DNA from: Candidatus Gastranaerophilales bacterium
Lineage (GTDB): Bacteria > Cyanobacteriota > Vampirovibrionia > Gastranaerophilales > Gastranaerophilaceae
Length of the DNA: 40,084 bases
NCBI GenBank assembly: GCA_016282705.1
Contig: JAEELO010000121.1
Span: 68,189-108,272 of the forward strand
Direction of reading: 5' to 3'
Shown: one piece after another, positions 1 through 40,084 of the stretch
Layout of the letters: each line of letters begins with the position of its first letter
Numbering within the stretch: the stretch's first letter is position 1
Position numbers and translations under genes: made by a program
Notes under the pieces: model-generated
What the model saw: only the letters and a program-made list of their open reading frames with translations
The model's database searches: none
Told to the model about the DNA's origin: nothing

Positions 1-110
1 TTTTTGATTATAACAAAGGAAATCATATGAGAAGATGTCCGTCCATAACAGTTTCTAAAGATTTACAAATGCTTTATGACGGAATAAATAATATTTTGGA
101 TAATAAATAA
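1..110 (+). CDS. 3' end of an unidentified protein, cut by the window start
   Basis: An open frame enters from the left edge (codons in phase from base 3) and ends at TAA 108-110. It gives about 35 C-terminal residues, including MRRCPSITVSKD and a short Leu/Ile-rich end. An internal ATG at 27 with AAGGAAAT before it could in principle start a 27-residue peptide, but the frame is open to the edge, so I read it as a gene tail. I do not recognise the family. It lies on the same strand as the radical SAM gene that follows 67 nt later, so the two may share a transcript. Confidence 0.55.
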   Translation, partial: FDYNKGNHMRRCPSITVSKDLQMLYDGINNILDNK

Positions 111-177
111 ATATATATAAGGAAATACCTGAAATTTAAGTATTTATAATATACATAAAAACCTAAAACAAAATTTT

Positions 178-1224
178 ATGTATAATATTTTTATAGCTTA
201 TGAGAGATATGCCATGGAATACAGTTTTTGCGAACAAATTGACAGACATTTATGTTTTAATAGGGATTATATATCACCCTGCACAGTAGGGAACAATACA
301 AAAGGACAAATAATTCCTGTAATAAAAGAACACTATAACGGTGAACTTATTGATTGGTACCAATATTTATGGGAACGCAAAGAAATAAAAGAAAAAGCAG
401 AAAAAGGCGAACTGCCTGAAACCTGTCAAAATTGCCAATTTTTATCATGCAAAGAATGGAATGATATAAATACAAGATGGGAATTTCAATACATACAATT
501 TTCCCACTGGTTAAACTGTAATTCCAACTGCATATATTGCGGGAACCATAGAACAGTTAACAAAAAATCAACAGATGACACATATGATTCCCTGCCGGTA
601 CTTAAAGACTTAATAGCAAGAGGCTACGTTACGGAGAACACGGAATTTGATTTTGCCGGCGGTGAGCCTACTATGTACTATCGTTTTGAAGAAATGCTTA
701 ATATATTAAATAATATAGATATAAAAAGTGTTTTAGTTCATACAAATGCAATATTATACAGTAAAGCAATAGCAGAAGGTATAAAAAGAGGGAAAGTAAG
801 CCTTTGTATTTCCGTTGATGCAGGGAAAAAATCAACTCACGAAAAAATTAAAGGAGTTAAATCATACAATAAAGTATGGAAGAATATAAAAAAATATGCT
901 TCATACAATAACCCATCAACTTCAAATTTTATAAATTTAAAGTATGTACTGGTTCCGGGAGAAAATGATACGGAAGAAGAAATAGAATTATGGATGCAGC
1001 AATCAAAGAAATATGCAAATATGCTTATTTTAAATGCCGATAATAATATTTTCATTAATCCTATCAATCCCGAAAAAAAAGATATTATTATAAACAAACT
1101 ATACAGACTTTCAGAATTTTTCATAAAAAAATCAAAAGAATATCATATGAATTACAGAATAGAATATAATTTACAAACAGTTTATATAACACTAAACAAA
1201 CAAGTTCCGGAAAATAAAAAATAA
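178..1224 (+). CDS. Radical SAM protein with an extra N-terminal cysteine region
   Basis: The radical SAM signature CxxxCxxC is visible at C114, C118 and C121 (CNSNCIYC), where it would bind the 4Fe-4S cluster that cleaves S-adenosylmethionine. The SAM-contacting glycine motif follows at about residues 159-163 (FAGGEP), and a strand ISVDAG lies further on. Further cysteines lie before the core: C18, C26, C35 and a CxxC-x4-C group at C83, C86 and C91. They could hold an auxiliary cluster, as in SPASM-type enzymes, though here they are N-terminal rather than C-terminal. The ATG at 178 has no Shine-Dalgarno; ATG 214 has GAGAG 7 nt upstream and may be the true start. A TATAAT at 145-150 may be its -10 box. 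The substrate is unknown. Peptide or cell-surface modification would fit the family, but nothing nearby fixes it. Confidence 0.8.
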   Translation: MYNIFIAYERYAMEYSFCEQIDRHLCFNRDYISPCTVGNNTKGQIIPVIKEHYNGELIDWYQYLWERKEIKEKAEKGELPETCQNCQFLSCKEWNDINTRWEFQYIQFSHWLNCNSNCIYCGNHRTVNKKSTDDTYDSLPVLKDLIARGYVTENTEFDFAGGEPTMYYRFEEMLNILNNIDIKSVLVHTNAILYSKAIAEGIKRGKVSLCISVDAGKKSTHEKIKGVKSYNKVWKNIKKYASYNNPSTSNFINLKYVLVPGENDTEEEIELWMQQSKKYANMLILNADNNIFINPINPEKKDIIINKLYRLSEFFIKKSKEYHMNYRIEYNLQTVYITLNKQVPENKK

Positions 1225-1276
1225 ATTTGCAAAATATCAAAACAAATAGTAACATAAAGAAAACAAGGAAAAACTA

Positions 1277-1594
1277 ATGGGTTTAAGATTTAGAAAAAGT
1301 ATAAATATTGGTAAATTATTCAGAGTCAATTTCAGCAAATCCGGAATCGGATACAGTTTTGGCATTCCCGGTGCAAGAATAAGCAGGAGTGCAAAGGGCG
1401 ACGTAAAAACGACATATTCTATCCCCGGAACAGGGATTTCATATTCACCGGATAAACCCAAAAATAAAAAGGAAAAGAAGAAGACTCAAACAGAACAAGA
1501 GTCAGATACAATGCGAATGGTAAAACAAATTGTATTTTTTATATTAATGGTTGCCATAGCATATGTTGCAAAGAATTATTTACATTTGTTTTAA
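1277..1594 (+). CDS. DUF4236 protein with a C-terminal membrane segment
   Basis: The first 55 residues match the DUF4236 pattern: MGLRFRKS, then SKSGIGYSFG and IPGTGISYS, a short glycine-rich beta domain of unknown function. A Lys/Glu/Gln-rich linker follows (about residues 58-78), then one hydrophobic segment near residues 83-101 (IVFFILMVAIAYVA). This suggests a small protein anchored by its C-terminus with the DUF4236 domain on the other side of a charged spacer. AAGGAA upstream of the ATG is a good ribosome binding site. It lies 52 nt after the radical SAM gene with no terminator seen between them, so co-transcription is possible. A strong hairpin terminator follows. Family assignment is from the motif pattern; no function is known. 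Confidence 0.8.
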   Translation: MGLRFRKSINIGKLFRVNFSKSGIGYSFGIPGARISRSAKGDVKTTYSIPGTGISYSPDKPKNKKEKKKTQTEQESDTMRMVKQIVFFILMVAIAYVAKNYLHLF

Positions 1595-1601
1595 TAAAAA
1601 G

Positions 1602-1634
1602 GACTGATTTGAAAATATCAAATCAGTCTTTTTA
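1602..1634. terminator. Bidirectional intrinsic terminator between DUF4236 gene and pckA
   Basis: A perfect 10-bp stem (GACTGATTTG at 1602-1611 with CAAATCAGTC at 1619-1628) has a 7-nt loop, a T-run after it and an A-run before it. It can therefore stop transcription from both sides, which fits the convergent genes that flank it. Confidence 0.9.
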
Positions 1635-1647
1635 TATATTTATATTG

Positions 1648-3246
1648 TTATACAGCTGCTTTAGCTTTAGGACCTGCAGCAACAATTTCAGCAGGCATAT
1701 TAGGATATTTAGCAGAGAAGTTATCTGCGAACATTTGAGCTAATTTATTAGCAGCATCATCATATGCAGCTTTATCAGACCACAAACCTCTTGCATCTAA
1801 CATTTCATCAGGTACATTCGGACAATGCAACGGATAATCAACATTAAATACATCGTGGTGTTTAAATTCAATTGAATCAAAAGCACCTGTTAAAGCAGCA
1901 GTAACCATAGCTCTTGTATAAGATAATTTCATACGTTTAGCACCTGAAGCAGCACTTCCGCCTGCCCAACCTGTATTTACCAAGTATACTTTTGTTCCGT
2001 ATTGATCTAATTTATCACCTAACATTTTTGCATATACAGAAGCATCCATCGGCATAAACGGCTCACCGAACAATGTCGAGAATGTAGGCTGAGGTTCTGT
2101 AACACCTCTTTCAGTTCCTGCGAGTTTAGATGTAAAGCCTGTTACGAAGTGGTACATAGCTGCATTTTTATCTAATCTTGAGATTGGAGGTAATACACCA
2201 AATGCATCAGCAGTTAAGAAAATAACAACCTTCGGTATTCCGCCCATTGAAGGAACTTGTGCATTATTAATATAATTAATCGGGTATCCTACACGAGTAT
2301 TTTCGGTTAATGAACCGTCATTAAAATCAAATTCTCTTGTTTCAGGATTCATAATAACATTTTCAACTAATGAACCAAATTTAATAGCATTGTAAATATC
2401 AGGTTCATGTTCAGCAGAAAGATTAATACATTTTGCATAACATCCGCCTTCAAAGTTAAATACACCATCAGGAGACCAACCGTGTTCGTCATCACCGATT
2501 AATTTACGAGCAGGATCTGCAGATAAAGTTGTTTTACCCGTTCCTGATAATCCGAAGAATACTGCTGTTTCACCTGTTACAGGATCCATATTTGCACTGC
2601 AATGCATTGGTAATACGTTTTTCTTTGTCATTACATAGTTCATAGTAGCAAATACTGATTTTTTAATTTCGCCTGCATATTGTGAACCGCAAATAATTAT
2701 TGTATGAGCTTCATAGTCAATTGCTATACAAGCTTCGGAATTAGTTCCGTCAACTTCAGGATCACATTTAAATCCCGGAGCACAAAGAATTGTGAAATCA
2801 GGTTCACCATAATTAGCCAATTCTTCTGCAGTAGGTCTGATTAATAATTGATGAATAAACATATTCTGGCTTGCTAATTCATTGATTACACGGAATTTTT
2901 GTGTATATTTTTTATCAGCTCCTGCAAAACCGTCGAATATAAATACTTCTCTATTTTGCAAATATGCTGCGATTTTGCCTTTTATAGAATTAAATCTTTC
3001 TCTTGAAATAGGTCTGTTTACCTTTCCCCATGCTATATCATTGTGAATAGTTTCTGTATCAACAATAAATTTATCTTTAGGCGAACGACCGGTATATTTA
3101 CCTGTTGTAACGACCAAAGCACCTGTATTGCTTAAAGTACCTTCGCCAAGTCTTAATGCGGCTTCCGTCAACTGAGCCGGAGTTAAATTACGGTATACTG
3201 CCTTTGGACCAATTATACCCATTCTTTCGATACCATATGTTTCCAT
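1648..3246 (-). CDS. pckA: Phosphoenolpyruvate carboxykinase (ATP)
   Basis: Catalyses the ATP-linked interconversion of oxaloacetate and phosphoenolpyruvate plus CO2 in the cytoplasm. The kinase-specific P-loop GLSGTGKT lies at residues 232-239, and the metal/ATP segment LIGDDEHGW follows at 249-257. The N-terminal TGKYTGRSPKDKF and the later GWSPDGVFNFEGGCYAK are also typical. The 532-residue length is normal for the ATP-dependent family. The start is clear: AAGGAGG stands just before the ATG. The gene is transcribed alone, divergent from the CstA carrier and ending at a shared terminator. In a fermenter this enzyme often runs toward oxaloacetate to feed succinate formation or amino acid synthesis; that direction is inference. 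Confidence 0.97.
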   Translation of the reverse strand: METYGIERMGIIGPKAVYRNLTPAQLTEAALRLGEGTLSNTGALVVTTGKYTGRSPKDKFIVDTETIHNDIAWGKVNRPISRERFNSIKGKIAAYLQNREVFIFDGFAGADKKYTQKFRVINELASQNMFIHQLLIRPTAEELANYGEPDFTILCAPGFKCDPEVDGTNSEACIAIDYEAHTIIICGSQYAGEIKKSVFATMNYVMTKKNVLPMHCSANMDPVTGETAVFFGLSGTGKTTLSADPARKLIGDDEHGWSPDGVFNFEGGCYAKCINLSAEHEPDIYNAIKFGSLVENVIMNPETREFDFNDGSLTENTRVGYPINYINNAQVPSMGGIPKVVIFLTADAFGVLPPISRLDKNAAMYHFVTGFTSKLAGTERGVTEPQPTFSTLFGEPFMPMDASVYAKMLGDKLDQYGTKVYLVNTGWAGGSAASGAKRMKLSYTRAMVTAALTGAFDSIEFKHHDVFNVDYPLHCPNVPDEMLDARGLWSDKAAYDDAANKLAQMFADNFSAKYPNMPAEIVAAGPKAKAAV

Positions 3247-3411
3247 ATTGTTTCCTCCTTTATATAACTGTTATTATTAATTAACTAAGTAAAGTTCGGC
3301 TTAATTGAATCAATTCTGATATAAACATAAATTAACCCATGATATATCATTGATTCTTCTATATATATTAGCACAAAAAAAATTTATAAGATGCAATACA
3401 TCGTAATTTTT

Positions 3412-3440
3412 TTGCCTTATCGAACAAGCAAAAGTATAAT
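3412..3440 (+). promoter_or_regulatory. Putative promoter for the CstA gene, near-leaderless
   Basis: TTGCCT at 3412-3417, a 17-nt spacer and a consensus TATAAT at 3435-3440. The expected transcription start is near 3447, only about 4 nt before the ATG at 3451, and no Shine-Dalgarno precedes that ATG. If real, it makes 3451 rather than the further-upstream ATG at 3391 the start codon. Confidence 0.5.
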
Positions 3441-3450
3441 TATAAATATC

Positions 3451-4899
3451 ATGTATACATTTTTAATTGGCATATTAATATTACTTACGGGATACCTCAT
3501 ATATTCAAAATACACGGAGAAGCAGTTCGGAATAGCCGATAAACCTACACCTGCCAGCAAGCTTAATGACGGAGTTGATTATATTCCGCTTTCAACCAAT
3601 AAAAATATGTTAATTCATCTGTTAAATATTGCAGGGTTAGGACCCATTTTAGGTGCAATACAAGGTATATTATTTGGACCTATTGCTTTTATTCTCATTC
3701 CGATGGGTTGTATTTTAATGGGCGGAGTTCATGACTACTTTGCAGGAATGCTTTCTGTAAGAAACAACGGAGCACAAATAACTGAACTTATAAAAAAATA
3801 TCTCGGTCAACTAAGTTATAAATTATTTATAGTAATTGTATCAATAATGTTATTATTGCTGGCAGCAGTATTTGTATATACTGCCGGCGATTTAACAGCG
3901 GAAAGATTTTTCAAACAAACGGATTTTTCATTAAATAATCCTATAGTTATATCCTTATATGGCACAATTGCATTGTATTATATTCTTGCAACACTTTTTC
4001 CGATAGATAAAATTATAGGCAGATTTTATCCGTTATTCGGATTGCTGTTATTAACCGGTACAGGTCTGGTATTACTCGGGTTTTTTACACACGGAATTAA
4101 TCTTGAAGAATTAAACTTTCACCATTTGAACGAACATCCTTTGAAGAACCATATACTTCCGATGTTTTTTATGACAGTCAGCTGCGGACTTCTTTCCGGT
4201 TTTCATTCAACACAAGCAACTATTATTTCAAGAACAATTAACACAGAAAAAGATGGCAGAAAAGTTTTTTACGGAATGATGTGCTTAGAATCATTAATTG
4301 CAATGATATGGGCAGCAGGTGCAATGCACGTATACTCAATGAATATACTTCCTAATAATATGGTAGGAAGCGTTAATGTAATAAATTCGATAGCTGATGT
4401 ATTTGTATTTCCTTTTCTTACGTTCATAGTGACTGTAGCTGTAGTAGTACTTCCTATAACATCAGGAGATACTGCATTGAGAGGTTTGAGGATGATTCTT
4501 GCGGAAGCATTTAATCTAAACCAAAAAGCAATTAAAAACAGATTAATCATCATTATACCAATAGCAGTAATTATTATTTCCATAATATTATGGGCAAAAA
4601 TGAATGACGGAAGTTTCACTCTTGTATGGCGCTATTTTAATTTTGTTAATCAATTAATAGCAATACCGACATTTTTATATGCTACGGTATATTTGTACAA
4701 AACAGGAAAGAATTATTATATAACACTTATCCCCGGATTATTTTATATTTTCATAACCTCATCATTTATATTAAATTCCCCAATAGGATTTGGACTAAGT
4801 TACAAAACATCTGAAATTGCAGGTATTATATTAACAATAATCAGCATATTAGCTGTTTTTAAACATTTAAAACGAGAGAAGAATAAGGAACAGGAATGA
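3451..4899 (+). CDS. cstA: CstA-family carrier (carbon starvation protein; peptide or pyruvate uptake)
   Basis: A polytopic membrane protein of the CstA family. It has the family's conserved blocks: HLLNIAGLGPILGAIQG near the N-terminus, then GGVHDYFAGMLSVRNNG, and a mid-protein SCGLLSGFHSTQATIISR. Relatives import peptides or pyruvate (CstA, BtsT); the substrate here is not decided by sequence. The frame is open back to an ATG at 3391, but those extra 20 residues are not family-like. A good promoter lies inside that stretch, so I place the start at MYTFLIGILILL (3451), giving 482 residues. It is divergent from pckA, a plausible metabolic partner. Its stop overlaps the start of the helicase gene by 4 nt (ATGA), so the two are translationally coupled. 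Confidence 0.88.
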   Translation: MYTFLIGILILLTGYLIYSKYTEKQFGIADKPTPASKLNDGVDYIPLSTNKNMLIHLLNIAGLGPILGAIQGILFGPIAFILIPMGCILMGGVHDYFAGMLSVRNNGAQITELIKKYLGQLSYKLFIVIVSIMLLLLAAVFVYTAGDLTAERFFKQTDFSLNNPIVISLYGTIALYYILATLFPIDKIIGRFYPLFGLLLLTGTGLVLLGFFTHGINLEELNFHHLNEHPLKNHILPMFFMTVSCGLLSGFHSTQATIISRTINTEKDGRKVFYGMMCLESLIAMIWAAGAMHVYSMNILPNNMVGSVNVINSIADVFVFPFLTFIVTVAVVVLPITSGDTALRGLRMILAEAFNLNQKAIKNRLIIIIPIAVIIISIILWAKMNDGSFTLVWRYFNFVNQLIAIPTFLYATVYLYKTGKNYYITLIPGLFYIFITSSFILNSPIGFGLSYKTSEIAGIILTIISILAVFKHLKREKNKEQE

Positions 4900-7800
4900 A
4901 ACCTAAATTTTTACCCAATGAAAAGCAGTTGGAATGTATTAATACACTAACAGGCCCTGTTATGGTACTTGCAGGACCGGGCACAGGGAAAACCTTCACT
5001 ATAATACAAAGAATAAAGCATATGTTAAAACAAGATATTAATCCTTCTTCAATATTATGTTTAACATATTCCGAAGCCGCTGCAAATGAAATGAAAAAAA
5101 GAATAGTAGATGAAATAGGAACTGTTGCGGCAGCTGTTTCTGTAAATACGTATCATTCGTTTTGTAATGAAATTATTACGCAATACCCAAATGAATTTGA
5201 ACTTCTTGACGGGGTAAGTCTTGCTGATGAAATAACAAAAAGAACAATTATGGGTGAGGTTCTTGACGAAATAAAACCTGAAATATACAGAACAAAATGG
5301 GGAGATTATTATTATTTCATTCCTGAATTATTAAAGGCTGTAAATGAAATAAAATCAAATCAAGTAACAAAAGAAGAATATTTTAATACATTAAATACTC
5401 ATCCTGACTGGCAGGGCAAGATGGATATGCTTGAAGCCGAATATAAGGACAGAGAAGAGAAGGGCAAACTTGTAAAAACATTTTTAAGCTCGTACGAAAG
5501 TCATAAGAAAAAAATCGGCAAAGCAAAAGAGGCTTGGGATATATATGAAAAATATGATATTCAGCTAAAAAAGAATAATTTCATAGACTTTAACGATATG
5601 ATAAATATGGTTTTAGATGTTTTTGAAAAGAACGAAGATTTTCTACAAACAATATCAAAACAATATAAGTATTTTCTTGTAGATGAATATCAGGATACGA
5701 ATTATTCTCAAAACAAAATTGTATTTTATCTTGCGAAAGGTGCGAACAGTAATAATATTTTTGTTGTAGGAGATGATGACCAGATAATTTATGAATTTCA
5801 AGGTGCAAAAACAGATACGCTTGAGAAATTTTTAATAAAATATCCGGATACAAAAGTAATTTGTTTAAATGAAAACAATCGCTCAACACAAAACATTCTT
5901 GATTTCAGTTATGACATAATTTCACAAGATAAAACAAGACTGGAATTTAATCCCAGATTCAACAAATACAATATAAACAAAAAACTTACCGCTAAGAAGC
6001 AGGAATTATTTGTAAAAAATAAGCCGATAGAAATTCACGGATTTGGCGATATCAGGCAGGAAAATAATTTTATAATAAACAAGGTACAGGAGATTATAAA
6101 ATCCGGAGAACTGCCGTTAAATAAAGAAAATCAACCTGACTTATCCCAAATAGCAATACTTACCAGAGAGAACAGCGAGCTTAATAATTTTGCGAACTTA
6201 CTTGAAGCAAATAATATAAAATATCAATTAAAAGAAGCAAAAAGCATCTTTGATATAAAATCTTCGCTTGTAACATACTTTTATTTAAAAGCATTATACA
6301 ATTATGAATATAACGGAGATAAGTTATTCGGTCTGTTACTTACAGAGCCTTTTAATTTTGACAATTCAGACTACACTTTTCTTCTTGAGCAAAACAGATT
6401 AACAAATAAAGACCTTATAACAAACATTAAAAATAATCTGGAAACACATCAGTGGGCATCTCCCATTCGTATAAAAAACTTTATGGAAACCTTTGATTTG
6501 CTTTCGGGATATAAGAGTTCTTTAAATTTAAAAGCTCTTGTAATTGAAGTAATAAACAGAACCGGAATATTAAATTACTTTGTAGAAAATGATATTAGCA
6601 GAAGTGATAATATTTATGCTCTAAAGAAAATTATAGATGAAGCGCAAAGCTACATGTATTTAAATAAAGGTGCTTGGCTTGGCGACTTTTTAGAACACAT
6701 TGATACCGCATTTGAAAGCAATATTCCAATCAATATAGATAAAGAGGACTACACACAAAACGCAGTTCAACTATTAACACTTCACGGTTCTAAAGGAAGA
6801 GAATTTGAATACGTATTCATCCCCAATTTAATTGCTAAAAAATGGGAAAGTAAAAGGGTGAACAATTCATCATCATTACCTATAGACAAAGATGATAAGA
6901 AAGAAAATGAAGATGATGCACGACGTTCTGAACAATTAAGGTTACTTTTTGTAGGAATAACACGTGCTATGCATTCTTTAACCCTTTCATATTCAAATTC
7001 TATTGATGCAAAACCGCAAGAGTTAACCTCTTATTTGGAAGAACCGCTAAAAAACACAGAAATAACTAAAACATACAATCACGATTTAGAAAAAGAAGAT
7101 TTTATAAATGAAATAGCGCAATCAATTAAAAAAGAGCCGTTTAATTATGCGGAAGCTTTTAAAGACGAATTAAAAGCCAGAACAGAAAAATTCACATTAA
7201 GCCACAGTTCGCTTTCAACATACATTAATTGTCCAAGAATGTTTTTATACTCAAACATTCTCAAAATACCAATTTTAGATAAGGATGTTTCCTCTGCTAA
7301 TTACGGAGATGCAATACACAAAACATTAAAATATGCGATTCAATATGCAAAAGAAAATTCGAGATATCCTGAAATACAAAAAATAGAAGAAGTTTTTAAA
7401 AAGTATTTAAGCAATGAGAAATTTGAATCACAAAACAAACGTGACGAAATTGAGGCAAGAGGTCTCAAATGCATTAACAAATATTATAAACAAATGCTTG
7501 AAACACCGCCGGAGAGGATATCCGCAACAGAATACTCTTTTAACTACATACCTGTAAAGAACAACTACATAAAAGGTTTTATAGACAGAATAGAAGAAAA
7601 TTCTGATGGCACGCTGGAAGTTTATGACTACAAAACGGGCGGTGCAAAATCAAAAACACAAATTGCAGACGGAAAAGAAAATGAAAATTATTTAAACCAA
7701 TTAAGATTTTATAAATACGCACTTGAACTTAAAAATCCGAACAAGAAAGTATCAAGAGCAGGTCTTATCTTTGTCGAAGAGCCTGACAGTAATTTCTATA

Positions 7801-7955
7801 TAAATTTAACACAAGATGATAACAAAATTATTGAAGAAAAGATATTATCGACCTATGAAAACATATCACGATTAAACTTTATGCCGCCAAGGAAAGAAGA
7901 AAGAAATTGTGAATATTGCAATTACAAACATTTATGTAAGCTAAGTGATTTATAA
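4896..7955 (+). CDS. UvrD-like superfamily 1 helicase fused to a PD-(D/E)XK nuclease with Fe-S cysteines
   Basis: A 1019-residue DNA repair motor. The N-terminal helicase has Walker A GPGTGKT (27-33), Walker B VDEYQD (near 263-267), motif III VGDDDQIIYEFQGA, motif V LLTLHGSKGREFEYVF and motif VI VGITRA with the arginine finger near R690. The C-terminal third is a RecB/AddB-type nuclease with GDAIH and YDYKTG (D911, K913). Four cysteines are placed like the AddB 4Fe-4S staple: C779 (NCPRMF) and C1005, C1008, C1014. So unwinding and DNA cleavage are carried by one chain, as for end resection or recombination repair. The start is at 4896, overlapping the cstA stop by 4 nt, with AGGAACAGGA upstream. 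The coupling to a metabolite carrier is odd and probably reflects genome compaction. Confidence 0.9.
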   Translation: MKPKFLPNEKQLECINTLTGPVMVLAGPGTGKTFTIIQRIKHMLKQDINPSSILCLTYSEAAANEMKKRIVDEIGTVAAAVSVNTYHSFCNEIITQYPNEFELLDGVSLADEITKRTIMGEVLDEIKPEIYRTKWGDYYYFIPELLKAVNEIKSNQVTKEEYFNTLNTHPDWQGKMDMLEAEYKDREEKGKLVKTFLSSYESHKKKIGKAKEAWDIYEKYDIQLKKNNFIDFNDMINMVLDVFEKNEDFLQTISKQYKYFLVDEYQDTNYSQNKIVFYLAKGANSNNIFVVGDDDQIIYEFQGAKTDTLEKFLIKYPDTKVICLNENNRSTQNILDFSYDIISQDKTRLEFNPRFNKYNINKKLTAKKQELFVKNKPIEIHGFGDIRQENNFIINKVQEIIKSGELPLNKENQPDLSQIAILTRENSELNNFANLLEANNIKYQLKEAKSIFDIKSSLVTYFYLKALYNYEYNGDKLFGLLLTEPFNFDNSDYTFLLEQNRLTNKDLITNIKNNLETHQWASPIRIKNFMETFDLLSGYKSSLNLKALVIEVINRTGILNYFVENDISRSDNIYALKKIIDEAQSYMYLNKGAWLGDFLEHIDTAFESNIPINIDKEDYTQNAVQLLTLHGSKGREFEYVFIPNLIAKKWESKRVNNSSSLPIDKDDKKENEDDARRSEQLRLLFVGITRAMHSLTLSYSNSIDAKPQELTSYLEEPLKNTEITKTYNHDLEKEDFINEIAQSIKKEPFNYAEAFKDELKARTEKFTLSHSSLSTYINCPRMFLYSNILKIPILDKDVSSANYGDAIHKTLKYAIQYAKENSRYPEIQKIEEVFKKYLSNEKFESQNKRDEIEARGLKCINKYYKQMLETPPERISATEYSFNYIPVKNNYIKGFIDRIEENSDGTLEVYDYKTGGAKSKTQIADGKENENYLNQLRFYKYALELKNPNKKVSRAGLIFVEEPDSNFYINLTQDDNKIIEEKILSTYENISRLNFMPPRKEERNCEYCNYKHLCKLSDL

Positions 7956-7973
7956 TAAAAATTATCACTATAT

Positions 7974-8002
7974 TTGACTATACCGGGAAATATATATATT
8001 AT
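7974..8002 (+). promoter_or_regulatory. Sigma-70-type promoter for the calcium-loop repeat gene
   Basis: TTGACT at 7974-7979, a 17-nt spacer and TATTAT at 7997-8002, directly upstream of a strong Shine-Dalgarno and ATG at 8031. This is a near-consensus promoter, so the small gene has its own transcription unit. Confidence 0.7.
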
Positions 8003-8030
8003 TATAGAATTAAGAGAAAAGGAGAAAATA

Positions 8031-8447
8031 ATGGAGTTGAATATTGAAGATATAAAATCATTAGAAGGTTTTATGCTTGATGATAATGAAGACGGAGCAT
8101 TAGACAATATTGTAGGCTATAAACGTGATTCATCAGGAAGAATTGTGGAACTAAGCATAGATTTTGACGGCGATAATATGGCTGATTCTAAGATTTTCAT
8201 TGAATATGATAATGCAGGAAGAATATACAAAGTATACAGAGATAAAAACCACGACGGTACAATAGATTCTGTAGTAATTTACGAATATGGTGCAGACGAA
8301 ACAAGAACTGTTCAATATGATGATAACGCAGACGGTAAAATTGATTATATTGAAAAGATTGATGAAAGCGGACTGACAACAATAACTGACGTTAGAGATT
8401 TCAAACAAAAATTTAAAGAAGCATTTAAAGAAATATTTTTTAAATAA
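8031..8447 (+). CDS. Small protein with four 27-residue repeats carrying calcium-type Asp loops
   Basis: The start is ATG 8031, preceded by AAGGAGAA; an upstream in-frame start at 7974 falls on the promoter and is rejected. The 138 residues contain four acidic loops of the DxDxDGxxD kind at residues 17-25 (DDNEDGALD), 44-52 (DFDGDNMAD), 71-79 (DKNHDGTID) and 97-105 (DDNADGKID). Their spacing is 27, 27 and 26 residues. Between them are short aromatic strands such as YDNAGRIYKVY, which resemble YD/RHS-type strands. Loops of this type bind calcium in EF-hand, dockerin and thrombospondin type 3 repeats. No signal peptide or membrane segment is visible, so it is likely cytoplasmic or exported by a non-Sec route. 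It ends in a Lys/Phe-rich helix. Function unknown; calcium binding is inferred. Confidence 0.8.
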   Translation: MELNIEDIKSLEGFMLDDNEDGALDNIVGYKRDSSGRIVELSIDFDGDNMADSKIFIEYDNAGRIYKVYRDKNHDGTIDSVVIYEYGADETRTVQYDDNADGKIDYIEKIDESGLTTITDVRDFKQKFKEAFKEIFFK

Positions 8448-8464
8448 TAAATAATAACAACACC

Positions 8465-8495
8465 AAAAGACATAACCAAAAGGTTATGTCTTTTT
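8465..8495. terminator. Intrinsic terminator after the repeat protein gene
   Basis: A perfect 13-bp stem (AAAAGACATAACC with GGTTATGTCTTTT) around an AAAA loop ends in a T-run. The A-rich other arm lets it serve the convergent permease gene as well. Confidence 0.92.
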
Positions 8496-8503
8496 AATTA
8501 TTA

Positions 8504-9466
8504 TTAAATTTTTACGGTATATTGCAGCAGGTATCCCGAAAGAATACTTACTATCAGTATTATACCTATTATATTTAACGTATCCTTAAACATATCTTTG
8601 TGTCTTAACAGGACAAGAATACCAAGTCCCGCATTAGATAACAGTCCTGCCATTGCAGCACCAAAAGTTATAGAACCTTTTATTAACATCATTGTTATTG
8701 CAATTGATACTGCACAGTTCGGAATTAAACCAATTATTGCGGCAAAAACAGGCTGCAAAAATTTTACTTTGTTAAATATAACAGGCAAAATATCAAATCT
8801 TCCGTATAATTCAATTAAGTAATTCAATATAACTGTTATTACCAATATAAATATAAAAATATTTAATGTATGTTTTAACGGATGATAAATCAAATCACGT
8901 TTTCTGCGTTTTGATACACTGTGTTTACAGCAGCCGTCATCTTCATGATGCAAATGACAATCCTCAACATCTGCAACGACAATGTATTTTTTGTCCTTTA
9001 ATATAATGTCTATAAGGTAACCGGCACATACACCAATAACAATTTTTACACCGATTATCGGCAATACATAATTAATTTTATCGGGCTGAGTAAGTAATAT
9101 AGGAATTGCCTCATCAGATGTAGCAAGATATATCGCAATTAAAGTACCTTTTGTTATGAATTTCCTCAGATATAAAGTACTTGCAATAATAGAAAATCCG
9201 CATTGAGGAATAATTGCAGCAAGTCCTCCGACTAAAGGTGCCGTTTTCTCGGATTTTTTCATAAAATTATTGATTTTTTCGGAATAAAAGTATTCTATGA
9301 TTTCTATTAATAAAAATATAAAAAACAGAAACGGAAGAATATGGATACTGTCGATTATTGCATCAGCAAGCCAATCAGGCATTCCAAGTCCTTCAATAAT
9401 ACTATCAAAAGATGAAAATAAACCTTCATTAAAATCATTTATTCTGTTTATTAATTCAATAATCAT
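8504..9466 (-). CDS. Putative heavy-metal permease (ArsP_2 / 'putative manganese transporter' type)
   Basis: A polytopic inner-membrane protein of 320 residues made of two similar halves. Each half carries an Ile-Pro-x-Cys element in a membrane helix: IPQCGFSI near 86-93 and IPNCAVSI near 248-255. This internal duplication is typical of the ArsP-like permeases annotated as 10-TM heavy-metal exporters. The loop between the halves (about 167-190) is rich in metal ligands: CHLHHEDDGCCKH, followed by SKRRKR. The gene starts 2 nt after the stop of the TolC-like gene, so the two are co-transcribed and probably work together. The transported ion cannot be read from sequence; Cys/His ligands favour a soft or borderline metal such as zinc, cadmium, copper or manganese. 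Confidence 0.8.
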   Translation of the reverse strand: MIIELINRINDFNEGLFSSFDSIIEGLGMPDWLADAIIDSIHILPFLFFIFLLIEIIEYFYSEKINNFMKKSEKTAPLVGGLAAIIPQCGFSIIASTLYLRKFITKGTLIAIYLATSDEAIPILLTQPDKINYVLPIIGVKIVIGVCAGYLIDIILKDKKYIVVADVEDCHLHHEDDGCCKHSVSKRRKRDLIYHPLKHTLNIFIFILVITVILNYLIELYGRFDILPVIFNKVKFLQPVFAAIIGLIPNCAVSIAITMMLIKGSITFGAAMAGLLSNAGLGILVLLRHKDMFKDTLNIIGIILIVSILSGYLLQYTVKI

Positions 9467-9468
9467 AT

Positions 9469-10980
9469 TTATATATCTTCTTTCATTTTATGTTTTTTAT
9501 TTGCTTTTTGTTTTTTATGTTTTTTATCATGTGCAGCATTTTCATTTTCACATCCTAATGCTTCATTCAAATGTTCAATTAATTCTTCCGAATGGTGATG
9601 CATAGCATGTTCAGATTTATGGTGTATATCAAAAATGTGAATGTGCATAGCCATTTCTAATTGTATTAAAGCCAAATTGTAATCCGCAATACTTGTAATG
9701 TATGATTTTCTTGCATTTATATAGTTATTTCTTGCCCTTTGTAAATCGCCATAACGTTGTGTATTTGCTTTATATTTCTTTTCCACAAGTTTTAACGTGG
9801 AATATGCATCTTCCGTTTGCGACTTCGCAACAGGGATTTGACTTATACATTTATCTACATTATTAAAAGCACGTTTAACTTCATAATACAAATCTTTTTT
9901 GAATAAGTCTATTTCGTTATCTGCAAGATTTAATTGTGCCTGAGCACCTTGGATACTGTGCCTTAATTCCTTTAAATTAACTGATGTTGTTAAATTAACA
10001 CCTGCATTTAAACTGTTATTAGAGGTATTAAGGTCTTTATTAAATCCGTATCCGACACTGCCCGTAAGATCGGGTAAATATGTTCTTTTTACATATTTAA
10101 GAGATTCTTCCATAGCTTTTTTTGATGCAATTAAGACCTGTAAATCAGGACTGTTTTCGTAAGCAATTTCTACCGCATTTTCAACGGGGAAATCGTAGGT
10201 TAAAGGGATATAATCATTTATTTTTAAAGTATCTTTTGAATAATCAAAATCATGCTTAATTGAAAATGTTTCGGTATTTTGCAAAGTATACTTGGGATTA
10301 TCACCTAAATACATAGCATTTGTTAAATCCAAACGAGCATCATTATATGTTTTTTCAGCTTCAAATAATTCTAATTGTGCTTCTTTTAAATATATTTCAG
10401 CAGTTGATTTGTCAGGTTCTTTCATAGATAAAGATAAAATATGCTTGTTAATTGCAACATTATCCTGTGACAATTCCAAAAGAGCCTGCATTTTTAATAC
10501 TTTATAATATTTGTCTTTAACATTAAAAAGCGTAGAACAAAGACTGTCCATAAATTCATATTCGGCACCGATTTTATAGAACTCATTCATTTTTATAAAA
10601 GCAGTGGTCTTGCCGAAATTATAAATCAACTGATTTATACTAACACCAACTGACGGCAGATTTCTTATATGATTATCGTAATATATATTATCTGAATTAT
10701 TTTCATTATAAAAACCGACTCCGGCATTAATAACAGGGAAATATTGAGATTTTGCAATACCGACATTACTTTTTGCAATATCTAAATTATATTTGCGGCG
10801 TTTAATTATCGGACTATTTTTATATGCTGCGGCGACACTATCAATAACAGTAATATTTGTACCGTCTTTTATAGCTATAGGATGAAATATCTTATCTTCA
10901 TCATCTTGTATAGCAAAAGCAGTTTGAGCAAATAAACCTATAATTATTGCTGCGGCTATATAAACAAAACGTTTGTTCAT
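9469..10980 (-). CDS. TolC-like outer-membrane efflux protein with a His-rich C-terminal tail
   Basis: A Sec signal peptide is clear (MNKRFVYIAAAIIIGLFAQTAFA, cleaved near residue 23). The rest is the duplicated helical pattern of the TolC/OEP family, with long Ala/Asn/Lys coiled-coil stretches. A NLALIQLEMAM helix closes the second repeat. After residue 440 or so an unusual tail follows: IHIFDIHHKSEHAMHHHSEE, then a Lys/His-rich end with HDKKHKKQKANKKHKMKED. Such His clusters usually bind divalent metals. The gene precedes the metal permease with a 2-nt gap, on the same transcript. No periplasmic adaptor (membrane fusion protein) gene is nearby, so either the adaptor is elsewhere or the tail and permease loop fill the gap. 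Family assignment is firm; metal export is inferred. Confidence 0.88.
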   Translation of the reverse strand: MNKRFVYIAAAIIIGLFAQTAFAIQDDEDKIFHPIAIKDGTNITVIDSVAAAYKNSPIIKRRKYNLDIAKSNVGIAKSQYFPVINAGVGFYNENNSDNIYYDNHIRNLPSVGVSINQLIYNFGKTTAFIKMNEFYKIGAEYEFMDSLCSTLFNVKDKYYKVLKMQALLELSQDNVAINKHILSLSMKEPDKSTAEIYLKEAQLELFEAEKTYNDARLDLTNAMYLGDNPKYTLQNTETFSIKHDFDYSKDTLKINDYIPLTYDFPVENAVEIAYENSPDLQVLIASKKAMEESLKYVKRTYLPDLTGSVGYGFNKDLNTSNNSLNAGVNLTTSVNLKELRHSIQGAQAQLNLADNEIDLFKKDLYYEVKRAFNNVDKCISQIPVAKSQTEDAYSTLKLVEKKYKANTQRYGDLQRARNNYINARKSYITSIADYNLALIQLEMAMHIHIFDIHHKSEHAMHHHSEELIEHLNEALGCENENAAHDKKHKKQKANKKHKMKEDI

Positions 10981-11037
10981 ACAAAATCCTAATTAACCTA
11001 TGAAAAAATTATATCATAAAGAAAAATAGTGAAAATT

Positions 11038-11065
11038 TTGACATATAAACAAAAACTATTATTAT
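11038..11065 (+). promoter_or_regulatory. Promoter placed for a leaderless mRNA
   Basis: Perfect TTGACA at 11038-11043, a 16-nt spacer and TATTAT at 11060-11065. The predicted start of transcription falls at or within a base or two of the ATG at 11073, and no Shine-Dalgarno is present between them. Confidence 0.6.
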
Positions 11066-11072
11066 ATTAAAT

Positions 11073-11627
11073 ATGAAAAAGCTTTTAATAATAATATTTA
11101 TATTATTTTTATCTTCTGCTGTATATGCAGAAGATTATGATGCACTATATAATGCGGCAGAGCCTTTTGGTTCAAAACTATATAATGACATAGATCCGTT
11201 TGAAGACGAAGATGCAATAAAATATGCATATTCACCATATCCTTTATTCAGGACATCAACAACACTTTATTTTAAGGATTATACAATAGATGCAGGATAC
11301 TATTCATTAGTTCCGAGAAAGTTGAAAGGTGAATATTATGTACTGTTTAAGCAAGGCGGTAAAGTAAAGTTTATTATTCCTATAGCTAAAAAAGAAGCAA
11401 CACCGTTAAACTTTTATAACGCAAATCTGCCCAAAATTAAACAAACAAAAATGCAAAAAGCTGCAGGCGCAATAAGAAAGAAGTTTTATAATATATCTAA
11501 AGATTCTATGAAAATGGAACCGCCAAAATCACTTATACACGTAGATGTGGAAGTAAAGTACATAATAATAATTTTTTATTACGGCGAAGATAAATTTACA
11601 CTGCTTTTCAGAAGAACACCATATTAA
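11073..11627 (+). CDS. Secreted or periplasmic protein of unknown family
   Basis: The 184 residues begin with a standard Sec signal peptide (MKKLLIIIFILFLSSAVYA, cleavage before EDYD). The mature part has an acidic, aromatic start (AEDYDALYNAAEPFGSKLYNDIDPF), then alternating strands such as FKDYTIDAGYYSL and GEYYVLFKQGGKVKFIIPI, which suggest a small beta-rich domain. It closes with strands containing VDVEVKYIIIIFYYGEDKFTLLFRR. I do not recognise the family. There is no ribosome binding site; a promoter lies so close that the mRNA is probably leaderless. It converges with a small zinc-ribbon-like gene across a long A/T palindrome. Confidence 0.8.
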   Translation: MKKLLIIIFILFLSSAVYAEDYDALYNAAEPFGSKLYNDIDPFEDEDAIKYAYSPYPLFRTSTTLYFKDYTIDAGYYSLVPRKLKGEYYVLFKQGGKVKFIIPIAKKEATPLNFYNANLPKIKQTKMQKAAGAIRKKFYNISKDSMKMEPPKSLIHVDVEVKYIIIIFYYGEDKFTLLFRRTPY

Positions 11628-11654
11628 AAATAAATAATATTATTTATTTTTAAT
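11623..11654. terminator. A/T-only perfect palindrome, likely bidirectional terminator
   Basis: A 32-nt perfect palindrome made only of A and T (centre between 11638 and 11639) covers the stop codons of both convergent genes. Each arm ends in a run of five A or T. It lacks a GC core, so termination strength is uncertain. Confidence 0.5.
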
Positions 11655-11861
11655 TTTACCGGAAGCACGCTTCTTAGTGATTAAATAACCGCATTTAGAA
11701 CACGCTAAAATCCTGCCTGTAGAATCTATTGGCATAAAATTATGATTACAAGTAACAACATCTTCTAACTCATCACTGTTTATACCATTAGAAACTTTAA
11801 TATTTTCATCCCTATTTTTAAATTTGAAATATAATTTTATTAATTTCTCGATTATATACAT
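11640..11861 (-). CDS. Small protein with a zinc-ribbon-like C-H...CxxC motif
   Basis: A 73-residue basic protein. The N-terminal half is a Lys/Ile/Phe-rich helix. The second half has CNHNF, a 12-residue spacing and CSKCG, four possible zinc ligands arranged as in a short zinc ribbon; a Lys/Arg-rich tail follows. This pattern suggests nucleic-acid or protein binding, but no named family is recognised. The ribosome binding site is weak (GGTA 7-8 nt upstream). It is convergent with the secreted protein gene. The ligand spacing makes it more than a chance frame, but expression is not certain. Confidence 0.6.
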   Translation of the reverse strand: MYIIEKLIKLYFKFKNRDENIKVSNGINSDELEDVVTCNHNFMPIDSTGRILACSKCGYLITKKRASGKIKNK

Positions 11862-12065
11862 TTTTTACCGTTTAAACGGATAAATAATAAAAAACAACAC
11901 ATATATCCGCAATATACTATAAGCATAACTCAAAAATAAAATTTTTATGTTAATTTTTGTTACAAGATAAAACCAGCTATAATACAATATGATTTATTAT
12001 TATAAAAACAATTAATAAAGATATGTTTAAAATTGAAAAAAATTGTGTAAAAGACACAAAAAATA
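11862..12065. other. AT-rich intergenic stretch with no gene seen
   Basis: The gap between the zinc-ribbon-like gene and the HEAT-repeat gene is 366 nt in all. This first part is very AT-rich and holds no convincing frame, RNA or repeat on either strand. The second part holds the promoter and leader listed separately. Confidence 0.6.
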
Positions 12066-12113
12066 TGTTATAATGATAAAACAATGAATTACAAAGTGTT
12101 AATTGTACACTTT
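12066..12113 (+). promoter_or_regulatory. Extended -10 promoter and leader hairpin for the HEAT-repeat gene
   Basis: TGTTATAAT at 12066-12074 is a full extended -10 element (TG-N-TATAAT), so a weak -35 would be tolerated. The transcript then has a leader of about 145 nt before the ATG at 12228. Near its 5' end is a 7-bp inverted repeat, AAAGTGT at 12093-12099 with ACACTTT at 12107-12113, which could be an RNA hairpin or an operator. A 14-codon frame begins at 12084 inside it; I do not call it a gene. Confidence 0.55.
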
Positions 12114-12227
12114 ATAAAAAGAAGTTAACAAATTGTAATTTTTTGAAAATAAATAGCAATTTGATTAAAAAAAAATTGTTTTTATATATAAGTGATGGTA
12201 AGTAAGTAAATTTTTGTCGGAGGAAGA

Positions 12228-13076
12228 ATGACAATAAGTGTGAACTCTAGAAAAAAGCAAGCAAAGAAATCTTTTGATGAATTATTGAATGATTTAAGAA
12301 CAAGTAATTCTGAAAAGGTTCGATATAATGCTGCGAGAGTACTAGGCGAAATGGGCGATGCTAATGCAGTAGAGCCATTAATTGATGTATTAAAAAATGA
12401 CAGAAACGGTTCTGTAAGATTATATGCAGCAAGAGCGTTAGGTGAACTTGGAGAAGTTTCAGCAACTATTCCGTTAATCGAATCATTACGTGAAGACAGA
12501 AATGTTGATGTACGTGTTCGTGCCGCTAGAGCTTTAGGTCGTTTAGGCGGTCGTGAAGTTGTTGAACCGCTAGTTGAAGCATTAAATGATGAAAATCCGC
12601 AAGTTTGTATCACAGCGACTGATGCATTAATAGAAATTGGTGATGTAGCTACGGATTCATTAATAGAATCATTAGATAGTGAAAAAGTTAATGTAAGATG
12701 CGATGCAACAAGAGCATTAGGCGAAATAGGCAATCCCAAAGCCGTAGATCACATAATTAAAATGCTTAACGACGAATGGGTTAACGTTCGTATTTATGCA
12801 GTTACTTCTTTAGGAAAGCTAAATGACACAAAAGCTGTTCCAGCATTAATTGAAGTCATGAAAAATGAAAAAGAAAATGATTTAGTAAGAGCAGGTGCAG
12901 CAGCAGCTTTAGGTGTACTTCGTGATCAAAGAGCTTTATTACCGCTTAGAGAATTAATTGTTAAAGCAAGTGAATTAGGCGAATTGGAAGATACCGCATT
13001 AAAATCCTTTAAGAAAATTATGGCTGCAAACTGGAAACCGGTTAACGAAACTCAAGCCAAAAAGGTTAATGCTTAA
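12228..13076 (+). CDS. HEAT-repeat protein of the PBS-lyase-like type
   Basis: Nearly the whole of the 282 residues is built from about seven helical repeats of roughly 31 residues. They share the pattern VRxxAARALGELG...AVxPLIxxL, as in VRLYAARALGELGEV and VRVRAARALGRLGGREVVEPL. This is the HEAT/PBS-lyase-like family that includes cyanobacterial phycobilin lyase subunits CpcE and NblB, but it also occurs widely as a protein-binding scaffold. No signal peptide or membrane segment is visible. GGAGGAAG precedes the ATG. The gene is monocistronic, with its own promoter and a strong terminator. A lyase role is unlikely where there is no sign of phycobilisomes; a scaffold or regulator role is inference. 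Confidence 0.88.
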   Translation: MTISVNSRKKQAKKSFDELLNDLRTSNSEKVRYNAARVLGEMGDANAVEPLIDVLKNDRNGSVRLYAARALGELGEVSATIPLIESLREDRNVDVRVRAARALGRLGGREVVEPLVEALNDENPQVCITATDALIEIGDVATDSLIESLDSEKVNVRCDATRALGEIGNPKAVDHIIKMLNDEWVNVRIYAVTSLGKLNDTKAVPALIEVMKNEKENDLVRAGAAAALGVLRDQRALLPLRELIVKASELGELEDTALKSFKKIMAANWKPVNETQAKKVNA

Positions 13077-13093
13077 TTAATAACAAAAAATTT

Positions 13094-13127
13094 AAAAATA
13101 CGCTCTTTACAGAGCGTATTTTTTTGT
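13094..13127 (+). terminator. Intrinsic terminator after the HEAT-repeat gene
   Basis: A 13-bp stem (AAAAATACGCTCT with AGAGCGTATTTTT) with a TTAC loop runs into a stretch of seven T. It separates the HEAT-repeat gene from the lpt operon. Confidence 0.93.
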
Positions 13128-13147
13128 TGCAAAATATCATAAAATCT

Positions 13148-13176
13148 TTGACATCACCTGTCTTTTTATTTAAAGT
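13148..13176 (+). promoter_or_regulatory. Putative promoter of the lptB operon
   Basis: Perfect TTGACA at 13148-13153, a 17-nt spacer and TAAAGT at 13171-13176, 24 nt before the lptB start codon. The -10 is only a partial match. Confidence 0.5.
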
Positions 13177-13199
13177 AAAATAAGATAGGGGTAGATTTT

Positions 13200-13922
13200 A
13201 TGAAAATAAGGACTGAACATTTAGTCAAGATATATAACGACAGAACTGTTGTAAATGATATTTCTTTAGAAGTGAATAAAGGTGAGGTAGTTGGTCTTCT
13301 GGGACCTAACGGAGCAGGTAAAACTACAACATTCTATATGGTTGTAGGATTAATAAGACCTAATGCGGGCAAAATTTATATTGATAATACAGATTTAACA
13401 ACCTTAACAATGGATAAAAGAGCAAAACACGGCATCGGGTATCTTCCGCAAGAACCGTCCATTTTCAGGAAATTAACAGTAGAAGACAATATAAAACTGG
13501 TATTAGAACTTAATGAGAAACTTTCAGAAGAAGAAAAAGCTACTAAATTGGAAGAACTTCTTGATGAATTTAGTATAAAAAGACTAAGAGACACATCTGC
13601 AGTATCTTTATCAGGCGGTGAGAGAAGAAGAGTTGAAATTGCAAGAGCATTAGCAGCAAGTCCCGAATTCATTCTTCTTGATGAACCGTTTGCAGGCATA
13701 GACCCTATTGCGATAGGTGAAATTAAAGAGAACATTAAGATATTATCTAATAAAGGTCTTGGCGTATTAATTACTGACCACAACCCCAAAGCTACTCTTT
13801 CTATTACAGACAGAGCTTATGTTATATTTGACGGGAAAATTAAAATAGAAGGTACAAGAGAAGAAATTGCAAACGATAATATAGCAAGACAATTCTATTT
13901 AGGAAAGGATTTCTCGCTATAA
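13200..13922 (+). CDS. lptB: LPS export ABC transporter ATPase LptB
   Basis: The cytoplasmic ATPase that powers extraction of lipopolysaccharide from the inner membrane. Walker A GPNGAGKT lies at 35-42, the Q-loop is in YLPQEPSIF, the signature is LSGGERRRVEIARALA, and Walker B is FILLDEPFAGIDPI, followed by the switch ITDHN. The GERRRVEIARAL and PFAGIDPI wording is specific to LptB rather than to amino acid ABC ATPases. Length (240) is normal. AGGGGT precedes the ATG. The stop overlaps the next start by 1 nt (TAATG), so ATPase and permease are coupled. It implies an LPS-containing outer membrane. Confidence 0.96.
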   Translation: MKIRTEHLVKIYNDRTVVNDISLEVNKGEVVGLLGPNGAGKTTTFYMVVGLIRPNAGKIYIDNTDLTTLTMDKRAKHGIGYLPQEPSIFRKLTVEDNIKLVLELNEKLSEEEKATKLEELLDEFSIKRLRDTSAVSLSGGERRRVEIARALAASPEFILLDEPFAGIDPIAIGEIKENIKILSNKGLGVLITDHNPKATLSITDRAYVIFDGKIKIEGTREEIANDNIARQFYLGKDFSL

Positions 13923-15028
13923 TGAAAATAAAATTATTAGATAAATACATATTCTTTCAGGTATTAATTGCGTGCATAGGATGTATATTCATTTTTATGA
14001 TAATTTGGATAATGCCCGAAATTTTTCTAAAAACAGTACAAAGGACAATAAATGGTACCTATACGGTAGAAACAGCCGTTTCAATATTAATATACGAACT
14101 TCCTAAAGTATTAAATATAGCAATGCCTGTCGGTATGCTTTTAGGAAGTATATTAACATTTGAAAAACTCAGTAAAGATTCAGAAATAACAGTTATGAGA
14201 GGTTCAGGTTTTCCGTTTTTCAGAATTATAGCCTCCGTAATAATAATAAGTATATTTGCAACAGGTTTCACTTTTATTGTTGGTTCAAAAATTCTTCCTA
14301 ATGCTGCAGTTAAATTAAAAGCAATAAAAGAGGATAGCAGCATTTCTCAATTTGTATTTCCGGTTAAATACAAAGATGGTTCAATGAATAAAATATTGAT
14401 TGTTCCGAATTTTGACGAAAATATTATTAAAGATGTTATTGTATTAAACTTTTATAAAAAAGAACAGGAAAAAGGCTCCAGTTTACTATCCAGCATAATA
14501 GTATCAGATTTTATTAAATACAATTATAATGATTGGACTATTAATTCAGGTAAAAAATACTTAATATCAGAAGAAGGAATTTTTGAATCCATTGAAGATG
14601 TAGAAAATGTTAAAGTTCTTAAAGGTAAAAGTGCTATTAATGCTTTTAAGCTTATGAAATATTCTATATACAGAGACAGAGAACTAACAAATGCACAAAT
14701 TTCCGAATATATAAGACTATTGAAAAAAGAGCAAATGGATGATGAATATAGATTTATGCTAAATAAATATATTCAAAGATTTGTACATTCATTTATGTGT
14801 ATTATTTTTGCCATTCTTGGCTGTATATTAGGTTTTTCAAAGCCGAGAGAACAAAAATTCATCGGTATGTTAATTGCAGTAGGTATTATATTCAGCTATT
14901 ACATTACAATACCTTTCTTTGATTTACTTGCAGAAAAAGATGTTTTGTCTCCTATCGTAACATCAATGATAGCACCTGTAACATGTATTGCATTAATAGT
15001 AATACTTAAAAAGATAAAGGATTTATAA
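13922..15028 (+). CDS. LptF/LptG-type LPS export permease (YjgP/YjgQ family)
   Basis: The membrane partner of LptB. The N-terminal half has the family layout: an opening helix with FFQVLIACIGCIFIFMIIW, the conserved LPKVLNIAMPVGMLLGSILTFEKLSKDSEITVMRGSG block (start of the coupling region), then a beta-jellyroll periplasmic domain (about 125-255). Two or three closing helices follow, one with the LGFSKPRE element. Length 368 is typical. Proteobacteria encode two such permeases, LptF and LptG; only one is present here, as I recall for cyanobacteria, so it may act as a homodimer or its partner may lie elsewhere. It overlaps lptB and the glycosidase gene by 1 nt each. Confidence 0.9.
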   Translation: MKIKLLDKYIFFQVLIACIGCIFIFMIIWIMPEIFLKTVQRTINGTYTVETAVSILIYELPKVLNIAMPVGMLLGSILTFEKLSKDSEITVMRGSGFPFFRIIASVIIISIFATGFTFIVGSKILPNAAVKLKAIKEDSSISQFVFPVKYKDGSMNKILIVPNFDENIIKDVIVLNFYKKEQEKGSSLLSSIIVSDFIKYNYNDWTINSGKKYLISEEGIFESIEDVENVKVLKGKSAINAFKLMKYSIYRDRELTNAQISEYIRLLKKEQMDDEYRFMLNKYIQRFVHSFMCIIFAILGCILGFSKPREQKFIGMLIAVGIIFSYYITIPFFDLLAEKDVLSPIVTSMIAPVTCIALIVILKKIKDL

Positions 15029-15843
15029 TGAGAAAAATAATATCAAATCTTTTAATAACGATATTTTTAGTTATAATCTTTAATTCACATGCTAATGCTT
15101 TTTCTTTTGCACCATATAAAATTGTAGAAAGTCCAAAAGGTGTATATGTTGTAGAAGTCAATACTGCAAAAAAGAAATACAAACTTCAACCTGTTGTTGT
15201 AACGGCATTAGAATCCAATGCCGATGTATACAACAGACTTCATCCCAAATTTATAGTCAATGCGGGATTTTTTGACCCTAAGAATCAGCAAACTGTTTCT
15301 TACGTATATAAAAACGGACACATTGTATTGGATCCTAAAAACAATGAAAATTTAATGAATAATAATGCTCTTGAACCATACATGAACAAAATATTAAACC
15401 GAAGTGAGTTTCGCATTTTAAAAAATAATAAGGGTAAATATATATATGATATAGCAACACATAATGATAAAATACCTCAAGGTTTAACATTAGTTCATTC
15501 AATACAAGCAGGACCGTTATTGGTTCCGAATTTAAGATTAACGGAAGAATTTTTTGTATTGGAACGCGACGGTTTAATAATAAGCGAATCTGCATCATGC
15601 CTGCATAAATATGCAAGAACTGCAATCGGTATAAAAAATAATAAAGTCTATATCTTTATAATAACAGGTCAATCTGCAATGACGCTTGCGGAAGTTGCGG
15701 AAATTGCAAAAGCTTGGGGAATGGAAAAAGCTATGGCATTTGACGGCGGAGGTTCAACTTCTTTTGACTCTAAAGAACTTCATATAATATCAGAAGAAGC
15801 CGGTCAGGGAAGAAAATTAAAATCATTTTTAATGTTAAAATAA
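15028..15843 (+). CDS. Secreted phosphodiester glycosidase (NAGPA-like domain)
   Basis: Begins with a signal peptide (RKIISNLLITIFLVIIFNSHANA, cleavage after about residue 25), so it acts in the periplasm or at the outer membrane. The mature part has the pattern of the phosphodiester glycosidase family: FIVNAGFFD, then TAIGIKNNKVYIFIITG, and the C-terminal FDGGGSTSF. In animals the family removes GlcNAc from phosphodiester-linked glycans; the substrates of bacterial members are mostly unknown. Its start overlaps the permease stop by 1 nt in the lpt operon. This suggests, but does not prove, a role in trimming LPS or another exported envelope glycan. No terminator is obvious before the convergent gene 10 nt away. 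Confidence 0.88.
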   Translation: MRKIISNLLITIFLVIIFNSHANAFSFAPYKIVESPKGVYVVEVNTAKKKYKLQPVVVTALESNADVYNRLHPKFIVNAGFFDPKNQQTVSYVYKNGHIVLDPKNNENLMNNNALEPYMNKILNRSEFRILKNNKGKYIYDIATHNDKIPQGLTLVHSIQAGPLLVPNLRLTEEFFVLERDGLIISESASCLHKYARTAIGIKNNKVYIFIITGQSAMTLAEVAEIAKAWGMEKAMAFDGGGSTSFDSKELHIISEEAGQGRKLKSFLMLK

Positions 15844-15852
15844 TAAGTATTT

Positions 15853-16806
15853 TTATTTGTGGATATATTTATATTTATTAATTATTTCATTCATTTTTTC
15901 TGACGACATATCCAGATTTGAACTTACGTGATGAACAGCATAATATGTCGGGTCAAAAATCGGATATCTATATCCGAGCATATTAGAAATAGAAGTAGAA
16001 ATAAATCCTATAAATTTTCCTATCCAAAAAGGTAATGTTATGCTTATATATTTTTTATTCGGATAATATTTTTCAGCAAGCTCTCTATAATACTCATCTA
16101 TAGTAGTCTTTTTAGAATCGATTATAGTAACGGCTTGATAGTCATAATCATTAAATTCGCTCACAGCTGCTATTACCATAGCAACATTTTTTACATTACA
16201 TAACGGCCAGCGGTTTTGTCCTTTCCATTTACCAAAATGAATTATAAAAGGCGAACATTGTAAAAAATCAACAAATCTTTTTTCTAATGTTTTATCGTTT
16301 TCGCCGTAAACGGCAGCAGGTCTGATTATTACGTATGGTATTTTTGAATTTGATTTCAACCATTCTTCAGATTTTATTTTATATTTCGGATACGGATTTT
16401 TAGGAAATTCTATCAATTCCGAATTTTCATCCGCATTATTCAAATCACGTATTCCGTATACATCACTGGATGATACATAAATAAATTTTTTTCTTGCAAG
16501 TCTTGATAAAAATTTTATAGGTTCATAATTAATTCTGCAAAAAGCTTCATCAGAGCCAATATCAGAAGCCAGTCCTGCAACATGAGCAACTACATCAGGC
16601 TCAATTTTTAAAGAATTAACAGAATTTTCATCAGTAACATCACCTTGAATTATTTCAACATTATCAAGTTTTTTTAATTCATCCGGAATATTATGGTGAA
16701 CCATAGCATATACATGCCAGCCTGAATGCACGTATTCTTTTACTACATTCAAACCTATAAAGCCACCTGCACCTGTTACAAGTACAGTTCTATTTGATAA
16801 GTCCAT
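15853..16806 (-). CDS. NAD(P)-dependent epimerase/dehydratase-type reductase (extended SDR)
   Basis: An extended short-chain dehydrogenase. The N-terminal Rossmann motif is TGAGGFIG (residues 12-18 from the chosen start). GDVTD, the catalytic-strand VSSSDVYG and the active-site Tyr-x3-Lys in YPKYK (Y139/K143) follow in order. I chose ATG 16806; a TTG at 16818 would add four residues but has no better ribosome site. The start lies 17 nt inside the end of the alpha-oxoamine synthase gene, so the two are translationally coupled. An SDR of this epimerase class is the 3-ketosphinganine reductase (CerR) in some bacteria, which makes that the leading guess here. A nucleotide-sugar epimerase is the alternative. 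Confidence 0.85.
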   Translation of the reverse strand: MDLSNRTVLVTGAGGFIGLNVVKEYVHSGWHVYAMVHHNIPDELKKLDNVEIIQGDVTDENSVNSLKIEPDVVAHVAGLASDIGSDEAFCRINYEPIKFLSRLARKKFIYVSSSDVYGIRDLNNADENSELIEFPKNPYPKYKIKSEEWLKSNSKIPYVIIRPAAVYGENDKTLEKRFVDFLQCSPFIIHFGKWKGQNRWPLCNVKNVAMVIAAVSEFNDYDYQAVTIIDSKKTTIDEYYRELAEKYYPNKKYISITLPFWIGKFIGFISTSISNMLGYRYPIFDPTYYAVHHVSSNLDMSSEKMNEIINKYKYIHK

Positions 16807-18064
16807 ATTCTTTGCCAAGTTCCGAAATTATTGCAACAGCTCTATCGATTTGTTCATATGTTAAATCTTTCATTGTGCAAAGTCTCAAACGGCATTCTTT
16901 TCTTCTTACGGCAGGATAAGTAACGATATTAACATATACACCGCGTTTTCTTAATTTATCATACATTTCCAATAAAACGGGTTCATTATATATCATTACG
17001 GGAACAACTGCAGACTGAGTATGTGCAATATCAAATCCTGCATCTACAAGTTTTCTCTTTAAATATTCGGTTTTTTCTAATAATTCTTTTCTTCCTGCTT
17101 TATCTTCTTCCAAAAGTTTAAATACTTCGTTAAGACCGCCTGCTACTGAAGCAGGTAGTGCGGTAGAGAAGAAATAGCTTCTTGCATACAATCTTAAATA
17201 TTGAACTATTTTTCTTGATGCGGCACAATATCCGCCAAGACCACCCGGACCTTTTGAAAGCATACCTACATGCAAATCAATTTTATCCATAACACCGTAG
17301 TGTTCTGCAGCACCTCTACCTGTAGGACCAACTATACCTACTCCGTGTGCATCATCAATCATAATTCTGCATTTATATTTTTGAGCAAGTCTTACAATTT
17401 CATCTAACGGAGCAATATCCCCATCCATTGAGAATACACCGTCAGTTATAATTAATCTTCCTGTTTTTTCTGCAGGAATTCTTGATAATATTCTTTCTAA
17501 ATACTTCATATCCCTGTGAGGGAATACTTTTACCTCAGCACCTGATAATACACAACCATCATATATAGATGCATGATTTGCAGCATCATTAATGATTACA
17601 TCATTTTTACCGCATAAAGCAGAAACAATACCAACATTAGCACCATATCCGCTGGGGAATACTATACAATCTTCAGCGCCATAGAATTTTGCAATTCTTG
17701 CTTCAAGTTCTTTATGTATATCAGTAATACCTGCATAATTTGAAACCGCACCCATACCGTATCCGAATTTTTCAAGCGCTTCTCTTGCACCTTGCATTAC
17801 CTGCGGATGAGTTGACAAATTCAAATACGAATTAGAGCCAAGCATTATTACGTCATGAACAGAACCATCTTTTTCCTTTATTTTAGAATCAGGTTGAACC
17901 TTATTCATAGTAACCATTCCAAGAGCTTCATTTCCGGTTAATACACCGCTATGAAGCAGTTTGTCTAAACGCGTTGCTTTATCAAATAAATCTTCGCCTT
18001 CCAATGTATCTACAAAATGTTCAAATTTAACGTTCATGGTCTGTTTTTCAGGCATTTCCAACAT
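16790..18064 (-). CDS. PLP-dependent alpha-oxoamine synthase, serine palmitoyltransferase-like
   Basis: Joins an amino acid to an acyl-thioester with loss of CO2 (family of KBL, BioF, HemA and SPT). Seen in order: MLGSNSYLNLSTHP (near 74-87), the PLP-stacking NHAS (H164), DGVFSMDGD, DDAHGVG (near 237-243) and the Schiff-base lysine in MLSKGPGG (K271), then RSYFFSTALP. The layout and the LGSN/GVFSMDGD wording seem closer to bacterial serine palmitoyltransferase than to BioF, but the GPGGLGG after the lysine is unusual. An N-terminal extension of about 60 residues precedes the core. A run of six G serves as ribosome site before ATG 18064. It overlaps the reductase gene; the next step after SPT is exactly a keto reduction. 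Substrates are inferred. Confidence 0.82.
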   Translation of the reverse strand: MLEMPEKQTMNVKFEHFVDTLEGEDLFDKATRLDKLLHSGVLTGNEALGMVTMNKVQPDSKIKEKDGSVHDVIMLGSNSYLNLSTHPQVMQGAREALEKFGYGMGAVSNYAGITDIHKELEARIAKFYGAEDCIVFPSGYGANVGIVSALCGKNDVIINDAANHASIYDGCVLSGAEVKVFPHRDMKYLERILSRIPAEKTGRLIITDGVFSMDGDIAPLDEIVRLAQKYKCRIMIDDAHGVGIVGPTGRGAAEHYGVMDKIDLHVGMLSKGPGGLGGYCAASRKIVQYLRLYARSYFFSTALPASVAGGLNEVFKLLEEDKAGRKELLEKTEYLKRKLVDAGFDIAHTQSAVVPVMIYNEPVLLEMYDKLRKRGVYVNIVTYPAVRRKECRLRLCTMKDLTYEQIDRAVAIISELGKEYGLIK

Positions 18065-18223
18065 AATCCCCCCACTATTATTGTTTCGCTATATATAATT
18101 TACCATAAAAAAAAAACTATACAAATCTTTCTTACAAGTTTGTAATATTTTATAAAGTAAAAGCATTAATTATTTAAGTTTTTTTCATTTAGACCGACTA
18201 TAAATTTATTGGAATGTAAGTAT

Positions 18224-21200
18224 ATGGATTTTAATGAAATCAACAAAATAAACATTGATAAGACTTCTATTGATAAAAGCAATAAAAAAAAGTCTAAAAA
18301 TGTTGTGCCTGAAATTAAACAGCAGGAGATAGAAGAGAATTCTCCTATTAATCCTTCGTATTGGCAGAATACTGTTGGTATAAAAAAACAGCTTTCTTTT
18401 AAAGGTATAAATTTCAATAACATACCGGCAATATCTGATGAACCTGTTGATGAAGCATTTCTTAGTGAAATGCTTGATATTCTTAAAAATAAAATCAATA
18501 ATGATAATTCCGAAGAAATAAATGAATGTATTGAGAACGCAAAAAAAATATCCGAACATGGGAAAAGGGCATTAAAAAATTATGTGGATATTGTATCCGG
18601 CGCATTTAAAAATCATTATCCTGCAGGAAGAATAATCGAAATGACAAATATGATTTTTGATAAAATTCCTAAATTCTCGATTGATTGTACAGAACCGCTA
18701 AAAAAGTTTTTTAATGAAATAAATTGCACAGACAACGAAGGTTATGAATTAGTAAAAGATTGTATTAGTGCCGTTCTTTCAGATAATTCCAATGATGACA
18801 ATAAAATGGCTTGGATTTCTTTTCACATGCCTATCGACTACAAAGCATACGAAGAAACAGCAGCTTTAGTTACGGATTATTTAAATAATTATTCGGCTTA
18901 TTCGAAATTTATAAGTCATTTTAATTTTGGATTTATGCAAGATGCTGTTTCTCAAATGAATTTAAGCAAAAACAGAATGCAGGATTTAAGTTTTTTAATG
19001 GATAATAATGAGCTGGAACCGAAAACTTTATACAACTTTGCTCACACTAATAAATATTATAGGGAAAAGGAATGGGGGAATTCATTTGCATTAAAAAAAT
19101 ATGCAAATGACATTGTAGATATGATTTGTGATGATAAAGAAAAACTTGAATTATTTAAAGAACTTGTACATATTTATCCGGAACGATTATGCTTTAAGTC
19201 GACGGATATGATAAAACCTTTAAAATGTAATTCATATGCATGCAGACAACTAATTGATGATTTAAAAAAACGTCCTGATAATCCTTCAAACGGAATAAGT
19301 TTTATTTTATTGTCCTCTATAATTGACGAAAATAATATAAATAATTTTATGGAAAAAACAAAAGGATTGAGTGAACGTGAAGCATATGATTATGCAAAAA
19401 ACTACATTAATCCGAAGACAAAAAAATTTGATATTAAATTAGCCGATTATGCTGATTATTTAAAATCTATTTTTAAAATGCAGTCATACTATGCTGATAC
19501 AATATCTAAAGAATGCGTAGATATTGACACAGGCGAAATTAGCCCAATAGCAGACGATTTTTTCCACTTTGTAAAACGTGATGAAAAAAACATTAAAAAT
19601 ACATTGATGAAATCAGGCTTTATTATGACAAAACAACTGTCAATGCTTCATCAAATAGAAACAAACAATGATAGAAGCATATTAGTTCAAATTGTTAACA
19701 GCCTTAAAAATAATGAAGGGCATTTTGAAGAAAAGAATTTAGAATATTTGAAAAAAATAATATTCCTGCCTTTTAAATCCGGTTCAACATACAAAAATTA
19801 CAAAGCATTACCTGATATTATGGAAACAATAAAAGATGAAAATGGAATTGTGGACATAAATAAGTATTTAAACTTCAAAAAAATTGCAGGAGAACTTAAT
19901 AGTTTATATTCAGCTTGCAAAATGCATCAAATATTGTCAAAATATTCGCCTGAAAAAGCCAATGAAATTTATTCTACAATATTAAATATGAAAATTAATA
20001 AAAAACAAACCGGAAATATAGAGCCTGATATTATAAACTTTATATACGATAAAGAGGGCAATAAAAATAATAAAAGAATTCTTTTTGTCCAAGAAATATT
20101 GTCTAAACACAATATATACGGATTATCGGAAAGCTTTTTTGAAATGTGCGGAGAATCTGATGACAATATGGAATTTGTAAAAGAAATTTCTAAGAATATT
20201 CCCTCTTCATCGAGTTTGTTTATTACGCCATTAACTTTTATATACAATGAATTTAAAGATGAAAATAACAAATTTCCGCAATTTGTTAAAGAGAATATTA
20301 TAGAATGTACAAAAAAGAATATTTCTATTTCATATTTTGCACCGTTGTATAATGCTTGTATGAAAAAAGACGAGAATACTCAAGAACTTCATTTTGATAA
20401 AGATTTATTTGATAAAACAATTAATTTTATGAGCATTGTACAAAACAAAACCAGAAATCTCGGTAATTTATCACCGGAAACATATATAGGAATAATTACA
20501 AACACTTTGGATATATCAAAATTAAAATTCAGAGATAAAATCCATGCACTAAATGCAATTATTTCAGTAGATAAATACAATACTGAAAACGGAATAAAAG
20601 GATATGAATTTTTGTCTAAAATGATAACCGACCTTAATGACAGTATTTCCGTAACAAAAGAATACATGCCGGTAAAAGACGAATACAGAACTGATTTTAT
20701 AAGAAATATTCTTTTTTCAACGAATAAAAAAGAACTTACACCATTTGAAAAAATCATGACAGAATCAATTCCCGAATTGGAAAAAATGATAACAGGATTA
20801 AAAATTAAATATTCAAGACAAAATTTGTTAAATGATTTGTCAAAAATTTGCAATGAAAACCCTTCTGCAATAGAGATTATTCAAAAGAAAGCAGGTATAG
20901 AACTTATTTTTGATGGCAATATAACAGGTTATAACGGACTTATAAGTCTTAATGAATTTAATAAAGATGATAAAACAGAAAAACAAATATATGATTGTTT
21001 ATATAAATTCTTATATGAAAATGAAGTCCGGACAGGAAACAAAGAACTTGATATAGAGTTAAACAGAGTCATTAAAGCTTTTCCTGAATTTATAAATACA
21101 ATAGGGAAGAAACAGCATCCTACTCACAAATATTCTCTTGATATACATCAACTTTTAGTATTGGCATATTCTATGAATAATCCTGATTATTTAAATAATC

Positions 21201-22393
21201 TAAATGCTCATGATAAAGCTGTATTAAAGCTTTCTACATTATTCCATGATGTTATGAAACAAGAAAATGTTATAGACAACGGACATCAATATCCTTCTTC
21301 AATGTATGCAAGAAGTATATTACAAAAAGTTGTTAATAATCCGGAAAACACAGACAGAATATATGAAATGATTAATAACCATCATTGGCTCGCTTCATAT
21401 GCAAATTCCAATGATAAAAAAGAGATGGCAAAAGAACTTGCTTTTAGATTCAGACGACCTAATGATTTTGAAATCGCTAAAATTATGGCAGATTCTGATT
21501 TAAAAGGTGTAAGTGAAGAATTTTACAGCAAACATAAACAAGCTTTGGAAGATAGTAGTATAGATAATATTTCGGATAATCTGGATATAATATACTCAAA
21601 TGGTAATGCTTTATTTACAGATTATTTTGTTATGCCTTCAAAACTTGCCAATCATATTGAAATAAAAGACGGTAAAGAATACAAAGTTGTAAATTTCCAT
21701 AATATAAAACCACAAGAAGAATTAAGCAAATATGGATTTGACAGCGGAACAAAAAAAGAAGATGCCGTTTTACTTGTTCACATGGTCGATGAAAATAAAT
21801 TATATGAGAGTTTGAATACCGTAAAAATCTTAACTTCACCAATTAATGGCGGCGTATTATCAGAATCAATAATTACTCCTGAACATAACAGAACATACTG
21901 TAACAGAAAATACGGACTGCTTCTGTCTCATATCAATACGAATATAATTAATGAACATAAACATAACCAAGGCTCCGGCAGAGAAAAAGATATTAGTAAT
22001 ATAATGTCGCTTATATATGATTATTCACAAATTAGACAAAATTTTAGAAATGAACTTTTACGAGCTTTAAGCATAAACCCTAAAGATATAGATGATTATG
22101 AATATGCGGATTTTTATGAGAATGTTCTGGCATCTAAAACCTCCTTAAACCAAATTAATCCTGAAACAATATATAATTTGGGGGATTATTCCTTTACGGG
22201 AAAAGAATTAGTCAAAGCAATAAAATATTATCAGGATTCGTTGATTGATAAAAAAGGTACAGAACACAATGAAATTGTGGGTTATATCCCCAAAATTCAA
22301 GGTGTAATAGCAAAAGAGAAATCGCTTTCTCACATTCCAAATGAATTGTTAAATTTTGCACAAGAGAATAATTTACCGATTATATTAATTTAA
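18224..22393 (+). CDS. Giant SFKG-motif protein with a C-terminal GlnD-like HD domain
   Basis: A 1389-residue protein of no named family. The first 55 residues are polar and disordered-looking (Asn/Lys/Ser/Glu), ending in LSFKG at residues 57-61. The middle (about 80-930) is long, helical and Leu/Lys/Asn-rich, with no clear membrane segment. Near 965-1100 is an HD phosphohydrolase-type domain: HKYSLDIH, LFHDVMK (H1008-D1009), NGHQY, NNHHW and an AD.D-type aspartate in IMADSDLKG. The order and the YS(V/L)D.H wording resemble the uridylyl-removing HD domain of GlnD. I chose ATG 18224 (GGAA 9 nt upstream) over a TTG at 18209. There is no signal peptide. The role is unknown; a nucleotide- or phosphoester-acting effector is inference. 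Confidence 0.82.
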   Translation: MDFNEINKINIDKTSIDKSNKKKSKNVVPEIKQQEIEENSPINPSYWQNTVGIKKQLSFKGINFNNIPAISDEPVDEAFLSEMLDILKNKINNDNSEEINECIENAKKISEHGKRALKNYVDIVSGAFKNHYPAGRIIEMTNMIFDKIPKFSIDCTEPLKKFFNEINCTDNEGYELVKDCISAVLSDNSNDDNKMAWISFHMPIDYKAYEETAALVTDYLNNYSAYSKFISHFNFGFMQDAVSQMNLSKNRMQDLSFLMDNNELEPKTLYNFAHTNKYYREKEWGNSFALKKYANDIVDMICDDKEKLELFKELVHIYPERLCFKSTDMIKPLKCNSYACRQLIDDLKKRPDNPSNGISFILLSSIIDENNINNFMEKTKGLSEREAYDYAKNYINPKTKKFDIKLADYADYLKSIFKMQSYYADTISKECVDIDTGEISPIADDFFHFVKRDEKNIKNTLMKSGFIMTKQLSMLHQIETNNDRSILVQIVNSLKNNEGHFEEKNLEYLKKIIFLPFKSGSTYKNYKALPDIMETIKDENGIVDINKYLNFKKIAGELNSLYSACKMHQILSKYSPEKANEIYSTILNMKINKKQTGNIEPDIINFIYDKEGNKNNKRILFVQEILSKHNIYGLSESFFEMCGESDDNMEFVKEISKNIPSSSSLFITPLTFIYNEFKDENNKFPQFVKENIIECTKKNISISYFAPLYNACMKKDENTQELHFDKDLFDKTINFMSIVQNKTRNLGNLSPETYIGIITNTLDISKLKFRDKIHALNAIISVDKYNTENGIKGYEFLSKMITDLNDSISVTKEYMPVKDEYRTDFIRNILFSTNKKELTPFEKIMTESIPELEKMITGLKIKYSRQNLLNDLSKICNENPSAIEIIQKKAGIELIFDGNITGYNGLISLNEFNKDDKTEKQIYDCLYKFLYENEVRTGNKELDIELNRVIKAFPEFINTIGKKQHPTHKYSLDIHQLLVLAYSMNNPDYLNNLNAHDKAVLKLSTLFHDVMKQENVIDNGHQYPSSMYARSILQKVVNNPENTDRIYEMINNHHWLASYANSNDKKEMAKELAFRFRRPNDFEIAKIMADSDLKGVSEEFYSKHKQALEDSSIDNISDNLDIIYSNGNALFTDYFVMPSKLANHIEIKDGKEYKVVNFHNIKPQEELSKYGFDSGTKKEDAVLLVHMVDENKLYESLNTVKILTSPINGGVLSESIITPEHNRTYCNRKYGLLLSHINTNIINEHKHNQGSGREKDISNIMSLIYDYSQIRQNFRNELLRALSINPKDIDDYEYADFYENVLASKTSLNQINPETIYNLGDYSFTGKELVKAIKYYQDSLIDKKGTEHNEIVGYIPKIQGVIAKEKSLSHIPNELLNFAQENNLPIILI

Positions 22394-22445
22394 TGTAAAA
22401 TTTCGATTACAATATGTACACAAATAAGTTTTTTAACTTGATTTG

Positions 22446-22454
22446 TGTTATACT
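22446..22454 (+). promoter_or_regulatory. Extended -10 promoter for pyruvate formate-lyase
   Basis: TGTTATACT (TG-N-TATACT) about 48 nt before the start codon, with no good -35. It falls just after the stop of the preceding gene and makes upstream in-frame start codons in the same region implausible. Confidence 0.5.
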
Positions 22455-22501
22455 TTCAAATACTTATATTTAAAGAAAGATTAGGGATTGGAGAATTGGG
22501 C

Positions 22502-24682
22502 ATGCAAGGTTCTATGTCAGAACTTAATAATGAAATAAGTGATTTTGTTTCCGGTAAATGGCAAACAGAAATTAATGTCAGAGACTTTATACAAAGAAAT
22601 TATACACCTTATACAGGTAATGCTGATTTTTTAACAGAACCCACTCAAAATACCCTCAAGTTGTGGGATGAATGCTTAGAGCTTTTTAAAAAAGAACGTG
22701 AAAATGGCGGTGTTCTTGATATGGATACAAAAATTGTATCTACCGTAAGTTCTCACGATGCAGGTTATATTGATAAAGCACTTGAAAAAATTGTAGGTTT
22801 ACAAACAGATAAACCGTTAAAACGTTCAATGCAGCCTTTTGGCGGAATAAGAATGGCGGAAGGCGCTTGCAATTCGTACGGATATGAAGTTGATAAAGAT
22901 GTTGCTAGGATATTTAAGAAATACAGAAAAACTCATAATCAAGGGGTTTTTGATGTTTATACGCCTGAAATGAAGAAAGCAAGACATGCTGCAATATTAA
23001 CAGGTTTACCGGATGCATACGGCAGAGGTCGTATAATTGGTGATTACAGAAGGATTGCCTTATACGGTATAGATAGACTCATAGAAGATAAAGTTGAGCA
23101 GCATTCTTCACTTGACGGAGAAATGAGACCTGAGAAAATACAACTGAAAGAAGAAATTGCAGAACAAATTCGAGCATTAAAAGAACTGAAAGAAATGGCT
23201 ATGAAATACGAATGTGATATTTCTAAGCCTGCTAAAACAGCACAGGAAGCTGTTCAATGGCTCTATTTCGGATACTTAGCTGCAGTAAAAGAACAAAACG
23301 GTGCAGCAATGAGTATAGGAAGAACATCAACCTTCTTAGATATATTTATAGAACGTGATTTAAAAAGAGGAATTATTACCGAGCAGGAAGCCCAAGAACT
23401 AATTGACCATTTTATTATGAAATTAAGATTGGTAAAATTTGCAAGAACTCCAGAATATAATGCTCTGTTTTCAGGCGATCCGACTTGGGTAACCGAATCA
23501 ATCGGCGGAATGGGAATTGACGGCAGACCGCTTGTTACTAAAAATTCTTTCAGATATCTTCATACTCTTGAAAATCTCGGGACAGCACCTGAACCAAATA
23601 TGACTGTTTTATGGTCTACTAAACTTCCGAGAGGATTTAAAGAATATTGCGCAAGAATTTCAATAAAAACATCATCAGTTCAATATGAAAATGATGATAT
23701 GATGAGAGTAATACACGGTGATGACTATGCTATTGCTTGCTGTGTATCATCAATGGTTATAGGAAAAGAAATGCAATTTTTCGGCGCAAGAGCAAATCTG
23801 GCGAAATGTCTCTTATATGCAATAAACGGAGGTGTCGACGAAAGATTAAAAGAACAAGTCGGCCCTAAATATCGACCCATAACCTCTGAATATCTTGATT
23901 ATGATGAAGTTATGGAAAGATATGATGATATGATGGAATGGCTTGCAGGCTTATATGTAAATACATTAAATGTTATTCACTATATGCATGATAAGTATTG
24001 CTATGAAAAAGTTCAAATGGCTCTACACGATAGGGATGTAAAAAGGTATTTCGCAACAGGTATCGCAGGACTTTCCGTTGTTGCCGATTCACTCTCTGCT
24101 ATAAAATATGCAAAAGTAAAAACAATTAGAGATGAAAACGGTATAGTTGTTGATTACGATATAGAAGGTGATTTCCCGAAATACGGCAACAATGATGACA
24201 GAGTTGACCAAATTGCGGTTAATCTTGTCCACTCATTTATGAATAAAATAAGAAAACACTATACATACAGAGGCTCAATCCCAACAATGTCAATTTTGAC
24301 AATTACATCTAATGTTGTATATGGCAAGAAAACCGGAAATACGCCTGACGGCAGAAAAGAAGGTGTTCCGTTAGCGCCGGGGGCTAATCCTATGCATGGC
24401 CGTGATAAAAACGGCGCCGTTGCTTCATTGTCTTCAGTTGCGAAATTGCCATTTAGCGATGCACAAGACGGAATTTCTAATACATTTTCTATTATCCCTA
24501 ATGCCCTCGGAAAAGATGAAGTATTTATAGGCGATTTGGCTATAAATCTTGACTGCGGATGCTGTGAAGGCAACAGTGATACATATTTTTCTAAGGAATC
24601 TCGTATAAATCCTGTATCTTCACCTATTGAAAAAACAAAATATATTACTTCTCCAAAGAAAGAAGAAGTTACAAAAGTTTAA
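22502..24682 (+). CDS. pflB: Pyruvate formate-lyase catalytic core lacking the glycyl-radical domain
   Basis: Converts pyruvate and CoA to acetyl-CoA and formate. The body follows E. coli PFL closely: [16 protein letters not shown]-type start, [10 protein letters not shown], and the catalytic cysteine pair in IACCVSSM (C413-C414 here; C418-C419 in E. coli), then [19 protein letters not shown]. After [16 protein letters not shown], where ordinary PFL runs on into its glycyl-radical domain, this protein instead has about 50 unrelated residues with LDCGCCEGN and a Lys-rich end, then stops. The missing domain is encoded by the next gene. ATG 22502 has GGAG 8 nt upstream; ATG 22514, which begins MSEL as in E. 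coli, is an equally good start. No activase gene is in the window. Confidence 0.93.
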
Positions 24683-24700
24683 TATAAAAAAGGAAATAAT

Positions 24701-24940
24701 ATGACATCAATGCAAGAAGAAAATCTAATAAATTTGTTAGACGGATATGTTGAAAAAGGCGGTCATCACTTAAATGTTAATGTTTTTAATCGCGAAACGC
24801 TTCTGGATGCACAAAAACATCCTGAAAAATATCCGCAACTAACCGTTCGCGTATCAGGGTATGCTGTTAATTTTATAAAATTAACAAAAGAGCAACAAGA
24901 TGATGTTATTTCAAGGACATTTCATTCAAAATTAGGTTAA
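24701..24940 (+). CDS. Glycyl-radical subunit of a split pyruvate formate-lyase
   Basis: The 79 residues are the missing C-terminal domain of [21 protein letters not shown], then [15 protein letters not shown] with the radical-carrying glycine at G53, then LTKEQQ and SRTFH. The sequence closely follows the C-terminus of clostridial PFL from memory. It resembles the E. coli repair protein GrcA, but here the catalytic protein has no such domain of its own, so this must be an essential subunit rather than a spare part. It is translated separately: the PFL stop at 24682 is followed by AAGGAAA and a new ATG at 24701, so it is not a simple frameshift. Its TAA overlaps the stop of the convergent aroQ gene. 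Confidence 0.93.
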
Positions 24941-25383
24941 TTTATTCCTTTTTGTTTTAGATAATCAACAATAGAAATTAACCCGAGTTTATAGCTTGCT
25001 GCACCAAAACCCGTTATTTGTCCGATACAAGCAGGTGCTGTCAGTGAAGTTTTTCTGAATTCTTCTCTTGTATGGATATTTGACAAATGAATTTCAACAG
25101 CAGGAATTTGAACAGCAAGTATTGCATCTCTGATTGCGACACTGGTATGTGTGTATGCAGCAGGATTTATTACAATACCGTCATATTTATTTTTTGCACC
25201 TTGTATTGAATTTACAAGTTCACCTTCTATATTTGATTGATAGAAATCAACTTCAACTTTTAATTCTGAAGCAATAGAACGAACATAATTTTCTATATCC
25301 GAAAGAGTTTGATTCCCGTATTTGTCAGGTTCTCTTGTTCCCAGTAAATTTAAATTAGGTCCGTTTAAAATCAATATTTTCAT
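24937..25383 (-). CDS. aroQ: 3-dehydroquinate dehydratase, type II
   Basis: Third step of the shikimate pathway: dehydration of 3-dehydroquinate in the cytoplasm. All type II landmarks are visible: [19 protein letters not shown] with the catalytic Tyr, [20 protein letters not shown], and [15 protein letters not shown]. The 148-residue length is normal for a dodecameric AroQ. The start codon overlaps the dxr stop by 4 nt (ATGA), so it is the last gene of a manC-dxr-aroQ operon. Its stop codon overlaps that of the convergent glycyl-radical subunit gene, leaving no room for a separate terminator. Confidence 0.97.
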
Positions 25384-26540
25384 AATTTTACCTGCATTTC
25401 TTCAATTATTTTTCCGGCTTGAGTTCTTACTTTTTCATCTTCCTCAATAATATTATCTATAGTAGGATTTATTATTCCTGTATAATTATCGCATATTTTT
25501 TCAGTAATTTTATATATATCCAGATACTTTATTTTCTTTTCCAAAAATGCAAAAACTGCTTCTTCATTTGCGGCATTCATACAAACAGGATATGTTCCGC
25601 CCTTTTTCCCCATTTCTATTGCGAGTTTTAAAGAAGGGAATTTATCATAATCGGGTTCAAAAAACTCCAGTTTTGATGCCTTTATAAAATCAAAGCTTTC
25701 TGTTTCTATGCCTTCAACTCTGTCAGGATATGTAAGAGCATATTGAATAGGAATATGCATACTGGGAATACCTAATTGAGCAATAATACTCCCATCAGCA
25801 TACTCTACAGCACTATGTACATAACTTTGAGGATGAACAACAACTTTTATGTCATTATAATCAATATTAAAAAGATGATGTGCTTCTATTACTTCCAATC
25901 CTTTATTCATTAATGTTGCGGAATCTACCGTAATTTTCTTTCCCATTTTCCATCTGGGATGTGCCAGTGTTTCATCTAAATTTGCATTTTTCATTTCTTC
26001 TATTGTGGAATTTCTAAACGGCCCACCGGAAGCAGTAATGATTAAATGTTTTACATTCTTATTTTCGCCTATACATTGAAAAATAGCACTATGTTCACTA
26101 TCTACAGGTAATATTTTAACTTCATTTTCTTTTGCAAGTTTCATTACTATATCACCTGCCATTACAAGAGTTTCTTTGTTAGCAAGAGCTATATCTTTTT
26201 TATTTTCTATTGCCGTGATTGTAGGTTTTAAACCGACTTTACCGGATACTGCTACCAAAAGCATATCAACCATTGGCAATTCTGCAATTTTATTAAGTCC
26301 GGTATCTCCGCTAAAAAAATATAATGAAGGAAACATTTTCTGAAGTTTTTCTTTATCCTCTTCATTTTTTACCGAGATAAACATCGGATGAAATTTTTTT
26401 ATTTGCTCTATTAATAAAGGAATATTTGAACCGGCTGATATTCCTATTAATTCAAACCTATCTTTTAATTTATCAATAACTTCAAGAGCCTGTGTGCCTA
26501 TTGAACCTGTTGAACCTAAAATAGCAATCCGTTTAACCAT
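25380..26540 (-). CDS. dxr: 1-deoxy-D-xylulose 5-phosphate reductoisomerase
   Basis: Second enzyme of the MEP isoprenoid pathway; rearranges and reduces DXP to 2-C-methylerythritol 4-phosphate with NADPH. The NADPH-binding start [17 protein letters not shown] is intact. The metal and substrate region has [13 protein letters not shown], the loop ASGGPFRN, and [28 protein letters not shown]. Length (386) is normal. It begins 2 nt after the manC stop and overlaps aroQ, so it is the middle gene of a compact operon. Isoprenoids from this pathway feed carrier lipids for the envelope. Confidence 0.97.
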
Positions 26541-26542
26541 TT

Positions 26543-27985
26543 TTATACTCTGCCATATATATCCTGTAGTCGTTCTATATCATTTTCATCAAGGATATCA
26601 CCTTGCTGGACTTCCAAAACCTTTAATTGTTCTTTGCCGAAATTTTGTAAGGAATGAATTTCTTCTATTCCAATATCAATGCTCTCACCCGCATTAAGAG
26701 TAACTATTTCATCACCTTTTTGAATTGTTGCTGTACCTTCCAGTATTATCCAATGCTCGCTTCTGTGATGATGTAATTGAACACTTAATTTTGCATTGGG
26801 ATTAACTGTTATACATTTGGTTAAAAAGCCGTTACCGTTTTCGAGTACTGTATAATATCCCCAAGGCCTATACACTGTTTTATGAATTTCTCTTTTAGAT
26901 GCATTTTGACCATTCAATTTTTTATATATTGTATTTACACTTTTCAGAGATTTATTATCACTAACCAGAATTGCATCTTCTGTTTCAACAACAATTGTAT
27001 CTTTCAATCCAATAGTTGCGGCTAACTTTGAAGTTGAATAAACCATAGAATTCTTAGAATCCATATCAATAGTATTTCCGGTAAAATAGTTTCCATTTTT
27101 ATCTTTTGGTGAAATATCATATATGGCACTCCAAGAGCCTAAATCTTTCCATGCCGTATTTAAAGGAATCGTAGCCATTTTTTTACTTTTTTCCATCACT
27201 GCATAATCAATAGAAATATTTGGCATTTTTTCAAAATCATTCATTGATATAGATGGAATAGAGTCTGTAATTTTTTTGTTATTTAAAAGTTTATATATTT
27301 CAGGTGAATATTTTTTTAATTCCGCAAAAAATGTATCTGCAGTATACATATATAACCCTGAATTTATATAAAATCTACCTTTTAAACCGGCTTTTTGAAT
27401 TTTTGTTGAAGGTTTTTCTATAAATTTAGAAGTTTTTAAAGCAGCAGGTTCTATTTCAGTAATACTTTGATTTTTACGTGCTTTGATGTATCCAAAATTC
27501 TCATTTACCTCAGATGTTTCAGTACCAAAGGAGACAATATATCCGGCTTCAGCCAATTTAATACCTTTTGATACAATTTCAGAAAATTCTATGCGATTAG
27601 TTATTAATTGATCTGCAGGAACAGAAAGAATCACGGGAGATTTAACAGAATGATTCAAATTATCAATAATATACTTGACTGCTAATGCAATTGAAGGTGC
27701 AGTATTTCTAGAAACAGGTTCTGATACAATTTTATATTCATTTTTTCTGTAAAATTTATTTTGAAGAACTTTTAATTGCTCTTTCATTGAAGATATATAT
27801 TTAACATTAGTAGCTGTTATTATGTTTTTATCATCAATAAAATCTGCTATATTTAAAAATGTTTTTTGAAAAAGGGTGTAATCACCGCCAAGTTTAAACA
27901 TTTGTTTTGGAAACATTTCTCTGGATACAGGCCATAATCTGCTTCCGGAGCCACCTGCTAATATTATACAATATACCGAAGTCAT
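26543..27985 (-). CDS. manC: Bifunctional mannose-1-phosphate guanylyltransferase / mannose-6-phosphate isomerase
   Basis: Makes GDP-mannose for surface glycans. The N-terminal pyrophosphorylase signature is ILAGGSGSRLWPVSREMFPKQ. The central domain has FIEKP, FYINSGLYMY and IDYAVMEKS. The C-terminal part is the type II isomerase cupin: YRPWGYY, VNPNAKLSVQLHHHRSEHWIILEGTA, and a closing EIHSLQNFGKEQLKVLEVQ. The 480-residue length is typical of the AlgA/ManC fusion. GAGGA precedes the ATG, and a TATAAT on the minus strand lies near 28007-28012. First gene of the manC-dxr-aroQ operon, divergent from anmK. Confidence 0.95.
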   Translation of the reverse strand: MTSVYCIILAGGSGSRLWPVSREMFPKQMFKLGGDYTLFQKTFLNIADFIDDKNIITATNVKYISSMKEQLKVLQNKFYRKNEYKIVSEPVSRNTAPSIALAVKYIIDNLNHSVKSPVILSVPADQLITNRIEFSEIVSKGIKLAEAGYIVSFGTETSEVNENFGYIKARKNQSITEIEPAALKTSKFIEKPSTKIQKAGLKGRFYINSGLYMYTADTFFAELKKYSPEIYKLLNNKKITDSIPSISMNDFEKMPNISIDYAVMEKSKKMATIPLNTAWKDLGSWSAIYDISPKDKNGNYFTGNTIDMDSKNSMVYSTSKLAATIGLKDTIVVETEDAILVSDNKSLKSVNTIYKKLNGQNASKREIHKTVYRPWGYYTVLENGNGFLTKCITVNPNAKLSVQLHHHRSEHWIILEGTATIQKGDEIVTLNAGESIDIGIEEIHSLQNFGKEQLKVLEVQQGDILDENDIERLQDIYGRV

Positions 27986-28070
27986 AAAAATCCTCTATTC
28001 TTTTTGATTATACAATAAATTAAATAAATTTAGAAATTGTAAAAATCTTTTCTTCTTATAATTGTAAGCG

Positions 28071-28076
28071 TATAAT
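28071..28076 (+). promoter_or_regulatory. TATAAT box placed for a leaderless anmK mRNA
   Basis: TATAAT ends 6 nt before the anmK ATG, so the expected transcription start is the A of the ATG itself, and no Shine-Dalgarno exists. A second TATAAT at 28057-28062 could give a 14-nt leader instead, also without a ribosome site. Confidence 0.5.
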
Positions 28077-28082
28077 TTTTGT

Positions 28083-29210
28083 ATGAAAAACTATAAAACA
28101 ATTATATCAATGATGTCAGGTACCTCTGTTGATTCAATAGATGCCTGTCTGCTTAGAATATATGATAATTTAAAATTTGAAGTAATAGAAAGTTTTTCTA
28201 AGGAATATGATGCTATAACAAAAGAAAAAATACTTGCACTGGCAAACAATAATGCTAATGTAAAAGATGTCTGTATTATGAATTTTGTAGTAGGAGAGTT
28301 ATTTGCAGAGACAGCAAATTTTCTTATTAAAAAAAGCGGTATAGACAGAAAAGAAATAGATTTTATTTCATCTCACGGTCAGACAATATTTCATATACCA
28401 CAAGAAATAACAGTAGGAACTGTTACGACTAAAAGCACTCTTCAAATCGGTGATATATCTGTAATTGCACACAAAACAGGCATCACAACAGTGGGCGATT
28501 TCAGAACAAAGGATATGGCAGCAGGCGGTCAAGGAGCACCATTGGTTCCTTTTGCTGACAGAATTTTGTTCGGCACCGACAAAAACAGATTAATACAAAA
28601 TATAGGCGGAATTTCAAATGTTACTGTTTTAACCAATCAATGTGATATATTTGCCTTTGATAACGGCCCCGGGAATATGTTGATTGATTATTTTGTCTCA
28701 AAACTTTTCAATAAGCAGTTCGATAAAGATGGGGAAATAGCTTCAAAAGGAACAATAGATGAGAACTGGCTTAATTTATTATTAGAGGAGCCATATTATA
28801 AAATTCCTCCGCCTAAAACAACAGGCAGAGAACTATTTAATAATTCATATGCTGAAAAAATATATAAATCAGCACCAAAGAACAAGTATGATATTATTTC
28901 TACCATAACGGCATTAACAGCAAAAGTAATTTCAGATTCATATAAAAATTTTATCCTGCCTAAAACTAACATCGATGAAATTGTCATAGGCGGCGGTGGT
29001 GCTTATAATAAAACACTTATAAAATATATAAACTCTTATATGCCGAATATTTTATTAAAAACTCACAATGATTACGGCATTCCGGACAAATTAAAAGAAT
29101 GTATTGCATTTGCATATCTTGGATTTTATACTTTGAATAAAAAAACAAATAATATTCCCGAATGTACAGGTGCTTCAAAAGAAGTTATTATGGGAAAAAT
29201 TGCATATTAA
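28083..29210 (+). CDS. anmK: Anhydro-N-acetylmuramic acid kinase
   Basis: Phosphorylates and opens 1,6-anhydro-MurNAc released by lytic transglycosylases, returning it to MurNAc-6-phosphate for peptidoglycan recycling. Clear family markers: ISMMSGTSVDSIDACLL at the start, SSHGQTIFHIP, VGDFRTKDMAAGGQGAPLVPFAD, NIGGISNVT, FDNGPGNMLID, and the C-terminal IVIGGGGAYN. Length 375 is normal. There is no ribosome binding site; see the adjacent -10 box. It shows that the cell has and recycles peptidoglycan with anhydro ends. Confidence 0.97.
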   Translation: MKNYKTIISMMSGTSVDSIDACLLRIYDNLKFEVIESFSKEYDAITKEKILALANNNANVKDVCIMNFVVGELFAETANFLIKKSGIDRKEIDFISSHGQTIFHIPQEITVGTVTTKSTLQIGDISVIAHKTGITTVGDFRTKDMAAGGQGAPLVPFADRILFGTDKNRLIQNIGGISNVTVLTNQCDIFAFDNGPGNMLIDYFVSKLFNKQFDKDGEIASKGTIDENWLNLLLEEPYYKIPPPKTTGRELFNNSYAEKIYKSAPKNKYDIISTITALTAKVISDSYKNFILPKTNIDEIVIGGGGAYNKTLIKYINSYMPNILLKTHNDYGIPDKLKECIAFAYLGFYTLNKKTNNIPECTGASKEVIMGKIAY

Positions 29211-29231
29211 ATATAGTCTGATATATTGTTA

Positions 29232-29804
29232 TTAATAATTAATTTTAGAACGTTTTTCTGCTTTATCAATAAATGAAAAGAATTTTTTAGAAGGCATATA
29301 TGAAATTCCTTCCTTTTTTGTTCCGATAAATGCTCTTTTAATAGTTTCAGGAATGTCAAAAGAAGTATGAATAGAATAAACACTGTTATCATTCCGTTCT
29401 TGAGCTCTTCTGACGATAAAAGCAAGCATTGCCTCTCCCGCATTAGAATAATCATCATTAGTACAGAAATCTTCAATTAAAGTACACAAACCCGGATTTT
29501 TTTCATCAATACTTCTGTAATGATGAGTAGTTGTTGCAGATGAAACGATTTCACCCGTTTTGTCATCAACAAGAACATATACTTCCTTAGGAGTAATACC
29601 TTTAAAAATTGTATTTTTATAAGCATCTAATATTTTTCTTGTGTTATTATAATTCGCTGTTTCGTCAAATTCGGCCAATTTATCTTTATTTATTTTGTAC
29701 AATGTTGCATTATTTTTTTGTTTCGACTTTTCATCTTTTATACAACATTGCATCATTGCCCTTCCCCCGGCCTCCGGAGAAGTCAGAAAGCCTGATGTAA
29801 ACAT
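29232..29804 (-). CDS. GNAT-like acetyltransferase-fold protein, unnamed family
   Basis: A protein of 190 residues from ATG 29804, which has GGA 5 nt and AAGGA about 10 nt upstream; an ATG at 29831 would add nine residues. The middle reads like a GNAT core: a strand pair KEVYVLVDDKTGEIVSSATTTHHY, then LCTLIEDFCTNDDYSNAGEAMLAFIVRRAQERN, where the acceptor/acyl-CoA loop and the following helix would lie, and a strand SVYSIHTSFD. The usual (Q/R)xxGx(G/A) loop is weak (YSNAGEAM), so acetyl-CoA binding is not assured. The C-terminus is Lys/Phe-rich. It converges with anmK 21 nt away. Function and substrate unknown. Confidence 0.7.
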   Translation of the reverse strand: MFTSGFLTSPEAGGRAMMQCCIKDEKSKQKNNATLYKINKDKLAEFDETANYNNTRKILDAYKNTIFKGITPKEVYVLVDDKTGEIVSSATTTHHYRSIDEKNPGLCTLIEDFCTNDDYSNAGEAMLAFIVRRAQERNDNSVYSIHTSFDIPETIKRAFIGTKKEGISYMPSKKFFSFIDKAEKRSKINY

Positions 29805-29886
29805 TTCATTCCATTCCTTAATAATGTACATTTATACACTTATTCTTCTCTATTAAAACAATGTTGTAAAATTTTTTGCTAGCCGT

Positions 29887-29914
29887 TTGCTAAAAATAAA
29901 AAAAATCTTATAAT
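29887..29914 (+). promoter_or_regulatory. Promoter placed for a leaderless mRNA
   Basis: TTGCTA at 29887-29892, a 16-nt spacer and perfect TATAAT at 29909-29914, which ends 7 nt before the ATG at 29922. The predicted start of transcription is at or one base before the ATG; no Shine-Dalgarno is present. Confidence 0.55.
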
Positions 29915-29921
29915 TTAATAT

Positions 29922-30311
29922 ATGAAAATAAAAATTTTAAAAAATGCTTTTTTCTTATTAGCAACAAGTTTATTAATAAATATACCGGCTAATGCAAATT
30001 ATGATGTATCAATTCCTGTAGCAGGAGATACTATATCCAATGAAGAACTGCAATTTCAGGTTATAAGAAAAGTTTTTCATGTTGCCAGTTTAAAAAACCC
30101 TGTTTGTACTGATTTCAGTATAAAAGATACTCAAATTCTTCAATATCCGAAAAATGTAAAGAAAAGTAAAAAAGGGAAATATATAAAAGGATATTGGAAA
30201 GAAATTTGGACGGTAAATGCTTGTGAAAATTTTGTTCAAATTCCTGTAGATTTCTATATAAATAGGAAAGGTACTCAGTTTGAGCTAGATTACAATTCTG
30301 AAAATGAATAA
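29922..30311 (+). CDS. Small exported protein of unknown family with two cysteines
   Basis: A signal peptide fills the first 25 or so residues (KIKILKNAFFLLATSLLINIPANA, cleavage before NYDV). The mature protein of about 104 residues has two cysteines (VCTDF and NACENF) that could form one disulfide. A tryptophan-rich strand pair GYWKEIWTVNAC is followed by VQIPVDFYINRKGTQFEL, so the fold is probably a small beta sandwich or cystatin-like sheet. The family is not recognised. It seems to be transcribed from its own promoter as a leaderless message. Confidence 0.75.
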   Translation: MKIKILKNAFFLLATSLLINIPANANYDVSIPVAGDTISNEELQFQVIRKVFHVASLKNPVCTDFSIKDTQILQYPKNVKKSKKGKYIKGYWKEIWTVNACENFVQIPVDFYINRKGTQFELDYNSENE

Positions 30312-30389
30312 TTTATGTAAATATATAGAAGTTCACATAGCAAAAAAAATCTTTTGAATTTTTATTATTGCTGAATTGTGAGGTTAAAT

Positions 30390-30983
30390 ATGTTAAACGG
30401 AATTACTTCTCAAACATCCTTTAAAGGTTTTGTCCCTGTAAAACATTATGCATTAAACCCCAGAGACAATCGATATTGGAGAGTTACTAAAAAAGATAAT
30501 TTAAGAAAATGTCAAAGCTTTGTGGTCAGAAACCTTAACGGTACAGCTAAAAATTTAAGAAATGACGGATTTGTTAAGTTGTATTCTGCAAATGATTCGG
30601 ACTATCGCTATTGTCCTCAAGTACATTCGGTATATGATTTAGATTCTCCCGATATATATATGATTTCAGGTGTTGATGTTGATGACATCAAAAATATGGC
30701 AAAAAAAGTCGGAGTTGCAAAAAAAGAATCTATAAACAGAATTGGGAATACAAAATCATTTGAAGTAAAAGACACTTCTAACTTATTCTTTAAAGAAGTA
30801 AAAAAATTTATAAATAATATGTGTCGTCAGCTTCATTCAAGCGAAGAAGGTAATCTTGAATTAAGAGTATTTTATAAACCGCAATACAAAAAAGACGGAA
30901 CAGTAAAAGGTTTTCAATATGTAAGTGCGGAATTTGCAAAAGAAGATAAAACGAGCGGCTACATATTTACAAAAAATAAATAA
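30390..30983 (+). CDS. SFKG-motif protein of unknown function
   Basis: From ATG 30390 (GAGG 6 nt upstream) the 197-residue protein begins MLNGITSQTSFKGFVPVKHY, with the SFKG motif at residues 10-13; an in-frame GTG at 30378 overlaps the ribosome site and is rejected. The rest is mixed: YWRVTKKDNLRKCQSFVVRNLNG, an aspartate-rich stretch YDLDSPDIYMISGVDVDDI, then a basic helix and strands LELRVFYKPQYKKDGTVKGFQYVSAEF at the end. No signal peptide or membrane helix. The same motif occurs near the start of two otherwise unrelated proteins in this window, which suggests a shared targeting or processing signal rather than a fold. Family unknown. Confidence 0.78.
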   Translation: MLNGITSQTSFKGFVPVKHYALNPRDNRYWRVTKKDNLRKCQSFVVRNLNGTAKNLRNDGFVKLYSANDSDYRYCPQVHSVYDLDSPDIYMISGVDVDDIKNMAKKVGVAKKESINRIGNTKSFEVKDTSNLFFKEVKKFINNMCRQLHSSEEGNLELRVFYKPQYKKDGTVKGFQYVSAEFAKEDKTSGYIFTKNK

Positions 30984-31007
30984 ATTAAAAATAAGAAATA
31001 GATAACA

Positions 31008-31036
31008 GTACGCCTCCCTTATAAAGGAAGGCGTAC
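31008..31036. other. Strong hairpin without a T-run between convergent genes
   Basis: GTACGCCT-C-CCTT pairs with AAGG-A-AGGCGTAC over 13 bp with one mismatch, around a 3-nt loop. It is far more GC-rich than its surroundings, but no T-run follows on either strand, so it is not a classic terminator. A purine-rich stretch with repeated GGAAAGGAA follows at 31051-31083. Confidence 0.6.
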
Positions 31037-31089
31037 CGATTTATAAATACAAGGAAAGGAACTTGAGAATGGAAAGGAAAGGAATTATA

Positions 31090-31896
31090 TTACATATTTT
31101 GAATTTTATCTTTCATACCGTCCATGTCGTCCTTTAACATTTTCTTAACAACATCGTTTTGTGCATCCAACATTTTACAAACTGTTTCTATGTTTTTTAC
31201 TTTGTTTTGTAAAATAGTATCGGCATTTGACAATATATTACTTGTAACTTTTTGATATGCTGCGAGAGGAGCGCTTGATACACCTTGCAGTAAATTACCA
31301 ATCATTGTTGTTCCTACACCGAATGAACCCAAATATGGAGACATTGCCTGTAAGATACCGCCAATTCCTGCGACTACACCTGCAGCCGGAAGTAAAAAGC
31401 TGTCACCGAAACCAAAACCTGATGCCATACCTGCAGTATAAGCAAGTGCATTTACACCAGCAGAGCCTGCAACTTCAGCAACAGAAGTTAAAGATGAAGC
31501 ACCTCCTGTTAAGTATCCGGTTTCACCTGTTGTACCGAACCCCTGAATAATAGGACTTGCACCACCGGTAAAGCCTTTATATTGTGATAAAGAACCAATA
31601 CCGAATGAAGAATTAATTCCGCTTGTCATATTAGAAGGAGTCCAATAAGATGTGCCCGGTATATTAATTGATGTTCCGCCACCCATTGTTGACATAAATG
31701 AGCTTGGTGAAATCATACTGGCAATTTTCCATAAGAAACTGCCGGCTGTACCAAATCCACCGCCATCTGAGGCTGAACCGGATACCGTTATATCTCTTAA
31801 CAAGTCATACGTTTCAAATAATAACGCTTTTGCATCACTGCTTAATCCGCCGTATTTATTTGATATTACCAAATAACTGTCATTTTTATAACTCAT
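31090..31896 (-). CDS. Gly/Ser-rich protein of unknown family with a C-terminal coiled helix
   Basis: 268 residues in three parts. An N-terminal helical segment (SNKYGGLSSDAKALLFETYDLLRD) comes first. A long Gly/Ser/Ala-rich middle follows (about 40-215), with patches such as GGGFGTAGSF, GFTGGASP and ASGFGFGDSFLLPAAGVVAGIGGILQ that could form loosely packed hydrophobic helices. A charged C-terminal helix closes it (KVKNIETVCKMLDAQNDVVKKMLKDDMDGMKDKIQNM). No Sec signal peptide. AAGGAAAG lies 8 nt before the ATG. It follows the flagellin-like gene on the same strand, across a palindromic hairpin. Helical ends around a variable middle recall exported or self-assembling proteins; that is inference. 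Not recognised. Confidence 0.72.
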   Translation of the reverse strand: MSYKNDSYLVISNKYGGLSSDAKALLFETYDLLRDITVSGSASDGGGFGTAGSFLWKIASMISPSSFMSTMGGGTSINIPGTSYWTPSNMTSGINSSFGIGSLSQYKGFTGGASPIIQGFGTTGETGYLTGGASSLTSVAEVAGSAGVNALAYTAGMASGFGFGDSFLLPAAGVVAGIGGILQAMSPYLGSFGVGTTMIGNLLQGVSSAPLAAYQKVTSNILSNADTILQNKVKNIETVCKMLDAQNDVVKKMLKDDMDGMKDKIQNM

Positions 31897-31948
31897 CTCT
31901 TACTTTCCTTACGTGTTTATTTATGCCTGCACTAACCTTTTTTCTCTA

Positions 31949-31976
31949 TACAAAAGGGAAATATTTCCCTTTTGTA
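31949..31976 (-). terminator. Perfect 28-nt palindrome after the flagellin-like gene
   Basis: TACAAAAGGGAAAT and its exact reverse complement meet with no loop, directly after the TAG of the 328-residue protein gene. The arms carry GGG/CCC next to A4/T4, giving a terminator-like hairpin, but only about 50 nt separate it from the next gene's start. It may attenuate rather than stop transcription into that gene. Confidence 0.65.
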
Positions 31977-32963
31977 CTATGAGAATGTATTGAATGTATT
32001 TTCAACATTCTTCTGTAATACTGCCTTAACAGCATCTAATTCCGTTTGAAGTTCTTTTTGTTCTGTATCTATTTGATTTAATCTTAATTCTAAGATTTTA
32101 TCTTCTTGTTGTAATGATTTTGTTTGAGCATTTAAATCAGCAAACTTTTTATCATATTCATCTTGACTCATTGTATAGTCTCTTAATGCTGCATCATATG
32201 CTTCAGTATTATTTGTTCTCTTTGTATTTACATCAGTTGCACCAAATAATTCATCTCCTGTTGCAGGATCTATTGCATATAATGAAGAAAATCTGCCATT
32301 TGCATCTAATGTTACTTCAGCTTTTTCAAATACTTTATCTTCAGAAACTTCACTTTGTGTCATTATGTAAGAATTAATATCAGTGTTTCCGATAGCAGAT
32401 TGACTAATTGGGAAATAATGTGTTTGACCTGCATTATCAACATAATAAACCAACATATTATCGGTAACTGTACCTTCACCATAAGTTTCATTTATTAACG
32501 CAATTTTAGAAGAACTTTGATCTTCTGTTAAGAAGTTAATAAGAAATTCACCTTGTGGAGTAGATATAACTGTTGCACCTTTGTCTGCATCAGGACCCCA
32601 ATCGTAATTTTCATCATAAACGATTTTGGAATTTTCTAATTTTGTACCAACAGCAATGTCTTTTGTATAAGTACGTTTAGTATTTAAATAATACGAACCA
32701 TCATTATTTTGGTAATAACTTTTTACAATATAGCTGCCGTCTAATCCTTGTGTATTTGTTAAATTAAATGCATAATTAGACTCATAGAATTCCGTTTCTT
32801 CCGGCGGAATAGGCTTTTTCAATTCCAACAGCTTATTATATAAAGCATTAACTTCTTCAGCCAATGCAGTACGTTGTTGGTTTACTTGTTGACCTTCATA
32901 TTCTATGTTCGACTTTCTTGCCGTTATACCTAAGAATCTTGCTTGTGAAGCTGCTAAGCCCAT
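31977..32963 (-). CDS. MGLAASQAR-type protein with flagellin/hook-like topology
   Basis: The protein opens with MGLAASQARFLGITARKSNI and a long amphipathic helix to about residue 50 (QQVNQQRTALAEEVNALYNKLLELKK). A beta-rich acidic middle (about 60-235) follows, with Asp/Asn/Thr/Tyr-rich strands such as GSYIVKSYYQNNDGSYYL. A second coiled coil then runs to the end (DEYDKKFADLNAQTKSLQQE ... ELQTELDAVKAVLQKNVENTFNTFS). Helices at both ends flanking a variable middle are the plan of flagellins, hook-associated proteins and type III secretion tip or translocator proteins. I associate the MGLAASQAR start with repeated families in Gastranaerophilales. No signal peptide; GGAG 6 nt before the ATG. Function unknown. 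Confidence 0.78.
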   Translation of the reverse strand: MGLAASQARFLGITARKSNIEYEGQQVNQQRTALAEEVNALYNKLLELKKPIPPEETEFYESNYAFNLTNTQGLDGSYIVKSYYQNNDGSYYLNTKRTYTKDIAVGTKLENSKIVYDENYDWGPDADKGATVISTPQGEFLINFLTEDQSSSKIALINETYGEGTVTDNMLVYYVDNAGQTHYFPISQSAIGNTDINSYIMTQSEVSEDKVFEKAEVTLDANGRFSSLYAIDPATGDELFGATDVNTKRTNNTEAYDAALRDYTMSQDEYDKKFADLNAQTKSLQQEDKILELRLNQIDTEQKELQTELDAVKAVLQKNVENTFNTFS

Positions 32964-33127
32964 TTTTCTTCTCCAATTGTTATTTGTTATCCTATCCTGT
33001 ATATCGACCTTTTTTATACAGACTTTAGTTTTTAACTTTGTTTTGTAAAGTTATGTTAACAAATAGCAAAATGAATTCCTACTTACCTGTTTGCTTATTA
33101 ATGATTAATTTATAAAAATCAACATAA

Positions 33128-33160
33128 AAAATAGCACCATCTTAAAGATGGTGCTATTTT
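33128..33160 (-). terminator. Intrinsic terminator after the SFKG membrane protein gene
   Basis: A 14-bp perfect stem (AAAATAGCACCATC with GATGGTGCTATTTT) around a 5-nt loop, just after the stop of the gene at 33175-34875. It separates that gene from the flagellin-like gene downstream. Confidence 0.9.
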
Positions 33161-33174
33161 AATATTTAACGTGC

Positions 33175-34875
33175 TTATTTTTTGTTTACACTATCAGCTT
33201 TTTTATTTTTACCAAACAATTTTGAACTTAATTTATTAGCCATCGGAGTAATAAGAACAGGTCCTAAGTATCTGTATATAATTCCGAATATTACGAGAGT
33301 CTTAACTTTTTTCATACCGGCTTCAAATTTATCAGCCTCAAGTCTTCCTGCTAAATCAGAATATAAAGCTTTAACCTGAGATTGTACTTTTTCAACAAGA
33401 TCTTTAGAGGCATCAGGTGATGTTATTACTCCTTTAACAGAAGCTTGAACTTCTGAAAGTTTTTGTTTAGAGATTTGGAATGTTTTATTACCAACCAAAT
33501 CTTTTAAATGGTTACCTATTGTTTCACTAACAGCTTCAGCACCTTGTACTCTATCAAGCCCTGTTTTTCCTGCAACAGTTTTTACTTGTTCAACCAAATC
33601 ACTCAAATGAGTTTCAATTCCGTTTTTACCTGCTAAATCACGATAAAAACTTTTTCTGTTTGCTATATATTTTTCTGTACCTTTTGAAACAAAATCACTA
33701 ATTCTGCCTTCTAAAGTTAATGCGCCTGCTGTTGAAAATGCCCAAGTCATTGCATCATTAATTAACATTTGAGGTTTTTGTTCTTTTTTAATTTTCTTAT
33801 TTTTAGCAGTATTGAACATATAGAAACCTGATAATAAGAAACTTTCTCCGACTAGAAGCGCGGTAAAGCTTTTATCGGTTTTACTCAATTGAGATGCAAT
33901 CCATTGGAAAGGTTTTGAATTTGCAACTGATGGATATAATTTTTGAGAAAGTAATTTTGAAGCTTTATTAGAACATTTAGGAATCATAAGTGTAGCTGCA
34001 CCAACACCTAACGCCCCAAGAAGCAGTGGTTTCAAGATTCCTTTCTTTTCAGTTTTCTTTTCCTGATTATCAGAATTTAATTTTTGTTCTGTATTTTTTT
34101 CAGTTTTTAAAGAATCTAATAATTGAGGATTTTTGTCCGTTGTTGAAAAGGCTTTAAATAAGACTTTTTCATCTGCATTTTGGAACATATTATAATTTGT
34201 ATTAACTTTTGAATTTTCTATTGCTTTTTTAGATGATTTCTTTAAACCTAATGCACCAAGTATAACAGGAACAGCCATAATCGTTAATTTTGCTCTTAAA
34301 GGCATAAATATCGGCTGCAATAGTTTATCCATAACATTTTTAGATGTTTTTGCATAATTTCCGCTTGCCTTAGCGACCTTTTCCCCTTTAAAATTAGATA
34401 TTAATTTTGCGGCATATTCAGGTATTTTATTAAAAGCACCGGATTTTTCCATTGCTTTAGTTGCTTTTGAAATCGGAGGATTAATAAGAGCAGTAGCTGC
34501 CAGACCTAATATTCCGGAAGAAATTGATTTAGCTACCTGATATTGACATTTTTCTTTGTCTTCTTCCGTTTTTGCAGTAGCCATAATTGTTATTGGTCTT
34601 GCACCGCACGTAATTAATATTGCGAATAAGGCTTCGGCAAGTAGAGGTTTATCTCCGGCGAAATGAGCTACGTTGTGCAACCAAGTAGAAGGATCTTTCC
34701 CCTTAAAACTCACACGACCATCAGAATCTCTCTTGATGGTCGTGTTTATTTGGTCATTATTATTTTGTTGTAACTCGTATCTCTCTTTTGCACACTCTCT
34801 TTGTCTTTCAGGAGAGGCTTCGGACGCCCTGCCTTTCAGATATGCCTTATTGGTTGTAATAGAATTAATTTTCAT
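33175..34875 (-). CDS. SFKG-motif membrane protein of unknown family
   Basis: From ATG 34875 (GGAA 8 nt upstream; ATGs at 34881 and 34893 are in frame) the protein has 566 residues. It begins with a polar, basic stretch ending in the motif VSFKGKDPSTW (S56-G59). Hydrophobic segments follow, such as LAEALFAILITCGARPITIMA, SSGILGLAATALINPP, LTIMAVPVILGALGL, PLLLGALGVGAATLM, FTALLVGESFLLSGFYMF and LVIFGIIYRYLGPVLI. Between them lie long charged coiled regions, including about 370-510, rich in Val/Lys/Glu. The protein is thus probably a multi-pass membrane protein. The SFKG motif lies before the first hydrophobic segment. The family is not named to my knowledge. No promoter was firmly identified. 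Confidence 0.78.
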   Translation of the reverse strand: MKINSITTNKAYLKGRASEASPERQRECAKERYELQQNNNDQINTTIKRDSDGRVSFKGKDPSTWLHNVAHFAGDKPLLAEALFAILITCGARPITIMATAKTEEDKEKCQYQVAKSISSGILGLAATALINPPISKATKAMEKSGAFNKIPEYAAKLISNFKGEKVAKASGNYAKTSKNVMDKLLQPIFMPLRAKLTIMAVPVILGALGLKKSSKKAIENSKVNTNYNMFQNADEKVLFKAFSTTDKNPQLLDSLKTEKNTEQKLNSDNQEKKTEKKGILKPLLLGALGVGAATLMIPKCSNKASKLLSQKLYPSVANSKPFQWIASQLSKTDKSFTALLVGESFLLSGFYMFNTAKNKKIKKEQKPQMLINDAMTWAFSTAGALTLEGRISDFVSKGTEKYIANRKSFYRDLAGKNGIETHLSDLVEQVKTVAGKTGLDRVQGAEAVSETIGNHLKDLVGNKTFQISKQKLSEVQASVKGVITSPDASKDLVEKVQSQVKALYSDLAGRLEADKFEAGMKKVKTLVIFGIIYRYLGPVLITPMANKLSSKLFGKNKKADSVNKK

Positions 34876-34893
34876 ATTCATATTTCCATACAT

Positions 34894-35238
34894 CTTACAT
34901 CTGTTTTAAAAATGCAAAAAATATATTTTGCTAGTGTGAGCCTTTATCATAACAGGAAAATATAAATTGCAACAAAATCATTTTTATAAATTTTCATAAA
35001 ATTCGTATAAACATTGCTTTATGACTAAAGAAATCAAACTTTATAAATCTTAATAAAGCAAAAAAGTATTATTTTAAAAATAAATGAGAAAAAAGACAAT
35101 TTTTCATTAACAGATTACAATGTAAGCTATTTTTTAATTTAATATAACTACATAAAGAAATATTTCATCTCCATGACAAAAATGGATTCTAATTAAAAAT
35201 TTTTATAAGTTTTTTTAAAGATACCAGTGTATATTTTA
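34894..35238. other. AT-rich intergenic stretch with nothing recognised
   Basis: About 345 nt upstream of the divergently placed SFKG membrane gene and the tRNA promoter. It is very AT-rich with many short A- and T-runs. I see no frame with a ribosome site, no strong hairpin and no repeat. It may hold the promoter of the minus-strand gene. Confidence 0.5.
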
Positions 35239-35267
35239 TTGAAAAATGATTATTTAGGTGGTAGAAT
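35239..35267 (+). promoter_or_regulatory. Near-consensus promoter of the tRNA-Pro transcript
   Basis: TTGAAA at 35239-35244, a 17-nt spacer and TAGAAT at 35262-35267. Transcription should start near 35274, about 120 nt before the mature tRNA, so the tRNA has a long 5' leader. Confidence 0.7.
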
Positions 35268-35286
35268 TATTGGGAATCAAATGAGA

Positions 35287-35370
35287 TTCGGGACGTAGCG
35301 CAGCCTGACTCTGCCGAGGAGAATAATTAAATATTATTCGACGAGAGGTAGCACGTAGTGCGCTAAGGCT
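35287..35370 (+). repeat. tRNA-Pro-derived direct and inverted partial copies in the leader
   Basis: Bases 35287-35307 repeat exactly 21 nt that begin 2 nt before the tRNA and run through its acceptor 5' strand and D-stem into the D-loop (35393-35413). Downstream, 35355-35365 is the exact reverse complement of 35415-35425 (tRNA D-stem 3' side and anticodon stem). Continued to 35370, it matches the reverse complement of the tRNA from 35408 with only a GG missing. Between the two copies is a 7-bp hairpin, GAATAAT with ATTATTC. The AGCGCA of the direct copy can also pair with the TGCGCT of the inverted copy, so the whole leader can fold on itself. There is no complete second tRNA here: anticodon loop and T-arm are absent. 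Confidence 0.8.
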
Positions 35371-35394
35371 CAAAATTAAAAACTAAATAAATTT

Positions 35395-35468
<74 letters not shown>

Positions 35469-35480
35469 AATTTTTTATTA

Positions 35481-36377
35481 TTAATTTTTAAAATAAGTTT
35501 TAAATATAGCGATATAAAAATCCGGTCTTAAAAAGAACAGGGGACGTCTTTTTATATATGCGACTATCGAATCACGCTCATTATCAACTGTCCAATGTTT
35601 ATATTCTTCATCATTTAAAGCCCAAGGTGTCATTTGAAGATATTTAAAATATTCTTTTTTATGAATACTTGCAGTTGCGTATATCCAAGGTTTAGCAAGA
35701 ATATGTATAGCTTTAGGATTTTTAGTAAATGTTGAACGATTTATAAAATTACTTGATTGAACATTCCATTCATCTGCGACAATTTTTATTTTTCCTTTTA
35801 ATACTTCATTTATAATTTCTTGATCGCCTAGTTTTATTGTTTCAATATTTTTTAATGTCCAATCCAAAAATTCTTTTTCTGTATTATTTTTTCTCATTTG
35901 ATTCAAATCAAACAATATCATGCCTGCATTTATATAAGTTGGATTATTTCTTACACGTTTTTTATTCCTATCATGAACACCTGCTGCAATATTATTATCT
36001 AAATCAACAGAATATAAAGAAGCCAGAGATGTACAAACAACAAAATCACAATCAAAATATATTATTTTATCAACATCAGGAAGTAACGACGGAAGTTTTA
36101 ATCTGTAAAAAGTAGGAAGTGTAATATAATAATGAGTCTGAACTTTTTTATATTCCGTAAAATCTTGTTCATCTATTTTAATAAATTTAATATCACAATC
36201 TTTTATAGCAGATAAAGAATATATTTTATTTTTATTTTCGGAAGAAATTCCCCCGTCTAATATATAAAAGCATAAGGAGTCATCTTCATTGGAATTATAT
36301 AAAATTGAAGCTATTACAACACCTGCGTGTTGTGCATAATTATCATCACTTGCTAAACATACATTTATTTGCGGCAT
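35481..36377 (-). CDS. Glycosyltransferase family 8 protein
   Basis: A retaining sugar transferase of 298 residues, similar in plan to the LPS core galactosyl/glucosyltransferases RfaJ/RfaI. It opens with INVCLASDDNYAQHAGVVIASIL, the usual GT8 nucleotide-sugar strand. The metal-binding DxD is DCD at 109-111 (KIIYFDCDFVV). YINAGMILFDL (148-158) and GDQEIIN follow, then a HILAKPW-type His region near the C-terminus. No signal peptide; the last 40 residues are basic and aromatic, suggesting contact with the inner membrane. With lptB elsewhere in the window, LPS or another surface glycan is the likely product. The sugar and acceptor cannot be told from sequence. Confidence 0.92.
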   Translation of the reverse strand: MPQINVCLASDDNYAQHAGVVIASILYNSNEDDSLCFYILDGGISSENKNKIYSLSAIKDCDIKFIKIDEQDFTEYKKVQTHYYITLPTFYRLKLPSLLPDVDKIIYFDCDFVVCTSLASLYSVDLDNNIAAGVHDRNKKRVRNNPTYINAGMILFDLNQMRKNNTEKEFLDWTLKNIETIKLGDQEIINEVLKGKIKIVADEWNVQSSNFINRSTFTKNPKAIHILAKPWIYATASIHKKEYFKYLQMTPWALNDEEYKHWTVDNERDSIVAYIKRRPLFFLRPDFYIAIFKTYFKN

Positions 36378-36582
36378 ATTTTTTATTCTTAATTATGTTA
36401 ATAAACTTATCACACATATGTTTTATCACAAACATAACCGTATTATCAATAAAAACACAAGTGTCAGATGCTCATATTATAACAAATATAAGAAGAAGAA
36501 ACCAATATTTAATATGTTATTATTGCGTTTGTTTTTCTAATAATCTATACTAAAATCAGTAAAATTTGCATTGAGGCGCTAT

Positions 36583-38469
36583 ATGAGTAATCATTGTGAT
36601 TGTTGTGAATGTTGTAAAACACATAATCATGAAGAAATCGACACTAACGGACACTTAAAACAATTATATATTGCCCTTATATTTTTAGTTGCAGCTTTTT
36701 TTATTTCAAATGAAATTTTAAAACCGATATTATATATAATCTCGTACCTGATAGCAGGACATAATGTCCTTATTTCATCATTAAAAAACATCAAAAATAA
36801 AAAATTCTTTGACGAAAACTTCTTAATGAGTATTGCTACAATCGGAGCTTTATGTATAAAAGAATATCCCGAAGCCGTAATGGTAATGATTTTATATCTG
36901 TTAGGAGAATATTTTCAGGATAAAGCCGTTGATAAAGCCAGAAATTCAATATCTGAGCTAATAAATATTTTACCCGAATATGCAAATATTGAGCAAAACG
37001 GCAAAATAATACAGGTAAATCCCAAAGAGGTAAAAATAGGAGAAATAATACTGGTAAAAGCCGGAGAGAAAATCCCGCTTGACGGAATTATAATTGAAGG
37101 CAATTCAGAATTAGATACTTCTTCTTTAACGGGAGAGAGTATTCCTGTTAATGTTTCAATTAATTCCGAAGTTTTGAGCGGTTCAGTTAATATATCAGGA
37201 TTATTAAGAATAAAAGTTACAAAAAGTTTTGAAAATTCAACAGTATCGAAAATAATAGAACTAGTTGAACACTCAAATAAAAATAAATCCCAAACAGAAA
37301 ATTATATATCTAAATTTGCGAAAATATACACGCCAATTGTTGTTTTTTTAGCACTGATGATAGTTATAATCCCGCTTATTATCTTCGGTTATGAAAATAT
37401 TAACGAATGGATAAACAGGGCATTAACCTTTCTTGTAATTTCATGTCCTTGTGCATTCGTCATTTCCGTTCCGTTATCATTCTATGCGGGAATCGGATGT
37501 GCATCAAGACACGGTATATTAATTAAAGGAAGTAATTATCTTGAACAGATATCAAAAGCCGGCATTCTTGCATTTGATAAAACAGGCACTCTAACAACTG
37601 GCACTTTTAGCGTAAAAGAAATTATTCCAAACGGCAGCAATAGTAAAGAAGAGATAGTAGAACTTGCAGCATATGCCGAGAGCTGTTCAAACCATCCTAT
37701 TGCAAAATCTGTTGTAAATTATTATACGAAAGAAATTGACTCTTCCAGAATAACAGGAACGACTGAAGTTTTAGGTTTTGGTATAAAAGCAGAAATAAAC
37801 AACAACTATATAATTGCAGGCTGTAAAAAGCTTTTAGAAATAAGCGGAATTGAGTTAAACGACAAAGAACTTGATAATGCTGTATATATTGCAAAGAACA
37901 ATCAATATATCGGGAAAATAATAATAGCTGATTCATTAAAATCTTCCGCTGAATCTATAATCAGCGAATTAAAAAAGTTATCATGCAAAATAGTTATGTT
38001 AACAGGTGATAATGAAGCAACAGCAAGACAAATTGCACAAGAAGCAGGTATTAATGAATATTACTATTCCCTGCTTCCTTATGACAAGGTACAAAAAATA
38101 GAAGATTTAATAAATAAAAATAAAAATAATTTGTCTGTATTTTTTGTTGGTGACGGAATAAATGATGCACCTGTTATAATGAGAGCTGATACAGGTATTG
38201 CAATGGGAGCATTAGGTTCAGATGCAGCGATAGAAGCAGCAGATATAGTAATTTCCGATGATAAACTTGAGAAGATTCCTTTAGCAATAAAAATTGCTAA
38301 AAAAACGATGAACATTGTCAAACAAAATATTGCATTTGCCATAATTATAAAATTTTTATTTTTAATTTTAGGCGGTATCGGTTTAATGACAATGTGGGGA
38401 GCCGTATTCGCCGATGTAGGCGTAACATTGCTCGCTGTTTTGAATTCACTCAGGACACTAAAAGAATAA
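36583..38469 (+). CDS. Heavy-metal translocating P1B-type ATPase with a short Cys/His N-terminus
   Basis: An inner-membrane pump of about 628 residues that exports a soft or divalent metal using ATP. The ion-binding CPC motif is in SCPCAF (C288-P-C290), the phosphorylated aspartate in DKTGT (D332), the actuator TGES in SSLTGESIPV, and the hinge GDGINDAP precedes the last two helices. The usual N-terminal heavy-metal domain is replaced by a 20-residue ligand cluster, HCDCCECCKTHNHEE. CPC plus this motif fits Zn/Cd/Co pumps such as ZntA/CadA, or a copper pump; the choice is not certain. ATG 36583 has GAGG 6 nt upstream; a TTG at 36571 is rejected. Probably its own transcript, divergent from the GT8 gene. 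Confidence 0.93.
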   Translation: MSNHCDCCECCKTHNHEEIDTNGHLKQLYIALIFLVAAFFISNEILKPILYIISYLIAGHNVLISSLKNIKNKKFFDENFLMSIATIGALCIKEYPEAVMVMILYLLGEYFQDKAVDKARNSISELINILPEYANIEQNGKIIQVNPKEVKIGEIILVKAGEKIPLDGIIIEGNSELDTSSLTGESIPVNVSINSEVLSGSVNISGLLRIKVTKSFENSTVSKIIELVEHSNKNKSQTENYISKFAKIYTPIVVFLALMIVIIPLIIFGYENINEWINRALTFLVISCPCAFVISVPLSFYAGIGCASRHGILIKGSNYLEQISKAGILAFDKTGTLTTGTFSVKEIIPNGSNSKEEIVELAAYAESCSNHPIAKSVVNYYTKEIDSSRITGTTEVLGFGIKAEINNNYIIAGCKKLLEISGIELNDKELDNAVYIAKNNQYIGKIIIADSLKSSAESIISELKKLSCKIVMLTGDNEATARQIAQEAGINEYYYSLLPYDKVQKIEDLINKNKNNLSVFFVGDGINDAPVIMRADTGIAMGALGSDAAIEAADIVISDDKLEKIPLAIKIAKKTMNIVKQNIAFAIIIKFLFLILGGIGLMTMWGAVFADVGVTLLAVLNSLRTLKE

Positions 38470-39249
38470 TTAAGTTTTTACAAGTGCATTTAGTTTTATG
38501 TCCTGTAATAATATTCTGTATTTATTAACATCTGAAATACTGTCTAATTTTTCTATTAACGATTTTTGTTTATTTGGAGTTATAGGATTTTCCGAAATAT
38601 TTTCTTTTTTTCGAATGCTTTTTTTCTTGATTTCTAATAAATATTCATCTATGCAGTCATGAATATATTTTTCTTCGTCTTTAAAACTTCGTTTATTGCC
38701 TATTGAATATAATAGCTGCAAGACAAAAATATCATTAGATGAAAGGCTGGTTGCATATTCCCCGCAACATGACATTACATCATATTTATCAGAACTATGC
38801 CCAAGTCCTAAAGCATGACCAAGTTCATGAATTATTACATGAAAAACATCTGCATCATCAACAGGATTATTATCCATATCAACAATTCCTATAACCATAC
38901 TTTGTTTAGGATACCAATCCAAAGGGAGATAACATTTTCCTGCATATTTACGATTTACTTTCCCCCAGTTTATTTCAAAATCAAAAGGTTCACCATATTC
39001 TGTTATATTAAATTCTATCTTATTCAGTAATGCCGCAGAATACATATCTAATGCCAAACGAACATAGTGTAAATATTTTGCCGTTCTGTCTTTCAATGAC
39101 GGAAGGATAACAGGCGCAACATATACATTTACAGGAGATTTATATATCAATTTCAATCTGCTGTTTTCTGAAAACTGAACAGCATCTGCATCAATCCCGA
39201 TATTAAAAGATGAACGAATATATGTAATTAAATTATCATAATCACTCAT
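38470..39249 (-). CDS. Matrixin-like zinc metalloprotease without a signal peptide
   Basis: The full metzincin zinc site is present: HELGHALGLGH with H141, E142, H145 and H151, and a Met-turn at M159 (YDVMSC) eight residues later. Upstream strands (INVYVAP-like, FDFEINWGK, MVIGIVDMDNN) fit the M10 matrixin fold, in which the catalytic domain is about 160 residues. It is preceded by about 45 extra residues and followed by a charged Lys/Ser/Glu tail (about 175-259). No signal peptide and no propeptide cysteine switch are visible, so the enzyme may be cytoplasmic or leave by a non-Sec route. Two cysteines follow the Met-turn (SCCGEY). It converges with the P-type ATPase with no gap. Confidence 0.85.
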   Translation of the reverse strand: MSDYDNLITYIRSSFNIGIDADAVQFSENSRLKLIYKSPVNVYVAPVILPSLKDRTAKYLHYVRLALDMYSAALLNKIEFNITEYGEPFDFEINWGKVNRKYAGKCYLPLDWYPKQSMVIGIVDMDNNPVDDADVFHVIIHELGHALGLGHSSDKYDVMSCCGEYATSLSSNDIFVLQLLYSIGNKRSFKDEEKYIHDCIDEYLLEIKKKSIRKKENISENPITPNKQKSLIEKLDSISDVNKYRILLQDIKLNALVKT

Positions 39250-39330
39250 AATTAATATATAATTCTAAATCCCAAATTGTCACCTTTTTTATATATGCCA
39301 CATATTTAACTTTTCTAATCGGATTTGTAT

Positions 39331-39336
39331 TATAAT
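39331..39336 (+). promoter_or_regulatory. TATAAT box placed for a leaderless DUF486 mRNA
   Basis: Perfect TATAAT ending 6 nt before the ATG at 39343, so the expected transcription start is the A of the ATG. No Shine-Dalgarno and no clear -35 are seen. Confidence 0.5.
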
Positions 39337-39342
39337 AAAGCT

Positions 39343-39684
39343 ATGTTTAGACAATTTTTACCGATAATATTATTAACAATTTCAAATGTATTTATGACAT
39401 TTGCGTGGTACGGGCATTTAAAATATAAAAGCACCGCACTATGGATAGTAATCCTCGTCAGTTGGGGAATTGCACTACTTGAATACTGTTTCCAGGTACC
39501 TGCAAACAGAATAGGACACGAGTTTTTTACGGCAGCACAATTAAAAACAATACAAGAAGTAATTACATTGATAGTATTCAGTGTATTTTCCGTTTTGTAT
39601 TTAAAAGAAGAATTCAGATGGAATTATCTTGTAGGATTTGTATTTATAATACTTGCCGTATTTTTTATATTTAAAAAATGGTAA
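39343..39684 (+). CDS. DUF486 (DMT-like) small membrane protein
   Basis: A 113-residue protein with four membrane helices. It matches the DUF486 pattern: ISNVFMTFAWYGHLK near the start, SWGIALLEYCFQVPANRIG in the second helix, AAQLKTIQEVITLIVFSVF and a closing helix ending IFKKW. The family is distantly related to drug/metabolite transporters, and its function is not established. The upstream frame runs to TTG 39325, but ATG 39343 gives the family-like start. There is no ribosome binding site; a TATAAT lies 6 nt upstream. A terminator follows at once. Confidence 0.9.
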   Translation: MFRQFLPIILLTISNVFMTFAWYGHLKYKSTALWIVILVSWGIALLEYCFQVPANRIGHEFFTAAQLKTIQEVITLIVFSVFSVLYLKEEFRWNYLVGFVFIILAVFFIFKKW

Positions 39685-39685
39685 T

Positions 39686-39717
39686 AAAAAAGAGAGTTTT
39701 AAAAACCCTCTTTTTTT
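39686..39717. terminator. Bidirectional terminator between DUF486 gene and rpoD
   Basis: AAAAAGAG pairs with CTCTTTTT, and GTTTT with AAAAC inside, with one A-C mismatch. A-run on one side and T-run on the other serve both convergent genes. Confidence 0.85.
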
Positions 39718-39721
39718 ATTA

Positions 39722-40084
39722 TTAAACTTCAATATATTCTTTTAATCGTTTGCTTCTGTTTGGATGTCTTAATTTTCTTAAAGCTTTAGCTTCAATTTGT
39801 CTGATACGTTCTCTGGTTACACCAAACAATTGACCAACTTCTTCAAGAGTTCTTTGACGTCCGTCATCCATACCGAATCTTAAACGTAAAACATCTCTTT
39901 CTCTCGGAGATAAACCGCTTAACACTTCAGCCAAGTCTTCTCTTAAAAGTTCTTGAGCAACTGTCTTAACAGGAGCATCAGCATCTTTATCTTCTATAAA
40001 ATCACCGAGTCTTGAATCTTCTTCTTTACCGATAGGAGTTTCTAATGATAAAGGTTCTTGAGCAACCTTAATTATTTCTCTTAA
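39722..40084 (-). CDS. rpoD: Primary sigma factor RpoD, C-terminal part, cut by the window end
   Basis: The frame runs off the right edge, so only the last 120 or so residues are seen. They hold the end of region 3 ([21 protein letters not shown]) and region 4: [53 protein letters not shown]. The region 4 helix-turn-helix ([20 protein letters not shown]) recognises the -35 box, in keeping with the TTGACA-like elements seen in this window. The [11 protein letters not shown] wording is that of a primary sigma factor rather than an alternative one. An internal alternative start codon near 39934 is not the gene start, because homologous sequence continues upstream of it. Confidence 0.95.

Follow-up and report, generated by a model that had tools for sequence, protein, structure and literature searches.

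The window analysed here is the whole stretch of 40,084 nucleotides at positions 68,189 to 108,272 of one contig (G000:C31:68189-108272) in the draft genome of a Candidatus Gastranaerophilales bacterium (2.2 Mb, 124 contigs), a bin with an estimated completeness of 91% and contamination of 7.6%. It carries two adjacent genes related to pyruvate formate-lyase (PFL), the enzyme by which many fermenting bacteria convert pyruvate to formate and acetyl-CoA and which oxygen destroys at its radical glycine. The pair comprises the following features:

22502-24682, + strand: PFL catalytic core (PflB without the radical domain), 726 aa, ATG at 22502, stop TAA at 24680-24682
23738-23743, + strand: codons TGCTGT of the catalytic Cys413-Cys414, equivalent to E. 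coli C418/C419 in a pairwise alignment to PflB
24515-24679, + strand: C-terminal tail of the core in place of the radical domain, with a hook, DCGCC (24551-24565) and a long extension
24690-24694 (about), + strand: Shine-Dalgarno sequence AAGGA of the small gene, within the 18-nt intergenic gap
24701-24940, + strand: glycyl-radical subunit of GrcA3 type, 79 aa plus stop, ATG start
24857-24859, + strand: codon GGG of the radical glycine G53, equivalent to E. coli G734 by alignment, in the motif RVSGYAV

The core is identical to E. coli K-12 PflB at 468 of 712 aligned residues (66%) and scores 743.6 bits with PF02901 and 1130.8 bits with TIGR01255 (cut-off 994.2), the latter match spanning model positions 4-668 of 744. 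Because the core alone passes this PFL cut-off, the split is hidden by standard annotation. As the first-pass annotation had read from the letters alone, the catalytic protein possesses the Cys-Cys pair (C413-C414) and stops without the radical glycine: the chain ends, after ...NALGK, in a tail of 55 residues instead of the radical domain, and the RVSGY glycine that is absent from it is carried on the separate chain of 79 aa. That the second gene encodes the missing C-terminal domain was likewise borne out, since its product aligns to E. coli PflB 681-757 (1cm5, E = 1.1e-24) and presents the glycine at position 53. The small protein reaches 163.1 bits with NF038360 (GrcA3), above the cut-off of 158, and 84.1 bits with PF01228, while its score with TIGR04365 (GrcA), 96.3 bits, lies below the cut-off of 170. 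The core chain contains the complete barrel as well as the Cys pair, and the small chain comprises the C-terminal helix, strand beta10, the loop of the glycyl radical and the final helix (about 681-757 in E. coli). Judged by these alignments, core and small chain together would make up one PFL, with the cut immediately N-terminal to the helix ahead of the last barrel strand. An AlphaFold model of the pair joined by read-through superimposes on 2pfl with TM scores of 0.80/0.86; the read-through models reach a pLDDT of 69, a moderate confidence, and both leave the tail disordered.

Upstream of the core lies an ORF of 1394 aa (window 18209-22393) that yielded no Pfam match when tested from 18239; a stretch near 'LFHDVMKQ' in it looks HD-like by eye. 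With Rfam at the gathering threshold, the window gave a single tRNA and six clostridial loci gave no match; scanning the window pair and locus L139 for promoters and terminators yielded nothing usable.

Within the window's genome, PF02901 has one match, the split core, and PF01228 has three, namely the core end, the small gene and a weak third one which we take to be the class III ribonucleotide reductase. Searches with these two profiles found no other, full-length (fused) PFL in the bin, at 91% completeness, the presence of which had been named beforehand as the observation that would speak against a two-chain enzyme, and the PF01228 search found no orphan copy of the radical subunit. Two activases of the PflA type are encoded on contigs other than that of the window, scoring 309.1 and 299.4 bits with TIGR02493 (cut-off 231.75):

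G000:C97:86684-87379: PflA-type activase (TIGR02493)
G000:C37:424-1116: PflA-type activase (TIGR02493)

The genome thus counts two activases for one PFL, a tally that may include contamination (7.6% of the bin).

A search of related genomes for split PFLs, suggested with the first-pass annotation, was carried out with the PF01228 profile in 58 genomes including the window's own and gave a match in 36; 33 strong-match loci, the window among them, were inspected, the remaining three genomes having weak matches only. PFL is split in 31 of the 33 loci and fused in two (G013, G045). Among the 31 split loci the gap between core and small gene varies from 4 to 145 nt, and the small ORF is out of frame with the core in 23 and in frame in 8. 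All 31, again including the window, have a Shine-Dalgarno-like 4-mer 3-12 nt 5' of the small ORF, against a background of 557 out of 6647 ATGs (8.4%) in the same stretches. The median dN/dS of the small gene is 0.03 (387 usable of 465 pairs), and it is hence under strong purifying selection as a separate gene.

These observations bear on two explanations that would do without a genuine two-gene arrangement. The pair could be a pseudogene or frameshift, a formerly fused pflB interrupted by a stop codon, and in the window itself the two ORFs do lie in the same reading frame, separated by a single TAA and 18 nt. However, the split is common to 31 of 33 related loci and to 77 of the best 80 loci listed from other taxa, one split pair lies in a complete chromosome (Claveliimonas bilis, L096), gaps and frames differ from locus to locus, the Shine-Dalgarno-like element is present throughout, the dN/dS is low and the core has a tail motif of its own. 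Interrupted pflB was rejected on the conservation of the split across taxa and retains next to no probability. Much the same holds for a programmed read-through of the stop codon that would give both a one-chain and a two-chain enzyme: the 8 in-frame loci would permit it, but read-through is excluded for the split by the 23 that are out of frame, and, outside the window's family, 37 of 81 loci have an extra gene with the pair, usually between both, so that this explanation is scarcely credible either. The earlier reading had argued from the small gene's own Shine-Dalgarno sequence that it is a real gene and not a frameshift; the gene is real, as AAGGA, its counterparts in the relatives and the selection on it attest, but as the two ORFs of the window share a frame, read-through had to be excluded separately. 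A sequencing error joining the two frames, the other observation that was to speak against the pair, is ruled out by the conserved split and the varied gaps and frames. Since varied gaps and frames, the Shine-Dalgarno-like elements and the low dN/dS cannot be explained by a sequencing slip, decay or read-through, the split in the window is confirmed, with assembly error, frameshift and read-through excluded.

In the phylum of the window's bacterium, which includes oxygenic phototrophs, 52 of 194 genomes have a PFL above cut-off; 29 of these are fused and cover the whole model, 23 are cores without the radical domain that reach only to model position about 663-669, and no genome has both. All 23 split-type genomes belong to the window's family. 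In the 22 inspected, the genes are split by a stop codon and each core tail holds at least two Cys; the core of the 23rd (G128) adjoins the end of a contig. PsaA/PsaB were found in 4 of 4 same-phylum genomes tested and not in the window's genome, G140 and G141; the Gastranaerophilales are a non-photosynthetic group.

The two-gene PFL is no unique design of the window's bacterium, as pairs of a core and a GrcA3-type gene also occur in Bacillota and Actinomycetota. PFL is split in Collinsella aerofaciens, where RefSeq names the pair pflB and grcA3, and also in the best tblastn plasmid match, Subdoligranulum variabile. A scan for the small subunit in 84,980 species genomes gave 576 relatives, of which the best 80, a sample biased to split types, comprise 77 split loci, one fused locus (L121) and two cut by contig ends. 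An even draw of 79 genomes from the class of Claveliimonas bilis contained 37 with an above-cut-off PFL, and only the centre of the draw (G410) and G480 were split among them, which makes split PFL the minority type in that class. The 18 genomes behind the named loci divide into 16 with a split PFL only, one with both a split and a fused PFL (G410) and one with a fused PFL only (G423). Of 60 clostridial loci that measure 9 kb or more, 43 contain, close to the pair, a PflA-like ORF recognised by motif; in the 12 clostridial loci viewed it is immediately 3' of the radical subunit. Two records labelled Bacteriophage sp., MT838895 and MT838692 (L076, L075), carry pfl genes as well; they are probably bacterial DNA and not phage.

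A quick IQ-TREE phylogeny with SH-aLRT support, without bootstrap and rooted at the midpoint, was computed for 87 cores, to which 147 distinct cores (37 fused, 33 + 77 split) had been thinned by identity. It excludes cores of less than 560 residues up to LGK (e.g. L058, L063, L094) and L152, which has no motif; from L106, L112, L129, L156, L161, L163, L194 and L205 the extraction pattern retrieved no core. All 55 split rows fall, together with two fused rows (L121, L075), into one clade (support 99) whose sister is the fused PFL of Enterococcus gallinarum. The split cores of the window's family form a clade of their own (support 100), and the fused PFLs of its family and order (8 rows, support 99) stand apart from them. 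The topology fits a split that arose once, near Bacillota, was passed to the window's family by transfer and was reversed twice by re-fusion. The two fused rows inside the split clade, L121 from Lachnospiraceae SIG300 and L075 from an unverified fecal scaffold, are probable natural re-fusions; in L121, core and radical domain are still separated by a Cys-rich stretch (LFVNDTPDVTCGCEEVTC).

What replaces the radical domain at the end of the core follows a pattern. A short hook of the type DEVFMGDL follows LGK, by a loose pattern, in 30 of 35 cores of the window's family and in 74 of 78 elsewhere. The tail of the window's core carries NLDCGCC and is predicted to be disordered (pLDDT about 30). 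In the window's family all 35 core tails examined, a set overlapping the 22 mentioned above, have at least two Cys; outside it the same is true of 42 of 78, while 36 of 78 have no Cys, and a universal Cys tail of split cores was rejected on this count. The Cys-free cores are followed by a long gap to the radical subunit, and this gap contains an extra ORF, referred to below as the middle gene. A terminator, which had been considered for the long clostridial gaps, was found in 0 of 35 of them, versus 0 of 175 shuffles; they hold the middle gene instead. It was located at:

L120, 5696-5929: middle gene
L124, 3684-3890: middle gene
L139, 5746-5973: middle gene
34 further loci: middle gene

Of these 37 genes, 34 were recognised by pattern and three (L117, L141, L077) were added by eye.

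The 81 split loci that do not belong to the window's family comprise 42 with the Cys tail only, 37 with the middle gene only, two with neither (Collinsella L160 and the MAG locus L156) and none with both. With the family's 35 included, 114 of the 116 split loci tabulated possess exactly one Cys element, located in the core tail in 77 and in the middle protein in 37. Fisher's test for the mutual exclusion in the 81 loci gives p = 5e-21 with kinship ignored. On a tree of 77 of these loci the two traits change 8 and 7 times, and over 5 independent well-supported pairs they change in opposite directions in 3.9 on average and in the same direction never (p = 0.125, with L077 scored as neither). Two further samples agree with the pattern. 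An even draw of 291 genomes from the class of G414 held 9 with a near-full-length match to the middle protein, and in all 8 of those inspected, six of them new and two (G414, G480) already among the 81, the radical subunit adjoins and the core tail is free of Cys. In 23 chosen genomes a full-length match was found in 7, three of which had supplied rows to the middle-protein model, and all 7 have a Cys-free core tail; none of the 16 others had a match. Taken at the level of gene content, the exclusion of tail and middle gene appears to expose an undescribed third component of split PFL.

The middle protein itself is unnamed, has 60-85 aa and is encoded as a rule between PFL core and radical subunit, although in L212 the gene stands 3' of the radical subunit instead. 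That of Lacrimispora amygdalina (L120) has 78 aa, QIDDIVSMLDSFMANNGGHMNIRV ... SLDCAEGDTACRVPTLFEGMD. Its dN/dS lies between 0.06 and 0.23 in 25 pairs (more than 60% identical, dS < 2.5, only ORFs with a Shine-Dalgarno-like 4-mer). Three examples gave no Pfam or NCBIfam family above cut-off, one had no match in PHROG, and a profile of 15 middle proteins found no PDB chain at E < 0.1. The GrcA3 model matches the L120 protein at 2.9e-5 over residues 5-36, one of two others at 0.018 and the second not at all. Compared directly, the profiles of middle protein and radical subunit align with E = 6.8e-8 over 30 columns, by which the first half of the middle protein is related to the helix and beta10 strand of the radical subunit. 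The RVSGY loop is absent, and in its place stands a Cys motif of the form [ST]x[DE]C-x(3-6)-[AP]C-xx-P[TN], similar to other cores' Cys tails, the string PTLFEGLD included. The middle protein can therefore be read as a putative twin of the radical subunit that lacks the glycine and whose Cys end may alternatively be part of the core. Radical subunits of the window's family show additions of their own at the C-terminus: those of L215, L221, L183, L185 and L232 end in a Cys-rich tail (...SCGC or ...NCGC), and those of L225 and L230 have long extensions.

That the window pair forms a two-chain PFL, as the first-pass annotation had proposed, is well supported by the conserved split in the relatives and by the genome, in which no full-length PFL was found, and we regard it as very probable that the two-chain enzyme is obligate. 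The small chain would dock into the core as last barrel strand and loop, a PflA activase would place the radical on G53, from where it would move to C414, and pyruvate and CoA would then be converted to acetyl-CoA and formate. Oxygen would cut the small chain only, so that this chain could be exchanged and the large core kept. The Cys element might help to seat, recognise or guard the empty docking site, and its job would be that of residues 696-733 of E. coli PFL under repair by YfiD.

For E. coli, one study reports that oxygen-cleaved PFL (1-733) binds YfiD with a KD of 14 uM and becomes activated, that binding of YfiD to a shorter form, tPFL (1-695), is too weak to measure, and that complexes of tPFL with YfiD have wild-type activity once activated (PMC8683613). 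Residues 696-733 are called a recognition element there because the 1-695 form binds poorly and yet is fully active once activated (PMC8683613). In cells, according to a second study, PflB G734A together with GrcA yields intermediate formate, and without GrcA none (PMC12338860). As truncated PFL with YfiD is fully active and G734A with GrcA makes formate, a two-chain PFL should, by analogy, be catalytically sound. Given the weak binding of tPFL to YfiD, a split core must have gained its affinity otherwise, and by the same analogy hook and Cys element on the core side likely replace the missing recognition element. Going further, split PFL may be pictured as a three-part machine of core, exchangeable radical subunit and a Cys element provided in cis (as the tail) or in trans (as the mini-protein), with the mini-protein acting as a displaceable placeholder; this picture is put forward tentatively, as a possibility that we would not ourselves expect to hold in full. 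The mini-protein would keep the docking helix and a beta10-like strand, followed by the Cys motif, would fill or mark the empty site of the radical subunit and shield the catalytic thiols, and would be displaced by a fresh radical subunit. It would in this way be a built-in counterpart of the element by which cleaved E. coli PFL (cPFL) recognises YfiD.

Whether the separation of the radical domain amounts to a built-in repair design, as was first proposed, can be weighed on the small genes that lie elsewhere. Five of the 23 split genomes (G128, G129, G133, G138, G141) have an extra small gene away from the core, and six such orphan loci were inspected (L176-L181, from G141, G138, G133, G129, G128 and G161). 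The orphan radical-subunit gene is divergent from the gene of a Crp-type regulator (PF00027 + PF13545) in 5 of the 6 loci and directly 3' of a rubredoxin gene in 3 of the 6. By raw count, a palindrome, TGTTGT-N4-ACAACA, lies near the orphan genes in 4 of the 6 (L176, L177, L178, L180). The orphan protein of L178 is identical to the core-side copy in L184. Orphans placed beside a Crp-type regulator and rubredoxin suit, but do not prove, an exchange after oxygen damage, and by analogy with E. coli an oxygen-repair design of split PFL is plausible. The same orphans could be claimed for a different reading, by which the small gene is an ordinary spare of the GrcA/YfiD kind, kept for stress, and the core a permanently shortened enzyme that is self-sufficient or inactive; the NCBI family name, autonomous glycyl radical cofactor GrcA3, points the same way. 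A spare presupposes a full-length PFL, however, and searches found none in the genome of the window, nor in the remaining 22 split genomes of the phylum or in 16 of the 18 named genomes, while the core has no glycine of its own and the small protein, besides its sub-threshold GrcA score, is without the 60-residue N-terminal part of YfiD, all of which renders this reading improbable. A considerably stronger contender, to which we would give somewhat less than an even chance, accepts the split but sees its purpose in dosage or activation, by easier access of PflA to the radical loop, and not in repair. The radical loop of PFL leaves the barrel for activation, many of the named carriers come, going by the titles of their records, from gut or rumen samples, where oxygen is scarce, and the window's genome shows no orphan spare; against this, the orphan genes of the relatives, with their rubredoxin and Crp-type regulator, point to oxygen.

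If the obligate two-chain reading holds, the split PFL is a natural enzyme in which the vulnerable part is always a separate chain of 9 kDa, so that the spare-part idea can be tested directly and no mutants are needed. It would also explain why genes for an 'autonomous cofactor' adjoin pflB in genomes with nothing to rescue. The small family as such is already known, being annotated by NCBI as GrcA3 'autonomous glycyl radical cofactor'. A full-text literature search, thin on subscription papers and bioRxiv, found no account of an obligate two-chain or two-gene PFL. As far as the sequences tell, the new element is the core Cys tail and the unnamed middle gene as mutually exclusive parts of split PFL.

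In comparison with known systems, the window core shares its Cys pair and, over 712 residues, most of its sequence with PflB (TIGR01255; E. coli 2pfl/1cm5), which is encoded by one gene, whereas the PFL of the window is encoded by two, with a core that ends in a hook and a Cys-rich tail. GrcA/YfiD (TIGR04365, 6owr) is likewise a glycyl-radical domain encoded on its own, and it combines with a PFL that is without this domain. YfiD, however, serves as back-up for a full-length PFL that oxygen has cleaved, and its N-terminal part is a disordered stretch of 60 residues (PMC8683613), while searches of the window's genome found no full-length PFL and the small chain there has a helix before beta10 instead. 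The name of GrcA3 (NF038360), to which the small protein belongs by score, implies a rescue cofactor, whereas the genome data presented here would favour an obligate subunit. Two PDB entries named 'Formate acetyltransferase', 38lb and 38la (739 and 687 residues), compared by chain sequence alone, match the PFL core and not the radical subunit; in 38lb, LGKSGNVMFGECDMCEM is followed by a tail of its own, and among four core queries the Olsenella split core gives the best score with it (1324 bits). 4-Hydroxyphenylacetate decarboxylase and benzylsuccinate synthase are likewise glycyl radical enzymes of several chains, some with small Cys-rich subunits. In contrast to the PFL of the window, these enzymes bear the radical glycine on the catalytic chain, as their large/alpha chains match the radical domain.
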